Origin: Lachnospiraceae bacterium
GTDB lineage: Bacteria > Bacillota > Clostridia > Lachnospirales > Lachnospiraceae
Length of the DNA stretch: 64,000 bases
NCBI GenBank assembly: GCA_028693705.1
Contig: JAQUUX010000002.1
Location: forward strand, 1 to 64,000
Direction of reading: 5' to 3'
Shown: piece by piece, positions 1-64,000 of the stretch
Layout: every line of letters starts with the position of its first letter
Position numbering within the stretch: position 1 is the first letter of the stretch
Notes under the pieces: generated by a model
Told to the model about the DNA's origin: nothing
The model's input: only the letters and a program-made list of their open reading frames with translations
The model's database searches: none
Translations under genes and position numbers: made by a program

Positions 1-214
1 TCCAGCGGGGCTTATTTAAGTGTCTCTACTCTGTTCAACGTCACTCATCATCATTCAGAAAACTGACGGATTGACACTTTAGGAGAAGTTAATCATTTTG
101 AAATAACATTTTGCGGAAACTCAAGTACAGATGATTACCATTTTTTGGGAAATGGCGCATTTATGGGCTTTGTATGGTTTTAATTATTACCTAATTGTGA
201 ACTTTGTTTTTTAA
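1..214. other. Left edge, no supported gene
   Basis: No gene can be supported here. A short reading frame runs in from the window edge and stops at a TGA at 64-66, and a second frame is also open, so neither can be chosen. No terminator hairpin for the neighbouring trxB gene was recognised. Confidence 0.4.
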
Positions 215-1138
215 TTACTTCGTTGCCTTACTTTCCAGCAAATATTTTTGTACTGATGTAACTGCATTTGCACCATCTGCCACTGCTGTTACAATCTGTC
301 TCAATGCCTTAGTACGCACATCTCCTGCCGCATATATACCGGCTACATTGGTGCAGCAATCCTCCCCCGCAATAATATAACCTTTTTCATCCTGCTGAAT
401 CTGATCCGGCACATACTCTGTATTCGGTTCAATTCCGACAGCAATAAAAATTCCCTGCAATGAAAGTTCCTGTGTCACATCTGTTTTGACATTTCGAAGC
501 ATGGCACTTTCTACCTGTTCTTCTCCTTTAATCTGTGTCACTACCTGGTCCCACAATACTTCCACATTAGGCAGACTCAGTAATTCATCCTGTAGGATTT
601 TGGCGGCACGCAGTTCATTTCTACGATGAATCAGATAAACCTTCTGACAAAACCTTGCCAGGAAAATAGCATCCTCCACAGCCACATCACCACCGCCTAC
701 AACTGCAGTTACTTTATTCTTAAAAAAAGCTCCGTCACAGGTAGCACAATAGGAAACTCCCATGCCTGCCAGTTCTTCTTCACCGGGAACATGTAATTTT
801 GAATGAGACGCGCCACTTGCCAAGAGCAGTGTTTTCGTCTCTAAATCCCCCTGATCCGTATGCACCAGCTTTCTGTCTCCCATATCTTCTATCCCTGTAA
901 CCTCAGCCTCTTTAAAGTTTACACCCATCGCCTCTGCATGTTCTTTGAACTTCATGCCCATGTCAAAGCCGTTCATTCCTTTCATGCCAAGATAATTATC
1001 AACTTCATAGGTAGTCAGAACCTGTCCGCCACTCATAGCGCTTTTTTCTATTAATAAAGTTTTCAGGCCTGCCCGCACTCCATAAACACCTGCTGATAAA
1101 CCGGCCGGACCGCCTCCTAGAATAATCAGATCTTCCAT
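215..1138 (-). CDS. trxB: Thioredoxin-disulfide reductase
   Basis: This cytosolic FAD enzyme uses NADPH to reduce oxidised thioredoxin. The 307-residue protein has the family's normal length. It shows an N-terminal FAD site GGGPAG (residues 8-13), the redox-active CATC at 131-134, an NADPH-binding GGGDVAVE stretch near 147 and a C-terminal FAD motif AAGDVR near 272. The start is preceded by AAAGGAAA. It is transcribed away from the SDR gene, and the two promoters appear to overlap in the 135-bp gap. No thioredoxin gene lies next to it. The order and spacing of domains leave little doubt about the call. Confidence 0.97.
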   Translation of the reverse strand: MEDLIILGGGPAGLSAGVYGVRAGLKTLLIEKSAMSGGQVLTTYEVDNYLGMKGMNGFDMGMKFKEHAEAMGVNFKEAEVTGIEDMGDRKLVHTDQGDLETKTLLLASGASHSKLHVPGEEELAGMGVSYCATCDGAFFKNKVTAVVGGGDVAVEDAIFLARFCQKVYLIHRRNELRAAKILQDELLSLPNVEVLWDQVVTQIKGEEQVESAMLRNVKTDVTQELSLQGIFIAVGIEPNTEYVPDQIQQDEKGYIIAGEDCCTNVAGIYAAGDVRTKALRQIVTAVADGANAVTSVQKYLLESKATK

Positions 1139-1167
1139 CTTTTATTTCCTTTCTTTTTGTTAAAAAT

Positions 1168-1196
1168 AGTCTAACAGTTTTTCCACGTCATGACAA
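1168..1196 (-). promoter_or_regulatory. Probable trxB promoter
   Basis: On the minus strand TTGTCA (1191-1196) and TAGACT (1168-1173) are 17 bases apart, about 35 bases before the trxB start. The -35 hexamer nearly coincides with that of the divergent SDR promoter. Prediction by eye only. Confidence 0.45.
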
Positions 1197-1218
1197 TTGC
1201 TTCTAATCATAGTATAAT
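1190..1218 (+). promoter_or_regulatory. Probable promoter of the SDR gene
   Basis: ATGACA (1190-1195) and a consensus TATAAT (1213-1218) are separated by 17 bases, 56 bases before the SDR start codon. The -35 overlaps the -35 of the divergent trxB promoter. Confidence 0.55.
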
Positions 1219-1273
1219 CATTTTCATACAAATCATAATACAATTGTTTTATATAGAAGGGACACTTTATCTT

Positions 1274-2002
1274 ATGGCAAAAAAAGTATTGATTACCGGT
1301 GCATCAAGAGGAATTGGTAAAGCTGCAGCTCTGGCTTTTTCAAACGCCGGCTTTGAACTGTATCTGACCTGCCGTCATTCAGAAGCGGCTTTACAGGCAC
1401 TTTTTTCTCAGATTACCTCCGAACAAAATAAAAACCAGAAAGCACCGGAGTTATTCATCGGCGATATCGGTGATCCTCAATTTGTATTTGAAATGTTTAC
1501 CCACATATCAGATCTGGATATTCTGATCAACAATGCCGGTGTCGCTCATATCGGACTGCTCCATGAAATGTCAGTTGCTGAATGGAACGCTGTGCTAAAT
1601 ACGAATCTAAATGCAGCTTTCTATACTGCCCGTCACGCCATTCCATTATTTCTAAAAAAACATGCAGGGAAAATCCTGAATGTTTCTTCTGTATGGGGAA
1701 ACGTGGGCGCTTCCATGGAAGTGGCTTATTCAGCCTCAAAAGGCGGTCTGAATGCCATGACAAAAGCACTGGCAAAAGAACTGGCACCAAGCAATATCCA
1801 GGTAAATGCCCTGGCCTGTGGCGTAATCGACACCGACATGAACCGTTGCTTTGATGAAGCTGATATGGAATCGCTGATTGCAGAAATACCTGCCGACAGA
1901 CTGGGAAAACCAGAAGAAGCGGCTGCCATGCTTCTGCAGCTGGCAACCGCTCCCTCTTATTTAACCGGTCAGATTATTACCCTTGATGGGGGCTGGATCT
2001 GA
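1274..2002 (+). CDS. SDR-family NAD(P)-dependent oxidoreductase
   Basis: This is a classical short-chain dehydrogenase/reductase of 242 residues. It has the cofactor motif TGASRGIG (8-15), the structural NNAG (86-89), the catalytic Ser at 138/139 and the YSASK pair Tyr152/Lys156. I place the start at the ATG at 1274 because AGAAGGG precedes it at good spacing and the Rossmann strand begins at once; a longer frame upstream adds no domain. It resembles FabG-type reductases. A single such gene outside a fatty-acid operon may instead be the EF-P 5-aminopentanone reductase type found in Firmicutes. The substrate cannot be read from the sequence. Confidence 0.9.
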   Translation: MAKKVLITGASRGIGKAAALAFSNAGFELYLTCRHSEAALQALFSQITSEQNKNQKAPELFIGDIGDPQFVFEMFTHISDLDILINNAGVAHIGLLHEMSVAEWNAVLNTNLNAAFYTARHAIPLFLKKHAGKILNVSSVWGNVGASMEVAYSASKGGLNAMTKALAKELAPSNIQVNALACGVIDTDMNRCFDEADMESLIAEIPADRLGKPEEAAAMLLQLATAPSYLTGQIITLDGGWI

Positions 2003-2010
2003 TTCCTTAT

Positions 2011-2748
2011 TTATTCATATACTGAAAATCCGGTAATTGCGAATGTTCCATCCTGATCTACAAAAGTAAATCCTGCATGGCTGTCATCCAGATATACCAC
2101 ATAACCAGCTTCTGCCTTTGTCATACCAAACAGATTCACATCATTGATCATACAAAATGCTTCTGTAAATACTTCTGTTTCATCCATTGCCAGGAAATCA
2201 TCTTTGCTGGCAATTTCTACGCCATTTCCCTGATCATCCAGGTTCATATATGTAGGATAAGCCAGTGCATCTGCAAATCCATCCTGATCCATAAATGCGA
2301 TTGCATTAATTGTGCTCATAGCAAATGCATAAGCTTCTGTCGGACAGGACATTTCCAATGAAGATTCTCCCAATGCAACTGCTGTCGCTGTACCATCATC
2401 AAGATTACCTGTATAAGTAACTGCAACAGGTGCTCCTAATAATACGCCATCTGCCAGATCCGTTGTGCAATCATCTGCCATAGTAAAGAAATACTGAGTT
2501 CCATCCTCTACCTGTATCTGAATACTGTTCATTGAAGCTTCCCATACCAGACCTTCTATAGTAGCAGTCTCTGTAGCAGTTTCTGCAGTTTCAACTGTCT
2601 CTGCAGCTTCTGTTGTAGTTTCTGCTGCTGCCTCTGTACTTGCCTGTGTAGTCTCTGTAGTAGTGTTACCGGATCCGCAAGCGGTCAGACTCATCAATGT
2701 CATGGTTAACATACAGGTTACTGCAATGATCTTTGATACTTTTTTCAT
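2011..2748 (-). CDS. Putative secreted lipoprotein, unknown function
   Basis: The 245-residue product starts with a lipoprotein signal peptide (lipobox LTAC, lipidated Cys24), so it should be anchored on the outer face of the membrane. A Thr/Glu/Ala-rich linker at about 28-65 acts as a stalk. Two small globular parts follow: one at about 66-130 that reads like a beta-rich barrel, and a C-terminal region at about 140-245. I recognise no catalytic motif. AAGGAG precedes the start. It converges with the SDR gene with only 8 bases between the stop codons. Real gene, function unknown. Confidence 0.8.
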   Translation of the reverse strand: MKKVSKIIAVTCMLTMTLMSLTACGSGNTTTETTQASTEAAAETTTEAAETVETAETATETATIEGLVWEASMNSIQIQVEDGTQYFFTMADDCTTDLADGVLLGAPVAVTYTGNLDDGTATAVALGESSLEMSCPTEAYAFAMSTINAIAFMDQDGFADALAYPTYMNLDDQGNGVEIASKDDFLAMDETEVFTEAFCMINDVNLFGMTKAEAGYVVYLDDSHAGFTFVDQDGTFAITGFSVYE

Positions 2749-2893
2749 AATATTATTCTCCTTTTACTGTTGAATTACTTCCACTCATTAGTTGCTTTGT
2801 ATCATCAACCATTAACTTATCGGCATCTTTGGTTTTAGTCTATACTTTTTTTCGCAAATTTTCTCTCTTTTTTCGCGAATTTCCTATAAATTT

Positions 2894-4240
2894 CTAAAAA
2901 CCTTTGTTTTTCAGATCTGTAACCAGCTGTACATAATATTCCCGCACATCAAAATCTGCAATGTTTTCCCTGTTCAGATCGATCATATCACCGTGGGAAA
3001 TACCTCTTTTACCATTTACCGTCAAAAATTCATAATGGCTGCCCCAGGAAAAAGAGTCCTCTGCAACTAATCCGTCATTTGGTCCGTCAAAAACTTTTAC
3101 CAGCTCATGGGTAAAATTTAATGGAAATCTTCCACTGGAAGCATGATTTAATTTGGATCCGACACTTTGATAATAAACACCTTCCTGATCCAGAACCATT
3201 TCATTTCTTTTCATACTGGCTTCTGCCGTCAGATCTCTGACCGCTTTCATAAAGTCAGGAGTGATATCTCCCATCTTACGCAGTGCTGCATTATATTTAC
3301 CCGCTACAAACTGCTGGGTTTTAACCGGTATCTTATCTAATAAATAATCTGCAAAATCACAGCCTCTGTGAGGTGTGTTGATCGTTGTCAATGACGCCAC
3401 CATCGGCGCTGCACCTAACAGGCTTATGGCATAACGGCAATCCAGTCCGCCTTTGGAATGGGCTATAATATTTATCTTATCACATCCGGTTTCCTCACAG
3501 ATCTCTTCCATTCTAGTCTTCAATTCAGCCGCACTGTCAGCAACAGATGCAGCAGACTGATGATTTCCATAATAGATAACCGCTCCGTTTGCTTCTAATT
3601 CCCGTGGAATTCTGCCCCAATAATTGAAATAACGAAAATCTCTAAAGAATACACCATGTACCATCAAAATGGGATATTTCGTAGCACATATTCTTTCCGG
3701 CTTACGTTTCTGATCCAATATTATTTTTTCACGCTCTAATCTGGTCTCTGCCGCAGCAATGGAAATGATTTTCCATAGTACATACAAATGTACAATCGGT
3801 ACCATGCCACAGGCTATTCCTATAGCTCTCCATTTCACGCCAATCTGCAGTGAAGTACAATAAACCCGGATAATGCCATTCCAGAAAACCAGTGCTTCGA
3901 TACCAATTACCAGAAATAAACTGATCACTCCCCGGATAATGCCTGTGTGAAAAGTATCTGCTATGGTGAATAATTGATAAAACACCGAAATTGCTGTAGA
4001 AAGCAAAAATACTTTCAACAGTACGCAGCCATCAAAACATAATTGCAATCTTTCAGTAGGCATTTTACTGCTCTGAAATCTCTTGATACTTTCTACTTTC
4101 CGATACCATGAAGGTGAAATATTGATCCATAAAAATAATGGTATCAAGACCACCAGTGCCACTCCCAACTCTTTTCCTGAAAACAGCGTATATCCGTTTG
4201 CCAGACAAAATACCAGAAGCGCATATAATACATTCAACAT
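2894..4240 (-). CDS. Membrane-anchored alpha/beta-hydrolase (lipase-like)
   Basis: The 448-residue protein has four to five hydrophobic segments in the first 160 residues, then a cytoplasmic or extracellular alpha/beta-hydrolase domain. It shows the oxyanion-type HG near 195, the nucleophile elbow AHSKGG with Ser262, an Asp candidate in the late DGPNDG stretch and a His candidate in the GISHGD stretch. This layout matches triacylglycerol lipase/esterase families. I choose the ATG at 4240 because GGAG lies 7 bases upstream, while the earlier in-frame ATGs at 4279 and 4276 lack a site and fall near a terminator. The natural ester substrate is unknown. Confidence 0.82.
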   Translation of the reverse strand: MLNVLYALLVFCLANGYTLFSGKELGVALVVLIPLFLWINISPSWYRKVESIKRFQSSKMPTERLQLCFDGCVLLKVFLLSTAISVFYQLFTIADTFHTGIIRGVISLFLVIGIEALVFWNGIIRVYCTSLQIGVKWRAIGIACGMVPIVHLYVLWKIISIAAAETRLEREKIILDQKRKPERICATKYPILMVHGVFFRDFRYFNYWGRIPRELEANGAVIYYGNHQSAASVADSAAELKTRMEEICEETGCDKINIIAHSKGGLDCRYAISLLGAAPMVASLTTINTPHRGCDFADYLLDKIPVKTQQFVAGKYNAALRKMGDITPDFMKAVRDLTAEASMKRNEMVLDQEGVYYQSVGSKLNHASSGRFPLNFTHELVKVFDGPNDGLVAEDSFSWGSHYEFLTVNGKRGISHGDMIDLNRENIADFDVREYYVQLVTDLKNKGF

Positions 4241-4281
4241 TTTAATTCTCCATCTATTATCTTTCGTTTGGATCATCACGC

Positions 4282-4323
4282 AAAAATAAATCCCTTTGCC
4301 GAATCACCACCCGACAAAGGGAT
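4282..4323 (-). terminator. Intrinsic terminator after the HPr-like gene
   Basis: On the minus strand ATCCCTTTG and CAAAGGGAT form a 9-bp outer stem followed by TTTATTTTT. It lies just past the stop of the small gene at 4337 and before the lipase start. Confidence 0.75.
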
Positions 4324-4336
4324 CTCTTTTACCAGC

Positions 4337-4573
4337 TTAGCCAATAGCGAACTGTAACAGTTTCTGCATATCTTCATCTTTTTCAATCAGTAATTCCAAT
4401 TCTCCGATTTCTCCGCCGGAAAAACATTTTGCCAGACTGAAGTACTGTGCCAGTTTGGATTTCAGATCCAGTTCCAGACCTTCACCTACCAGCTTAACAT
4501 TTCCGTCGCAGCTCTCTACCGTCTGAAAAAAACGGTCTATATTTGTAATATTTTTTAATTTTACTCTTTTCAT
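4337..4573 (-). CDS. Small HPr-like protein lacking the phospho-His motif
   Basis: The 78-residue product resembles the second half of the PTS phosphocarrier HPr: a strand, then LDLKSKLAQYFSL where HPr has NLKSIMGVMSL, then a strand and a C-terminal helix. The GIHARPA active-site motif of true HPr is absent, so it cannot be the general PTS carrier by the usual mechanism. The ATG at 4573 is chosen because GAAAGG lies about 11 bases upstream; an ATG at 4594 is possible. It stands alone between M18 peptidase and lipase genes. The HPr-like assignment is by resemblance and moderate; the role is unknown. Confidence 0.65.
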   Translation of the reverse strand: MKRVKLKNITNIDRFFQTVESCDGNVKLVGEGLELDLKSKLAQYFSLAKCFSGGEIGELELLIEKDEDMQKLLQFAIG

Positions 4574-4666
4574 TTGTTTCCCAACCTTTCTCATAAGACA
4601 TTGTTATCATTTTCATCAACAATATATACCAATTTGCCGGGTATTGCAAGTGATGATGACCGCTTC

Positions 4667-5977
4667 TTAGGAAAAAGCATATTCCCCGGTACCGGTTTTC
4701 TCTATATGTGTTGCATAAAATTCCTGAATAGCCCGAATTATATACCATGTATCCTTGATGCCGGCTGTTTCATAAGGTGAATGCATTGCCAGCTGCGCCA
4801 GACCAATATCCACTGTGTTCAAAGATACATGAGTATTGGATATATTGCCCAGAGTAGAACCGCCTGCAATATCCGATCGGTTAACATAAGTCTGATAAGG
4901 AACTTCTGCTTTATCACAGATTGCTTTGAAAATAGCTGCTGATACAGAATCAGTAGTATATTTCTGGTTTGCATTGAACTTGATTACTATGCCATGGTTC
5001 ATATACGGACGATTTGTAGGATCTGCCTTATCCTGGTGGTGTGGATGTACTGCATGTGCATTGTCCGCTGATAACATAAAGCTGGAAGCAATTGCCATAT
5101 GATACTCTTCTATAGAATATCCCATGCTGTGACAAATACGTTCTAACGTATCCGATAGCATAGTGGAATCAGCACCCTGTTTTGTCGTACTTCCTACTTC
5201 TTCGTTATCAAAGACACAGCACATATTCACGCTCTTAGCATTCTCTGCTGCCATGAATGCTTCCATGGAAGAAAATGCACACTGCAGATCATCCAGCTTG
5301 GTACTGGAAATGAATTCTCTGTCTGCTCCCCAGATAGATCCTGCCACACGATTATATAAGAAGAGATCCGTACTTAATATCTTGTTCTCCTCTACACCGA
5401 TGTTCTCAGCGATCAGCTTTCGGAATTTACCTTTGGCTGTTTCTTCGCCCAGAAGAGGAATCATATCCTTTTGTGCATTATAGGCATATCCGTCATTTAC
5501 CTGACGATTCATATGAATTGCTACATTCGGGATCATGAGCAGATCGCGATTCACATTTACCAGTTTCGTCACAAATCTGCCGTCCTGTTCTACTACTGCT
5601 TTTCCTGCAACGGAAAGCGGTCTGTCAAACCATGGAGCACAGATCATCCCGCCGTATTTTTCCACATTTAATTCCACATAGTGCTCGTCCACCAGCATTT
5701 CTTCCTTTTCCTTGATCTTAAAGGATGGAGAATCGCTGTGAGAGGCTACAATCTGAAAATTAGTGAAATGTTCCTTGGGAATCTTAAATGCGATGATCGC
5801 AGAATCAGACCTGGTTACAAAATATTGTCCGCCTGGCTGTAGATCCCACCTTGCTTCTTCACGCAGTTCTGTAAAGCCCTTTCCGGTCAGCTGCTTTCTG
5901 AAATTATCAATCACATGATAGCAGCTTGGACTTTTTTCAATAAACTGTAACAGTTCTTTTGCTTTTTCTTCGTACAT
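4667..5977 (-). CDS. apeB: M18-family aminopeptidase
   Basis: This is a dodecamer-forming type of zinc aminopeptidase that removes N-terminal residues, often acidic ones, from peptides in the cytosol. At 436 residues it has the usual length. Family landmarks are visible: SHSDSPSFK with a metal-binding His/Asp near 84-86, the DNEEVGS motif in the middle (catalytic Glu), and HAVHPHHQDK near 310, plus a C-terminal metal His in LAMHSPYE. GAGGAAAAG lies just before the start. It is transcribed divergently from hsp20 with the CIRCE region between. Substrate preference within the family is not readable. Confidence 0.94.
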   Translation of the reverse strand: MYEEKAKELLQFIEKSPSCYHVIDNFRKQLTGKGFTELREEARWDLQPGGQYFVTRSDSAIIAFKIPKEHFTNFQIVASHSDSPSFKIKEKEEMLVDEHYVELNVEKYGGMICAPWFDRPLSVAGKAVVEQDGRFVTKLVNVNRDLLMIPNVAIHMNRQVNDGYAYNAQKDMIPLLGEETAKGKFRKLIAENIGVEENKILSTDLFLYNRVAGSIWGADREFISSTKLDDLQCAFSSMEAFMAAENAKSVNMCCVFDNEEVGSTTKQGADSTMLSDTLERICHSMGYSIEEYHMAIASSFMLSADNAHAVHPHHQDKADPTNRPYMNHGIVIKFNANQKYTTDSVSAAIFKAICDKAEVPYQTYVNRSDIAGGSTLGNISNTHVSLNTVDIGLAQLAMHSPYETAGIKDTWYIIRAIQEFYATHIEKTGTGEYAFS

Positions 5978-6076
5978 ATCTTTTCCTCGCTTATTACATT
6001 TTGGTGTCTTTATTATACACTAATATAGTACAAAATACTGATTCTGTTTCAGTTTATAATTTTTTTAGAATTAAAA

Positions 6077-6103
6077 TTAGCACTCGCCTCTTGACAGTGC
6101 TAA
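6077..6103 (+). promoter_or_regulatory. CIRCE operator (HrcA site)
   Basis: TTAGCACTC, nine spacer bases, then CAGTGCTAA: 17 of 18 arm positions match the CIRCE consensus TTAGCACTC-N9-GAGTGCTAA. HrcA binds such sites and represses heat-shock genes. Its right arm overlaps the -35 of the hsp20 promoter, the expected layout for repression. Confidence 0.93.
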
Positions 6104-6119
6104 CAGCACGTGTTATAAC
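6091..6119 (+). promoter_or_regulatory. hsp20 promoter
   Basis: A consensus TTGACA (6091-6096), a 17-base spacer and TATAAC (6114-6119) with an upstream TG (extended -10). The -35 lies inside the CIRCE element, so HrcA binding would block RNA polymerase. Confidence 0.85.
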
Positions 6120-6176
6120 ACAATTAGAACAAAGGTAATCATAAATTTGTCTTATAAAAGAATGGAGGAATGACTT

Positions 6177-6638
6177 ATGTTGATGCCTAGTGTATTTGGA
6201 GAAAATTTATTTGATGACTTAATGGATCTGGATTTCCCATATGATCGGGATTTCGAGAAAGCTTTCTTCGGAAAGAGGAATCCTTTATATGGAAAAAATG
6301 CGTCGAAGATTATGAAAACCGATGTAAAGGATATCGATAACGGTTATGAAATCTCCGTTGATCTCCCCGGCTTTAAGAAAGACGAAATCAAAGTTTCCAT
6401 GGATCAGGGATATCTTAATATCTCTGCTGAAAAAGGACTTGATAAAGAAGATAAAAAGGATCATTTCATCCGCAGAGAACGCTACTGTGGTGTCTGCTCA
6501 CGAAGCTTTTATCTGGGCGATAATTACACCAATGCCGATATTCAGGCAAAATACGAATCCGGCATTCTGACTCTGAAATTGCCAAAGAAAGATGCTAACC
6601 AGGTAGAACAGAATCGCTATATTGCAATTGAAGGATGA
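6177..6638 (+). CDS. hsp20: Hsp20/alpha-crystallin small heat-shock protein
   Basis: This ATP-independent chaperone holds unfolding proteins in the cytosol. The 153-residue product has a short acidic/aromatic N-terminal arm, an alpha-crystallin domain from about 45 to 140 that begins KTDVKDIDNGYEI and includes the DLPGFKKDEI strand, and the conserved GILTLKLPK near 126-134. GGAGG lies 8 bases before the ATG. Control by HrcA is predicted from the CIRCE/promoter overlap directly upstream. In many clostridia the same gene is single and HrcA-regulated. The A-G-L of the usual 'GVLT' motif is present as GILT. Confidence 0.95.
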   Translation: MLMPSVFGENLFDDLMDLDFPYDRDFEKAFFGKRNPLYGKNASKIMKTDVKDIDNGYEISVDLPGFKKDEIKVSMDQGYLNISAEKGLDKEDKKDHFIRRERYCGVCSRSFYLGDNYTNADIQAKYESGILTLKLPKKDANQVEQNRYIAIEG

Positions 6639-6683
6639 TTTTCCGTATCAAATGCCAGTCATAAAATTTTGACACAAAAACAA

Positions 6684-6736
6684 ACAGACCTTCCAATATT
6701 AGATTAATGATCTAATGATTGGGAGGTCTGTTTTTT
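6684..6736. terminator. Bidirectional terminator between hsp20 and the AIM24 gene
   Basis: A long stem (ACAGACCT…AGGTCTGT with paired inner ATTAGAT/ATCTAAT) followed on the plus strand by six T. It separates two convergent genes. Confidence 0.88.
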
Positions 6737-6772
6737 GATTATTTTTTGATTGTCATTTATTATTGCTATTTT

Positions 6773-7579
6773 CTATTGCTTTTTAGCATGCGTAGCTGCA
6801 AACAAAGTAATACTAGGTGCTACAGGGCTCATCAATACTTTTCCTGTACCACGGAATACGTTTACCAGACCTTCTCCTGATGCTGCAGAGCCAATCAGTG
6901 ATTTTCCTGAACGCTCTACCGTAAACTGCAAACTGGAAGTCCATGCAATTGCCATGTTTCCATCTATTTTCAAAACATCATTGTCCAGTTCAATTTCAAT
7001 TAATTCCTCTGCCGGTACATTACTTTCCAGTGCCACTACACCGCTGCCGCTTAAATTTAAGTTAAACAGACCTTCGCCACCGGCTACTGCTGAAGAAAGG
7101 CTGTTTCTGGCAACTACGCTTTGTTTCACATTTCCGTCACATGCTAAGAACATACCATCTTCAATAGCCATTCCACTTCCGCCCCAAGTAGAAACGTCCT
7201 GCAGAATAATATATTTATATGTAGGTTCCAGAACAAGCAAACCGTTTCCAACATACTCCGGCTTAATAGCGCTTTCTTTGGTAACCATGCTCTTTGCCAT
7301 TTTACCAAAAAGATCGCCAACACCTTTAACTCCGGTTGTAGCTGATACGCTTCCTGTTGTCCACTGCATTGCCCCTGCCTGTACAGTTGCAGAACGGTCA
7401 TCAGAAAGATTGATAACTACCTGTCTTCTACGGACATCCATCTGTCCCATGAAATATTCATTGACTGCATTATCCGGTGCAACACTCATGTCTTTTTTGT
7501 ACTCCAGTACACTGAAATTCCCAACTGTCTGTGTAATAACCCGATTTGCACTTTCTAAATTCCCTACTTTAACTGCCAT
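6773..7579 (-). CDS. AIM24-family protein
   Basis: The 268-residue soluble protein matches the AIM24 family, a beta-sandwich family widespread in bacteria and also in yeast mitochondria; its bacterial role is not established. Visible family features are a Gly-rich repeat of paired strands, 'GNGLLVLEP', 'GGEGLFNLNLSGSGVVAL' and 'ASGEGLVNVFRGTGKVLMSP' near the C-terminus. No signal peptide or membrane segment is present. AAAGGAGG precedes the start at ideal spacing. It is flanked by terminators on both sides, so it is likely monocistronic. Confidence 0.88.
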   Translation of the reverse strand: MAVKVGNLESANRVITQTVGNFSVLEYKKDMSVAPDNAVNEYFMGQMDVRRRQVVINLSDDRSATVQAGAMQWTTGSVSATTGVKGVGDLFGKMAKSMVTKESAIKPEYVGNGLLVLEPTYKYIILQDVSTWGGSGMAIEDGMFLACDGNVKQSVVARNSLSSAVAGGEGLFNLNLSGSGVVALESNVPAEELIEIELDNDVLKIDGNMAIAWTSSLQFTVERSGKSLIGSAASGEGLVNVFRGTGKVLMSPVAPSITLFAATHAKKQ

Positions 7580-7688
7580 TGTATATCCTCCTTTAGGATT
7601 GTCCCTATTGCTCGTTATTTTTTTATTATATTCTTCTGCTGATCAAATGTACAATTAAAATATTAGAAATACACGCTGCCTGGCACAC

Positions 7689-7727
7689 AGAAAAAAAGCT
7701 CCGGAATTAAATTCCGAAGCTTTTTCT
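7689..7727. terminator. Terminator hairpin
   Basis: AGCTCCGGAATT and AATTCCGAAGCT form a stem flanked by A-rich and T-rich runs, so it can act on both strands. On the minus strand it ends the small basic gene at 7738. Confidence 0.85.
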
Positions 7728-7737
7728 GTTCCATTCA

Positions 7738-7866
7738 CTAATAAGTATTATGCTTTTTAGCCTTTGGGCTGCTATTTTCTGTTGAAATTTCATGTTCAGA
7801 AATATTTACCATCTTCTGAACCATTTTCTTTTTCTTCAACGGATGTTTTGGATTTTTGTCTCCCAT
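7738..7866 (-). CDS. Small basic conserved protein, 42 residues
   Basis: The product begins MGDKNPKHPLKKKK and is Lys-rich in its first half and hydrophilic throughout. Short proteins starting MGDKNPK are, from memory, common in clostridial genomes; no function is known to me. The ATG at 7866 is chosen over longer frames because AGGAAG lies 9 bases upstream and the family begins here. A good promoter lies 80 bases upstream and a terminator follows the stop, so this looks like a free-standing gene. A nucleic-acid or ribosome contact would suit its charge, but that is a guess. Confidence 0.72.
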   Translation of the reverse strand: MGDKNPKHPLKKKKMVQKMVNISEHEISTENSSPKAKKHNTY

Positions 7867-7946
7867 GACTCTGCACTTCCTTTCCATAACATGTCTGGTG
7901 AAATACATTCTCATAGAAACAGCCTTCACTGTTAGCTGTTATATTT

Positions 7947-7974
7947 AGTATAGCACGCTCAATTTTTTTGTCAA
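7947..7974 (-). promoter_or_regulatory. Promoter of the small basic gene
   Basis: On the minus strand TTGACA (7969-7974), 16 bases, TATACT (7947-7952), with TG one base upstream of the -10 (extended -10). Leader of about 75 bases. Confidence 0.7.
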
Positions 7975-8032
7975 ATTTATATATGGGAACTGCAAGCCCG
8001 ATAGTATCATTTATATGCTTGATTTTACAGAA

Positions 8033-8064
8033 ATATGTACACTTTTCAATCCTGTACATATACT
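8033..8064 (+). promoter_or_regulatory. Palindromic promoter/operator candidate
   Basis: ATATGTACA (8033-8041) and TGTACATAT (8053-8061) form a perfect 9-bp inverted repeat with an 11-base centre. TGTACA (8036-8041) and TATACT (8059-8064), 17 bases apart, could be the -35 and -10 of the next gene, so the two arms would carry the promoter elements. A regulator site is plausible but not proven. Confidence 0.5.
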
Positions 8065-8086
8065 AATAAAAAAAGGAAATACAAAT

Positions 8087-8956
8087 ATGGCAACTCAAAT
8101 TACCAATCAGGCTACTTTAAATTATACTTCCGGCAGCAATAACCTTTCCACCATTTCCAATACTGCAACAGTTACACTGCAGGGACCATTGGAAGTCACC
8201 AAATACTCTTTGGAGAACGCTTACAGAATTGGCGAAGACATCACCTATAACGTATTTATTACAAACAGCAGTGCCAACTCTCTAACCGGAGTTACCGTAG
8301 AAGATGATCTCGGCACCTATGCCATCGGCCAGACAACTAATGTAACACCACTTACCTATACGGGTCCGGCCAAACTTTTCATTAACAATACCTTCTCCGG
8401 CACTATTCAGGGCGTTGTTTCTGCTGATGCCGACTCTGTTACTTTTACTCTCGGAACTATTGCTCCCGGCAGCTCAGCATTACTTCAATATCAGGCAACT
8501 GTAAATAATTATGCCGGTGCTATCGTTGGCACTTCAGATATTGATAATATTGTATCTGTAACAGCCGCCGGTGTAACCACACCAATCATTGCTACCAATT
8601 CCATTCCTGTAGCTGCTTACGCAGATGTCACCATTGAAAAGAATATGTCTCCGGATCCGGTTGTAGATGGCAGTACTCTCACCTACACCTTTGTCATTAG
8701 AAATTATGGTACCATTGCTGCCACAAATGTTTCACTGCAGGACATTTTCACTACCTTCCCCAATATTACTTCTGTAACTGTGGATGGTGTGGCAACTACA
8801 GAATATTCCTATTCTGCCGGTACTTTCCTGTATCCATCTGCTTCTTCCGGTATTAACTACACCATTCCTGCTGCTACCTTCACGCAGGATCCTGCTACGG
8901 GACTTTATACTATAGTTCCAGGCACCAGCACCGTAATTATACAGGGAACTATCTAA
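8087..8956 (+). CDS. DUF11-repeat surface-type protein
   Basis: The 289-residue protein has two domains of the conserved DUF11/TIGR01451 repeat type: residues about 25-150 ('GPLEVTKYSLENAYRIGEDITYNV', 'GVTVEDDLG') and about 175-275 ('DVTIEKNMSPDPV', 'TYTFVIRNYG', 'ATNVSLQDIF'). Such beta-sandwich repeats occur in cell-surface and spore-surface proteins. There is no classical signal peptide or anchor, so export is uncertain. AAAAGGAAA precedes the ATG at 8087; a frame open from 8015 has no site. Thr/Asn-rich with few charged residues. A perfect terminator follows. Confidence 0.82.
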   Translation: MATQITNQATLNYTSGSNNLSTISNTATVTLQGPLEVTKYSLENAYRIGEDITYNVFITNSSANSLTGVTVEDDLGTYAIGQTTNVTPLTYTGPAKLFINNTFSGTIQGVVSADADSVTFTLGTIAPGSSALLQYQATVNNYAGAIVGTSDIDNIVSVTAAGVTTPIIATNSIPVAAYADVTIEKNMSPDPVVDGSTLTYTFVIRNYGTIAATNVSLQDIFTTFPNITSVTVDGVATTEYSYSAGTFLYPSASSGINYTIPAATFTQDPATGLYTIVPGTSTVIIQGTI

Positions 8957-8970
8957 TCCTGAAATGATAC

Positions 8971-8998
8971 AAAGATTCCGGGACGTCCCGGAATCTTT
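8971..8998. terminator. Perfect-palindrome terminator
   Basis: AAAGATTCCGGGAC is followed directly by its exact complement, giving a 14-bp stem that works for both converging genes. Its right end touches the original stop codon of the decayed kinase gene. Confidence 0.9.
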
Positions 8999-11900
8999 TA
9001 TTTCAAATATCTGCCCAATACCTAATACATCATTTCCGTATCAATTGGTTTGGAAATATGATCGTTCATACCTGCATCGAGTGACCTGGCAATATCCTCC
9101 ACAAATGCATTGGCTGTCATGGCAATAATCAGTATCTCTTTTGCCTGCGGATGGGAAAGCGCTCGGATTGCCTTAGTCGCATCATAACCATTCATGTTCG
9201 GCATCTGCACATCCATTAAAATGGCATCATACGTTCCCGGTTCAGACTCTGAAAATATCTTAACAGCCTGTGCACCGTCTTCCGCCAGATCTACGATAAA
9301 TCCAACCATGGTAAGTAATTCTTTTGCAATTGCACGGTTGATTTCTATATCATCTGCTACCAGTACATGTTTTCCGGTAAAATCATAATTTTCTGATTTC
9401 GCAGACTGATTTACCAGCTTACCATTACTCAATGACATCAATAGATTAAACAAGGTAGACTGGAATACCGGTTTGTCAATGCATACATCCACGCCTACTT
9501 CTTCAGCCTCTTCAGAAATTTCATTGGTATCATACGCTGATACAATCATCACAACGGTACTTTCCGACTGTGATTGCCTGATTTTCTTTGCTACATCCAG
9601 ACCGTTCATACCATCCATTTTCCAGTCTGACATACAAATGGTATAAGGATCTTTGTCGTTTCTGGCTTTTGTCATCTTCTCAATGGCAAGCATCGGATCA
9701 GACTCACAGTCATGAGCAATTCCGATATGATTTAAAATACCGGACAGGTAATCCAGATTTTCCTTATCATCATCTACTACCATGACTCTCATGGCGTTGA
9801 TGTTATCAGTATTTCCTTTCATCTGATTTTCAGCAATGTCAAAAGGAATATTAAGAGTAAAGGTTGTACCCTGTCCGGCATGGCTGTCTACCTGGATCTC
9901 ACCATGCATCAGTTCCACCAGATTCTTGGATATGGATAAACCAAGCCCGGAACCGCCATGTTCTTTTGCGGTTAAAGCAGTCTCCTGTTCAAAAGGCTTG
10001 AAGATACGATTCATATATTCTTCGCTCATACCGCATCCGGTATCCTGTACCACAATCTGCAGCATCAGATGTTTTTCATCTTTCATTTCTTCTGCCATTT
10101 TAAAGGTAATATTGCCACCCGGCTCTGTGAATTTTAAGGCATTGGACAGCAGATTCAAAATGATCTGCTGCAATCTCAGCTGATCCCCCACCAAGAATTC
10201 CGTCATAACGTTATTCATTCTGGCATCAAACTGGATACCTTTTGTTTTGCACTGTGCAAAATATAATGTAGTCACAGTCGCCACGATTTCTTTTACATCA
10301 AAATCTGCATGTGCGATTTTAATCTTTTCACTTTCAATTGCTGACATATCCAGCACATCATTGATCAGACTCAGTAAATGCTTAGAGGATATTAGTATCT
10401 GCTTTAAATATTCTTCAACTTTACCCGGTTTTTTTATATTACTCCGTGCCAATGTTGTTTCACCAATAATGGCGTTCATTGGTGTTCGGATCTCATGGGA
10501 CATACGTGCCAGGAAATCGCTCTTTGCCCGGTTTGCCTTTTCCGCCTGAAGTACTGCTATCGACAATTGTTCATTTTTATCCTCCAGCTGCTGATTAGTA
10601 TCTCCAATCAAATGAAGCTTCCGGTTACGATTCACAATATAAACAGCGCTGATCAGTACCACCAAAAATGCCAGTACGCCAATCACGGCAAGTAGAATTC
10701 TGTATTTGTAACAAATCTCACCGGTGCTTAACTGATAAGGCATGGCTGTCGTATATTTGATAATGCACTGCTGTATCTCCTGGTCACTGATCTGCTTAAT
10801 CGCTTTATCAATGATAGAAAGTATCATGTCACTATCCAGTTCTTCATTTGAAAACATATTCATCAAACTAAATTTCTGAAAGTATCCGGAATTCGGCACA
10901 GTTTCCAGCGCTTCAAAAATCGGTTTATTAAGCTGATAATCTGCTATGTATTGATTTTGTAAAGTGCAGTCCGCTTCGCCTTTTGCAACTGCCTTAAAGC
11001 ACGCTTCCACCGAGTCATAATTTATCTGTTGATACCCTGGGAATGTATCAGCGATCAGTTCCTTCAGATTATCTGATCCTGTGGAAATTGCCATAGTCTG
11101 TCCACTATTTTCTTCCGGGATAAATCCTTTTTTACAAACAAGAACCGCCTGGGTCTCCATATAGCTGTTACTTATATATGCACCATATTTTTCCTGATTA
11201 AAGCTATTATTTCTCACTCCGGACATCAAATCAATTTGATCAGTTGCAAGAGATTCCGCATTTGTTTCTTCTACGCTAACGGGCACATAGGAAAACTTTA
11301 ATCCGCTGTACTTGCTGATACTATCTAAAAAATCCATCGTGATACCGGTCAGTTCTCCGGTTTCAGGATCCAGATACGATCCTCTTTTATAGCAATTTTC
11401 AAAACCGGAAGTTCTTCTATGTAGTCCAATTCTTCTTTAGAATATGGATCATCCCTATAGATTGGGAAATATTTATCAATTAAATCAGTCTGAAAATTAG
11501 GATCCTCTATTTCAATCTGATCCAGCGCATTGTTTAATTCCTCGCCCATCGCTGTATCAGTCTTTCTGAAGATATAGTAATAAGGAGCATTTCCTGCTTT
11601 TCCGATCAGCTTCATATCACTGCCTGCACGCATAATGTTATGAATTCCGGCATCTATTTCACCATTTCTCAAAGCTTCAAATAAAGCGGTGCTACTGTCT
11701 TAAAGTGTAATGTCTGCTTTAAATCCATGATTCTTTGCATAAGTTTCCAATAGTCCCACATACGAGGTGTTTTTCTCCGCACCCCATTTCAAATTGGAAA
11801 AGTGTTCGAAATCCTCATAAATCAGATCATCTCTGTCCGCCATGGCCAGTAATGCACCATAATCCTTGCCAATCTGATTACTAAAGCCATATTCTACCAC

Positions 11901-12257
11901 TCGCTCCGGACTCATCTGCGCAGGTGCCAGCAAATCGATTACACCGTGATCCAGCATATACATGGCATCAGACCAGTTATCTGCTTTCACATACTCATAT
12001 TTCCAGCCGGTAATATCCGCAATCTTATTCAGATAATCTACATCATAGCCCACGCATTCCCCATCGTCTCTAAAGGAATGAAAACCTTCCATTTCATAGA
12101 CGCCGACTTTGACACGTCTGCCGTTTCCTGCTGCCATGACCTGCGTCGGATAGATAGCAATCAATGCTATCCAACCGGCGAGCATGATACTTCCTGTCAA
12201 TATAAATATGGCTTTCAGCCAAAAACAAAACCAATTGGTTTTTCCGGTCTGTCTCAT
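8998..12257 (-). pseudogene. Hybrid sensor histidine kinase, disrupted
   Basis: The intact ancestor would carry a signal/TM segment, two periplasmic-binding-type (SBP_bac_3) sensor domains, a TM helix, a HisKA box (MSHEIRTPMNAIIGE), an HATPase domain (DTGCGM, GGSGLGL) and two receiver domains (MSDWKMDGMNGLD; LMDVQMPNMNGYD). Three lesions break it: an in-frame TAA at 11700-11702; a one-base loss in an A-run near 11385-11388 that shifts the frame; and a TAG at 9022-9024, eight codons before the original stop at 8998. Translation from 12257 would give only the first sensor part. The kinase part (9022-11337) could be made only from an internal start. Confidence 0.88.
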
Positions 12258-12327
12258 TCTGTTCTGCCTTCTTTCTTATGTATATAATAAAATAGTATCA
12301 TACTTTTTTATTCTTCGATATTTTTTT

Positions 12328-12362
12328 CAAAAAAAATCCCACAAACAAATTGTCTGTGGGAT
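12328..12362 (-). terminator. Terminator of the rplM-rpsI operon
   Basis: On the minus strand ATCCCACAGAC…TGTGGGAT forms an 8-bp stem followed by eight T. It lies 20 bases past the rpsI stop. Confidence 0.9.
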
Positions 12363-12384
12363 TTCTGTATACATAAATAAATAA

Positions 12385-12783
12385 TTATCTCTTTGAGAAC
12401 TGTGGAGCGCGACGAGCTGCTTTGAGACCGTATTTCTTTCTTTCCTTCATTCTTGGATCTCTGGTTAAATAACCTGCCTTCTTTAAGATAGGTCTGTAAT
12501 CAGCATCTGCCTGAAGTAATGCTCTTGCGATACCGTGTCTTACGGCACCAGCCTGGCCTGTTGTTCCGCCACCTTTTACAGTAACGTTAACGTCCATTTT
12601 CTCTACATTATCGGTTGCTGTCAGAGGCTGACGAACGATAACCTTTAATGTCTCTAATCCGAAATATTCATCAATAGGTCTTTTATTGATAGTGATAACA
12701 CCTGTTCCAGCTGATAAATAAACTCTGGCGATGGATTTCTTTCTTCTGCCTGTTCCGTAGTACTTTGCTGCTGCTTTAGCCAT
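12385..12783 (-). CDS. rpsI: 30S ribosomal protein S9
   Basis: S9 (132 residues) is a small-subunit head protein whose C-terminal tail reaches the P-site tRNA. The family's [14 protein letters not shown] near 10-23 and the terminal SKR tail are present. It is 26 bases after rplM and shares its promoter and terminator. Length and ends are normal. Confidence 0.98.
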
Positions 12784-12809
12784 TTTAATTTCTCCCTTCT
12801 GTTACCTAA

Positions 12810-13238
12810 TTAAAATGTTAATACTTCAGGTTTCTGAGCTGCATGATCATGCTCAGCGCCTGCGTATACATGAAGTTTTGTGAACATCTGACGTCCTAAA
12901 GGTCCTTTTGGAAGCATGCCTTTAACAGCAAGTTCAATTACTTCTTCAGGTTTCTTAGCCAGTTTTTCTCTTAAGGTAGCTTCTTTCATACCACCTACAT
13001 AGTCAGAATGATGATAATAAACCTTCTGATCTAATTTCTTACCTGTAACGGTGATCTTCTCAGCATTGATAACGATTACATTATCTCCGCAATCCATATG
13101 AGGTGTGAAGATCGGTTTCTTCTTTCCTCTTAAAACGTTAGCTACTTCTGAAGCTAAACGTCCAAGTGTCATATCAGTAGCGTCTACTACATACCATTTT
13201 CTATCGATTGTAGCTGGGCTAGCCATAAATGTTTTCAT
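12810..13238 (-). CDS. rplM: 50S ribosomal protein L13
   Basis: L13 (142 residues) binds 23S rRNA early in large-subunit assembly. The product shows [16 protein letters not shown] and the [18 protein letters not shown] stretch. I use the ATG at 13238, preceded by GGAGGT at 7 bases and giving the family N-terminus [16 protein letters not shown]; a longer frame begins inside the leader and is not supported. First gene of the rplM-rpsI operon. Confidence 0.98.
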
Positions 13239-13405
13239 GATATTACCTCCATCATACTTTATCCAAATTAACGATGTCGCGTTTCGCCTACGTCTCATAG
13301 TGCAGATGTCCGGCCACACCAAAAACTTACGAAACTCTTGTGTCTATCTATATTTATCCATATCACTCCGGGGCTTTGGAGGGATACGATCAAATACCGC
13401 CACAG
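13239..13405 (-). promoter_or_regulatory. rplM leader RNA (L13 leader candidate)
   Basis: From the predicted start of transcription near 13405 to the rplM ATG there are about 165 untranslated bases with several short GC-rich complementary stretches. Firmicutes often have a structured, L13-binding autoregulatory leader here. The exact fold was not matched to that family. Confidence 0.4.
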
Positions 13406-13411
13406 TTGTAT

Positions 13412-13440
13412 ATTCTACTATAAGAAAATTTATGTGTCAA
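13412..13440 (-). promoter_or_regulatory. rplM-rpsI promoter
   Basis: On the minus strand TTGACA (13435-13440), 17 bases, TAGAAT (13412-13417). It begins 7 bases after the truA stop codon, so rplM-rpsI can be transcribed independently of the ecf-truA genes. Confidence 0.82.
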
Positions 13441-13446
13441 CTGTTT

Positions 13447-14196
13447 TCACTTTATTTCATCCAGGAATTCATATTTTACCAAAGTAAGACCACATGCCGG
13501 CGCTGTAGGACCTGCTGCCTGCCTGTCCCTTGCCGCTAAAATCTCCAGCATAGCCTCCGGTTCTTTTCTGCAGGCACCCACTTCCATAAGCGTTCCCGCC
13601 AGGATTCTTACCATATTATATAAGAAACCATTTCCGATTACTCTGATGATCAGATCTGCTCCGTTTTGTTCCACCTGTATATCATAAATAGTTCTCACCG
13701 TAGTCTCTGCCTGGGTTGCCGGAGAGCAAAAACTTTTGAAGTCATGTTCTCCCACCAGATAAGGGACTGCCTCCTGCATACGGGAAACAGTAAGCTTTTG
13801 ATAAGTAAAATAAGTATATAATCTTTTCATTGGCAGGGGAAACTCCGCATTATAAATATGATACTCGTAAGTCTTCCTGCTATTACAATGCCTCGGATGA
13901 AAATCAGGAGAGACCTCTTCTGATTTTTGTACCCTGATATCTTCCGGCAGCCGCTGATTTAAAGCATAAGAAAATTTTCCGCCGGGGATTCTGCTGTCTG
14001 TATCAAAAACAGCGACATTCCCCAAAGCATGAACCCCTGAATCCGTTCGACTGGCTCCGATCACCTGTATATTTTCCTGTAATAATTCAGTCAGACATCT
14101 GTTCAGTTCCCCCTCAATGGTAATTCCATTAGGCTGAACCTGCCAACCGTTATAGTGTGTTCCGTCATAAGCCACAGTAAGCCTGATCCTTCTCAT
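13447..14196 (-). CDS. truA: tRNA pseudouridine(38-40) synthase TruA
   Basis: TruA isomerises uridines 38-40 of many tRNA anticodon arms. The 249-residue product has the TruA signature GASRTDSGVHALGN with the catalytic Asp near 52, the N-terminal YDGTHYNGWQ motif and the C-terminal GNGFLYNMVRILAGTL motif. Its start overlaps the ecfT stop by 4 bases (ATGA-type), showing translational coupling. The order ecfA1-ecfA2-ecfT-truA-rplM-rpsI is the usual one in Firmicutes. Confidence 0.97.
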   Translation of the reverse strand: MRRIRLTVAYDGTHYNGWQVQPNGITIEGELNRCLTELLQENIQVIGASRTDSGVHALGNVAVFDTDSRIPGGKFSYALNQRLPEDIRVQKSEEVSPDFHPRHCNSRKTYEYHIYNAEFPLPMKRLYTYFTYQKLTVSRMQEAVPYLVGEHDFKSFCSPATQAETTVRTIYDIQVEQNGADLIIRVIGNGFLYNMVRILAGTLMEVGACRKEPEAMLEILAARDRQAAGPTAPACGLTLVKYEFLDEIK

Positions 14197-15002
14197 ACCA
14201 GTACCAGTATCCTTCCAACCACAGCACAGGCAATCATATAAACAACTACCAGTATCAATGCATACACATCCTGTTTATGGTACGCCAAAGGTTTCATCTT
14301 CGTTCTGTGTTCTCCACCCCGATAACATCTGGCTTCCATCGCCATTGCAAGATCATTGGCACGGCGAAATGCCGATATGAATAACGGTACCAGTAAAGGC
14401 ACAAGACTCTTTATCTTTTTAATCAGATTTCCGCTTTCAAAATCTGCTCCCCTTGCAATCTGCGCTTTCATGATTTTATCAGTCTCTTCCAATAATATAG
14501 GAATAAATCGAAGAGCAATAGACATCATCATGGAAATTTCATGTACCGGTACCTTTATTTTCTTTAAAGGTCCCAGTAAACTTTCCAATCCATCCGTCAG
14601 ATTATTAGGTGTTGTAGTAAGTGTCATCAAAGATGTTCCTACAATCAAAAGTGCGAGTCTTGCTGCCATAAAAGCTGCTGTTCTGATCCCCTGCCAGGTA
14701 ATGTTGATAATCCAGAAGGAAATTGCTGTATCACCCGGTGTTAATACCAGATTAAAGAATACTGTGATCAATAACAACATAAAAATAGCTTTCATTCCCT
14801 TTAAAATAAATTTCAACGGAACTTGGGATATCTTAATAACAGTTCCCAGGAAAACAAGAACTACGATGTAACCTATAAAGTTTTTCATTAAAAACAGGGA
14901 AACAATATACAGCATTGTACTGATCAGCTTCGTTCTCGGATCCAGATGATGAATAGGTGACTCTGCCTGATAATATTGTCCCAGTGTAATATCTCGAATC
15001 AT
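14193..15002 (-). CDS. ecfT: ECF transporter transmembrane protein EcfT
   Basis: EcfT is the shared membrane scaffold of energy-coupling-factor vitamin transporters; it links the two ATPases to exchangeable substrate-binding S components. The 269-residue protein has about five hydrophobic helices, an early HHLDPRTKL motif and the two cytoplasmic ARG/ARC coupling motifs (IARGADFES near 188; EARCYRGGEHRT near 226). It follows ecfA2 by 18 bases. No S-component gene is in the window, which suits a group II system that serves several S proteins encoded elsewhere. Confidence 0.96.
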   Translation of the reverse strand: MIRDITLGQYYQAESPIHHLDPRTKLISTMLYIVSLFLMKNFIGYIVVLVFLGTVIKISQVPLKFILKGMKAIFMLLLITVFFNLVLTPGDTAISFWIINITWQGIRTAAFMAARLALLIVGTSLMTLTTTPNNLTDGLESLLGPLKKIKVPVHEISMMMSIALRFIPILLEETDKIMKAQIARGADFESGNLIKKIKSLVPLLVPLFISAFRRANDLAMAMEARCYRGGEHRTKMKPLAYHKQDVYALILVVVYMIACAVVGRILVLV

Positions 15003-15020
15003 GTATTTGTCCTGACTTTT

Positions 15021-15869
15021 TTAATTTTTTAAAACACGCAGGATTTCATCCCTTGCTTCTTCTACAGTACTCACATCTGTATTAACCGACAGCCCGCGTT
15101 CCTGTAAAGCATGCATAATATAAGTTACCTGTGGTGCTGCAAGTCCAACTTCTTCCAACTCTTTAAAATGACGGAAAACCTTCATCGGTTCATCATCATA
15201 CATAACGCTACCGTGGTTCATCACAATAATACGATCTGCATATTTTGCCACATCTTCCATACTATGCGATACTAATACTACTGTTATACCCGTTTCATTT
15301 TTAAGTTTCGCTATTTGATCCAGGATTTCATCCCGGCCTTTGGGATCCAGACCTGCAGTTGGCTCATCCAATACCAGTATCTCCGGTTTCATTGCCAGAA
15401 CACCTGCAATAGCTACTCTTCTTTTCTGTCCTCCTGATAATTCAAAAGGAGACTGGTAAAAGAATTCATCCTCTAAACCAACCAGTTTTAATGCTGCATA
15501 AGCCCTTAGCTGCACTTCCTTTTGAGAAAGTCCCAGATTCTTTGGTCCGAAGCACACATCCGAAAACACATCGACCTCAAACAGCTGGTGTTCTGGATAC
15601 TGAAAGACCAGTCCGACTTTGGATCTAAGTTCCTTTTTATTAAAATCATCATCACTGATATCTTTTCCATTATAGTAAATAGTACCACTGGAAGGCTTGA
15701 TCAAGCCGTTTAAATGCTGTACCAGTGTAGATTTGCCAGATCCTGTATGACCAATCAATCCGATAAACTGTCCATCCGGTATTACAAGATTAATATCCTG
15801 CAACGCTTTTACTTCCTGATTTGTATCAGCTCCATATATACAATTCACGTGATCTAGAATAATCGACAT
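15021..15869 (-). CDS. ecfA2: ECF transporter ATPase EcfA2
   Basis: One of two ABC ATPases that power ECF vitamin uptake from the cytoplasmic side. The 282-residue protein has Walker A GHTGSGKST (about 40-48), the Q-loop FQYPEHQLF, the signature LSGGQKRRVA, Walker B ILVLDEPTAGLDPKG and the switch His in VSHSME. The PEHQLF form of the Q-loop helix and its position after ecfA1 mark it as the A2 (EcfA') subunit. Normal length. Confidence 0.96.
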   Translation of the reverse strand: MSIILDHVNCIYGADTNQEVKALQDINLVIPDGQFIGLIGHTGSGKSTLVQHLNGLIKPSSGTIYYNGKDISDDDFNKKELRSKVGLVFQYPEHQLFEVDVFSDVCFGPKNLGLSQKEVQLRAYAALKLVGLEDEFFYQSPFELSGGQKRRVAIAGVLAMKPEILVLDEPTAGLDPKGRDEILDQIAKLKNETGITVVLVSHSMEDVAKYADRIIVMNHGSVMYDDEPMKVFRHFKELEEVGLAAPQVTYIMHALQERGLSVNTDVSTVEEARDEILRVLKN

Positions 15870-15892
15870 TTATTTTCCCATTCTTTTAGACT

Positions 15893-16744
15893 TTATTTTG
15901 ATAAGTTTAATGCCCCCAGAAGCTCCTCGGTGGTCAATATACCATCCGGCAGTTCTACTCCTGCCTTCTTTAATTCATAGGCCAGCAAGGTCACTTGCGG
16001 TACGTCCAGACGTAATGCTTTCAGTTCCTCTACCCGTGAAAAAATTTCCCTGGGCGTTCCCTCCATGGCAACATGTCCCTTATCCATGACAAAAACCTTA
16101 TTTGCATGAATGATTTCTTCCATGTAATGAGTGATCAGTATAACAGTTACACCCTCTACATCATTCAAAGCACGAACTGCACGGATAACTTCTTTCCTGC
16201 CGCTCGGATCCAACATTGCTGTCGGCTCATCCAGAATAATGCATTTTGGATGCATGGCTATCACACCTGCAATGGATACACGCTGTTTTTGTCCACCGGA
16301 AAGTTTATTAGGTGAATGTTTTCGAAACTCATACATGCCAACGGCTTTCAGACTTTCTTCTACACGATCCCATATTTCTTTCGTGGGAATCCCCATGTTC
16401 TCAGGACCGAAACCTACATCTTCTTCCACGATCTGACCAATGATCTGGTTATCCGGATTCTGAAAAACCATTCCTGCTTTCTGTCTGATGTCCCATAAGT
16501 ATTCTTCATCTGTTGTATCCTGTCCGTCTACCCAGATAGTACCCTCTGTAGGATACAGAATCGCATTCATATGCTTTGCCAGTGTAGATTTTCCTGAACC
16601 GTTAGAACCAAGAATCGCAGCAAAATCCCCCGGCTTAATGTCCAGAGAAACCTCATCCACTGCTTTTGTAATACCTTCTACATTACCTTCTTCGTCACGC
16701 CTGATATATTCAAATGTGAGTTTATCTGTTTTTATAATTCCCAT
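15893..16744 (-). CDS. ecfA1: ECF transporter ATPase EcfA1
   Basis: Partner ATPase of EcfA2 in the same complex. The 283-residue product has Walker [11 protein letters not shown]-loop FQNPDNQI, signature [13 protein letters not shown], Walker [16 protein letters not shown] and the switch His in ITHYME. The ATG at 16744 is preferred: GGAAG lies 8 bases upstream and overlaps an in-frame GTG at 16753. In most relatives ecfA1 follows rplQ directly; here 1.7 kb with an opposing gene and a structured element separates them, so ecfA1 must have its own promoter. Confidence 0.95.
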
Positions 16745-16983
16745 TGCTCTCACTTCCAGTGCAAATATCTTTACTTAACCTTTGCTCATATTGACTTATT
16801 TTACTAAATTCCCTACATAATTACAAGGAATATCAGCTTTCCTAAATATAAATTGAATATAAATATTATTGTGAGCTGTTCTTAATTGTGGCATAATCAT
16901 TGTATTGTCAGCAAGTTTTTCTACTGACAAATTAAAACAACTGTAATTTTTATTATAGTATGCTCAAGAAAGGGTTGTATAAT

Positions 16984-17853
16984 ATGAAACAATACGGTAA
17001 ACCTGCTCTTCTGCTAATCGGACTTGTTATTATCTGTGGTGTTATGGCACGCTCACTTTCCAATGCCGAAACACTGGCTGACTATGCCAGAGAAAGAGCT
17101 GAAACAGACACTTTAGAAACTGATGATGCTACAGAAACCATCAGTACTGTGGAAACTGACTCAACTGTAGAATCCGGCAGTACTACGGAAACTTGTGAGA
17201 CATTAACAGAAACCGCATCATGGGAGGACGAAATGCAGGCAGCAAGAACCACTTATCAAAATGGATTTTATTATGAACCCATTCCCGATTATATAAAAGA
17301 ACGTATTACCGGTGTTTCCTATCCCGACAATTCGAATACCGCACAAATTTCATATGATGATCTCAGATACGTTTCTGTACAATATTTTAATTTTAATGAT
17401 AAAACCAAGTCCGGCGAATTGATATGTAACAAGGCAATTGCCCAGGATCTGGTTGAAATCTTTTACGAACTTTACCAGAACAATTATCAGATAGAAAAAA
17501 TCCGTCTCGTGGATGAATACAATGGAGATGATGAATTATCCATGAAAGATAATAATACCTCCTGTTTTAATTATCGTATGTCAACAGGCTCCACCAGTCT
17601 TTCCATGCACGCAAGAGGGCTTGCTATTGATATCAATCCATTCTTTAATCCTTACGTGGCATACAACCAGGACGGTACCGAAACTATTGCGCCTGCCGGC
17701 AGTGAATATTATGCAGATCGCTCTAAGGAGTTTGCATTTAAAATCACTTCTGATGATCTATGTTATCGATTATTTAAGGAGCACGGATTTACCTGGGGCG
17801 GAGATTGGAATTCAAAGAAGGATTACCAGCATTTTCAGAAGCAAATTGATTGA
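16984..17853 (+). CDS. Membrane-anchored M15-family D-Ala-D-Ala carboxypeptidase
   Basis: The 289-residue product has an N-terminal membrane anchor or signal (about 8-25), a Thr/Glu/Ser-rich stalk to about 75, and a C-terminal M15 zinc peptidase domain of the VanY/DdpX type. Visible zinc ligands and catalytic residues lie in MHARGLAIDINP (His, Asp) and GGDWNSKKDYQHF (His). It should trim or cut peptidoglycan peptides outside the membrane. The ATG at 16984 is chosen for its AAAGGG site; an ATG at 16960 lacks one. Orientation opposes the ribosomal genes and its TGA stop abuts the structured element. Confidence 0.85.
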   Translation: MKQYGKPALLLIGLVIICGVMARSLSNAETLADYARERAETDTLETDDATETISTVETDSTVESGSTTETCETLTETASWEDEMQAARTTYQNGFYYEPIPDYIKERITGVSYPDNSNTAQISYDDLRYVSVQYFNFNDKTKSGELICNKAIAQDLVEIFYELYQNNYQIEKIRLVDEYNGDDELSMKDNNTSCFNYRMSTGSTSLSMHARGLAIDINPFFNPYVAYNQDGTETIAPAGSEYYADRSKEFAFKITSDDLCYRLFKEHGFTWGGDWNSKKDYQHFQKQID

Positions 17854-18477
17854 ACTGTAGTTTAAAGGAATAAAGATTGATGTAAAGGGACGGTTCAGCC
17901 GTGTATCATATGCTCACAAGCCCGTTTTCACTACGGTAAACACGTAGCTGTACATAAGTTCGCACAAGACGCGAACTAAGTACAGACGCGTTTACAGTGC
18001 TTGTTCGCATACGATACACGGCTGAACCTCGTTTTACGGCAATATTTATTTCCTTCAAGCTACAGTTTGTGGTGCCCGGTGGTGCGACCCCAGTTACGCC
18101 AAGTGAATAATTGCGATAGTTTGGTCTTGGCTACAGACCGGGTCAACTGCAGATTAACAACTTGAAAAGGATAATGAATGTAACGAACAGACAATGGTGC
18201 GGGTGTGTATTCTTCTATTGCCTGAGCACACGTATTAGAGCCGCTAATCATTCCAGTTGTAACCCAGCTATTCCGGGCATGGATGCCAAAGCCATAAATG
18301 GCTTGAAAGGCCCCTCAGAGCCAGGATGGCGATTGGGGCCGTTAGCGTTAAAAGGCAAGTATCTTCATGGAATGATGTAGCGAGTCTTATACGTGTAAAC
18401 GGCAATGGAAGGATACACACCCACACCATTGCCGTCTCATTATAAACATTATTTTTTAAGTTGCTAACCTACAGTTT
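17853..18477. repeat. Structured element, copy A (two tandem hairpins)
   Basis: About 625 bp filling the whole space between the M15 stop and the rplQ stop. Hairpin 1 (17853-18067) starts AACTGTAG and ends CTACAGTT; its arms pair almost throughout, with the turn at 17964-17970. A 77-base link follows with a small GGTCT…AGACC hairpin. Hairpin 2 (18145-18477) starts AACTGCAG and ends CTACAGTT; inner arms pair CAATGG/CCATTG and ACACGTAT/ATACGTGT, and the core stem GGCCCC (18309-18314)/GGGGCC (18335-18340) encloses a 20-base loop. Copy B at 38874 shares bases 17862-18039 exactly. No protein of its own: small frames inside are not conserved as frames. Mobile element, structured RNA or both; family not recognised. 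Confidence 0.85.
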
Positions 18478-19081
18478 AAACTAATTCAATCATAACTTCC
18501 ATAGCGCCATCACCCTTACGCTGACCAATCTTAACGATTCTGGTGTAACCACCTTTACGATCTGCGTACTTAGGAGCGATTTCTTCAAACATCTTAGTTG
18601 TCATGTCAACTTCTTTGGTGTTTTTCTTCTTACCAGCTGCTGCTGAAGGTACTTCTGTTACAGTATAGAGAACTTTACCCATCTGTCTTCTGGCATGTAA
18701 TCTGGAAGCAGAATCTTTTTTGATCTCTTTCTGAACTTCATCAAATACGGTTACGGTCTTGCCGTTTTCTTCTTTGATGACTTTACCATTAGCATCACGA
18801 TGGCTGTCATGAAGAACCTTACCGGTTTCACGATCAACGATCTGTTTTACTCTATTACCATCTTTATCTTTACGAGGAACCTTTACAGTAACAGTTTCAG
18901 TAGTGAAATTGTCTTTTTCTCTTACAGCTAAAGTGATAAGCTTTTCAGCGATTTTCTGTACTTCTTCTGCCTTAGCAGCTGTAGTAACGATCTTACCGTT
19001 GAATAATAATGCAGTAACCTGGTTTCTAAGTAATGCTTTTCTCTGTGCAGATGTTCTGCCGAGTTTTCTGTATTTTGCCAT
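18476..19081 (-). CDS. rplQ: 50S ribosomal protein L17, with large insertion
   Basis: L17 sits near the exit of the large subunit. At 201 residues this copy is about 80 longer than the Bacillus protein. The N-terminal half ([17 protein letters not shown]) and the C-terminal half (LHARRQ… [17 protein letters not shown]) are normal. A charged Lys/Glu/Asp-rich insertion at about 57-125, together with a longer linker near 145-158, accounts for the extra length. Its TAA stop lies inside the end of structured element copy A. It ends the alpha-operon group after rpoA. Confidence 0.97.
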
Positions 19082-19237
19082 TTTGTGGCTCCTTTCAAAT
19101 GAAGCTTACCTCCGGCCATGCTCTTTGGACTTACTTACCGAACGTAAATTAATAGTTCCATTTATGAATTCACAAAGAATGCGCTCTTCGGACTTATCCT
19201 CTCTGCGTTCCACACTAAATATGTTATAACGAAAAAT

Positions 19238-20197
19238 TTATTCTTCGATATCGTTTAACTGAAGACCAAGCTCTTTTAACTTAATCAGAACTTCATCCAG
19301 AGACTTACGACCAAGGTTACGAACCTTCATCATGTCTTCCGGTGTCTTATTTGTTAATTCTTCAACTGTATTGATACCAGCTCTCTTTAAGCAGTTATAG
19401 GAACGAACAGATAATTCTAATTCATCAATGCTCATTTCCAGAACTTTTTCTTTTTCATCGTCTTCTTTTTCAATCATGACTTCAGCAATCTTGGCATTTT
19501 CAGAAAGATCGATGAACAGGCTTAAATGCTCACTAAGTACCTTTGCAGCAAGGCTGACAGCCTCATCCGGCTCTAATGTTCCATTGGTATATACATCTAA
19601 AGTCAGTTTATCAAAATCTGTAATCTGACCAACTCGGGTATTTTCAATAGTTACATTTACTCTCTCTACTGGTGTGTAGATAGAATCAATGGCAATTACA
19701 CCGATTGGAAGGTCATCATTTTTGTTCTTATCAGCGCTTACATAACCTCTTCCCTTGGTAATAGTAAGTTCAATAAATAATTTATAATCCTTACCACCAC
19801 TTAAGGTAGCGATTACCTGATCCGGATTTAAGATTTCAATATCCTGATCACACTGAATATCGGAAGCTTTTACAACACCTTCTCCTTCATACTCAATGTA
19901 TGCTGTTTTTGGTGCATTCGCATCACTGTTATTACGAATAGCAAGACTCTTGATATTCATAATGATCTCAGAAACATCTTCCTTTACGCCAGGGATGGAA
20001 CTAAACTCGTGTAAAACGCCCTCGATCTTGATCTGGCTTACTGCTGCTCCCGGTAAAGAAGAAAGCATAATTCTTCTTAAGGAGTTACCAAGTGTAATAC
20101 CATAACCTCTTTCCAATGGCTCCACGATGAACTTGCCATACTTCTTATCTTCAGAGATTTCTGCAACCTCAATATTAGGTCTCTCAAAATCAAACAC
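19238..20197 (-). CDS. rpoA: RNA polymerase alpha subunit
   Basis: Alpha (319 residues) nucleates assembly of RNA polymerase and contacts upstream promoter DNA and activators. The N-terminal dimerisation domain carries [20 protein letters not shown] near 30-49; the C-terminal domain with the helix-hairpin-helix 'LGRKSLDEV' lies at about 250-310 after an acidic linker. It follows rpsD and precedes rplQ by 156 bases. Length is typical for Firmicutes. Confidence 0.98.
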
Positions 20198-20233
20198 TGC
20201 AAATACCCTCCTTTACAAATGTTAACTAAGTCA

Positions 20234-20824
20234 TTATTTGGAGTACAACTCGACGATAAGCATCTCATTTACAGGAATGTCGATCTGTTCTCTGCTAGGA
20301 AGCGCTTTTACAGTTCCTTTTAAAGCTTCACTGTCTACATCAAGCCATTCTGGAATTAATCTGCCACCTGTTACTTCAATAATATCTTTGTATCTCTGTA
20401 AAGATTTGGATTTTTCTCTGATTTCAATAACATCGCCAGCTTTTACAAGATAAGATGGAATGTTAACTACCTTACCGTTTACTGCTACATGCTTATGTCC
20501 AACAACCTGTCTAGCTTCTCTTCTGGTTCTTGCAAATCCCATACGGAAGATGATGCTGTCAAGTCTGCTTTCCAGGATGATCATCAGGTTTTCACCAGTC
20601 TGACCTTTCATTCTATCAGCTCTTCTGTAGTAGTTTCTGAAAGGCTTCTCTAATACGCCATAGATAAACTTAGCTTTCTGTTTTTCTCTTAACTGAAGAC
20701 CATACTCACTAACCTTTTTGCCACCCTTAGGTGCTCTGTTAGACTTTTTGTCATAGCCTAAATATCCTGGCTCTAAGCCAAGTGCTCTACATTTTTTTAA
20801 TACTGGAACTTTATTAACTGCCAT
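20234..20824 (-). CDS. rpsD: 30S ribosomal protein S4
   Basis: S4 (196 residues) starts small-subunit assembly and often represses its own operon. The S4 RNA-binding domain with [29 protein letters not shown] is clear from about 86 on. I use the ATG at 20824 (AAAGGA upstream, family start [13 protein letters not shown]). Only one Cys occurs in the N-terminal region, so this is a zinc-free S4. It lies between rpsK and rpoA. Confidence 0.97.
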
Positions 20825-20958
20825 TTTTTGTTTTCCTTTCTTATAAGAAGCAATTGTTTTCGTCATAGCGAAAACAAATTATGCTTGAATGTGCAGCAGA
20901 TCATCTTGATCTGTCGGTTGTTTACAATACGAATTTACGCAGTATAATACCACGTTAA

Positions 20959-20984
20959 CCTACGCCAGTATAAACTGGCGTAGG
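20959..20984 (-). promoter_or_regulatory. GC-rich hairpin between rpsK and rpsD
   Basis: CCTACGCCAGT and its exact complement form an 11-bp stem with a 4-base loop. No T-run follows on the minus strand, so it is not a simple terminator. It may be an mRNA processing or stability site or part of an S4 regulatory leader. Confidence 0.55.
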
Positions 20985-21018
20985 TCGTATTTTCATCCAA
21001 CATTAACGGAATTCGGAA

Positions 21019-21423
21019 TTAAACTCTACGACGCTTAGGTGGGCGACATCCATTGTGAGGTACTGGGGTAACATCAGTAATACTGGTTACTTCAAGTCCA
21101 CATGCAGAGAGTGCACGGATTGCTGCTTCACGACCTGAACCAGGTCCTTTTACCATAACATCAACAGATTTTAAACCATGTAACAAAGCTGCCTTTGTTG
21201 CTGTTTCAGCTGCCATCTGTGCTGCATATGGAGTAGATTTCCTTGAACCTCTAAAACCAAGACCACCAGCACTTGCCCAGCTAAGAGCATTTCCTTCAGT
21301 ATCTGTCAAAGTAACAATTGTATTGTTAAAAGATGACTGAATATGTGCCTGTCCACGTTCAACGTTTTTCTTTACGCGCTTCTTTGTAACTTTCTTTGCG
21401 CCTGCTTTTTTGTTTGGTGCCAT
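21019..21423 (-). CDS. rpsK: 30S ribosomal protein S11
   Basis: S11 (134 residues) forms the platform of the small subunit near the E site. The product shows [15 protein letters not shown] and the C-terminal [17 protein letters not shown] expected of the family. The Lys-rich N-terminal extension is normal for clostridia. It sits between rpsM and rpsD. Confidence 0.98.
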
Positions 21424-21529
21424 TTAAACTAACCTACTTTCTCATATAATCAACATTATTAATAGTTGCCAGTGCCTTATTTCTTCTTATTTGCTACTGT
21501 ACGCTGAAGAGAACGTCATGCGCTAATTA

Positions 21530-21898
21530 TTATTTTTTCTTGTTAGCAACAGTTCTCTTTGGACCCTTGCGAGTTCTTGCGTTTGTCTTTGTCTTCTGAC
21601 CACGAACTGGAAGTCCTTTTCTGTGACGGATACCACGATAGCAGCCGATTTCCTGTAATCTCTTAATGTTAAGAGCAGTATCTCTTCTTAAATCACCTTC
21701 TACCATGTAACCAGCATCAATTACTTCACCAATTCTCTTAACTTCATCATCAGTTAATTCTCTACAACGAGTGTCTGGATTAACTTTTGCTTCTGCTAAG
21801 ATTTTTGTTGCGCTTACCCTTCCAATACCATAGATATAGGTTAAACCTATTTCTACTCGTTTTTCTCTAGGTAAGTCTATGCCTGCGATACGAGCCAT
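21530..21898 (-). CDS. rpsM: 30S ribosomal protein S13
   Basis: S13 (122 residues) lies in the small-subunit head and contacts the large subunit and P-site tRNA. It begins [14 protein letters not shown] and ends in the basic [17 protein letters not shown] tail typical of the family. The ATG at 21898 is preceded by GGAGG; an in-frame ATG 33 bases earlier is not needed. A long untranslated stretch of 296 bases separates it from rpmJ. Confidence 0.98.
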
Positions 21899-22194
21899 TT
21901 TACGTTTTCCTCCATTATTCTTTCTACGCAATAATTTTTGCGTCTCTCATCCTGCTCTTTGGCTGGATGTGCGTCTGCGATGCAGATGCAGTTACTAATT
22001 GACTGAGGTGAATACCTTTTCTTGATAAACACCCAACCGGAACTCAAATCCGATCTTTCCGACCCATTTAACAACTTTCGTTGTCGGTATCAAAAAGTAA
22101 TTTCCCGTAGGCTCTCTACGTTCAATTATGTCAACACATTTCGATCAGCGTCAAACAACGGATAGCACGATTTACGTACCATCCTGATGCTTTA
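21899..22194 (-). other. Untranslated gap between rpmJ and rpsM
   Basis: The 296 bases hold no credible gene. On the minus strand a TTGACA occurs near 22130 but no well-placed -10 follows. Several short self-complementary stretches (for example ACGTAGAGAGCCTACG, and GCATCTGCATCGCAGACGC) suggest a folded leader for rpsM. Whether it is regulatory cannot be told by eye. Confidence 0.35.
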
Positions 22195-22308
22195 TTAACC
22201 CTGTACCTGTTTGTGTTTTGGATTCTCACAGATAACTCTGACTTTTCCTTTTCTCTTAATAACTTTGCACTTCTCGCAAATCGGTTTTACTGATGATCTA
22301 ACCTTCAT
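22195..22308 (-). CDS. rpmJ: 50S ribosomal protein L36
   Basis: A 37-residue protein, [15 protein letters not shown] at the start and ending KHKQVQG, with the zinc ligands Cys11, Cys14, Cys27 and a His near 32. This is the zinc-binding L36 type, a late-assembly protein of the large subunit. AGGAGGG lies just upstream of the ATG at 22308. It is placed between infA and rpsM as is usual. Confidence 0.97.
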
Positions 22309-22446
22309 GTTAAACCCTCCTTTCAAAAAGACCGTTTTACATTATAACACGCTACTGCTATGTTAGCAAGTACCGCTTCCAAATTTTCTTTCGAAAATTT
22401 AAAACAAATTTTACACCGTTTTGCCGGCTTTTCATGGGCAATCTGC

Positions 22447-22665
22447 TTATTTGTCTCTCCAGATGATTCTGCCCTTGCTCAGATCGTATGGAGACAATTC
22501 TAATGTTACTTTATCTCCCGGTAAGATACGAATAAAGTTCTGTCTTAACTTACCACTAATATGTGCCAATACCTTATGTCCATTTTCCAGTTCTACCTGA
22601 AACATGGTGTTTGGTAATTTCTCGATTACAGTTCCTTCAATTTCAATTACATCAGCTTTAGACAT
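22447..22665 (-). CDS. infA: Translation initiation factor IF-1
   Basis: IF-1 (72 residues) is an S1-like OB-fold that occupies the ribosomal A site during initiation. The product begins [20 protein letters not shown] and ends [13 protein letters not shown], both standard. Its start overlaps the end of the KOW-domain gene by 8 bases, indicating coupled translation. Confidence 0.98.
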
Positions 22666-22921
22666 TTTCCATTACCTCCTGGACTATCTTTCTTATTTCT
22701 TCATTATTCAAAGGTTGCTTGGTTACAAGTTGTTCTTTTATGGTCTGGTTTCCATATTTTAGAATGGGCTGTATATGTTTTCTGTTCTTTTTTTTGGGGT
22801 TCTCACAAGTTCTGTGAAATCCGTCAATCAAATAAACATATTCGCTTTCTTCATTTATTATGAGATATATTTTGCCTTTATCGTGGCCTGCTTTAACCTT
22901 AGCGAAGCTTCCTATCATCAT
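22658..22921 (-). CDS. KOW-domain RNA-binding protein (L14e-like)
   Basis: The 87-residue product opens with a KOW-type motif ([19 protein letters not shown]) like archaeal/eukaryotic ribosomal protein L14e, then a basic KKKNRKH stretch. Such genes are common between map and infA in clostridia. The role is not established; binding to rRNA is inferred from the fold and the place in a translation operon. Two adjacent ATGs (22921, 22918) follow a GGAG; the second has better spacing. Confidence 0.88.
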
Positions 22922-22934
22922 AATCTCCGTTTCC

Positions 22935-23687
22935 TTAATAAAGTGTCAAAATTTCCGGCTCTCCATCAGTGATCAGAACAGTGTTCTCATAATGTGCTGA
23001 CAAAGATCCGTCTCTGGAAACAACTGTCCAGTCATCATCCAGCCACTCTACCTCGGCAGTTCCCATATTGATCATGGGTTCAATTGCCAGTGTCATACCC
23101 GGCTCTAATCGGATGCCACGTTTTTTCTGTGCAAAATTTGGTATCTGTGGATCCTCGTGTAAATGAGTTCCAATACCATGTCCTACCAAATCCCTGACAA
23201 TTCCATATCCGAAACCGGAAACATAGGCATCGATTGCACCTGAAATATCGTACAGATGATTTCCCGCCTTTGCCATCTTGATGCCTTCAAAAAAGCTTTG
23301 TTTGGTAACATCAATCAGTTTTTGCGCTTCTGGCTTAATCTTTCCCACTGCGTGGGTTCTGGCAGCATCTGAGTGATACCCTTTGTAGATCAGGCCAGCA
23401 TCAAAACTTACGATGTCACCCTCCTCTAAGTATCTTGTATCTGATGGGATACCATGTACTACTTCATCATTTACAGAGACACAAATGGATGCCGGATAAC
23501 CATTATAATTTTTAAAATTAGGAATACATCCCATATCCCGGATCAGCTTTTCTCCAAGCCTGTCAATATCTAAAGTTGTGATACCAGGTTTTACAGCATA
23601 CTCAAGTTCCTGATGTACTTTTGCAAGTAATCTGCAGGATTCCCGCATAAGCTCTATTTCTCTAGCTGATTTTATTGTCACTGCCAT
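22935..23687 (-). CDS. map: Methionine aminopeptidase, type I
   Basis: This metalloenzyme removes the N-terminal Met from new proteins. The 250-residue product has the five metal ligands in order: Asp in SFDAGL, Asp in GYHSDAARTH, His in GHGIGTHLHE, Glu in AIEPM and the late Glu in HYENTVLIT. There is no N-terminal zinc finger, so it is the short type Ia form. It lies 14 bases after adk, the common bacterial order. Confidence 0.98.
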   Translation of the reverse strand: MAVTIKSAREIELMRESCRLLAKVHQELEYAVKPGITTLDIDRLGEKLIRDMGCIPNFKNYNGYPASICVSVNDEVVHGIPSDTRYLEEGDIVSFDAGLIYKGYHSDAARTHAVGKIKPEAQKLIDVTKQSFFEGIKMAKAGNHLYDISGAIDAYVSGFGYGIVRDLVGHGIGTHLHEDPQIPNFAQKKRGIRLEPGMTLAIEPMINMGTAEVEWLDDDWTVVSRDGSLSAHYENTVLITDGEPEILTLY

Positions 23688-23701
23688 TTGCTCAACCTAA
23701 T

Positions 23702-24343
23702 TTAACCCAATATGGAAACGATAGCAGCAAATACATCGTTCATATCTACAGTACCATCAACAGTCTTTAAAACACCCTTCTTGGTATAGAAGTCAATCAA
23801 AGGCTGTGTCTGCTCATGGTAAACAGACAAACGATTCTTTACAGTTTCCGGTTTATCATCATCCCTTAAAACAAGTTCAGCACCACATCTGTCACAGATG
23901 CCTTCTTTTTTTGGTGGGACATGTACAATATGATAAGTTGCACCACAGGCCAGACAAGCACGTCTGCCACCCATTCTGTTAATGATGTTTTCATCCGGAA
24001 CATCTACATCGATAGCATAGTCAATTTTATCTCCAAGCTCTGTTAACGCTTTATCAAGCACTTCTGCCTGCGGAATGGTTCTTGGAAAGCCATCCAGGAC
24101 ATAACCATTCTTACAATCTTCCTGTGCTACACGATCTAACAGGATCTTAACAGTCAGTTCGTCAGGTACCAAAAGCCCCTGATCCATATATTTCTTTGCT
24201 TCTTTTCCCAGTTCTGTGCCATTTTTGATATTGGCACGGAAAATATCACCAGTGGATACGTGTGGAACTTTATATTTATCTGCTATCATTTTAGCCTGCG
24301 TACCTTTACCGGCACCAGGTGCACCTAACATAATAATTTTCAT
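23702..24343 (-). CDS. adk: Adenylate kinase
   Basis: Adk converts ATP and AMP to two ADP in the cytosol. The 213-residue product begins [16 protein letters not shown] (P-loop 7-15), has DGFPRT near 84 and a LID domain with two Cys pairs (CLAC… CDRC, about 130-153) that bind zinc, the Gram-positive type. The ATG at 24343 has a GGAG 8 bases upstream; a longer frame runs back through a terminator-like hairpin. First gene after that hairpin. Confidence 0.98.
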
Positions 24344-24372
24344 TTTTAGTCTCCGTCCTTTTTCCATAACGC

Positions 24373-24405
24373 AAAAAACGAGCAAGTCTTTGACAGACCA
24401 CTCGT
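24373..24405 (-). terminator. Terminator or attenuator between secY and adk
   Basis: On the minus strand ACGAG…CTCGT with an inner GTCT/AGAC forms a hairpin followed at once by six T. It stands inside the long ribosomal transcript, 30 bases before the adk start, so it may be an attenuator or simply end the spc transcript. Confidence 0.7.
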
Positions 24406-24496
24406 AAAACCAAGTTGCATTTATCCAATCCAGGGCCGGCTGACAATTTTTATAAAAAAAACTGTAGCCAGCTGCCTGTATTGGTTTGTTTTACAA

Positions 24497-25810
24497 TTAA
24501 TCGTCTAAGAATCCTTTGTAGTTGAATGTAGCCATCTGCGTTTCAACCTGTTTTAAGGTTTCCAAAATAACACTGACGATAATGATCAAGCTGGTTCCAC
24601 CAAAGGAAACACTTGCGTTAAACACTCCATTAAAGAAGTAAGGAATAATACCAATAAGGGTAAGTCCTACTGCTCCAATAAAGATAATGTAATTCAAAAT
24701 GCCTGCGAGATACTCACTGGTCGGCTTACCAGGTCTGATACCCGGGATAAATCCGCCTGCCCGTTTCATATTCTCGGCAACTTCCAATGGATTAAAAGTA
24801 ATGGATGTATAGAAATATGCAAAGAAAATAACCAATGCAATATAGATTACCAAACCAATGGAATATACTAACTGGGTAGGATCACACCAGTTTGAAGAAT
24901 TCAATGCTCTTAATACCTTTGCTCCAAATCCACTTCCCTGAATTCCAAATAAGGAACAGATGATAAGTGGAAACTGTAAAATAGACTGTGCAAAGATAAT
25001 TGGAATAACACCGGCTGTATTAATCTTTAACGGAATGTTTGAAGACTGTCCGCCTACGGATCTTCTACCACGAACTTTCTGTGCGTATTCTACCGGAATT
25101 CTGCGGATACCATCATTTAAGATGATAACCATGATAATCAGTGCAAGAATAATTGCAATGATGATTGCTGCTGCAACAACGCCGACAGCAATTGGTTTGC
25201 CTAACACGAACTGCTGGAACAAACTCGCGATATCCTGCGGCATACGGGAAATAATATTAATAACCAGGACAATGGAAATACCATTGCCTACACCATTTTC
25301 TGTAATCTGCTCACCAATCCACATAAGGAATGCACTACCTGCTGTTAAAGCAACAATGACCGTAATAACGTTCAATGCATTGTAGTTTTCCAGCAAACCC
25401 TGTCGACCAAAGCCGATTGCCATTGCTGCTGATTCGATAATAGAAAGAGCAACTGTTACATATCTTGTAATAGAAGCGATTTTCTTTCTACCATCCTCGC
25501 CATCCCTCTGCATTTCTTCCAGCTTAGGAATAGCAATTGTCAACAGCTGCATGATAATGGATGATGTGATATACGGAGTAATGTTCAAAGCCAGGATAGA
25601 CATGTTCAAAAAGGATCCACCTGTGAACGCATCAAAAAAGTTAAATGCGTCTCCAGTCTGGGCTGCAAACCAGTTTGCGAAATATGCTCTGTTTACACCT
25701 GGCACTGGAAGCTGTGATCCGAGACGGATCACAACTAACATTGCAAATGTAAAGAAGATTTTCTTTCTTAAGTCCTTAATCTTGAATGCGTTCCTGAGAG
25801 TTGTAAACAT
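24497..25810 (-). CDS. secY: Preprotein translocase subunit SecY
   Basis: SecY is the channel of the Sec system in the plasma membrane. The 437-residue protein has about ten membrane helices and family landmarks: LGSQLPVPGVN near 32, the plug region GGSFLNMSILALNITPYI, PYFFNG and the C-terminal cytoplasmic KGFLDD end. Its first base is the last base of rplO (TAATG-type junction), so translation is coupled to L15 synthesis. Confidence 0.98.
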   Translation of the reverse strand: MFTTLRNAFKIKDLRKKIFFTFAMLVVIRLGSQLPVPGVNRAYFANWFAAQTGDAFNFFDAFTGGSFLNMSILALNITPYITSSIIMQLLTIAIPKLEEMQRDGEDGRKKIASITRYVTVALSIIESAAMAIGFGRQGLLENYNALNVITVIVALTAGSAFLMWIGEQITENGVGNGISIVLVINIISRMPQDIASLFQQFVLGKPIAVGVVAAAIIIAIILALIIMVIILNDGIRRIPVEYAQKVRGRRSVGGQSSNIPLKINTAGVIPIIFAQSILQFPLIICSLFGIQGSGFGAKVLRALNSSNWCDPTQLVYSIGLVIYIALVIFFAYFYTSITFNPLEVAENMKRAGGFIPGIRPGKPTSEYLAGILNYIIFIGAVGLTLIGIIPYFFNGVFNASVSFGGTSLIIIVSVILETLKQVETQMATFNYKGFLDD

Positions 25811-26250
25811 TACATCACCTCTGCTGTTCCACCAAGAGCCTCAATTTTTTCTTTTGCAGATGCACTGTATGCATTTACTTTAACATTGAGTTTTTTGGTA
25901 AGTTCTCCGTTTCCAAGGATCTTAACGCCATCTTTAGGATTCTTTACGATTCCACTCTCTAATAACAGATCAACTGTTACCTCTGTACCATTTTCGAATA
26001 CTTCCAGAGCGCTTACATTGATTCCAACAATAGTCTTGGAATTTCTGTTAGTAAAGCCTCTCTTAGGGATTCTTCTGTATAATGGCATCTGACCACCTTC
26101 GAAACCTGGTCTTGGTGCTCCTGAACGAGCTTTCTGACCTTTATGTCCCTTACCGGCTGTTTTTCCATTTCCTGAACCGTGTCCACGACCTCTTCTAAAA
26201 TTATCACTATGTGTAGAACCTTCTGCAGGTCTTAAGTTTGATAATTCCAT
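25810..26250 (-). CDS. rplO: 50S ribosomal protein L15
   Basis: L15 (146 residues) is a late large-subunit assembly protein. It begins [27 protein letters not shown]-like Gly/Arg-rich sequence and has the [17 protein letters not shown] motif near 66-83. It follows rpmD and touches secY. Confidence 0.98.
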
Positions 26251-26274
26251 GCTGACACCTCCTTATCTTATTAT

Positions 26275-26457
26275 TTATGCTTCTTCAACTTTAACTAAGT
26301 GATTAACTCGCTGAATCTGACCTCTTGTAGCTGCGTTATCAGGCAGTTCAACTGTCTGATGCATCTTTCTTAAGCCCATAGCTGCTACGGTAGCTTTCTG
26401 CTTTGGTACAGCTCCAATAGGAGATTTCACTAAAGTAATCTTTAATGTGTTAGCCAT
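26275..26457 (-). CDS. rpmD: 50S ribosomal protein L30
   Basis: L30 (60 residues), with TLVKSPIG-type start, GLRKMHQTVELPD and the C-terminal NHLVKVEE. Normal length for bacteria. Lies between rpsE and rplO in the spc operon. Confidence 0.97.
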   Translation of the reverse strand: MANTLKITLVKSPIGAVPKQKATVAAMGLRKMHQTVELPDNAATRGQIQRVNHLVKVEEA

Positions 26458-26484
26458 TGTCTTTTTCTCCTTTCAATGATCGAA

Positions 26485-26994
26485 TTAAGCCAAGATTTCG
26501 TCTACTGATTTGCCACGGTTCTTAGCTACTTCTTCTGGAGTCTTTAACTGGCTTAAGCCTGCGATTGTAGCAAGTACAACATTCTGTTTGTTGTTAGATC
26601 CCAAACATTTTGTACGGACATTTTTGATACCTGCAAGTTCACAAACAGTACGAGCAGGACCACCAGCGATAATACCAGTACCTTCAGGAGCTCTCTTTAA
26701 GAGAACCTCTGCAGAACCGAATTTACCAATAAAGTCATGTGTAATACTCTTATTATCATCTAATGCAACTTCGATTAAGTTCTTGGTTGCATCTTCTTTA
26801 CCTTTACGGATAGCGTCAGGAATTTCAACTGACTTACCTAATCCTGCACCAACATGACCATTGTTGTCACCAACTACTACTAAAGCTGTGAAACGCATGT
26901 TACGTCCACCTTTAACAACCTTAGTAACTCGTTTGATGGAAACAACTTTTTCATTGATCTCCATATTGGTTGTATCTATGATTGTATGTCTCAT
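26485..26994 (-). CDS. rpsE: 30S ribosomal protein S5
   Basis: S5 (169 residues) lines the mRNA entry and affects fidelity. It has the double-stranded-RNA-like N-terminal domain ([17 protein letters not shown]) and the Gly-rich loop near [13 protein letters not shown], then [13 protein letters not shown]. The ATG at 26994 with GGGAG upstream gives a normal N-terminus; an upstream in-frame ATG at 27042 overlaps rplR and is not used. Confidence 0.97.
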
Positions 26995-27010
26995 GTGACG
27001 TTCTCCCTTC

Positions 27011-27379
27011 CTAGAATTCCAAGCCAGCTTCTCTGGCTGCATCAGCTAATGCTGAAATTTTACCCTGGTATATAAAGCCGCCTCTATCAAAAACAACTGC
27101 CTTGATACCTTTTTCCATTGCTCTCTTAGCAATGATGGTTCCTAAATATGCTGCTGCATCAACGTTATTTGTCTTCTCTACTTCAGCCTTTACTTCTTTT
27201 TCAAGAGTAGATGCTGCGACTAAAGTTTTGCCGACTGTATCGTCAATAATTTGAGCATACATATGATTATTACTTCTGAACACTGCAAGACGTGGTCTTT
27301 CAGCGGTGCCGCTAAAACGGTTACGCTGTCTGCTGTGCTTATTTACACGTACTTCTGATCTAGATTTCTTACTAACCAT
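27011..27379 (-). CDS. rplR: 50S ribosomal protein L18
   Basis: L18 (122 residues) binds 5S rRNA. It shows [18 protein letters not shown]-like basic start, [14 protein letters not shown] and the end [11 protein letters not shown]. Directly upstream of rpsE. Confidence 0.97.
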
Positions 27380-27400
27380 TTTTTACACTCTCCTTATCTC

Positions 27401-27943
27401 TTATTTCTTACCAGTCTTACCAACTTTACGTCTGATGGTTTCATCAACATACTTAATACCTTTGCCCTTGTAAGGTTCAGGTCTTCTCTTGTCTCTGATT
27501 TCAGCTGCGAATTGGCCAACTTTTTCTTTATCAATACCCTTAACAATAATAAGGTTCTGACCATCCAGAACAGTTTCAATACCTTCTGGATCTGTCATTT
27601 CAACTGGATGAGAATATCCTAAGTTCAGAGTTAAAACTTTACCAGCTTTAGATGCTCTGTAACCTACACCGTTAACTTCCAGTTTCTTTTCGAAACCATC
27701 AGTTACACCAACAACCATGTTGTGGATCAGTGTTCTGGTCAAACCATGTAAGGATTTCATTTTCTTTAAATCATTTGGTCTGGAAACAGTAAGTTCTGCT
27801 CCTTCGATCTTCAGTTCCATTTCAGATGGTAATACTCTTTCCATGGTTCCTTTAGGACCTTTAACGGTCACTTTGTTATTTTCTGCAATTTCCACTGTAA
27901 CGCCAGCTGGAATTGCGATTGGCATTCTACCTATACGTGACAT
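27401..27943 (-). CDS. rplF: 50S ribosomal protein L6
   Basis: L6 (180 residues) lies near the factor-binding site of the large subunit. It begins [15 protein letters not shown] and ends with the basic [26 protein letters not shown] typical of the family. Both tandem L6 domains are complete. Confidence 0.98.
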
Positions 27944-28053
27944 GCCCGTACCTCCTATAATTTCTATGGGACTAAATATTAATAGTTACTGCGATTGGCA
28001 TTTTGCTCTGCAAGAGCAAAATTTAATGAAGATTTCATCGAAATCTTCTATGA

Positions 28054-28455
28054 TTACCAAACGAATGCTAATACTTCGCCGCCAACCTGCAGCTGTCTAG
28101 CTGTTTTGTCAGTTACAACGCCCTGGTTTGTAGAAATGATTGCAATTCCTAAACCACCAAGAACTTTTGGAAGATCTTCTCTACCAGCATAGACACGAAG
28201 TCCTGGCTTAGAGATTCTCTTAATACCGGAAATGATCTTGTCATTCTTATCCATACCGTATTTTAAGGTAATGTGGATAGTCTTGAAACTTCCTTCATCA
28301 ACGATATCGAATTTCTTAATATATCCTTCGTCTAAAAGGATCTGCGCGATTGCTAACTTCATTTTAGATGATGGAACATCTACTGTATCATGTTTTGCAG
28401 TATTTGCATTACGGATTCTTGTAAGCATATCTGCAATTGGATCGCTCATTGTCAT
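28054..28455 (-). CDS. rpsH: 30S ribosomal protein S8
   Basis: S8 (133 residues) binds the central domain of 16S rRNA and in many bacteria represses the spc operon. It begins [18 protein letters not shown] and ends with [14 protein letters not shown]… GGEVLAFVW, both family hallmarks. A 110-base gap separates it from rplF. Confidence 0.98.
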
Positions 28456-28556
28456 GATTTTGCCTCCTTATTGATTATCTATTACGCACTCTCAGATTTT
28501 TGGAGCACCTGTGCGAATGCCATTGCATCCCGCATCAGGTCTTGCTCTTTTAAATC

Positions 28557-28742
28557 TTACCAACTTGCTTTTTTAACACCTGGGATCTGACCTTTATATG
28601 CCAATTCACGGAAGCAAACTCTGCAAATTCCGTATTTTTTCAACACTGAGTGAGGACGACCACAGATCTTACAACGTGTATAAGCTCTTGTAGAGAACTT
28701 AGGTGTACGCTGCTGTTTAATCTTCATTGATGTCTTTGCCAT
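28557..28742 (-). CDS. rpsN: 30S ribosomal protein S14, zinc type
   Basis: S14 type Z (61 residues) with two Cys pairs, CKIC and CRVC at about 24-27 and 40-43, that bind zinc. It ends [11 protein letters not shown] as in other Firmicutes. Between rplE and rpsH. Confidence 0.98.
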
Positions 28743-28775
28743 GAATGAAAAACCTCCTTATAATCGAACAGATTA

Positions 28776-29318
28776 CTATTTTGCGAATGGCATATTGAAA
28801 CATGTCAATAATTCACGGGCTTCTTCGTCTGTCTTTGCTGTTGTTACGATGATAACATCCATACCTCTTACTTTATCAATCTTGTCGTATTCAATTTCAG
28901 GGAAGATAACCTGCTCTTTAATACCCAGTGCATAGTTTCCTCTGCCATCAAATGCATTTGGATTAATACCTCTAAAGTCACGTACACGTGGCAGAGCAAG
29001 GTTTACAAGACGATCAAGGAATTCGTACATCTTGTCGCCACGAAGAGTAACCTTACAACCAATTGGCATGCCTTCACGGATCTTAAAGTTTGCAATAGCG
29101 TTTTTTGCCTTTGTAAGAACTGGTTTCTGACCGGTAATGGTCTCCATTTCCTTTGCAGCTACTTCCAAAACCTTTGCATTATCTTTAGCTTCGCCAACGC
29201 CCATGTTAATAACGATCTTAGCGATCTTAGGAACTTCCATGACGTTTTTGTAGCCGAACTTCTTAGTCATCGCTTCCACGATTTCATCATTATACATACT
29301 TTTAAGTCTACTACTCAT
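28776..29318 (-). CDS. rplE: 50S ribosomal protein L5
   Basis: L5 (180 residues) binds 5S rRNA and contacts P-site tRNA. It shows [31 protein letters not shown] and [15 protein letters not shown] precedes the ATG. Follows rplX. Confidence 0.98.
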
Positions 29319-29340
29319 TGCTTAAACGACCTCCTTCCTC

Positions 29341-29655
29341 TTATTTATCGATTACGTCGCCAGTTGATTTAGCGAAACGTACTTTTTTGTCTCCATCCAT
29401 CTTGAAGCCTACTCTTGTTGCTTTTCCTTTATGAACGTACATTGCGTTGGAAGCATCAAAAGGAGCTTCTTTCTGAATAATACCACCCTCTTGGTTGGTA
29501 GCTGAAGGTTTCTCATGCTTTGTAATCTTGTTGACGCCTTCAACGGTAACTTTACCATTTTTGTGGTCAATTGCGGTTACTTTACCTTCTTTGTCCTTAT
29601 CCTTACCAGCGATTACTTTAACTGTATCGCCTACTTTAATCTTCATTGTTGACAT
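29341..29655 (-). CDS. rplX: 50S ribosomal protein L24
   Basis: L24 (104 residues) starts large-subunit assembly. The KOW motif is at [22 protein letters not shown] near the N-terminus, then [11 protein letters not shown]. Normal length, after rplN. Confidence 0.98.
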
Positions 29656-29666
29656 ACTGGCACCTC

Positions 29667-30035
29667 CTATAATACTTCTGGAGCCAGTGAAACAATTTTC
29701 ATAAACTGTTTTTCACGAAGCTCTCTTGCTACTGGTCCAAAGATACGAGTTCCTCTTGGAGTGTTATCGTCTTTGATAATAACAGCAGCATTTTCGTCAA
29801 ATTTGATATAAGAACCGTCTTTACGACGAGCACCTTTTACAGTACGTACAACTACGGCTTTTACAACGTCGCCTTTTTTAACAACGCCACCTGGTGTTGC
29901 ATCTTTGACAGAAGCAACGATTACATCGCCGATCTGTGCATATCTTCTTGTAGATCCGCCCATAACTCTGATGCAAAGTAATTCTTTGGCACCGGTATTA
30001 TCAGCAACCTTAAGTCTGGTCTCCTGTTGTACCAT
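29667..30035 (-). CDS. rplN: 50S ribosomal protein L14
   Basis: L14 (122 residues) lies at the subunit interface. It begins [22 protein letters not shown] and ends [16 protein letters not shown]. First gene of the spc group, 21 bases after rpsQ. Confidence 0.98.
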
Positions 30036-30056
30036 GCTAATTCTCCTTCCAATTCG

Positions 30057-30314
30057 TTATTTAACTTTTTCAACGACTTCAACAAGTCTCCATCTCTTAT
30101 CTTTAGATAATGGTCTTGTCTCCATAACCTTTACGGTATCACCGATGTTGCATTCATTATTCTCATCATGAGCCTTTAACTTTACAGTTCTCTTAACGAT
30201 TTTGCTGTAAAGAGGATGCATAACATTATCCTGGATTGCTACAACGATTGTCTTATCCATTTTATTACTTACGACCTTACCGACACGGGTCTTTCTTAAA
30301 TTTCTTTCTTCCAC
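30057..30314 (-). CDS. rpsQ: 30S ribosomal protein S17
   Basis: S17 (85 residues), an OB-fold primary binder of 16S rRNA. It has [19 protein letters not shown] and [14 protein letters not shown]. Last gene of the S10 group. Confidence 0.98.
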
Positions 30315-30374
30315 GATTTTGTCTCCTTTCTAGGTTTCCACCACCGGCCTGTAAACAGGCGAGTGCAACGATGC

Positions 30375-30581
30375 TTAGTTTTCTTTAGCAATAGCGGTAA
30401 TAGCAGTCTGAATTCTTGCGATGTTCTTACGAACCTCACGGATTCTTGCTGTATTATCCAGCTGGTTTGTTGCATTCTGGAATCTCAGATTGAAAAGCTC
30501 TTTCTTAGCAGAAGTTAATTCATCTGCTAATTCAGCAGCATTCTTTGCTTTTAATTCTTCATAATATTTATTAGTTTTCAT
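30375..30581 (-). CDS. rpmC: 50S ribosomal protein L29
   Basis: L29 (68 residues), two antiparallel helices at the tunnel exit, with [30 protein letters not shown]. Its start overlaps the end of rplP by 11 bases, a usual coupling. Confidence 0.98.
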
Positions 30582-31008
30582 CTAATGCACCGCCTTCCAA
30601 TGTTGCTTTAGAAACGATCTTGCATCTACATGGAAGCTTGTGTGTTGCAAGACGTAATGCTTCTTTGCAGGTCTCATCATCTACACCAGAGATCTCAAAT
30701 AACACACGGCCCGGTTTAACAACTGCTACCCAGTATTCAAGAGTACCTTTTCCGGAACCCATACGTGTTTCTGCTGGTTTTGCTGTTACTGGTTTATCAG
30801 GAAAAATCTTAATCCAAACCTGACCACCACGCTTGATATAACGTGTCATAGCAACACGGGCTGCCTCGATCTGATTTGATTTAATCCAACATGGCTCTAA
30901 TGCTACGATACCCCAATCACCATAAGTGATCTTATTACCACGGGTAATCTTACCTGCCATAGATCCACGGAACTGTTTACGACGTTTTACTCTTTTTGGC
31001 ATTAACAT
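30571..31008 (-). CDS. rplP: 50S ribosomal protein L16
   Basis: L16 (145 residues) shapes the A-site region of the large subunit. It begins [15 protein letters not shown], matching the family start MLxPKR, and has the RMGSGKG motif. Two bases after rpsC. Confidence 0.98.
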
Positions 31009-31010
31009 AA

Positions 31011-31688
31011 TTATTTATCGCTCCCTTCCTTGGAAGTTGCTCTTGCTTCGGCATTTCCTTTCGTAGGAAGTACTTCGCCCTTATAGATCCAAACCTTGAC
31101 ACCTACTTTGCCATAGGTTGTATCTGCTTCTGCAAATCCATAATCGATATCAGCACGTAATGTCTGAAGTGGAATAGTACCTTCGCTGTAGAACTCTGTA
31201 CGGGCCATATCAGCACCGCCAAGACGTCCGGAACAACATGTTTTGATACCCATTGCACCAGATTTCATGGTTCTACCCATGCAAGACTTCATTGCTCTTC
31301 TGAAAGATACACGGTTCTCTAACTGACCAGCGATATTTTCAGCTACTAACTGAGCATCTTTATCAGGTCTCTTGATTTCTTTGATATCAACGATAACCTT
31401 TTTGTCAGTTAATTTAGCAAGCTCATTTTTGGTTACTTCGATTTCTGCGCCACCCTTACCGATGATAACACCAGGCTTAGCGGTGAAGATGATAACCTTT
31501 ACTCTGTCAGATGCTCTTTCGATCTCGATCTTAGAAACACCGGCAGCAAATAATTTTTTCTTTAAGAATTTTCTAATGTTGTAATCTTCAACTAAGAAGT
31601 CGGAGAAATCAGCATCAGCATACCATTTGGAATCCCAGTCTTTAATGACTCCGACTCTTAAGCCATGTGGATTTACTTTCTGTCCCAT
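31011..31688 (-). CDS. rpsC: 30S ribosomal protein S3
   Basis: S3 (225 residues) forms the mRNA entry pore and has helicase activity with S4 and S5. The KH domain with [15 protein letters not shown] (near 76-90) and the C-terminal [12 protein letters not shown] motif are clear. The last residues are a short charged tail. Confidence 0.98.
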
Positions 31689-31700
31689 TACTCTTCCTCC

Positions 31701-32087
31701 TTATCTTTCATCCAATACTACAGTAATATTGCTCATTCTCTTTTCGATTCTATAAGCTCTACCCTGTGCTCTTGGACGTACTCTCTTCATGATAGGTCCA
31801 CAGTTTGCATAGCATTCTGCAACATAAAGATTCTCAGCATTCATGCCATTATTGTTTTCAGCGTTTGCTGCTGCTGAATTTACTAATTTTAATACAACGC
31901 TAGAAGCATATCTTGGGTTGTATGTTAAGATTGCTCTTGCTGTTTCTACATCTTTGCCTCTGATGGCATCTAATACGAAACATGCTTTCTGGACTGAAAC
32001 TCTTGCATAAGATAACTTAGCGGAAGGTCTCTTGTCACAATTTGCATTTCTTTCTCTTTTTATTTGGGATCTATGTCCTTTAGCCAT
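31701..32087 (-). CDS. rplV: 50S ribosomal protein L22
   Basis: L22 (128 residues) lines the nascent-peptide tunnel by a beta hairpin. It shows ARVSVQKACFVLDAIRGK and the C-terminal hairpin GPIMKRVRPRAQGRAYRIEKRMSNI-type sequence in its normal place. Confidence 0.98.
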   Translation of the reverse strand: MAKGHRSQIKRERNANCDKRPSAKLSYARVSVQKACFVLDAIRGKDVETARAILTYNPRYASSVVLKLVNSAAANAENNNGMNAENLYVAECYANCGPIMKRVRPRAQGRAYRIEKRMSNITVVLDER

Positions 32088-32107
32088 TGATGAAGCCTCC
32101 TTTCCTA

Positions 32108-32389
32108 TTATCTAACACCGGATTTTTTGTCGTCCTTACCATGACCTCTAAAGGTTCTGGTAGCAACGAATTCGCCAAGTTTATGTCCAACCATATCTTC
32201 TGTAACATATACAGGAACATGCTTTCTTCCGTCATGAACTGCAATTGTATGTCCAACAAAGGACGGGAAAATTGTAGAACGACGGGACCAGGTCTTAATA
32301 ACCTGCTTCTGTCCTGCAGCATTCATAGCATCTACTTTTTTCAGTAAGCTAGCGTCTGCGAAAGGTCCTTTTTTAAGTGATCTTGCCAT
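32108..32389 (-). CDS. rpsS: 30S ribosomal protein S19
   Basis: S19 (93 residues), head protein. It begins [18 protein letters not shown] and has [22 protein letters not shown]-type sequence. Between rplB and rplV. Confidence 0.98.
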
Positions 32390-32420
32390 TGTCTTTCCTC
32401 CTTATTTAATCGCGAAGCCA

Positions 32421-33263
32421 TTATTTAATGGCTTTTCCATCACGTCTTCTTACGATCAGCTTGTTAGACTTGTTTTTCTTCTTACGTGTCTTTAAGCCAA
32501 GTGCAGGTTTGCCCCAAGGTGTACATGGACCTGGACGACCGATAGGTGCTTTACCTTCACCACCACCGTGTGGATGGTCATTAGGGTTCATAACAGAACC
32601 ACGAACTGTAGGTCTAATACCCATATGACGTTTACGTCCTGCTTTACCCAGATTAATAAGGTTGTGATCAACATTACCAACACTACCGATTGTTGCACGA
32701 CAGATGATTGGTACCATTCTCATTTCGCCTGAAGGAAGTCTTAATGTTGCATATTTTCCTTCTTTTGCCATCAGCTGTGCGCTGTTTCCTGCGGAACGAA
32801 CCAACTGGCCGCCCTTGCCAGGATATAATTCAATGTTGTGTACCTGAGTACCAACAGGAATGTTCTCCAGAGGTAAGCAGTTACCAACTCTAACTTCTGC
32901 TGCAGCACCATTCATGATCTTCATGCCATCAGTTAAACCTTCCGGAGCAAGGATATATGTCTTTTCTCCATCTGCGTATGCGATCAATGCAATGTTTGCT
33001 GTTCTGTTTGGATCATATTCGATACCAACTACAGTTGCAGGAATGTTATCTTTGTATCTCTTGAAATCGATGATTCTGTATAACTTTCTGTTTCCACCGC
33101 CGTGGTGTCTAACAGTGATTTTACCCTGATTATTACGGCCTGCTGTCTTTGCAAGGGATTTGCAAAGTGATTTTTCAGGAGTTGTCTTAGTGATCTCAGA
33201 AAAATCAGATCCAGTCATATTACGTCTGGAAGGTGTATATGGGTTATATGTCTTAATTCCCAT
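32421..33263 (-). CDS. rplB: 50S ribosomal protein L2
   Basis: L2 (280 residues) is near the peptidyl transferase centre. The C-terminal [18 protein letters not shown] motif with the conserved His and the [14 protein letters not shown] stretch are present. Normal length and ends. Confidence 0.98.
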
Positions 33264-33320
33264 TTTCGTATCTCCTTTACTTATTTATTATCGCACTTGT
33301 CTGTGCATATTGTCTGACAA

Positions 33321-33620
33321 TCAAAGTCCTGTGAAGATCTCAATTTCTTTGCTGTCTTCTGTTAATTTTACGATTGCTTTTTTTGTCTTAGCAGTCTGAC
33401 CAAATGTCATTCCACGTCTCTTTGTCTTACCATCAGAATTGATAGTATTAACAGAAGCAACCTTTGTTCCTTCAAACATTTTTTCAACAGCTTCCTTGAT
33501 CTGAGTCTTGTTAGCTTCCGGATGAACTAAGAAAGTATATTTCTTTTCGCTCATGCCTGCCATGCTCTTCTCGGTTACTACTGGTTTGAGGATTACATCA
33601 TAATATTTTACGTCTGCCAT
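33321..33620 (-). CDS. rplW: 50S ribosomal protein L23
   Basis: L23 (99 residues) docks trigger factor and SRP at the tunnel exit. It shows [16 protein letters not shown] and [19 protein letters not shown]. Its first base is the last base of rplD, so the two are coupled. Confidence 0.98.
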
Positions 33621-34240
33621 TATGCGTACACCTCCTCGATCTTTGTAACAGCATCCTTTGTAAGAACTACTGTGTTAGCTTTCATTACATCATATACATT
33701 GATTGTGCTTGTGCTGGCTGTCTGAACAGTAGGAATGTTCTTTGCGGACATAATTACGTTCATATCATTGTCAATAACAACCAGTGCAGTTTTCTCAATC
33801 TTTAAGTTTGTTAAAACATTCTGGAAATTCTTTGTCTTGATTTCATCAAATTTCAGATCATCAATTACGATTAACTTGCTGTCCTGAACTTTGCTGGTTA
33901 AAGCAGACTTTAATGCTGCTCTCTTTTCCTTCTTGTTCATCTTGAAGGAGTAATCTCTTGGAACTGGAGCGAATACAACACCGCCGCCGGTCCACTGTGG
34001 AGCTCTTGTTGAACCCTGTCTAGCATGACCGGTTCCCTTCTGTCTCCAAGGTTTTCTTCCGCCACCGGCTACTTCAGAACGAGTTTTTGCTTTCTGAGTT
34101 CCCTGACGATTGTTTGCAAGCTGCTGTACGACTGCCATGTGTACCAGGTGTTCATTAACTTCAACACCAAAGATTGCATCGCTTAAGTCGATTTTACCAA
34201 CTTCCTTGCCTTCCATATTATAAACAGATACGTTTGCCAT
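33620..34240 (-). CDS. rplD: 50S ribosomal protein L4
   Basis: L4 (206 residues) lines the exit tunnel; in some bacteria it represses the S10 operon. The loop [25 protein letters not shown] is present near 50-75. After rplC by 21 bases. Confidence 0.98.
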
Positions 34241-34261
34241 CTGAATGGTCCTCCTTTCCTA

Positions 34262-34945
34262 TTAAGCCTCAGTCCTTGTAGTTTCTTTAATTGTTACTAA
34301 AGCTTTCTTAGGTCCTGGTACTGCACCTTTTACTAACAGTAAATTCTTCTCAGCATCTACTCTTACAACTTCAAGGTTCTGTACGGTTGCCTTTACATGA
34401 CCCATATGGCCAGGCATTCCTTTTCCCTTAAATACACGGCTTGGTGAAGAGCAAGCGCCGTTGGAACCCTGATGACGATGGAATTTAGAACCATGCTTCA
34501 TAGGTCCTCTGTGCTGACCAAGTCTCTTGATAGCGCCCTGGAATCCTTTACCTTTAGTAATAGCGGTTGCATCAATCTTATCTCCAGCTGCAAAAATGTC
34601 AGCTTTGATTTCCTGTGCTAATGCATATTCGGAAACATTTTCAATTCTGAATTCTTTTACAAATCTCTTAGCTGAAACGCCAGCTTTTGCAAAATGTCCC
34701 TTCTGTGCTTTGTTAACGCCATGTCTGTGAGCGATCTGTGTCTTTCCGCCCTTGTCTTTTGAAATTACTTTTTCTGCTTTGTCAGCAAATCCAACCTGGA
34801 TTGCTTCGTAACCATCGTTCTCTTCAGTCTTGATCTGTGTTACTACACAAGGACCAGCTTCCAGAACTGTTACCGGAACAAGTACACCATCTTCATTGAA
34901 GATCTGTGTCATACCGACTTTTGTTGCTAAAATAGCTTTCTTCAT
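34262..34945 (-). CDS. rplC: 50S ribosomal protein L3
   Basis: L3 (227 residues) is an early assembly protein whose loop nears the peptidyl transferase centre. It begins [20 protein letters not shown] and has [23 protein letters not shown]. It is somewhat longer than the 209-residue proteobacterial form, with a short variable insertion and C-terminal tail. Confidence 0.97.
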
Positions 34946-35032
34946 TTCTTACCTCCTGTTATTCTACAGCGGCCCAGTCTCAAGAACTGTGCATACTAGT
35001 AGGGGTTTGTTGTTATTGTTTCATCGTCAAAA

Positions 35033-35353
35033 TTAGTTTGTCTTCATTTTGATATCGATGTAAACACCGGTTGGCATTTCCAGTCTCTGCAATGCATCAA
35101 CGGTTTTCTGTGTTGGTGCAATGATATCGATCAGTCTCTTGTGGGTTCTCTGTTCGAACTGTTCACGAGAATCTTTGTACTTGTGAGTAGCTCTTAAGAT
35201 CGTAACTACTTCCTTCTTAGTTGGAAGTGGTACCGGTCCGCTAACCTGAGATCCGTTCTTCTTTACTGTTTCGATGATTTTTTTGGCAGACGCATCAACT
35301 AACTGATGTTCGTAAGCTTTAAGTGTAATTCTCATTACCTGCTGATTTGCCAT
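35033..35353 (-). CDS. rpsJ: 30S ribosomal protein S10
   Basis: S10 (106 residues) is a head protein and also NusE, a transcription antitermination factor. It shows the family's [18 protein letters not shown] start, [11 protein letters not shown] and the end YIDIKMK. AGGAGGCGAC lies upstream. First gene of the S10 operon, with a leader of about 265 bases. Confidence 0.98.
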
Positions 35354-35394
35354 AAAAAAAGTCGCCTCCTTTTCGCACTTTTTAGATTAAGTAC

Positions 35395-35503
35395 GACAAG
35401 CGGTGACTGTACACTCTCCCGTGTGTGTCCTGCAAAAGCACTTCACATACGTCGTTTCTACAACTTCATTTCTGTAGACGTTTTTACTGTACAGTGACTT
35501 GTC
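35395..35503 (-). promoter_or_regulatory. Structured S10 operon leader
   Basis: On the minus strand GACAAG…CTTGTC close a 109-base domain, continued by ACTGTAC/GTACAGT after an internal loop, with a smaller hairpin CTACAG…TTGTAG inside. It lies between the predicted promoter and rpsJ and could be an autoregulatory leader. No known leader family was matched. Confidence 0.55.
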
Positions 35504-35625
35504 GTCAGTTTCCTGGGTACCTTACGGCCCCTTGACATTCGCTCCACGGAAAACCTGCTTTAGAATTATTGTTTTTTCTAAGCAGCAACCTCACGCTTCA
35601 TAGCTATCATGCCACAGCAAGGATT

Positions 35626-35654
35626 AGTATACAGTAAATATTTCGGTTGTGCAA
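35626..35654 (-). promoter_or_regulatory. S10 operon promoter
   Basis: TTGCAC (35649-35654), 17 bases, TATACT (35626-35631) on the minus strand, 273 bases before the rpsJ start. The best promoter-like pair in the 900-base gap. Confidence 0.75.
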
Positions 35655-35741
35655 GTGGTTTTGAAGAAATATTGTATTTTTTTTAGTACAAAGTGATAGT
35701 GGGTATTTGGAAGTGATTTTTGTTGGAAATGGGTGTAATTC

Positions 35742-35976
35742 GCAATAGATGGAATGTATTTCTGCGGCGTTGTGCGGGAATAAGATGTTCTAAGTATTCC
35801 GGTTAACTTTCTTGTTGCTTTCGCAATCGGCTTATAGGTGCCATCCGGGCACCATAAGCCTTTTTCGGACATCCTTGTCCGAAAATTGCTGGTATCCGGA
35901 TCGGAATGCTAAGAACATCTAATTCCCTGCCAAAGCTGCAAAAATATATTCTATCTATTGTGATAACATCTATTGC
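35742..35976. repeat. Large imperfect palindrome upstream of the S10 promoter
   Basis: Nested inverted repeats: an outer CAATAGATGGAATGTATTT (35743-) with its near complement at 35942-35960 (or the CATCTATTG at 35968-35976); then AGATGTTCTAAGTATTCCG with CGGAATGCTAAGAACATCT; and at the core GGCTTATAGGTGCC/GGCACCATAAGCC and TCGGACA/TGTCCGA hairpins. It has no coding sequence and no sequence in common with the two-copy element, though the build is similar. The remaining gap to putP (35977-36264) is AT-rich. Confidence 0.75.
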
Positions 35977-36179
35977 AATTATTCACTTCAAATCACTGCC
36001 TGTGTGGTTATCAGCAATAGTTGGAGTATTACCTCTATATTCTAACTATATATTATAGAAGAAACACGTTTTTATTTCTACTGATTCTTTTCTATATTAT
36101 TTTCTATATTATAATGAATACTCTCTTTTTACCTACGCTGCTTTTCAATGAAATGATAACTTGTCCTTATCAGATTGGT

Positions 36180-36224
36180 ATTGACAGTATGTCGTACAAC
36201 GAAGTTGCATGACATACTGCCAAT
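36180..36224 (-). terminator. Hairpin after putP
   Basis: ATTGACAGTATGTC…GACATACTGCCAAT with an inner CAAC/GTTG gives a strong interrupted stem, 41 bases past the putP stop. No long T-run follows, so termination may be Rho-assisted or the hairpin may only protect the 3' end. Confidence 0.5.
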
Positions 36225-36264
36225 GCAATCCACTAAGTACACATTTTTATTTCATTAGAAAACC

Positions 36265-37800
36265 TTACTCCACATTGCGATTCTTTACATCCTCAAATTC
36301 CTGCAGAATTTCTGCACTTGGTTCAGGAGTAGCAAGGCTGACTACGATAATAAATACCAAACTGATTACAAAACCGGAAGCCAGAGAATATAATCCGGTA
36401 ACAGTTCCAATAGTCTGTCCTCCTATAATAGGAAGATAATCCCACACCAGAACTGTTAATGCTCCGCTGGCAATACCTGCAACAGCCCCCTGGAGATTGG
36501 TTCTCTTCCAGAACAAAGATAACAGTACTGTTGGTCCAAACGCTGCGCCCAGACCTGCCCATGCGTTAGATACCAGGCCCATGATGGAGCTGTTAGGGTT
36601 TAAAGCAATTATGTACGCCAGAACTGCAATAACAACAACTGTGATTCTGCTGATGCGTAAAACTGTTTTGTCATCTGCATCTTTACGGATAATACCTTTA
36701 TAAATATCTTCTGCCATACTGGAGGCTGATACTAAAAGCTGTGAATCTGCGGTTGACATAATTGCAGCCAAAATACCACAGAGGAATATACCTCCAATAA
36801 CAGGTGCATTAATATCCTGGGTAAATACCTTTATAATCATCTGAATAAATACTTTTTCTTCTGCACCACCGGTTAAAACTTCCGGATACAGATACGCTCT
36901 TCCCACAACACCAATAATACATGCAAACACTAAGGACAGTGCAACCCAGATAATAGCAACTCCTTTGGATTTGTTTAATTCTTTTTCATCTCTGACTGCC
37001 ATGAAACGAACCAGAATATGAGGCATACCACAGTAACCAAGTCCCCATGCCAGCTGTGAAATAATATCAACGGCTGAATATGTACCGGAACCGCTGTTCA
37101 TCACTGCCAGATAAGCTGCTGAACCGCCTTCTACTCCACTTGCATCCAGAAGAGATACAATATCACCGCCAATGAAACCATATGCAACCAAAGGAACAAT
37201 CAGTAATCCGATTAACATCAATGTCCCCTGGATAAAATCGGTAGCACAAACGGCCATAAATCCACCCATGAATGTATAAGTCAAAATAACGATTGCACCG
37301 ATAGTCAATGCAATTTTATAATCAAGACCAAATACTGAATTAAATAATTTTCCACCGGCAGCCAAAGCTGATGCTGTATATACCAAAAAGAAAATTACAA
37401 TTGTAATAGAAGAAATCAATAACAATATTCTCTTCTTATCATGAAATCTGTTTTCAAAATAGGTTGGCAACGTCAATGCGTTATTTGCGCGAATGGTATA
37501 TCGGCGTAATCTTCCGGAAATAAAAAGCCAGTTACAAACTGTACCAATAAACAAACCAACAGCTATCCAGATCTGTCCGGTTCCCATTGCATATACTGAA
37601 CCCGGTAAGCCCATCAAAAGCCAGCCACTCATGTCAGATGCCTGAGCAGATAAAGCTGCCACAAAGCCACCCAGCTTTCTTCCTCCCAGGAAATAATCCT
37701 CCGCATTACTATTTTTCTTGGCATAAATAGCACCTACAACAACCATACACAGCAGGTATAGCACAAATGCTACTATGATCCATCCTATAGAATCACTCAT
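36265..37800 (-). CDS. putP: Sodium/proline symporter PutP
   Basis: A sodium:solute symporter (SSS family) of 511 residues with about 13 membrane helices. It shows the N-terminal YFLGGRKLGGFVAALSAQASDMSGWLLMGLPG-type region that carries sodium- and proline-binding residues, and ADSQLLVSASSMAEDIYK in the middle. The ATG at 37800 has GAGGGAG upstream; a longer frame to 37887 adds only unrelated residues. Sister substrates (other amino acids) cannot be excluded. Confidence 0.93.
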   Translation of the reverse strand: MSDSIGWIIVAFVLYLLCMVVVGAIYAKKNSNAEDYFLGGRKLGGFVAALSAQASDMSGWLLMGLPGSVYAMGTGQIWIAVGLFIGTVCNWLFISGRLRRYTIRANNALTLPTYFENRFHDKKRILLLISSITIVIFFLVYTASALAAGGKLFNSVFGLDYKIALTIGAIVILTYTFMGGFMAVCATDFIQGTLMLIGLLIVPLVAYGFIGGDIVSLLDASGVEGGSAAYLAVMNSGSGTYSAVDIISQLAWGLGYCGMPHILVRFMAVRDEKELNKSKGVAIIWVALSLVFACIIGVVGRAYLYPEVLTGGAEEKVFIQMIIKVFTQDINAPVIGGIFLCGILAAIMSTADSQLLVSASSMAEDIYKGIIRKDADDKTVLRISRITVVVIAVLAYIIALNPNSSIMGLVSNAWAGLGAAFGPTVLLSLFWKRTNLQGAVAGIASGALTVLVWDYLPIIGGQTIGTVTGLYSLASGFVISLVFIIVVSLATPEPSAEILQEFEDVKNRNVE

Positions 37801-38011
37801 AGTCTCCCTCTTTCTGCCGTGGAAACGACATTTTATTATTGTATACGAAAATACAACTTGTTGTTCATTATAATAGAGGATTGTCATTTCGTCAACTTAT
37901 TGCATAATTCCATTTTGTTATATCTTGTATGCCTATCTTCAACTAAACTTGTTGTACTAAGTCTGTTTTATGGTAAAATAAATGCAGTAAAGTTTCAACA
38001 AGGAGAAAATT

Positions 38012-38875
38012 ATGTGGATTGCTGATCAGTGGAAAGACTATGAAGTACTTGATACTTCTGAAGGAGAGAAATTAGAGAGATGGGGAAAATACCTATTGGT
38101 ACGTCCTGATCCCCAGGTTATCTGGAACACTCCCAAGAAGTTACCGGACTGGAAAAAAATGAACGGCCATTATCATAGAAGTGCAAAAGGCGGTGGTGAA
38201 TGGGAGTTTTTTGATCTGCCAAACGAATGGAGCATCAGTTATAAAGAACTTACTTTTCATTTGAAGCCCTTCAGTTTCAAGCATACTGGTTTATTTCCTG
38301 AGCAAGCAACCAACTGGGACTGGTTTTCTTCTTTAATAAAAGGTGCAAGCAGACCGATTAAAGTACTAAACTTATTTGCCTATACCGGTGGCGCCACCCT
38401 CGCTGCCGCAGCTGCGGGTGCAACTGTAACTCATGTGGATGCTTCTAAAGGTATGGTTAACTGGGCTAAAGAAAATGCTGCCGCCAGTGGTTTGGAGGAT
38501 GCACCGATTCGTTGGCTGGTCGACGATTGTGGCAAGTTTGTAGAACGTGAAATCCGTCGTGGCAATCGTTACGATGCCATTATCATGGATCCGCCCTCCT
38601 ATGGACGCGGTCCTAAGGGAGAAATCTGGAAAATTGAGGACAGCATTTATCCCTTCATCGAGCTGACCACACAGATCTTATCAGACAAACCGCTTTTCTT
38701 CCTGGTTAATTCCTATACCACAGGATTACAGCCTGCTGTTTTATCTTATATGATAAATACTGCTCTTGTTGGAAAGTTCGGTGGTCACGTAACAGCTTCT
38801 GAAATCGGACTGCCGGTTAGTTCCAATGGGTTGGTGCTGCCATGCGGAGCTTCAGGGCGGTGGACAAATAACTAA
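38012..38875 (+). CDS. Class I SAM-dependent methyltransferase (RlmI/K-like)
   Basis: The 287-residue protein has motif I NLFAYTGGATLAAAAAGA (about 122-139), the acidic HVDASKG after strand 2, and the catalytic-loop motif DPPSYGRGPKG near 192 that is typical of COG1092-type rRNA/tRNA methyltransferases. It lacks the N-terminal PUA domain of RlmI. AAGGAG precedes the ATG. The TAA stop is formed together with the left end of structured element copy B. The target base is unknown. Confidence 0.86.
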   Translation: MWIADQWKDYEVLDTSEGEKLERWGKYLLVRPDPQVIWNTPKKLPDWKKMNGHYHRSAKGGGEWEFFDLPNEWSISYKELTFHLKPFSFKHTGLFPEQATNWDWFSSLIKGASRPIKVLNLFAYTGGATLAAAAAGATVTHVDASKGMVNWAKENAAASGLEDAPIRWLVDDCGKFVEREIRRGNRYDAIIMDPPSYGRGPKGEIWKIEDSIYPFIELTTQILSDKPLFFLVNSYTTGLQPAVLSYMINTALVGKFGGHVTASEIGLPVSSNGLVLPCGASGRWTNN

Positions 38876-39484
38876 ACTGCAGATTAAAGGAATAAAGATT
38901 GATGTAAAGGGACGGTTCAGCCGTGTATCATATGCTCACAAGCCCGTTTTCACTACGGTAAACACGTAGCTGTACATAAGTTCGCACAAGACGCGAACTA
39001 AGTACAGACGCGTTTACAGTGCTTGTTCGCATACGATACACGGCTGAACCTCGTTTTACGGTAATGTTTATTTCCTTTAAGCTGCAATTTGTGGTGCTAG
39101 TGCATAGACCCCAGTTACGGCAAATGAATAGTTGCAATAGTTTAGCCTTGGCTACAGACCGGGCCAACTGCAGATTGGCAACTTGAAAAGAATAGCGAAT
39201 GTAACGAACAGGCAGTGGTGCGGGTGTGTATTCTTCCATTGCCTGTGAACATGTATTAAAGCCACTTAATCATTCCCAGCTGTTACCACAGCTATTCCGG
39301 GCAAGGATGCCCGGAAAGGAACCTCAGAGCCAGGATGGCGATTGGTTCCGTTAGCGTAAGCTGCTGCAATCTAACTGGAATGATCTAGTGGTTTTTATAC
39401 GTGCGAGCGGCAATGGAAGGATGCACACCCGCACCACTGCCGTCTCGTTATAATTATTATTTGCAAGTTTCTAACCTACAGTTT
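38874..39484. repeat. Structured element, copy B (two tandem hairpins)
   Basis: About 611 bp between the methyltransferase and EamA stop codons, same build and orientation as copy A. Hairpin 1 runs from AACTGCAG at the left end to CTGCAATT (39082-39089); hairpin 2 from AACTGCAG (39166-39173) to CTACAGTT at the right end. Bases 38884-39061 equal copy A over 178 bp. In the rest, paired changes keep the stems: core stem GGAACC (39318-39323)/GGTTCC (39344-39349) replaces GGCCCC/GGGGCC around the same 20-base loop, and CAGTGG/CCACTG replaces CAATGG/CCATTG. A copy-A hairpin (AAGCCATAAATGGCTT) is missing here. Confidence 0.85.
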
Positions 39485-40369
39485 ACCACTTGATTCCGGC
39501 ATCTGCGCCAGAATCACTGCTGCAAAAACGATTGCACATCCCAGGAATTCCCTTACCGTCATTTGATCCTTTAAGATCAGCCAGCCTGCCAACGCGGAGA
39601 ATACTGACTCCAAACTCATTAACAAAGTTGCAACAACAGGTGCAACATCCTTTTGTGCAATGATCTGTAGTGTATAAGCTACTCCACTGGATAATACACC
39701 TGCGTATAAGATACATTCCTTCGCATCCCATATTGCGCTCCATGAAGGCGTTTCAAAAAAGAACATTAAGATACAGCTGATCACTCCGCAAACCAGAAAC
39801 TGTATGCTGGATAATCTAACGCCATCTACTCTTGGAGAAAAATAATCCACGACAAGAATATGACCTGAAAACAGCACGGCACATATTAAAACCATCATAT
39901 CGCCATATCCAATAGAAAAGTCCTCTTTAATACAAAGCAGATAAAAACCTATAACAGCAACAACTACGCTGATCCATGCCAGGTTGGATACTTTTTTATG
40001 TAGAAACAATCCGAAAAGTGGAACCAGGATGATATACAAAGCTGTGATAAATCCACCTTTACCTGCCGTTGTATACTGCAAGCCTATTTGCTGAAAGATA
40101 CTTCCACCAAACAAAAACAAACCACAAAACAGGCCACCGGTTAAAAGGCTCTTCTGATTTAACTTCATCTTTCTTTTTTCATCTTCACTGCGGAAATGAT
40201 CCTGCACAAGAATAACCGGTATCAGCACCGCACTTCCTATTAACATACGAATGCCACAATAGGTAAAAGGACCAACATAGTCCATTCCTTTTTTTTGAGC
40301 GACAAAAGCGCTGCCCCAGATCATTGCTGTCAGCAGCAGTAGTAGGCTTCCACGAATCTGTTTTTTCAT
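39476..40369 (-). CDS. EamA-family (DMT) transporter
   Basis: A drug/metabolite-type transporter of 297 residues with ten predicted helices in two EamA halves: WGSAFVAQKKGMDYVGPFTYCGIR near the start and the second half ending WLILKDQMTVREFLGCAIVFAAVILAQ-like. Substrate unknown. The ATG at 40369 is chosen because GAGG lies 6 bases upstream. Its last codons and TAG stop lie inside the right end of structured element copy B. Confidence 0.9.
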   Translation of the reverse strand: MKKQIRGSLLLLLTAMIWGSAFVAQKKGMDYVGPFTYCGIRMLIGSAVLIPVILVQDHFRSEDEKRKMKLNQKSLLTGGLFCGLFLFGGSIFQQIGLQYTTAGKGGFITALYIILVPLFGLFLHKKVSNLAWISVVVAVIGFYLLCIKEDFSIGYGDMMVLICAVLFSGHILVVDYFSPRVDGVRLSSIQFLVCGVISCILMFFFETPSWSAIWDAKECILYAGVLSSGVAYTLQIIAQKDVAPVVATLLMSLESVFSALAGWLILKDQMTVREFLGCAIVFAAVILAQMPESSGKL

Positions 40370-40446
40370 AATGTTCCTCATACTGACGATTTTCATACTT
40401 TTGCAACCTGCAGTTGCACTATTTTCGCCAAGCAATAGTTTAACCC

Positions 40447-40518
40447 AAAATGAGACAGGTTACAATCCAAAATCATCAGCTTTTCACCAATTATTCCATC
40501 TGCAACCTGCCTCATTTT
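40447..40518. terminator. Terminator-like inverted repeat after rubrerythrin
   Basis: AAAATGAGACAGGTTACA and TGCAACCTGCCTCATTTT pair over about 18 bases around a 36-base loop, with T-rich flank on the plus strand. It separates the decayed rubrerythrin gene from EamA. The arms differ at a few places. A leader function for EamA is also possible. Confidence 0.6.
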
Positions 40519-40543
40519 TAATTTTTTGTCTTATGGTCTGCTA

Positions 40544-41001
40544 TTAAAAGTTTTCAGCCTTGATCTCAAAATAGCTCTGTGGATGTGCACATACAGGACA
40601 TACACTTGGAGCATCTTTTCCAATTACAATGTGTCCGCAGTTACGGCAGATCCACATCTTCTCTCCATCTCTTGAGAAAACAATTGCATCTTCAATATTC
40701 TTTAACAGCTTTTTATATCTTTCCTCATGCTCTTTTTCAATTGCTGCTACCATTTCAAATAATTTAGCAATATCATCAAAGCCTTCCTCTTTTGCTTCCT
40801 TGGCGAAAGTAGAATACATTTCAGTCCATTCGTAATTCTCACCTTCAGCTGCATCCTTTAAGTTTGTCATAGTGTCGGCAACACTGCCACCATGTAAGAG
40901 TTTAAATCAGATCTTTGCATGTTCGTTTTCATTGCCTGAGATTCTCCAGCAAAAGCAGCCATTAAATTTGCTTCCGTTTTTGTTCCTTTTAAATCTGCCA
41001 T
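40544..41001 (-). pseudogene. Rubrerythrin, disrupted
   Basis: Rubrerythrin reduces hydrogen peroxide in anaerobes through a diiron four-helix bundle and a C-terminal rubredoxin-type iron site. The start (41001, AAAGGGG upstream) reads MADLKGTKTEANLMAAFAGES as in intact homologues, but after residue 23 roughly 30 codons are missing at about 40930 and the frame shifts. In the restored frame a TGA at 40907-40909 replaces the usual Trp. The C-terminal part (from 40870) with CRNCG… [11 protein letters not shown] is intact but has no good ribosome site. The missing helix carries iron ligands, so no active enzyme can be made. Confidence 0.88.
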
Positions 41002-41022
41002 TTCAAATACCCCTTTCGTTCT

Positions 41023-41037
41023 CTACCATTATGGTAG
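41023..41037. promoter_or_regulatory. 15-bp palindrome before rubrerythrin
   Basis: CTACCAT-T-ATGGTAG is a perfect palindrome 22 bases before the rubrerythrin start. It could be an operator for a redox regulator, but it does not match the PerR box. Unassigned. Confidence 0.4.
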
Positions 41038-41149
41038 GCTTTTCTTTTTTCATCCCTAAATTGTTGTTTTAGCTTTCGTCTCTATAGTTCTGCTATATAT
41101 TACCAACATATCTTTATTATAGAGTTGTTCTGAGGGTTTTCAAGTAGTA

Positions 41150-42508
41150 CTAAAGTACCTCCTGTTTTCTGGTTAGATCTTTTACCCATGCATATTTCCA
41201 ATAATGATGGAATTCCACGGGAATCTTAATGATTTCATCCAGATTCAGTACAAAATAAACTACCAGAACCGGAAGTTTAAAATAAAAGGCTGCCAGCAAT
41301 CCCATAGGCACTACAATGCACCACATATTTACAAAATCGCAAATCAACCCGAATCTCGTATCTCCTCCCGCGCTAAATATACCAGATATAATCGTTGCAT
41401 TGATAGACTTTCCCACAAGATAATAAGAACAGATCATAAGCATTACTTTTAAATATCCTCTGGCTGTATCGCTTAAATTTACATGCTGTAAAATCACCGG
41501 ACTACAAGCTAATAAAATCAAGCCTGATACGACACCGCTAACAGCTGCCAGTTTCCAAATACGATCGCCATACTCTCTGGCACGTTTCAAAGCATCTTTT
41601 CCCAATTCATTTCCAATCATGATACTGGCACCACTGGCGATACCAAGACAAAAGCAGGAAATCAGGTTTTTCACAATATTTGCAATGGAATTGGCAGCAA
41701 CTGCGTCACTCCCCAGGTGTCCCATAATAACAGTATACATGGTAAAACCACATCCCCAAGCTAATTGATTGCCCAGTACCGGCAACATATAATGTGTAAA
41801 ATCTTTTCGCAGTACCGGATCTGTTCTCATCAAATATTTTCCTTGCAGCTTAATTCTATTTTTTCTATACGAATCTGCCACTACCCAAACAAATTCTACC
41901 AGCTTTGATATCACTGTTGCTATTGCTGCACCTGCAATTCCCATTGGTTTTACCCCTAACAGTCCAAAAATCAAAATTGCATTTAGAACAATATTTAATA
42001 TCATGGAAATAGAACTAATCATTGTGCTTTTTAGGGTAAATCCACTGTTTTTCATAATACACAGATAACCTTGGGACAATCCTGCCAGCAAATAAGAGAT
42101 TCCCACTATTTTCAAATACTCTGATCCCATTTCAATCAGCACCGGATCTGTTGTAAATATACGCATTAACAAACCGGGGGTAAAGCTGGCTGCCAGACAG
42201 AAAGTTAATGAAATAGCTCCTGATAATTTCAATGCTATCACCAGAATTTTAGAAATAGCTTCCCTGTTTCCTTTTCCCCAATACTGCGCTGCCAGGATTG
42301 TGGTTCCTGTTGTAATGGCATACCAGAATAGATTCAGCACGAACTGTATCTGTCCCGCCAATGATACCGCTGAAAGTGAATCCTGGTTTAATACCCCCAG
42401 CATAATCGCATCTGAAGCGCTCACTGCTGCTACCATAAAATTCTGAATAGCAATAGGCACCACCAATCCGCTTATTTTTTCATAAAAAATTGCTTTTTCC
42501 TCTGTCAT
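41150..42508 (-). CDS. MATE-family efflux transporter
   Basis: A 452-residue membrane protein with twelve helices in two halves, of the multidrug and toxin extrusion family, which exports cations in exchange for sodium or protons. It shows NFMVAAVSASDAIMLGVLNQDSLSAVSLAGQ near the start and QYWGKGNREAISKIL in the first half. It follows no local regulator gene. It lies upstream of the decayed rubrerythrin gene on the same strand and is divergent from the flavin reductase remnant. Confidence 0.92.
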   Translation of the reverse strand: MTEEKAIFYEKISGLVVPIAIQNFMVAAVSASDAIMLGVLNQDSLSAVSLAGQIQFVLNLFWYAITTGTTILAAQYWGKGNREAISKILVIALKLSGAISLTFCLAASFTPGLLMRIFTTDPVLIEMGSEYLKIVGISYLLAGLSQGYLCIMKNSGFTLKSTMISSISMILNIVLNAILIFGLLGVKPMGIAGAAIATVISKLVEFVWVVADSYRKNRIKLQGKYLMRTDPVLRKDFTHYMLPVLGNQLAWGCGFTMYTVIMGHLGSDAVAANSIANIVKNLISCFCLGIASGASIMIGNELGKDALKRAREYGDRIWKLAAVSGVVSGLILLACSPVILQHVNLSDTARGYLKVMLMICSYYLVGKSINATIISGIFSAGGDTRFGLICDFVNMWCIVVPMGLLAAFYFKLPVLVVYFVLNLDEIIKIPVEFHHYWKYAWVKDLTRKQEVL

Positions 42509-42580
42509 ATACTCCTCCGTACCGGTACTACGCTTTTCCGGTCAGGTATAATTTCTATTACATCTCACATACTAAATATC

Positions 42581-42597
42581 ACTATTATAACGATAGT
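42581..42597. promoter_or_regulatory. Small inverted repeat between divergent genes
   Basis: ACTAT-N7-ATAGT, containing TATAACG, lies in the gap between the MATE gene and the flavin reductase remnant. It could be a MarR-type operator but the arms are short. Confidence 0.25.
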
Positions 42598-42628
42598 TAC
42601 CTCATTTGAAAAGAAAGGAATTCATATT

Positions 42629-43141
42629 ATGGAACAAATTCCTGCCACACAACAGTTATTGCAAAAAATGTCCTACGGTGTATATATCATCACCACCATG
42701 GATGGAAATACCCCGACAGGATGTATCGCTAACAGCGCAATGCAGATTACCAGCAAGCCATCCACAGTTGCCGTCAGTATCAATCATAAAAATCACACTT
42801 ATGATTGTCTGGTAAAAAATGGCAGATTTGCTCTTCATATTCTATCTGTAAAATCTGACGTTTCTCTGATAGGACGTTTTGGATTTTAATCCGGAAATGA
42901 TATCAAAAAATTTGAAGGATTGTCTTATCATGTGAAATCAGATCTTCCTGTTCTGACAGATTGCTGTGGATATGGGATTTTTCAAATCAAGACCAGTTTG
43001 GATGCCGGTACTCATACAATTTTTCTGGGTGAACTACAGGATGCTGTCATGATCCATGATGAGATTCCTATGACTTATGCCTATTATCATCAGGTTATCA
43101 AAGGAGCTACGCCACCTCACGCACCTACCTATGTTCAATGA
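42629..43141 (+). pseudogene. Flavin reductase-like protein, nonsense mutation
   Basis: The frame of 171 codons matches flavin reductase-domain proteins (FMN-binding split barrel) such as the N-terminal part of high-molecular-weight rubredoxin: MSYGVYIITTMDG, GCIANSAMQITSKPS and, after the lesion, FLGELQDAVMIHDEIPMTYAYYHQVIKG. A TAA at 42887-42889 falls inside GRFGF(stop)SGNDIKKFEG, cutting the product to 86 residues. AAAGGAA precedes the start. The frame ends at NAPTYVQ-like sequence; related proteins often go on into a rubredoxin domain that is absent here. Confidence 0.85.
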
Positions 43142-43237
43142 TTTTATCAAATAACCCCTCGGAATGTTTTCGTAAAAATAGATCCGCTTCTATAAATGAA
43201 GGGGATCCATTTTATGTTCAAAAATATTATTGTAATG

Positions 43238-44113
43238 CTAATCTGCCGGACGCTGATAAAAATGTCCTGCCAGCTGTTCTGTTTTCACAACATTTACAAA
43301 TGCCTGGGGATCAGTTTCCCTAATTGCTTTCATGACATGTTTTCCTTCTGCACTTGAGACTACAGAATAGACCACATTCCTTTCACAATGTCCGTAGGAT
43401 CCTTCTCCTTCTAATACTGTTGCTCCATGATTGCTAACCAGAGAAATTGCTTTACATACTTCTTCAGCTTTATTGGTTACAATAAACAGGGTTTCCTGCT
43501 GGTACTTCTTATACAATACATGTAATACCTGTGTAGATGCATATTGGAAAATAATGGAATATAAAGCCTTATCCCAGCCAAATAAAATACCTGCGGCCGA
43601 TAAAATAATGATATTAAGCCCCAGCACCATGTTAAAGGAATCCATGCCTTTCTTCTCGGACAAATATATGGCAATAAAATCTGTTCCTCCGGTTGTGGCA
43701 TTCATTAACAGGCACATACTAATCACCAGACCATTTATCATTCCTCCGAATACACTGATTAACAGAGTATCATAAGTAATAACATAGCCCGGGATCATAT
43801 CCGTTAATACACTGGTCAGTACAATCATCAGACAGGAATAAATAGTAAATTTCTTTCCAATGAAACGAAATCCTATATATACAGGTATCGCATTTAGTAA
43901 CAGGTTAACAATTGTATAAGGAATCGTTACATCAAAAAACAGCTCCGCAACTCGTTGTATCAAAATCGTCAGACCCGTTGCCCCGCCCGGATATAAACCG
44001 CCGGTACGCACAAATGTTTTAATATTGGTCGACATAATCAAAGATGCGATGCAAATAATAATGATTCTTTTCACATCTTTTTTATAATCAAATTTCATTT
44101 TCCTAATCTCCAT
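43238..44113 (-). CDS. YitT-family membrane protein
   Basis: A 291-residue protein with five to six N-terminal helices of the YitT type (GGLYPGGATGLTILIQR; MNATTGGTDFIAIYLS) and a C-terminal cytosolic DUF2179 domain from about 205 (LFIVTNKAEEVCKAI, HGATVLEGEGSYG). This two-domain build is common and multi-copy in Firmicutes; function unknown. It converges with the flavin reductase remnant. Confidence 0.92.
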   Translation of the reverse strand: MEIRKMKFDYKKDVKRIIIICIASLIMSTNIKTFVRTGGLYPGGATGLTILIQRVAELFFDVTIPYTIVNLLLNAIPVYIGFRFIGKKFTIYSCLMIVLTSVLTDMIPGYVITYDTLLISVFGGMINGLVISMCLLMNATTGGTDFIAIYLSEKKGMDSFNMVLGLNIIILSAAGILFGWDKALYSIIFQYASTQVLHVLYKKYQQETLFIVTNKAEEVCKAISLVSNHGATVLEGEGSYGHCERNVVYSVVSSAEGKHVMKAIRETDPQAFVNVVKTEQLAGHFYQRPAD

Positions 44114-44311
44114 AGATTATTTATTACTTTATTCTGATTATAGCATGAATACTGTCGATTTAGTATCCGGAGTATTTCATGTTTTTACTCTTTTTCATGC
44201 AATTATTATTTGCGATTTTTTTCTTAATATTTCTAAATTCTTTCTTACTTACCTTGCCATTCGTATTGTTTCCCTTTACAATGTAGAGAATCATAAAGGG
44301 GGTATTAGCTT

Positions 44312-45127
44312 ATGGAAGAAAAGATCAAAGAATATGATGTTTTACAGTCGGAATCTATCCAATACAATGAAACTTTTGACCCAGATAAGGAAACCCGTAA
44401 GAAACCAGAGCCAAGTAAACGGATTCCAAATAAAAATAATTCCATTAATAAGAAATTAGTAAAAAGAAATTCTAGTATAAATCATTCTAACTGCAAGCAC
44501 TCTAAAAGAAAAAATTCCAAAAGTAAGCATTCTTTTGCTTCATTTTACAAATCAGCGGCCAAGTTCACCGGAAGTACGGTTAAAGCCGGCATAACGATTT
44601 CTCAGAACACCATTCAGCTGATCGGTTCAATTGCTAAATCAATATTTAAGTTGATTACTCTGGGATTGATCCTTCTCATAATGGTAATCTTCGGAATACA
44701 CTTTTGGCAAGCGTATCCAGCACTGGGTACTTTGGAATCTATTCCAAATGATTACAATTATGCGCTTGCTGCATACTTTGGGGTCGCCGTATTATTGCTA
44801 TTGTTTGAGTTGCTGGCTTTCTGGCGAGCCTCCACTACTCTCAAACTGCTTGATAATGGACATGTTTATCACTACGACAATGGACGAGGGCTTTTTTCTT
44901 TTATCATCATATATGTCGGTGCATACTTTTCATTACACTACGCAGATTTAATACCTGAGATTTCCCTCTATCCCGCCTTAACCGGTATTCGTTTTGCTCT
45001 GAATATATACGGATCCATGTTACAGGAAATACAGGGTATCTGCATACTCGGCGTGATCAGCTGCTTTATTCGGTGGGGCTGTACGAAGCTTGTTATTATG
45101 ACTCGACATCATGATAGAATCAGATAA
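44312..45127 (+). CDS. Putative membrane protein with basic N-terminal tail
   Basis: The 271-residue product has a hydrophilic N-terminal 75 residues rich in Lys, Asn and Ser, an amphipathic stretch (GSTVKAGITISQNTIQLIGSIAKS-type) and four hydrophobic segments at about 110-132, 144-168, 192-214 and 244-262. AAGGGGG lies before the ATG. I recognise no family. The tail could bind nucleic acid or acidic lipid, which is inference. A strong terminator follows. Confidence 0.68.
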   Translation: MEEKIKEYDVLQSESIQYNETFDPDKETRKKPEPSKRIPNKNNSINKKLVKRNSSINHSNCKHSKRKNSKSKHSFASFYKSAAKFTGSTVKAGITISQNTIQLIGSIAKSIFKLITLGLILLIMVIFGIHFWQAYPALGTLESIPNDYNYALAAYFGVAVLLLLFELLAFWRASTTLKLLDNGHVYHYDNGRGLFSFIIIYVGAYFSLHYADLIPEISLYPALTGIRFALNIYGSMLQEIQGICILGVISCFIRWGCTKLVIMTRHHDRIR

Positions 45128-45151
45128 TAAATCAATACAAATTTACTCATA

Positions 45152-45199
45152 AAATAAGCCATAGCAACCGGATATCATCCGACGCTATGGCTTATTTTT
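45152..45199. terminator. Bidirectional terminator
   Basis: ATAAGCCATAGC and GCTATGGCTTAT form a 12-bp stem around an 18-base loop with five T after it on the plus strand. It overlaps the stop of the GNAT remnant on the minus strand. Confidence 0.9.
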
Positions 45200-45737
45200 A
45201 TATGATATCTATTGCGTAATACATGGGAATACACTTAAGTTCAGAATCTTCCTTTGAAAAACTCATATCCGCTTCCAGTTTTTCAAAATCATTTCTTTTG
45301 TAAAGACTGTAGCCCTCTTCTGTTGAATTCAATGTAATGAAAGCAAACCCTACATAATTATTTCTTAGCTCCTGAATCTAATCCATGCAATCCATTAGCA
45401 AAACATCAGATAGATTGATAATCTCACCATCTTCTGTCTTTGCCTGCAATATTCCATGGTATTTTTCATCCAGTGCAAAACAATTTATATGTATCGAACC
45501 ACCCATCTTTTTTCTAATACCGGAATCGTCATATTCCACATCACCAGTTCCAATATTATAATAGCCGATGATTGTATCATTTTCATCAGATAAGAATACA
45601 AAAGTTTTTCAGATATTCTTATCAAAGGCATATTCGCTTCGCAAGAAATTATCCAAATATGAATTGCCAGAGTGAAAAAACAATGCCAGCTTTTGCAGGC
45701 TGGCATTATACTCTAAAACATTAAGCTTATTTCCCAT
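45198..45737 (-). pseudogene. GNAT-type acetyltransferase, two nonsense mutations
   Basis: One uninterrupted register of 180 codons from ATG (45737) to TAA (45198) reads like a GNAT acetyltransferase: FVFLSDENDTIIGYYNIG, GGSIHINCFALDEKYHG and VGFAFITLNSTEEGYSLYKRNDF near the end. It is broken by TGA at 45609-45611 (codon 43) and TAG at 45378-45380 (codon 120). AAGGA precedes the start. Because the register is kept throughout, the decay is recent. The gene was coupled by a TAATG junction to the small gene before it, so the pair resembles a two-gene operon. Confidence 0.82.
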
Positions 45738-45913
45738 TATGCTTTCCTTGTAACCTTTACTTCTTTTTCATTTGTCAGAGGATTAGTCACTACAGAAAAA
45801 TCATGTGATTGTATGAAATTCTTTCTTGACCTTGCACCTTTTGACATCTGTTTTTTTACTACAAGTTTTCCTTTTGCCACAAATGGTTTATCCGTCATAC
45901 ATGCATAATTCAT
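45737..45913 (-). CDS. Small conserved-looking protein, 58 residues
   Basis: Begins MNYACMTDKPFVAKGK and is basic throughout, ending KEVKVTRKA; no signal or membrane segment. AGGAGG lies at ideal spacing before the ATG at 45913. It is coupled to the GNAT remnant by TAATG. Gene pairs of a small basic/antitoxin-like protein and a GNAT enzyme can be toxin-antitoxin modules, but no ribbon-helix-helix motif is evident, so the role stays open. Confidence 0.6.
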   Translation of the reverse strand: MNYACMTDKPFVAKGKLVVKKQMSKGARSRKNFIQSHDFSVVTNPLTNEKEVKVTRKA

Positions 45914-46135
45914 TGTGATTCCTCCTTCCTGTATGATTTTAAAACTTTTATCGTGTAATAACACGAAAGACATTTCTGTCTGTACAGTTATTATATGTTA
46001 TTTTTGTAGAAAATGCATTAACAATTTTTCTCAATGAAACTGTTCTTTTTTCAAAAGTACAGCGCAAATTCATTGGATTTTTTTATTTATGGCACCGTTT
46101 TGGCACCGTTCAGCCTTTTTCCTCAATCATTGTTT

Positions 46136-46170
46136 GTAAAAAGGCTTCTAGGGAAAACCCCAGAAGCCTT
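46136..46170 (-). terminator. tuf terminator
   Basis: On the minus strand AAGGCTTCTGGGG…CCCTAGAAGCCTT with a four-base loop, followed by TTTTT. It lies 23 bases past the tuf stop. Confidence 0.92.
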
Positions 46171-46192
46171 GATTTTACTGTATTATTTACAA

Positions 46193-47380
46193 TTACTCGA
46201 TGATTGTAGCAACACGTCCTGAACCTACAGTACGTCCACCTTCACGGATAGCGAAAGTAAGACCCTGCTCCATAGCGATTGGATGGATCAGTTCGATAGT
46301 CATTTCTACGTTATCACCAGGCATACACATTTCAACACCAGCTGGAAGATCACAAACACCTGTGATATCAGTTGTTCTGAAGTAGAACTGTGGTCTGTAG
46401 TTGTTGAAGAAAGGAGTATGACGTCCACCTTCATCTTTTGTTAAAACGTAAACCTGAGCTGTAAATTTCTTGTGGCAGGTAACTGTACCTGGTTTAGCAA
46501 GAACCTGACCTCTTTCGATATCAGTTCTCTGGATACCACGAAGAAGAACACCGATGTTATCTCCAGCTTCAGCTTCATCCAATAATTTACGGAACATTTC
46601 GATACCAGTTACAACAGACTTCTGGTTCTCTTCTTTGATACCGATGATTTCTACTTCATCAGACATGTGTAACTGTCCACGCTCTACTCTACCAGTAGCA
46701 ACAGTACCACGACCTGTGATAGAGAATACATCTTCGATAGGCATTAAGAAAGGCTTATCTGTATCACGCTGAGGATCTGGAATATAGTCATCTACAGTAG
46801 ACATAAGTTCCATGATCTTGTCACCCCATTCGCCAGTAGGATCTTCAAGAGCTTTTAAAGCAGAACCTTTAACGATTGGGCAGTCATTGAATCCGTACTC
46901 TTCAAGCTGTTCTGTAACTTCCATCTCAACCAGCTCGATAAGTTCTGGATCATCAACCATATCACATTTGTTCAAGAATACTACGATATAAGGTACACCA
47001 ACCTGACGGGACAGAAGGATATGCTCCTTTGTCTGAGCCATAACACCATCAGTAGCAGCAACAACAAGGATAGCACCATCCATCTGTGCAGCACCGGTGA
47101 TCATGTTCTTTACATAATCAGCATGGCCAGGGCAGTCAACGTGAGCGTAATGTCTCTTGTCTGTTTCGTACTCAACGTGAGCTGTAGAGATAGTGATACC
47201 TCTTTCTCTTTCTTCTGGAGCCTTATCGATATTTGCGAAATCTACCGCTGCGTTACCAGCAACTCTTTCGGATAATACTTTTGTGATTGCAGCTGTTAAA
47301 GTAGTTTTACCATGATCTACGTGACCGATGGTACCAATATTACAATGTGGTTTGTTTCTTTCAAATTTAGCTTTAGCCAT
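46193..47380 (-). CDS. tuf: Elongation factor Tu
   Basis: EF-Tu (395 residues) brings aminoacyl-tRNA to the ribosome. It has the G1 motif GHVDHGKT (18-25), the switch ERERGIT, DCPGH, and NKCD, and domains 2 and 3 complete ([28 protein letters not shown]). It has its own strong promoter just after fusA and a strong terminator. Confidence 0.99.
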
Positions 47381-47453
47381 TTCTAAAGTCCTCCTTATTT
47401 TGATAAAAATTAGTTTTCATTTTAGATTAAAAAAGTTTTCCTGCGTACCTATG

Positions 47454-47482
47454 ATTATATTAAAAAACCATAGCTTTTTCAA
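47454..47482 (-). promoter_or_regulatory. tuf promoter
   Basis: TTGAAA (47477-47482), 17 bases, TATAAT (47454-47459) on the minus strand. The -35 begins three bases after the fusA stop codon, so tuf can be expressed apart from the str operon. Confidence 0.78.
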
Positions 47483-47485
47483 GTA

Positions 47486-49609
47486 TTATTTACCAGCTTT
47501 AGCAGCAAGTACTTTTTCCTGAACATTCTTTGGTACTGGCTCATATTTCTCGAAGAACATTGAGTAGTTACCACGTCCCTGTGTCTTAGAACGTAAGTCT
47601 GTGGAATAACCGAACATTTCAGCAAGTGGTACATAACCTTTAACCATCTTACCGCCACCGATATCTTCCATACCTTCAATACGTCCACGACGGGAGTTGA
47701 TATCACCGATTACATCGCCCATGTATTCTTCAGGCATTGTAACTTCGACTTTCATGATAGGCTCTAATAATACCGGAGCTGCTTTCTTCATAGCTTCCTT
47801 GAATGCCATGGAACCGGCAATGTGGAATGCCATTTCAGAAGAATCGACTTCATGGTAAGAACCATCATATACGTTAGCGTGAACACCAAGTACCGGAAAT
47901 CCTCCAAGGATACCAGCCTTAGCAGCTTCTTCGATACCTTCACCAACTGGTGCAATATATTCCTTAGGAATAGCACCACCGACTACAGTAGACTCAAACT
48001 TGAATGTCTCTTCGCCGTTAGGATCCATAGGATCGAATTTAACTTTACAGTGTCCGTACTGTCCACGTCCACCGGACTGCTTAGCGTATTTGTATTCCTG
48101 ATCAACAGGCTTTGTAAAGGTTTCTTTGTAAGCAACCTGAGGTGCTCCTACATTAGCCTCTACCTTAAACTCTCTTAACAAACGGTCAACGATGATTTCC
48201 AGATGTAACTCACCCATACCAGCGATGATGGTCTGACCAGTTTCCTGATCAGTGTGAGCACGGAAAGTAGGATCTTCTTCTGCTAACTTAGCAAGAGCTT
48301 CACCCATCTTGTCCTGACCAGCTTTTGTCTTAGGCTCGATTGCCAGCTCGATAACTGGTTCAGGGAATTCCATAGACTCCAGAATAACCGGATGCTGTTC
48401 ATCACAGATTGTATCACCTGTTGTGGTGAACTTAAATCCTACTGCAGCTGCGATATCACCGGCGAATACTTCGTCCAGTTCCTTACGCTTGTTAGCATGC
48501 ATCTGTAAGATACGTCCAACACGTTCTTTTTTGTCCTTTGTAGCATTTAATACATAAGAACCAGCTTTCATAGTACCAGAGTAAACTCTGAAGAATGCAA
48601 GCTTTCCAACGAATGGATCGGCCATAATCTTAAATGCAAGAGCTGCGAAAGGTTCGTCATCGGAAGAATGTCTTTCAACTTCGTTACCATCTAAGTCAAC
48701 ACCTTTGATATCAGGGATATCGGTAGGAGCCGGCATGAATTCGATGATAGCATCCAATAACTTCTGTACACCCTTGTTTCTGTAAGCTGTACCACAGCAA
48801 ACAGGAATAGCTGTACATTCGCAGGTACCTTTTCTCAAAGCAGCTTTCATTGCTTCAACGGTAGGTACTTCACCTTCCAGATACTGCATCATCAGATCAT
48901 CGTCTAATTCACAGCACTTTTCAATCAATTCTTCATGATAGAGTTCTGCATCATCCTTCATATCCTCTGGGATATCTGTGATGGAGATGTCTTCACCCTT
49001 CTCATCATTATAGATATATGCTTTCATTTCAAACAAATCAATGATTCCCTTGAAATCGTCTTCTTTACCAATTGGTAACTGAAGACAGATAGCATTTTTA
49101 CCTAATCTTGTTTTAATCTGATCAACTGCGCCATAGAAATTTGCACCTAAGATATCCATCTTGTTGATGAATGCCATACGAGGTACATTGTAGGTGTCAG
49201 CCTGACGCCATACGTTTTCTGACTGTGGCTCAACACCACCTTTTGCACAGAATACGCCGACAGCGCCATCCAGTACACGGAGAGAACGCTCTACTTCTAC
49301 AGTAAAGTCAACGTGGCCAGGGGTATCAATGATATTGATACGATGCTCAAGAGCACCCGGCTTTGCCTTGCAATTCTCTTCCAATGTCCAGTGACATGTG
49401 GTAGCAGCTGATGTGATTGTAATACCTCTTTCCTGCTCCTGCTCCATCCAGTCCATGGTAGCAGTGCCTTCATGAGTATCACCGATCTTATAGTTTACGC
49501 CAGTGTAGTAAAGAATACGCTCGGTAAGCGTAGTCTTACCAGCATCGATATGCGCCATGATACCGATGTTTCTGGTTCTCTCTAAGGGATATTCTCTCTC
49601 TACAGCCAA
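47486..49609 (-). CDS. fusA: Elongation factor G
   Basis: EF-G (707 residues) drives translocation. It shows [17 protein letters not shown] (G1), the effector region [22 protein letters not shown] and the C-terminal [17 protein letters not shown] place the start at the TTG at 49609: GGAGGA lies 7 bases before it and the product then begins [17 protein letters not shown] as in related EF-Gs. ATGs further upstream (49624, 49654) would add an N-terminal tail and overlap the ribosome binding site. Confidence 0.96.
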
Positions 49610-49686
49610 AGCTTTTTCCTCCATATAATAATCTGCAGGACCGAAGTCCTGCACAACATCTAAAAATAAATTCTACAAATCTGGAA

Positions 49687-50265
<579 letters not shown>

Positions 50266-50414
50266 TCAATGTGTTCGTGCGGTATATCTGAAAATTTTAA
50301 AATAAAAAGTAATCAGAATCCAACACTAAAAACTTAGTCCCTTTTGTGGTACATGCTGTTTTTCACAGCAACAGCTCAAATGAACTGCCTAAGCATCTTG
50401 ATCTTGCGACCTGA

Positions 50415-50834
50415 TTACTTAGAAGCCTTAGGTCTCTTAGCGCCATATTTGGAGCGGGCCTGTCTTCTGTTAGCGACACCTGCAGTATCAAGGGTACCTC
50501 TGATGATATGGTATCTTGTACCTGGTAAGTCCTTAACACGGCCGCCACGAATAAGAACAACACTATGTTCCTGTAAGTTATGTCCTTCACCTGGAATGTA
50601 GCTTGTTACTTCGATTCCGTTGGAAAGACGAACTCTGGCGATCTTTCTAAGAGCTGAGTTAGGTTTCTTAGGAGTTGCTGTCTTAACAGCTGTACAAACA
50701 CCTCTCTTCTGCGGAGCAGCGCTATCGATGGATCTCTTCTTTAAAGAATTGAAACCCTTCTGTAATGCTGGTGCAGTAGACTTCTTTACAGATGTCTGAC
50801 GTCCTTTTCTTACTAACTGGTTAAATGTTGGCAT
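50415..50834 (-). CDS. rpsL: 30S ribosomal protein S12
   Basis: S12 (139 residues) sits at the decoding site. It has [38 protein letters not shown]-type sequence, and the loop [25 protein letters not shown]. Lys at the classical streptomycin position (KKPNSAL) is wild-type. First gene of the str group, with a strong promoter about 100 bases upstream. Confidence 0.98.
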
Positions 50835-50910
50835 TCCGATTCACCTCCTGTGTGTAATATAATGGTTGTTGTTTCTGATTTCTCAGAAATTTGTTATGCA
50901 GCAAAAAAGA

Positions 50911-50964
50911 AATGCATTTGCATGCACACTAGAAGATTATACGTGCTTGCAAATGCATTGTCAA
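50911..50964 (-). promoter_or_regulatory. str operon promoter with flanking inverted repeat
   Basis: On the minus strand a full consensus TTGACA (50959-50964), 17 bases, TATAAT (50936-50941). A 17-base inverted repeat with one mismatch (50911-50927 and 50943-50959) has one arm in the spacer and the other across the expected transcript start. This could be an operator or the 5' hairpin of the message. Confidence 0.85.
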
Positions 50965-51017
50965 CATTTATTTTGCTGCTTTCGCAGCGTTTTTGTGTAT
51001 CTTTTTTAGCTATATTT

Positions 51018-51704
51018 TTAGTTCTGCTCTTTTTTCTTGCGGAACTTCAGTGTTACGTAAACGCCTGCTGCTGCAGATCCTGCCATAGCTACCACATAAG
51101 GTACCATGTTAGTATCATCTCCGGTCTTCACTGCACCAAGAACGTCTCCTCTGTTTGCACCTAATACTGCGCCAAGTGCAACCGGTTCGTCAGCGATGGT
51201 TCTGGTAGCACCAAGAACGCTTGCTGTACCGGTGGTCATTGCAGGACCATCCAGTTCTGCATTGTAGTTATCATCGTTACCACCTGTAGACGGCTGAGCT
51301 GGGGTAGGTGCTACAACCGGGATGAAAGAATCACGGATTTCGGTAATCTCTGTTACCTTTCCATCAATTTCATCCAGTGCACCTTCAGCTGTGACGAGCT
51401 GTGCTGCCAAGTTATTATATCTTTCCCAAGCTGCATCTAAGGCTGCTTTTGCTGCTGCCAGTTCTTCTGCTTTAACACCAATGCTTAATTTTAATTTTTT
51501 CAGATATTCTTCTGCTTCTAAAGCTTCCTGATAAGCGCCATCTGTTTTACCCTTTAAGTACTGGATCTTTTCATTCAAGCAATTGGTAAGCTTTTCTGTT
51601 AGCTCTGCAAAAGCTGTCATCGGTATTGAACTTGTCATAGTTGCTACTGCAAGACCAATTGCCATAGCCTGTTTTACTTTTCTTCCACCTAAATTTCGTC
51701 TCAT
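51018..51704 (-). CDS. Secreted surface protein with cell-wall sorting tail
   Basis: The 228-residue product has a signal peptide (about 1-32, ending AFA), a helical/coiled-coil middle (about 35-118, rich in Ala, Glu, Lys), then a segment DDNYNAELDGPAMT, three VLGA repeats and the C-terminal tail VKTGDDTN, a hydrophobic helix and RKKKEQN. The tail has the layout of a sortase signal with a degenerate LPxTG (AVKTGD). The same tail is on the larger protein that follows upstream. Function unknown; a wall-linked surface protein is inferred. A promoter region with a TGTGACC tandem box lies upstream. Confidence 0.82.
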   Translation of the reverse strand: MRRNLGGRKVKQAMAIGLAVATMTSSIPMTAFAELTEKLTNCLNEKIQYLKGKTDGAYQEALEAEEYLKKLKLSIGVKAEELAAAKAALDAAWERYNNLAAQLVTAEGALDEIDGKVTEITEIRDSFIPVVAPTPAQPSTGGNDDNYNAELDGPAMTTGTASVLGATRTIADEPVALGAVLGANRGDVLGAVKTGDDTNMVPYVVAMAGSAAAGVYVTLKFRKKKEQN

Positions 51705-51797
51705 TTGTTTTCTTCCTGCATAATTTTCTGTTGTATGGGGTTCTTTTACATATCATGGTACTTTAGAACCACCGTATAGAAAACTATACAATATTTT

Positions 51798-51815
51798 GGT
51801 CACACAGCGGTCACA
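51798..51815 (-). promoter_or_regulatory. Tandem TGTGACC box 1
   Basis: On the minus strand TGTGACC-N4-TGTGACC: two 7-base direct repeats with 11-base period, 94 bases before the 228-residue surface gene. The spacing fits OmpR/PhoB-family response-regulator sites. A matching box lies before the 1185-residue gene. Confidence 0.65.
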
Positions 51816-51939
51816 CGGGAGACTTTCATGTCTTCTCATCTAACAAGTGGAACAAAAATAGAGAAATTGTGTCTTATTTTACACAATTCCTCTATTTTGT
51901 ATAGAGACGTTTATATGAAGTTTAGTTGAAAGCTGTTAC

Positions 51940-54900
51940 TTAGTCTTCTTTTTTCTTACGGGATGTTACTACACAACCTGCTCCAACTGCTGCTGCGCCT
52001 GCCATTGCCAGTACGAATGGAAGTGCATTAGTATCATCACCAGTCTTAACTGCTCCAAGAACTGCTCCTTCTCTGTTTGCACCAAGTACCATGCCTTCTG
52101 CTGGTGTAGTTGCTGTTCTGGTTGCACCAAGAACTTCTGCCGTTGTAAATCCACCAGTCATTGCCGGGCCATCTAAATCAGGATTGTAGTTATCATTGCC
52201 GCCACCTTCGCCAGGTTCTGTTGGCTGTGTTGGAACGGTTGGTCTTGTATAGTTAAATACAAATCCATCTAAGTGATAACCTACTGTGCCGATATCAGAT
52301 TCTCTCTTCAATGTATATGCAATAAAGTAAGTACCATTTGGCATACCTTCTGTAGATAAATACTTATCACCTGTCAATACATAGTTTCCATTTTCATCTA
52401 ACACAGCAACCCAGTAAACAGGACTCATTGTTGCACCGGTTACGGTAGGATCTACATTATATGCAATACCGCTTCCGTTCTTTTCTGTAACCTTCGGGGT
52501 TCCAGCCGGAGCAGTCACACCATTGTAGAGTGCCTCAACATACTGACGATACATGGTATAAGGAATTTCAATGCTCATCTTACCATCAGAAATCATCACA
52601 AAGTTTGCAGTTGGACGAGATATTACAGTACCATCTGTCTGATCATATTCTGTAAAATACTTATCTCCCATCGCAATACCGGCTTCTGCTTTCTGTGCAA
52701 ATGCAGTGGCAACCTGTTCATTAACCAGGTTCTCTGCCCATCTGCTATAGGTTTCTGCTACTTTTGCAGATGCAGCAGCTTCTTTCAGTTTATCTGCTGC
52801 CTTTGCCAGTTTTGCTTCTGCTGCATCAATCGTAGCCTGTAAATCTGCCAACTTGATTGCATCTAATTTCAGGTTTTCTACTTTTGCTTTTGCTGCTGCC
52901 AGATCATCTGCTGCATTTTTATATGCTTCCTGTGCATCTGCTAAAGTACCTTTTGCTGCATCTGTTGTTACTTTTGCAGCTGCGGCTGCATCAACATAAG
53001 GTTTCAGCAATGCTACCTGTGCTTTTGCTGCTTCAAAATCAGCACTTGCGTCAGCTGATGCAAAATAGGATTCTACAGTTGCCATCTTTTCTTCATATGT
53101 TTTCAGATTGGATCTATATGCTGTAACAATGGCATTCATCAGTTCATCTGTCTTCTCTGTAGATACTGCCCACTGGGAAAGCCCCAGGCGATTGAATATC
53201 TGCTGTGCTTTTCCTACATCATAGGTTTTATCCATATCTGTTCTGATATCTTTGGAATCTGAATAGGTTGCATAGATTTGTTCAACAGTCTCCCAATCCC
53301 AATTCCAATCCACATCCTCATATTTATCAAAAGTGGTGTTAGCCCATGCATTTAAGTCCTGATCGAATTCAACCTGATTGATTCCGTTAGAATTTGCCTG
53401 GATCAACTCCTTGATTGCTCCAAGAGTTGCTTTTTGTGCATCTTTTTCATATGCGTCTTTGGCTGCTTCAAGATATTTGTCACGTGTTTCTTCAGCAGCT
53501 TTAAGAACTGCTTCCAGCTGTGGAATCTCTTCTTCTACTTTCACTCTTTTAGCTTCATTTGCGGCCTCTACTGCAGCAGCTGCATCTTCTTTTGCCTGTT
53601 TTGCTTCCTGAATTGCAGATGTGGCAGCATTTTTTTCATTTTCTAACTCCGTTAATGATTTGTTGTTAGTGATGATATCATTCGCATCCTCATATTTCTT
53701 CTTAACAGCATTAGCCTTATCTAAATCGTACTGTGTGTTACCAACCCAGACTTTACCCACAAATAGTACATTTATAAAATAACCCAGACCGTCTTCAATT
53801 GTTTCCTCTGCTATTTCAAGTTTTGATGGAATCCATCCGGTAATTCCCTTGTATGTCAAATCCTCGACTGTATCTTTTGCATTTTTAACCGTTTGAATTG
53901 TGGTTTGTAATGTTTTTTCTTCCTCTTCTTTCTGAGAAATCAAAGCATCTTTTTCGGTATCAATTGCTGTCTGATTATCTTTTGCTGTTTGAATTGCAGT
54001 ATCCAATGCAGGAACTTCACCTTTTGCGGCATCTACTGCTTCTTTAGCAGGTGTTACATAATGTTCTGCAACCAAACCTGCTGATGTACTGGCAGCCTGT
54101 GAAAAAGCACCAATACCAGGTACATAATCACCATTTTCATCAATATAACCGTTTACTGCCTTATCAACAGCTTTATTTGCATCCTGTGCTGCCTGGTCGG
54201 CTGCTTCGACTTTACCTGCTGCGGTATTTACAGCAGTTGTCTTGTCTGCAATATCTTTTTCCAGCTGAGTAAGATCTTTATCTAATACAGTATCAATTTT
54301 ATCCTGTACAATTACTGCATTTACAGTTGCTGCAAGTGTAAGTTTATCAGATACCTTTTCAGGATCACTGGTCAAGCCTAATTTATTTAACTGATCCTCT
54401 GTATAAGATACTGTAACTGTTTCTACAGGAGTAAGTTTTCCAATTTCTACTGCCTTCTCATCATCAGTCAGAGTTGCATCATTTTCAATTGCTGCTTTTT
54501 TCTCATTATATACCTTCTGCTGTGCTTCTACTTCAGCCTTCTTGGTTTCAATAGCAGCTTTCTGTTCATCTGTATACTCGATATCAGTTGTTCCTGTATA
54601 TAAAGGAAGACCGTAACTCATAGCGTATTTATTATAAGTAGTAATTGCATCATCAGCATCTTCTTTTACTTTATCATATTGTACTTTAGCTGCTGTTGCT
54701 GCCCCTGTTGCTGTTGCTGCTGCTGCTCTTACTTCATCAACCTTAGCTAATACTTCCGGAGTTACAACATCACTCTTTTTAGCTTCTTCGATTGTCTCAC
54801 CGAGCTTATCATATGCAAGATCTTTTGCTGCTTCAGCTTCATCGGCTTTTTCAGCTACAAAATCTTCAATTTCAATCTTCGTATCATTACCATTTTCATC

Positions 54901-55497
54901 TGTCGCTGGCACAGTTGTATCAATTTCTTCTTTTTCTTTATCGATTGCAGCCTGGTCTTTTGCAACTGTCTGATTAAAGCTCTCTGCTCCGGCTACTGCC
55001 TCGTCTGTAATTTCTTTTATTTCATTACTTGCATCCGTTACATCCTTAACCACTTCGCCAGCTGCTGTCTGTGCATCTCCTGCTAGAGTTCCCAGTCCAG
55101 TAATCGGATCTACAGGATTACCCTCTGCATCCTTTACTCCTTCAACTGCTTTATCTACTGCTGCTACAGCATCTTCAACATCTTTATAAACACCTTTTGC
55201 TGCCTCTGTTTCTGTTGAAGGGCTTCCCAGCAAATCTGCTGCTGCATCTGCTGCCTCTTTTGCATCTGCTGCATCTTCCTGCATCTGAGCAGCATCTGCA
55301 TTTCCGGATGTTTCATCATTAGTATACTCAGGTTCATCTTCATCTACATAATCATAATTATGATCATTGACACTTTCATTATTTCCTTTGTTTGGTTCTT
55401 CTGCAAATACAGGTAACACGCTGCTGGTTGCCATCATTGCTGCCATTGCAAAAGCAATACTCTGTGTAACAACTTTTTTCCCAATATTCCTCTTCAT
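51940..55497 (-). CDS. Large coiled-coil surface protein with cell-wall sorting tail
   Basis: The 1185-residue protein has a signal peptide (about 1-31, AFA-type ending in VFAEE), a very Ala/Lys/Glu/Asp-rich helical body (about 60-950) predicted as coiled coil, a globular beta-rich region (about 960-1090: YFTEYDQTDG… YWVAVLDENGNYVLTG… YHLDGFVFNYT), a Pro/Thr/Gly linker, and the tail NDNYNPDLDGPAMTGG, VLGA repeats, VKTGDDTN, hydrophobic helix, RKKKED. GGAG precedes the ATG. A long rod that projects a domain from the wall is inferred. No enzyme motif was recognised. Its tail is a paralogue of that in the 228-residue protein. Confidence 0.85.
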   Translation of the reverse strand: MKRNIGKKVVTQSIAFAMAAMMATSSVLPVFAEEPNKGNNESVNDHNYDYVDEDEPEYTNDETSGNADAAQMQEDAADAKEAADAAADLLGSPSTETEAAKGVYKDVEDAVAAVDKAVEGVKDAEGNPVDPITGLGTLAGDAQTAAGEVVKDVTDASNEIKEITDEAVAGAESFNQTVAKDQAAIDKEKEEIDTTVPATDENGNDTKIEIEDFVAEKADEAEAAKDLAYDKLGETIEEAKKSDVVTPEVLAKVDEVRAAAATATGAATAAKVQYDKVKEDADDAITTYNKYAMSYGLPLYTGTTDIEYTDEQKAAIETKKAEVEAQQKVYNEKKAAIENDATLTDDEKAVEIGKLTPVETVTVSYTEDQLNKLGLTSDPEKVSDKLTLAATVNAVIVQDKIDTVLDKDLTQLEKDIADKTTAVNTAAGKVEAADQAAQDANKAVDKAVNGYIDENGDYVPGIGAFSQAASTSAGLVAEHYVTPAKEAVDAAKGEVPALDTAIQTAKDNQTAIDTEKDALISQKEEEEKTLQTTIQTVKNAKDTVEDLTYKGITGWIPSKLEIAEETIEDGLGYFINVLFVGKVWVGNTQYDLDKANAVKKKYEDANDIITNNKSLTELENEKNAATSAIQEAKQAKEDAAAAVEAANEAKRVKVEEEIPQLEAVLKAAEETRDKYLEAAKDAYEKDAQKATLGAIKELIQANSNGINQVEFDQDLNAWANTTFDKYEDVDWNWDWETVEQIYATYSDSKDIRTDMDKTYDVGKAQQIFNRLGLSQWAVSTEKTDELMNAIVTAYRSNLKTYEEKMATVESYFASADASADFEAAKAQVALLKPYVDAAAAAKVTTDAAKGTLADAQEAYKNAADDLAAAKAKVENLKLDAIKLADLQATIDAAEAKLAKAADKLKEAAASAKVAETYSRWAENLVNEQVATAFAQKAEAGIAMGDKYFTEYDQTDGTVISRPTANFVMISDGKMSIEIPYTMYRQYVEALYNGVTAPAGTPKVTEKNGSGIAYNVDPTVTGATMSPVYWVAVLDENGNYVLTGDKYLSTEGMPNGTYFIAYTLKRESDIGTVGYHLDGFVFNYTRPTVPTQPTEPGEGGGNDNYNPDLDGPAMTGGFTTAEVLGATRTATTPAEGMVLGANREGAVLGAVKTGDDTNALPFVLAMAGAAAVGAGCVVTSRKKKED

Positions 55498-55572
55498 ACT
55501 ATACGTTCTCCTTTTATTTAACTAAATTACCTTCGTTTTCTGTTCTCTATGATACTTAGTATAAACACCATT

Positions 55573-55590
55573 GGTCACATAATGGTCACA
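55573..55590 (-). promoter_or_regulatory. Tandem TGTGACC box 2
   Basis: TGTGACC-N4-TGTGACC on the minus strand, 76 bases before the 1185-residue gene, in the gap shared with the divergent lipoprotein gene. Same 7-base unit and period as box 1. Bases after it (GGTG…AAGTATCAT) resemble those before the smaller gene (GGTG…AAGTACCAT), which suggests a common promoter type. Confidence 0.65.
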
Positions 55591-55691
55591 CAGAAAAAAC
55601 TTTTTATCCTTTTGGCGAAAGTATCTTACTTTTTCATTTAATTTCATGACATGATTTCATTTTTCGACAAAAACACTTATAATAGGAAGTA

Positions 55692-56669
55692 ATGAAATCA
55701 AAAATTCTTTTTTGTAAAATTACAACTGCATATCTATTAGCCGCTATGTGTTTCTCCGGCTGTGGTTCCACCAATACAACTGCTGTGACCAGCGTTGATA
55801 CAAACCAGCCGCAGGAAACTGATGAAACCTTCGAGATCTCTACCACAAAAGGAAGTCGTGACAATGCAATTCAGGCTTTGGAGGTTCTGGCAGATGGTAC
55901 AGAAGTTTACAGCTGTGATGTTGCTGTCATTGATGCTTCCCACAAGAATGAAGGATATCTCTGTGTGAAATACACCGGAACCTGTCAAAAGGTCAAACTG
56001 CAGATCTCTGGCAGCACCGGCGGTACCTATACTTACAATCTGCTTGGAAGCGAGTTTGAATCATTTCCGCTGTCCGTTGGCAGTGACACCTATAAGGTAG
56101 CTGTTTATGAGAACATTGCCGACAGCCAGTATTCCACTGCTTTTAGCGAGGATATTGATGTGACTATAGAAAATGAGTTTGGTCCTTTTCTATATCCGAA
56201 TCAGTATGTTTCTTTTACAGCCGATTCCGAAACGGTGACTCTGGGTGCAGATCTGGCTTACTCTGCCAACAGCGATCTGGATGTGGTATCCAATGTCTAC
56301 AACTATGTAGTTCATAATATTTCCTATGACCATGACAAGGCAAACACTGTGGCCAGCGGATACACTGCTGATGTAGATGAGATCCTGGAAAAAGGAAACG
56401 GTATATGCCTGGACTATGCTGCCGTTATGGCAACTATGCTTCGCAGTCAACGCATTCCCACCAAGTTGGACGTGGGTTATGCCGGTACGGAATATCACGC
56501 CTGGGTAAGTACTTATATTGATGATGTGGGCTGGGTAGACGGCATTATTCAGTTCGATGGACAGAACTGGCAGATGATGGATCCTACGTTCGCTGCCAAT
56601 ACAGATGAAAAAGCGTTTGAAGAATTTTTCAAGGATTCTACCAATTACAATGTAAAATACGTTTATTAG
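55692..56669 (+). CDS. Transglutaminase-domain lipoprotein
   Basis: The 325-residue product has a lipoprotein signal (lipobox FSGC near 21-24), a Thr/Asp-rich linker, a beta-sandwich region (about 60-170) and a C-terminal transglutaminase-like domain with the catalytic triad candidates Cys in GNGICLDYAA, His in TEYHAW and Asp in MMDPTF. Such domains act as papain-fold peptidases or cross-linkers outside the cell. AGGAAG is only 2-3 bases before the ATG, which is unusually close, but the signal peptide requires this start. It is followed by the pilus-like operon. Confidence 0.86.
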   Translation: MKSKILFCKITTAYLLAAMCFSGCGSTNTTAVTSVDTNQPQETDETFEISTTKGSRDNAIQALEVLADGTEVYSCDVAVIDASHKNEGYLCVKYTGTCQKVKLQISGSTGGTYTYNLLGSEFESFPLSVGSDTYKVAVYENIADSQYSTAFSEDIDVTIENEFGPFLYPNQYVSFTADSETVTLGADLAYSANSDLDVVSNVYNYVVHNISYDHDKANTVASGYTADVDEILEKGNGICLDYAAVMATMLRSQRIPTKLDVGYAGTEYHAWVSTYIDDVGWVDGIIQFDGQNWQMMDPTFAANTDEKAFEEFFKDSTNYNVKYVY

Positions 56670-56732
56670 TAATTACCTGTATTATCATAATTACTTATAT
56701 ATATAGAAGAAAGTTCCTTAGAGGAGGACTAT

Positions 56733-57779
56733 ATGAAATCAAAACATATGCTTAGTAATGCAGAAATAGCATCTTTCAGTGAGCAGGTAGCACTTTTATT
56801 TCACGCCGGTATTACGCCTACAGAGAGTATGCGTATCTTATTAGAGGATACGGACGATCATTTTGGAAAGGATGTCATTCAATCCATTCTGGATGTCTGT
56901 GAACAGGGTGAAAGTTTCTATAAGGCAATGTCTACTGCAGAAGTTTTCCCCAATTATGTGTTACACATGGTTTCTCTTGGCGAGGCATCCGGTAATCTGG
57001 ATGATGTCATGCAATCCCTTGCAGACTACTATGAGCATGAAAATCAGATCAATGAAAGTCTTAGAAGTGCGATCTCTTATCCTCTGGTGATGATCCTCAT
57101 GATGTTACTTGTCATTATCGTCCTGATCACAAAGGTTCTTCCTATTTTCAATCAGGTATTCGTACAATTAGGAAATGAAATGACGGGGCTGGCTGCTAAT
57201 ATGATGCAGCTTGGCAATATTCTAAAGCAGTATTCTATTGGATTTGCTGCCTTTCTGGTAATCCTCCTTATTACTTTCTTCTACTGCACCAAAACGATGC
57301 ACGGAAAAGAACTGGCACACCGTGCACTGGCTCACTTTGGTCCTATGAAATCCTTTTACCGTAATGTTGCCGCCGGTCGTTTTGCCAGTGGTATGGCGCT
57401 TGCCCTGAGCAGCGGTATGGATACTTACGAAAGTCTGGATCTGGTAGCTGAACTGGTAAATTATCAGGAAGTGCATGACAAGATTATGTCCTGTAAAAAA
57501 TCCATTGAAGACGGGGATAATTTTACGGAGTCTCTTCTAAAATGTGGCATTTTTAACAATTTGTATTCCCGTATGGTTGCCGTTGGTTTTAAGAGCGGTT
57601 CCATGGATAAGGTAATGTCCAGGATTGCTGCCGGATATGATAAGGAAACAGATCAGCGTATTCATTCCATTATTTCTGTTTTGGAACCTACCTTAGTTAT
57701 TGTTTTATCACTGATCGTTGGTTTGATCTTACTATCTGTTATATTGCCATTAATGGGTATCATGTCCAGTATTGGTTAG
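56733..57779 (+). CDS. Type II secretion/type IV pilus inner-membrane protein (GspF/PilC family)
   Basis: The 348-residue membrane protein has two T2SSF domains: one before the first helix (about 10-110; FSEQVALLFHAGITPTESM, LGEASGNLDDVMQ) and a second (about 205-315; FASGMALALSSGMDTYESLD, VGFKSGSMDKVMSRI), with membrane helices at about 110-135, 160-180 and 318-345. It is the platform on which pilin-like fibres assemble. GAGGAGG precedes the ATG. No GspE/PilB ATPase or prepilin peptidase is in the window. Confidence 0.92.
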   Translation: MKSKHMLSNAEIASFSEQVALLFHAGITPTESMRILLEDTDDHFGKDVIQSILDVCEQGESFYKAMSTAEVFPNYVLHMVSLGEASGNLDDVMQSLADYYEHENQINESLRSAISYPLVMILMMLLVIIVLITKVLPIFNQVFVQLGNEMTGLAANMMQLGNILKQYSIGFAAFLVILLITFFYCTKTMHGKELAHRALAHFGPMKSFYRNVAAGRFASGMALALSSGMDTYESLDLVAELVNYQEVHDKIMSCKKSIEDGDNFTESLLKCGIFNNLYSRMVAVGFKSGSMDKVMSRIAAGYDKETDQRIHSIISVLEPTLVIVLSLIVGLILLSVILPLMGIMSSIG

Positions 57780-57816
57780 CTGTGAATTCTTTATTTCCAC
57801 AGGATGGGAGTTATTT

Positions 57817-58164
57817 ATGAATTGTTTTGCACATCAAAAGTCAAAACTGCATATTTTATCGAAGATTAAGATTCCGGTAATTTTATTTCTGCTGTTGTTT
57901 ACATTCATCTGGCAGGGTATAGATTCCGTCAGTTCCACCAGTCTGGATAAACAGCAGGAAAGTCTGGAAACAGCCCTTAGTCGGGACATTGCCCAATGCT
58001 ATGCTGTAGAAGGTACTTATCCTCCCAGTCTGGAATATCTGCGAGAGCATTATGCATTAACCTATAATGACAAGCTTTTCTTTGTAGACTATCAGGCGCA
58101 GGGGGCTAATATTATGCCGGACGTGACTGTGATCAGGAAAGGCGGTGATCCAAGTGCACAATAA
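57817..58164 (+). CDS. Small single-span protein, pilin-like operon
   Basis: The 115-residue product has a basic N-terminus, one hydrophobic segment (about 18-33) and a soluble C-terminal domain with AQCYAVEGTYPPSLEYLREHY, a pattern common after the helix of type II pseudopilins. It lacks a clear prepilin cleavage site with Glu5. GGGAG precedes the ATG at 57817. Unnamed; minor-pilin-like is inferred from place and pattern. Confidence 0.75.
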   Translation: MNCFAHQKSKLHILSKIKIPVILFLLLFTFIWQGIDSVSSTSLDKQQESLETALSRDIAQCYAVEGTYPPSLEYLREHYALTYNDKLFFVDYQAQGANIMPDVTVIRKGGDPSAQ

Positions 58165-58660
58165 ACGTGAAAATTCTTATATGGTTGACGTGTTGTTTAT
58201 CCTGGTTTTATTTTTCACCTTTGCCTTCTCCTCTCTGCTGCTGGTCATCATCGGTGCTAATATCTACGAACATACTGTATCAGACATGTCTGTTAACTTT
58301 AACAGCCGTACTGCTTTTGCCTATGTCACAGAAAAAATCAGGCAGGGCGACCAGACTGGTGCCGTAGAAGTTGGAACCTTAGACGGACAGGATGCTTTGC
58401 AGATACGAGAAGAAATAAACGGTGATTCTTACACAACATCCATTTATTTCCATGAGGGTAATCTGATGGAATTATTTTCCAGATCAGATGCTGATCTTTC
58501 TGCTTCTGCCGGTCAGAAGATCATGAAATGCAATGATTTTCAGGTAGAATCTGTTTCAGACCATCTGTATCGTATCCGATTAACGACAGAAGACTCCAAG
58601 GAGATGTCACTATTTGTCAGCACCCATTCTGCACCGGTGGAAACCGCCCCTGCTAACTAA
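58145..58660 (+). CDS. DUF4860-type membrane protein
   Basis: The 171-residue product has an N-terminal membrane segment (VDVLFILVLFFTFAFSSLLLVIIGA, about 14-38) and an exported domain with TAFAYVTEKIRQGDQTGAVEV and IYFHEGNLMELF. The pattern matches DUF4860 proteins that occur in Lachnospiraceae pilus-like clusters. It starts with GTG at 58145 after AAAGG and overlaps the previous gene by 20 bases. Confidence 0.8.
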   Translation: MIQVHNKRENSYMVDVLFILVLFFTFAFSSLLLVIIGANIYEHTVSDMSVNFNSRTAFAYVTEKIRQGDQTGAVEVGTLDGQDALQIREEINGDSYTTSIYFHEGNLMELFSRSDADLSASAGQKIMKCNDFQVESVSDHLYRIRLTTEDSKEMSLFVSTHSAPVETAPAN

Positions 58661-58683
58661 AGAAAAGGACTCAGGTATTTATT

Positions 58684-59139
58684 ATGAAGCATTCCAAATC
58701 AAGCCTTTTTTTGATGGAAATGATTATCAGCATAATGTTTTTCTCCCTTGCCAGTGCCGCATGCATTCAGCTTTTCGTCAAGGCTCATTTTCTGGATAAG
58801 GACAGTATCGCCCAAAATAATGCCGTAGTTCAGGCGCAAAATCTCGCAGAAGGTTTTGGGGGCTGTGATGGTGACCTGGCTACGATGAAAAGTCTGTTTC
58901 CCTCCGATGCAATTACACCCACTGATCATGAGCTTTTCATCTATTTTGATGCTGAATGGAAATATATCGATGCTGAAGATGCAGTTTATTGTGCTGCATT
59001 GTCGATTACCGGCGAACGTTCTCCCGGTTCCATGCTCCATGGTCATATTGCAGTAACAGAGCTGGACGCTCCAGATTCCGATCCTATTTATACACTGGAC
59101 TTGGATCAATATTTTCCGGAAAGGAGTGCTGCTAAATGA
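58684..59139 (+). CDS. Type IV pilin-like protein
   Basis: The 151-residue product has a short basic N-terminus, a hydrophobic helix (LFLMEMIISIMFFSLASAACIQLFV, about 8-33) of pilin type with a Glu at position 12, and a soluble acidic domain. The Glu after a short basic leader resembles class III signal peptides, though the processing Gly is replaced by Leu or Met. Function in fibre assembly is inferred. Confidence 0.75.
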   Translation: MKHSKSSLFLMEMIISIMFFSLASAACIQLFVKAHFLDKDSIAQNNAVVQAQNLAEGFGGCDGDLATMKSLFPSDAITPTDHELFIYFDAEWKYIDAEDAVYCAALSITGERSPGSMLHGHIAVTELDAPDSDPIYTLDLDQYFPERSAAK

Positions 59140-59576
59140 ACAATAAACGACGTACCGATTTTGGCGTTAATACAGGTTCTGCCTCTTTGCTGATGATCTT
59201 CGTTGTCCTTTGTCTGGTATCCTTCGCCGCGCTTAGCATTGTCAGTGCCAATGCAGATTATAAATTAAACCAAAAGGTTGCGGATCGTACTACAGCTTAT
59301 TATAGTGCCTGTAACGAGACCGAAACTGCTATTGCAGATATTGATAAGACATTGAAAACCACTTATGAAACGGTTTCTACCAGACATGAATACTTTGATC
59401 TGGTAGGACATGATATTCACTATGCCATTCCGATCTCTGACCTGCAGACTTTGAAAATCACACTGAATGTCCTATATCCCAGTGCTCCGGATCAGCCTTT
59501 TTATGAGATTACCAGTTGGGAAGTAAAGACTACCGGAGATCTGGAATACGATAGTTCTTTACCCGTTCCAAAATAG
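59136..59576 (+). CDS. Small single-span exported protein, end of pilin-like operon
   Basis: The 146-residue product has a short basic head (NNKRRTDFG), a hydrophobic helix (about 16-38) and an exported domain with YYSACNETETAIADIDKTL. It overlaps the gene before by 4 bases (ATGA) and has GGAAAGGAG upstream. No family was named; it resembles minor pseudopilins in layout. A strong terminator ends the operon. Confidence 0.75.
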   Translation: MNNKRRTDFGVNTGSASLLMIFVVLCLVSFAALSIVSANADYKLNQKVADRTTAYYSACNETETAIADIDKTLKTTYETVSTRHEYFDLVGHDIHYAIPISDLQTLKITLNVLYPSAPDQPFYEITSWEVKTTGDLEYDSSLPVPK

Positions 59577-59609
59577 AATTTCAAGCACAATACATAGTTT
59601 TCATACTGC

Positions 59610-59658
59610 AAAAAAGAACCGATGAACAACAGTTAACTGTCATCATCGGTTCTTTTTT
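59610..59658. terminator. Bidirectional terminator between pilin-like operon and rpoC
   Basis: AAAAAAGAACCGATGA and TCATCGGTTCTTTTTT form a 16-bp stem with a 17-base loop and T-runs on both strands. Confidence 0.93.
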
Positions 59659-59704
59659 ATTTCGATTTGGTATTTGATGCAATATTGCAATACCTTCTCA
59701 AATA

Positions 59705-62700
59705 TTATTCTTCAGTGGTTGTAACTTCTTCTGTAGCTTCGTCTTCAACAGCGATATCAATTGCATCAACTGTATCGTCCTCATCCATTCCGAAGTCATC
59801 AGACAATGTAAATTCATCGTCCAGACTCAAAGTAGCTTCCAGATTGTTATCTGTATTCAGTCTGGTACCACGATATCTCTTCATACCTGTTCCGGCCGGA
59901 ATCAGCTTACCAAGGATAACGTTTTCTTTCAGACCAATCAATGGATCAATCTTACCCTTAATAGCAGCTTCTGTCAGAACCTTTGTAGTCTCCTGGAAGG
60001 AAGCAGCTGACATGAAGGAGTTAGTTGCAAGAGCTGCCTTGGTAATACCAAGCATTACCCGCTTACCTTCTGCAGGTCTCTTACCTTCTTCAACCAGTTT
60101 CTCGTTGCTATCTTCGTAATCCAGAATTTCTACCAGAGATCCAGGTAAGAAATCGGTATCTCCTCTTTCTTCGATTCTGATTCTCTTAAGCATCTGACGA
60201 ACGATAACTTCGATATGCTTATCAGCGATATCAACACCCTGCAGACGATATACACGCTGTACTTCACGAAGCATGTAATCCTGAACCGCACGGATACCTT
60301 TGATCTTTAACAGATCATGAGGATTTACGGAACCTTCTGTCAGTTCTTCACCAGCCTCTAATTCCTGACCGTCCAGAACCTTGATACGGGAACCATAAGG
60401 GATCAGGTATGCTTTGCTTTCGCCTGTTTCGTTGTTGGTTACTACAACTTCACGTTTCTTCTTGGTATCACGGATTTCTACTTTACCGCCAAACTCTGCG
60501 ATAATAGCAAGACCCTTAGGCTTACGTGCTTCAAACAATTCCTCTACACGGGGAAGACCCTGTGTGATATCATCACCGGCAACACCACCGGTATGGAATG
60601 TACGCATGGTCAGCTGGGTACCAGGTTCACCGATGGACTGTGCAGCGATAATACCAACTGCTTCACCAACCTGAACGCCTTCACCTGTTGCCATATTAGC
60701 ACCGTAACATTTTGCACAGATACCGTTGTGGCATCTACAGGTCAGAATCGTACGAATCTTCACTGCTTCTACCGGCTCACCCTTTTCGTTTACACCAACA
60801 GTCATGATCTTAGCTGCACGACTAGGTGTAATCATATGGTTTGCCTTAACCAGAACGTTTCCGTCTTTATCTTTCATATCCTCACATGCATATCTGCCTG
60901 TGATACGATCCTGTAAACCTTCAATTGTTTCTCTACCATCTGTGAAAGCCTTAACAACCATGCCAGGGATCTTTCCAGTACCTTCGCAACAATCAATCTC
61001 ACGAATGATCAGTTCCTGTGATACATCGACCATACGACGGGTCAAGTATCCGGAATCGGCTGTACGAAGAGCGGTATCGGACAAACCTTTACGAGCTCCA
61101 TGAGCGGACATAAAGTATTCCAGTACATCCAGACCTTCACGAAAGTTTGACTTGATAGGCAACTCGATTGTTCTACCGGTTGTATCAGCCATCAAACCAC
61201 GCATACCTGCCAGCTGTTTGATCTGCTGGTTGGAACCACGGGCTCCGGAATCGGCCATCATGAAGATGTTATTATATTTATCCAGACCATCTAACAGGTC
61301 TTTGGTAACTCTTCCATCGATTTCATTCCAGGTCTCAACTACGGCTCTGTAACGTTCTTCATCTGTGATCAGACCACGTCTGAAGTTCTTGGTGATCTTA
61401 TCAACAGTGTCCTGTGCCTCTGCTAACAGTTCCGGCTTGCTGGCAGGAACGGTCATATCAGAAATGGAAACGGTCATGGCAGCCTTAGTAGAATAATGAT
61501 AACCAGTGGACTTGATCAGATCCAGTACTTCTGCTGTTTTAAATACACCATGTGTATTGATAACCTTCTCCAGGATCTGCTTTAGCTGCTTCTTAGCAAC
61601 CAGGAAGTCTACTTCCAGTTTTAAGAAGTTTTCAGGATCAGTTCTATCTACATAGCCTAAATCCTGTGGCAGTATCTCATTGAACAGAAAACGTCCAACT
61701 GTGGATTCTACGTTACCGGTGATTTCCTCACCTTTTTCATTCTTCTTGGTCACACGAATAGTTACACGGGAATGCAATGTGCAGACACCATTTTCGTATG
61801 CAAGAATTGCTTCATTTAAGTTCTTGAAGAACTTACCTTCACCAGGTGCACCAGGTCTTTCCTGTGTCAGATAATAGATACCCAGAACCATATCCTGTGA
61901 AGGAACGGCTACAGGACCACCATCTGATGGCTTTAACAGGTTGTTCGGAGATAACAGTAAGAAACGACATTCTGCCTGAGCTTCCTGTGTTAATGGAAGA
62001 TGGACAGCCATCTGATCTCCATCGAAATCGGCATTGAAAGCGGTACAAACCAAAGGATGCAGCTTAATAGCCTTACCTTCTACGAGGATAGGCTCAAATG
62101 CCTGGATACCTAATCTATGCAGTGTGGGGGCACGGTTTAACATAACCGGATGCTCCTTAATAACTTCTTCAAGTACATCCCAAACCTGGGTATCAAGTCT
62201 TTCTACTAATTTCTTAGCATTCTTGATATTCTGTGAGATGCCTCTGGCAACAAGCTCTTTCATAACGAAAGGCTTGAATAATTCGATTGCCATTTCCTTT
62301 GGCAGACCACACTGGTAAATCTTTAATTCCGGTCCTACAACGATAACGGAACGTCCTGAATAGTCAACACGCTTACCTAACAGGTTCTGACGGAAACGTC
62401 CGCCCTTACCTTTTAACATATCGGATAAGGATTTTAATGCTCTGTTACCTGGTCCTGTTACAGGACGGCCACGACGACCATTATCAATCAAAGCATCAAC
62501 AGCTTCCTGGAGCATTCTCTTCTCATTACGAACGATGATGTCAGGTGCACCCAGCTCTAACAGTCTCTTCAGACGGTTATTACGGTTGATGATTCTTCTG
62601 TATAAATCATTTAAATCAGATGTAGCAAATCGACCACCATCCAGCTGTACCATAGGACGTAAGTCCGGAGGGATAACCGGTACTGCATCCAGGATCATCC

Positions 62701-63397
62701 ATTCAGGTTTGTTGCCGGATTCACGGAAAGCTTCTACAACTTCCAGTCTTTTGATGATTCTGGCTTTTTTCTGACCAGAAGCATCTTCCAGATCAGCCTG
62801 CAGTGTCTGATGCTCTGCTTCCAGGTCAATACCTCTCAGCAACTCTTTTACAGCTTCAGCACCCATTCCTGCACGGAACTTATTACCATATTCATCTTTT
62901 GCATCCTGGTATTCCTTTTCAGATAATACCTGCTTGTATTCCAAATTGCTTTCGCCTGGATCCAATACAATATAAGATGCAAAGTACAGAACTCTCTCCA
63001 AAATTCTTGGAGAAAGATCCAGGATCAGACCCATACGGCTTGGAATTCCCTTAAAATACCAGATATGGGAAACCGGTGCAGCCAGTTCGATATGACCCAT
63101 ACGCTCTCTACGAACAGATGCTTTGGTTACTTCTACACCGCATCGATCGCAGACAACGCCTTTATATCTAATCTTCTTGTATTTACCACAATGACACTCC
63201 CAATCTTTACTGGGTCCAAAGATCTTTTCACAGAAAAGACCATCTTTCTCAGGTTTAAGAGTTCTATAGTTAATGGTTTCCGGCTTTAATACTTCTCCGT
63301 GGGACCATTCTCTGATTTTCTCAGGTGACGCAAGACCAATTTTGATTGCATCAAATGTCATTGGCTGATACGTTTGTTCTTGTTTTGTTTCGGACAT
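59705..63397 (-). CDS. rpoC: RNA polymerase beta' subunit
   Basis: Beta' (1230 residues) carries the active-site Mg ligands [12 protein letters not shown]. The N-terminal zinc site [20 protein letters not shown] and the second, [13 protein letters not shown], are both complete, as are bridge-helix and trigger-loop regions ([26 protein letters not shown]). The C-terminal acidic tail ends in a Thr/Glu run. It lies 53 bases after rpoB. Confidence 0.99.
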
Positions 63398-63450
63398 TTT
63401 GGCACTCCTTCCAATTTTAGTAATGCACTTCTAACCTATCGATGGTTTAG

Positions 63451-64000
<550 letters not shown>

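Follow-up and report, generated by a model that had tools for sequence, protein, structure and literature searches.

Pseudogenes of two-component sensors are a general phenomenon in bacteria. Sensor kinases of the BvgS and EvgS type combine tandem SBP_bac_3 (Venus-flytrap) domains with a membrane segment, HisKA and HATPase_c domains and receivers, and the BvgS chain carries in addition a C-terminal HPt domain and a PAS domain. In the account cited here, BvgS is described as the prototype of the Venus-flytrap sensor kinases (PMC4352136). We analysed a stretch of 64,000 nucleotides from a Lachnospiraceae bacterium (contig JAQUUX010000002.1 of assembly GCA_028693705.1), hereafter the window, in which one gene is predicted by its layout to encode a BvgS-like Venus-flytrap (SBP_bac_3) hybrid histidine kinase (Table 1). 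The phospho-acceptor histidine is residue 281 of ORF 9025-11337 and lies within the motif SHEIRTP. In this ORF alone the SBP_bac_3 match stays below the Pfam cut-off; the intact homologue from genome G042 also contains two SBP_bac_3 stretches. The kinase is BvgS-like in layout only, as it has two receivers and, at an E-value of 0.001, gave no HPt or PAS match in either the window ORF or the G042 homologue. The NCBIfam model for EvgS (NF007420) assigned 223 bits to the window ORF, which was scored without the first part of the sensors, and 212 bits to the intact G042 homologue, both below the cut-off of 1,995. Unlike kinases of the BvgS and EvgS type, moreover, the window copy is broken.

Table 1. 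Position and state of the window kinase gene, its parts and neighbours, and of the SBP_bac_3 hybrid kinases found elsewhere in the genome.
Feature	Coordinates	Strand	Description and basis
Kinase gene	12257 to 8998	-	start ATG 12257
Sensor domain 1 (SBP_bac_3)	11508-12083	-	profile match over cut-off, through one TAA
Sensor domain 2 (SBP_bac_3)	~11403-10753	-	match 11053-11403 over cut-off
Transmembrane segment	~10700-10620	-	limits read by eye
HisKA	10527-10327	-	Pfam on ORF 9025-11337
HATPase_c	10188-9838	-	Pfam on ORF 9025-11337
Receiver 1 (Response_reg)	~9795-9418	-	Pfam; limits read by eye
Receiver 2 (Response_reg)	9366-9031	-	Pfam on ORF 9025-11337
Fragment A, 185 aa	11703-12257	-	start, signal-peptide-like N terminus (judged by eye), initial portion of SBP_bac_3 sensor domain 1
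Lesion 1, in-frame TAA	11700-11702	-	sequence read directly
Fragment B	11379-11699	-	completes sensor domain 1, in frame with fragment A
Lesion 2, frame change at ~11379	11377-11381	-	13 bases fewer, net, than in intact homologues
Fragment C, open frame	9025-11379	-	sensor domain 2, transmembrane segment, HisKA, HATPase_c, two receivers
Lesion 3, TAG	9022-9024	-	eight codons short of original stop; sequence read directly
Original stop TAA	8998-9000	-	sequence read directly
Terminator-like hairpin, 12-pair stem	8971-8998	-	at original gene end; hairpin scan
Presumably rpsI (ribosomal protein S9), open	12385-12783	-	upstream neighbour on same strand; ORF list and sequence
T-rich hairpin between rpsI and kinase gene	~12360-12338		read by eye; absent from the list of the hairpin scan
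Paralogue C106	L118:3633-6977		broken; two in-frame TAA
Paralogue C26			broken; two stops and a frame change
Paralogue C62			broken; TAG
Paralogue C30			broken; TGA
Paralogue C146			broken; TAG, end ~46 residues short
Paralogue C25			open; 1,213 aa
Second C106 copy			open; 1,203 aa
Paralogue C90	L117:6095-8575		counted as open; 826 aa

The initial annotation had proposed a large sensor kinase gene with three lesions, and this is borne out by direct reading and by comparison with intact homologues. The nearest of these is encoded in G042, a genome of the same family, as an open frame of 1,087 aa with the same layout, and fragments A, B and C are co-linear with it. Fragment A, which matches the Pfam family SBP_bac_3 with an E-value of 2.7e-12, aligns with residues 21-176 of the homologue (70% identity over 156 residues) and fragment B with residues 178-284 (70% over 107 residues), while fragment C aligns from residue 289 onwards (62% over 785 residues). 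The TAA was annotated correctly: it occupies one codon, and the homology is in frame before and after it. The TAG also stands as annotated; the tail VLGRYLK and a stop follow it in frame, and the sequences of homologues and paralogues continue past its position. For the remaining lesion, a one-base loss had been placed near 11385. The frame change is real, but its size is not one base: compared with two intact homologues the net loss amounts to 13 bases, that is, four codons and one base. Four residues of the G042 and G223 homologues (the latter of 1,104 aa, with the same four-residue spacing as G042) are missing, and the two window frames overlap by one base. Past the frame change, the frame of fragment B reaches a TGA at 11349-11351. 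The deletion site carries a short inverted repeat (11365-11383), which may have promoted the deletion.

The search that yielded the nearest homologue covered 397 genomes of the family, 185 of which gave a match with an E-value of 1e-60 or better, and two candidates were scored in each. Among 40 other genomes, none was marked as belonging to the same genus. A contig database search, from which the records of the window's own genome were possibly left out, returned a best match of 45% identity. Synteny was of no help, because the surroundings of the homologues in the stretches from G042, G223, G256 and G368 showed no ribosomal neighbour. Within the same genome, the kinase-receiver half of the window gene (9025-11337) shares about 70% identity with a paralogue at L117:3310-6078 whose sensor is ABC_sub_bind and not SBP_bac_3. 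Both types occur in G042 and in G223, as judged by sequence start and identity, which is suggestive of an ancient exchange of sensor modules.

The age of the decay was approached by counting private changes in the window and G042 copies with G223 as outgroup. Among positions conserved across the homologues compared (203 sites, defined on 4 to 8 sequences, varying by segment), private changes number 5 in the window copy against 10 in that of G042. The absence of an excess at these sites supports a decay that is young compared with the divergence from G042, and to this extent agrees with the initial annotation, which had called the decay recent. A mild relaxation is nevertheless possible. Over 1,056 sites, 98 private changes fall in the window copy versus 72 in the G042 copy (p = 0.055), an excess located mainly in the receivers (23 versus 12, p = 0.09, and 14 versus 5, p = 0.06), and the window copy also departs at nine sites where six homologues agree.

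The genome contains nine SBP_bac_3 hybrid kinases, and the frames of six are broken while three are open (Table 1). For C146, two intact homologues align through the TAG and halt about 46 residues short; a search with these homologues found no adjoining piece in another frame, so that a frame change is not supported as the cause of the short end. The C90 protein, although counted as open, lacks most of sensor 1 as well as 37 HATPase_c residues when compared with G042, and is possibly inactive too. None of 27 kinases of the class examined in four relatives is broken (11 in G042, 9 in G223, 2 in G256 and 5 in G368); each is a single open frame of 913-1,221 aa. This count comprises the SBP_bac_3 matches within a kinase gene plus G223:C42, which was confirmed with Pfam, and leaves out G368:C36, where the query matched in the sensor part only. 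The difference between six of nine and none of 27 is significant (Fisher p = 4e-5, or 2e-4 with the window gene excluded), but its size is uncertain since the four relatives were picked for holding the best homologues, and late truncations could escape a score based on one open frame over sensor and kinase. When kinases are taken as a whole, with or without SBP_bac_3, in-frame stops affect 6 of 24 matches here, and the four relatives show them in 2 of 91 (p about 0.001). That comparison used matches spanning the kinase core, to an E-value of about 1e-36, with weaker and receiver-only matches dropped and with the window gene and C146 entered as having no stop. Since kinases lacking SBP_bac_3 also carry stops, the decay seems biased towards hybrid kinases in general, and towards the SBP_bac_3 class above all. 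As in other bacterial two-component sensor pseudogenes, the window gene has stops and a frame-changing deletion in a sequence that is still recognizable; unlike in those, one receptor class has six of its nine members broken in a single genome.

Control families were scored for in-frame stops only, leaving frame changes uncounted, and the matches, to domains or single proteins, are shorter than the kinases. In this genome, stops were found in 1 of 105 ABC_tran, 1 of 37 GGDEF and 1 of 14 MATE matches (the last at a contig start), in none of 10 SBP_bac_8 or 19 aminotransferase matches, and in 2 of 55 HATPase_c matches, both within broken kinases of the SBP class. The corresponding values in G042 are 1/33 for GGDEF, 2/26 for MATE, 0/73 for HATPase_c, 0/15 for SBP_bac_8 and 0/22 for aminotransferase. 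Outside the kinase gene, 54.4 kb of the window is covered by 82 greedy ORFs with a minimum length of 60 aa; 35 of these reach 200 aa or more, and some short ones are possibly spurious. No other split gene was noticed in the window at the level of ORFs.

Our preferred reading, to which we assign a probability of about 0.83, is that the gene is a recently inactivated pseudogene of a BvgS-like hybrid kinase within a wider decay of hybrid kinases. The frame is disrupted relative to an intact homologue, which is the mark of a pseudogene. Judging from the domain families, the two tandem Venus-flytrap domains of the intact form would bind small solutes outside the membrane, and the phosphate from autophosphorylation at HisKA would pass to the receivers and from there to an HPt protein and to a response regulator. 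The two nonsense changes and the net loss of 13 bases are expected to block the full protein, and translation from the native start should give a sensor 1 piece of no more than 185 aa. The loss would then represent one case of a hybrid-kinase decay in this genome that is strongest in this sensor class. We infer that no function is left in the window gene, and that this lineage has less need for these receptors.

The main rival to this reading is that the lesions are sequencing or assembly errors and that the gene is intact in the organism. The genome is a draft of 160 contigs, and its many paralogues with similar kinase cores can confuse assembly. Against this, three lesions lie within one 3.3-kb gene whereas the other ORFs of the window are open, two of the lesions are single stop codons, the control families are nearly clean and the lesions are concentrated in one receptor class, so that we consider errors of this kind unlikely. 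Read-through of the stops, or their use as a regulatory on/off switch, might be thought to explain why the homology continues past in-frame stops in several paralogues. Such a mechanism, however, would not bypass the frame change caused by the 13-base loss, and all 27 kinases of the class in the relatives are open. As the stops are of all three kinds and stand at different places in each paralogue, we rejected programmed read-through, and we give the whole idea hardly any credence.

It had also been proposed that the kinase-receiver part could still be made from an internal start, giving a shortened protein that works without its outer sensors. The frame is indeed open from 11379 to 9025, with HisKA, HATPase_c and both receivers, and the conserved sites are retained. 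An open kinase frame, here of 771 aa, is also what retention of a shortened kinase would predict. In contrast, 21 in-frame starts precede His 281, and a ribosome-binding match of at least 4 bases at a distance of 4-12 bases is absent from every one of them; the native start passes the same test with AAGG at 9 bases. The TTG at 10566 (residue 258), just before HisKA, is preceded by GGAGG at 14 bases and is borderline; TTG is a weak start codon. When at least 5 bases were demanded, the TTG at 10452 alone qualified, which lies after the histidine, and this threshold missed the native start too. Receiver 2, furthermore, is without its last residues owing to the TAG. A working shortened kinase from an internal start thus appears very improbable, even more so than errors in the assembly.

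Returning to inactivation, a single broken kinase is ordinary, and it is the class bias that constitutes a new observation, of modest interest; no paper on this kinase decay was found by title or abstract. Tentatively, and with somewhat less than even odds, the lineage could be losing the Venus-flytrap hybrid kinases as a class, all at once and through independent recent mutations, while genes for transport and metabolism remain intact, the ligands or a shared response no longer mattering in its niche. If so, the genome would offer a snapshot of receptor-class loss in progress. Should the class bias hold, it would mean that a lineage can come to dispense with sensory receptors of one type jointly, and the signals still in use would be indicated by the copies that remain whole (C25 and the second C106 copy).

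Several smaller observations concern the other kinases. Four hybrid kinases without SBP_bac_3, at L123, L125, L127 and L128 (C156, C98, C31 and C36), are apparently split by stops or frame changes. In the broken C106 paralogue, the motif around the phospho-acceptor histidine reads IHEIRTP in place of SHEIRTP. Loss of a common HPt partner was considered as a cause but is not supported, as 5 HPt matches occur in this genome and 2 to 12 in the relatives. Downstream of the broken C26 kinase lie an HPt gene and a GGDEF gene (L119:6347-8235), and the latter matches in two frames and itself looks broken.

Follow-up and report, generated by a model that had tools for sequence, protein, structure and literature searches.

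SARP activators are known mainly as antibiotic-cluster switches in actinomycetes. Their operators consist of direct repeats with an 11-bp period, the 3′ repeat of which lies 8 bp from the −10 element (PMC10936776). For PimR, a SARP-LAL regulator in which the SARP domain is followed by a region described by its authors as cyclase-like (guanylate-cyclase-like), the operator is built from heptamer repeats with 4-nt spacers (PMC5930380). Repeats of 7 bp with 4-bp spacers have also been described for PhoP of M. tuberculosis (PMC4832192).

Here, we analyzed a stretch of 64,000 nucleotides from a Lachnospiraceae bacterium (assembly GCA_028693705.1, contig JAQUUX010000002.1, positions 1 to 64,000; hereafter “the window”), in which two neighboring surface-protein genes are each preceded by a paired TGTGACC box. 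An initial annotation had placed exact copies of TGTGACC-N4-TGTGACC at 51798-51815 and 55573-55590, each on the coding strand of the next gene and 94 and 76 nt before its start. A motif search of the window confirmed both positions, their orientation (minus strand in both cases), and the gaps (94 nt to the gene at 51018-51704, 76 nt to the gene at 51940-55497, same strand as the boxes), and a mismatch search of the rest of the window yielded no further site with fewer than three mismatches to the box. The corresponding features are as follows.

51018..51704, minus strand: secreted 228-aa surface protein carrying a sorting-type signal (VLGA..TGDDTN) at its C-terminus as well as a TM segment and a KKK tail
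51783..51788, minus strand: −10 hexamer TATAGT, 8 nt past the second octamer, without −35 element
51797..51815, minus strand: operator 1, octamer direct repeat TGTGACCG-ctg-TGTGACCA (octamers 51815-51808 and 51804-51797)
51940..55497, minus strand: 1185-aa secreted surface protein, Ala/coiled-coil-rich, with a C-terminal sorting-type signal VLGA..TGDDTN..RKKK
55558..55563, minus strand: −10 hexamer TATACT, 8 nt past the second octamer, without −35 element
55572..55590, minus strand: operator 2, octamer direct repeat TGTGACCA-tta-TGTGACCA (octamers 55590-55583 and 55579-55572)

Across the whole genome (3,121,857 bases in 160 contigs), the exact motif occurs five times, compared with about 0.012 copies expected from a composition model and none found for a reversed control motif. 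All five copies are followed by a TATAVT hexamer (TATA(A/C/G)T) exactly 9 nt past the second heptamer. They all lack a −35 hexamer, with no more than 2 of 6 positions agreeing with TTGACA for spacers of 16–18. Since this −10 spacing was found afterwards and never imposed on the search, it provides independent evidence that the five sites are promoters, and the copy number together with the fixed −10 rules out a chance origin of the boxes. Transcription would start at both window promoters. A one-mismatch site on contig C83 was instead attributed to chance, as it is located within a long ORF (L015:4207-5484, a glutamate-1-semialdehyde aminotransferase as judged by eye) and does not recur with the −10 pattern. 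Among 73 strict sites, obtained in a search that left the eighth repeat position free, the eighth base is a purine in 94% of first and 91% of second repeats, which extends the element to TGTGACCR-N3-TGTGACCR-N8-TATAMT; the DNA on its 5′ side is A/T-rich, and the N8 spacing is also present in the boxes of relatives. Neither the fixed −10 spacing nor the purine position featured in the initial annotation, and both are added here.

The paired TGTGACC is a real, conserved promoter element (operator), and its layout is that of a SARP operator: direct repeats of 11-bp period over the −35 region, with the 3′ octamer 8 nt from the −10 hexamer at all five sites of this genome. The same arrangement, in which 11-bp-period repeats overlap the −35 region and 8 bp separate the 3′ repeat from the −10, characterizes the afs box read by AfsR in Streptomyces coelicolor (PMC10936776), although the repeat here is TGTGACCR. 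PimR likewise shares heptamers with 4-nt spacers and the combination of a SARP domain with a cyclase-like part, but its repeat is CGGCAAG in up to three copies, its primary operator lies off the −35 position, and its target is polyene biosynthesis (PMC5930380). Geometry alone cannot decide which type of regulator is involved, because PhoB/PhoP-type response regulators share the 7-bp repeat and 11-bp period. The WalR box, TGTWAH-N5-TGTWAH, has a similar TGT-A- core and the same period; however, position 4 is a G here, and an association with SARPs is not a known feature of WalR.

Four of the five genomic boxes stand before a gene at a normal leader distance, and three of these four genes encode surface proteins with the same type of sorting signal. 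The two window proteins are related in their C-terminal part; the 228-aa protein matches TIGR01167 (LPXTG_anchor) at 18.0 bits (cut-off 15.9), and the 1185-aa protein matched no Pfam family. The remaining three boxes are located on other contigs.

C122: box before the gene of a 2447-aa Cna_B/SpaA-rich surface protein whose C-terminus is similar to that of the window pair, VLGGVRTGDETD
C54: box before a 54-aa small protein (G000:C54:10380-10544, L012), then a secreted CAP-domain protein
C72: perfect box with −10 (G000:C72:16919-16951, L013:8920) between convergent genes

The C72 box aims antisense into a minus-strand GGDEF gene (L013:8968-9573) at its 3′ end, and may drive either antisense RNA or a transcript with a long leader. 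Glycosyltransferase-like genes were noted ~0.9 kb beyond this box. In the window, the surface-gene cluster is flanked by rpoC (59705-63397) and rpsL-rpsG-fusA-tuf (46193-50834), the whole spanning 46193-63397. A transglutaminase-like lipoprotein gene, a T2SSF (PulF-like) gene, and small pseudopilin-like genes follow one another at 55692-59576 on the plus strand, adjoining the oppositely oriented surface genes.

We then considered the box across genomes. With at most one mismatch, the extended pattern was detected in 16 of 397 genomes of the family (reversed control: 0), and the exact pattern in 68 stretches among ~85,000 genomes of a species collection, for about 2 expected. These stretches come from Lachnospiraceae, Oscillospirales-type genomes, Gracilibacteraceae, and Family XIII, i.e., nearly all from Clostridia; two non-clostridial matches (a Dehalococcoidia and a Hydrogenedentota record), both without a SARP, were taken as chance. 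Most stretches lie ahead of genes for secreted or anchored surface proteins. Some genomes contain about ten box sites, and carriers of the box include Roseburia inulinivorans DSM 16841 and Agathobacter ruminis. Sorted by next gene, 74 distinct sites included 40 followed by a crude signal-peptide pattern (a test that is positive for 37% of all ORFs ≥150 aa in the same loci), 14 followed by a small companion protein family, 1 by a SARP, 5 by other genes, and 14 left undecided, with a median box-to-start distance of 90 nt for the signal-peptide and companion classes. Domain-bearing targets include Cna_B, VWA, SpaA, MucBP, and LPXTG-anchored proteins. The initial annotation had been wary of a box that was frequent inside genes or absent before homologues. 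Of 69 strict sites, only 5 fall on an ORF of ≥120 aa, several of these ORFs being on the opposite strand or probably overextended, and the box does stand before surface genes in other genomes. Common control of the two window genes is well supported, given the identical box, the identical −10 spacing, the missing −35 element, and a surface-gene regulon conserved in Clostridia. Short secreted proteins resembling TasA or camelysin, small and without Pfam match, were also seen under the box (L048:1578-2823, L109:4654-5427, and L073:2764-3372), the TasA likeness of the L048 protein being a matter of reading; a signal-peptidase-like gene lies behind the latter, and these loci are possible biofilm-matrix operons.

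Genes for SARP-type regulators track the box. Based on a profile of such proteins, SARP genes adjoin it in 12 different genomes, where a density of roughly 0.5 full-length SARP per Mb would predict about 0.3. The SARP gene is part of a box-led operon in four genomes, in the order box-companion-SARP in L078, L126, and L069 (with a GGDEF gene between companion and SARP in L069) and box-SARP-companion in L118. In G026, the box precedes a BTAD/SARP gene. Within the family, a SARP was found in 14 of 15 box-bearing relatives (one, in G006, as a fragment cut by the contig end) and 14 of 48 box-free ones, with a p-value of about 1e-5 that overstates independence since the genomes are related and counts are uncorrected for relatedness. 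Among the clostridial box genomes of the all-genome scan, 30 of 34 encoded a SARP, mostly in one copy, and the four in which a full-length match was missing are drafts or metagenome assemblies. The relatives' regulators have the domain order of the SARP family, i.e., an N-terminal Trans_reg_C winged helix followed by BTAD (58 bits for BTAD and 34 bits for Trans_reg_C in L017; BTAD above cut-off in L126, L078, and L098). A predicted structure aligned to AfsR (8k60; Z 20.8, 3.6 Å over 244 residues) and EmbR (2fez; Z 20.0, 3.7 Å over 247), suggesting that the box-associated regulators share the winged-helix and BTAD fold of AfsR (Z about 20). In place of the NOD/TPR part of AfsR, the modeled tail resembles GGDEF domains (3ign; Z 14.2, 2.8 Å over 126); it is probably not a cyclase, as the GGDEF signature is replaced in the alignment by sequences like YSDSQ. 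The two systems further differ in that the targets here are clostridial surface adhesins rather than antibiotic genes, that a companion small protein is present, and that SARP binding to the box and the resulting activation are here what we infer. We found no papers on SARPs in Lachnospiraceae or Clostridia, or on this box, in the open-access literature, which does not prove that none exist.

Box and regulator also vary together. An LK[NTS] recognition helix (mostly LKN..YR) was observed in 13 of 15 box-bearing relatives versus 4 of 48 box-free ones, for which only the best SARP of each genome was read. A helix variant with Phe for Tyr, LK[TS]L[MV]FR, prompted a search for TGTAACC boxes: exact or near boxes or half-sites of this type were detected in only 4 of 47 genomes, including all three with the variant helix, and among the 43 other relatives searched only G115 had one, a single mixed site alongside a standard helix. 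The altered recognition helix accompanies the altered box, a covariation that comes from three genera and had been hinted at beforehand by one near-box and three one-mismatch boxes. Given this strong association by neighborhood, co-occurrence, and recognition helix, we consider it quite probable that a SARP-type activator uses the box as its operator, working as in the AfsR–RNA polymerase complex.

The initial annotation had assigned both genes to a single two-component system. The common control that it proposed holds, and the DNA-binding fold of the box reader is likely to be an OmpR-type winged helix, but the two-component link itself did not find support. An OmpR/PhoB-family response regulator that binds the box and activates both genes would fit the repeat length and period, this genome encodes 14 such regulators, and a full-length SARP is absent from its assembly. 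Regulators of this kind, including PhoP, also share with the present case 7-bp direct repeats with 4-bp spacers and a winged-helix dimer as reader, presumed in our case; they differ by a receiver domain and a kinase partner, and are not associated with the box in genomes. Specifically, none of the 14 response-regulator genes of this genome has a box nearby, and response regulators are not enriched around 88 box sites (3 clear cases versus about 2.6 expected), whereas across genomes the presence of a SARP follows the box and its recognition helix covaries with it. Genomic linkage of an operator and its response-regulator gene is common, albeit not obligatory, and overall we regard this alternative as improbable. 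Still less credible is the possibility that the boxes are alike through promoter duplication between neighboring paralogues, without a common regulator: the C-termini of the two proteins are indeed related, but the two promoters have little in common beyond box and −10, and box and spacing recur identically ahead of unrelated genes, both on three further contigs and in dozens of genomes. In its simple form, this reading is refuted by the box sites on other contigs.

The apparent lack of a SARP in this genome has to be weighed alongside. A BTAD search returned no match in the 160 contigs, and no full-length SARP was found in them with a permissive profile (E ≤ 10), in an assembly that is 96.4% complete. 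The five box sites being perfectly kept, we infer that the SARP of this genome is located in an assembly gap. Two matches to the SARP tail were set aside: the one on C19 seemed to be a SARP cut by the contig end and is actually an ordinary GGDEF protein, and the C8 match (G000:C8, L058:6518-7867) is to a REC-GGDEF protein that shares the degenerate tail. SARP-like DNA-binding domains were found in the assembly only in two REC-containing regulators, on C154 and C156, each adjoined by a histidine-kinase-like gene, and such a regulator, combining REC and a SARP-like winged helix and paired with a LytS-like kinase (C154:16780-17561 or C156), might read the box in replacement of a stand-alone SARP. 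However, their recognition helices (NNHISYLKNTR.. and RVKGLYRKAV..) are unlike LKNLVYRLR, the C154 gene is apparently split into two overlapping ORFs, and the C154 locus has no box, so that this substitution also appears unlikely. At that locus (L059:4781-5562), the two ORFs, encoding the receiver and SARP-like DNA-binding parts, share 4 nt, and a LytS-like histidine kinase gene adjoins them; a frameshift, an assembly error, or a real split are all candidates.

Under the SARP reading, the activator would combine an AfsR/EmbR-like winged helix and BTAD with a degenerate GGDEF-like C-terminal domain. Two protomers would sit side by side on the two TGTGACCR repeats, one helical turn apart, and replace the −35 element, with the downstream protomer, 8 bp from the −10, recruiting the housekeeping RNA polymerase. 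Adhesin-like surface genes would thereby be switched on together, and the GGDEF-like tail and the small companion protein are candidates for sensing or tuning the signal. Whether this undescribed system of a SARP–GGDEF-like activator, the box TGTGACCR-N3-TGTGACCR-N8-TATAMT, and a beta-beta-beta-alpha companion serves as a common switch, in Clostridia of the gut and elsewhere, for adhesins, pilin-like proteins, and possibly proteins of the biofilm matrix, perhaps gated by a nucleotide signal via the degenerate GGDEF domain, is in our judgment evenly poised. A SARP promoter logic appears to govern surface proteins in gut Clostridia. Because the box spans 19 bases and its distance to the −10 is fixed, the regulon can be predicted from sequence. 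The covariation of helix and box is in turn amenable to simple DNA-binding assays.

The box also provides a first functional context for the uncharacterized companion family, whose gene frequently comes first behind the box and frequently lies beside the SARP gene. Members (G000:C54:10380-10544 in L012, L101:115-624, L116:4017-4574, L126:7312-7569, and others) are 54–185 aa long. No Pfam or NCBIfam family matched them, and a fold search with the model gave no significant match (best E 0.16). They share a core motif, WQG.I.W....FRS.LE, and are predicted to form two beta-beta-beta-alpha repeats, or one in short members, with a core pLDDT of about 90.
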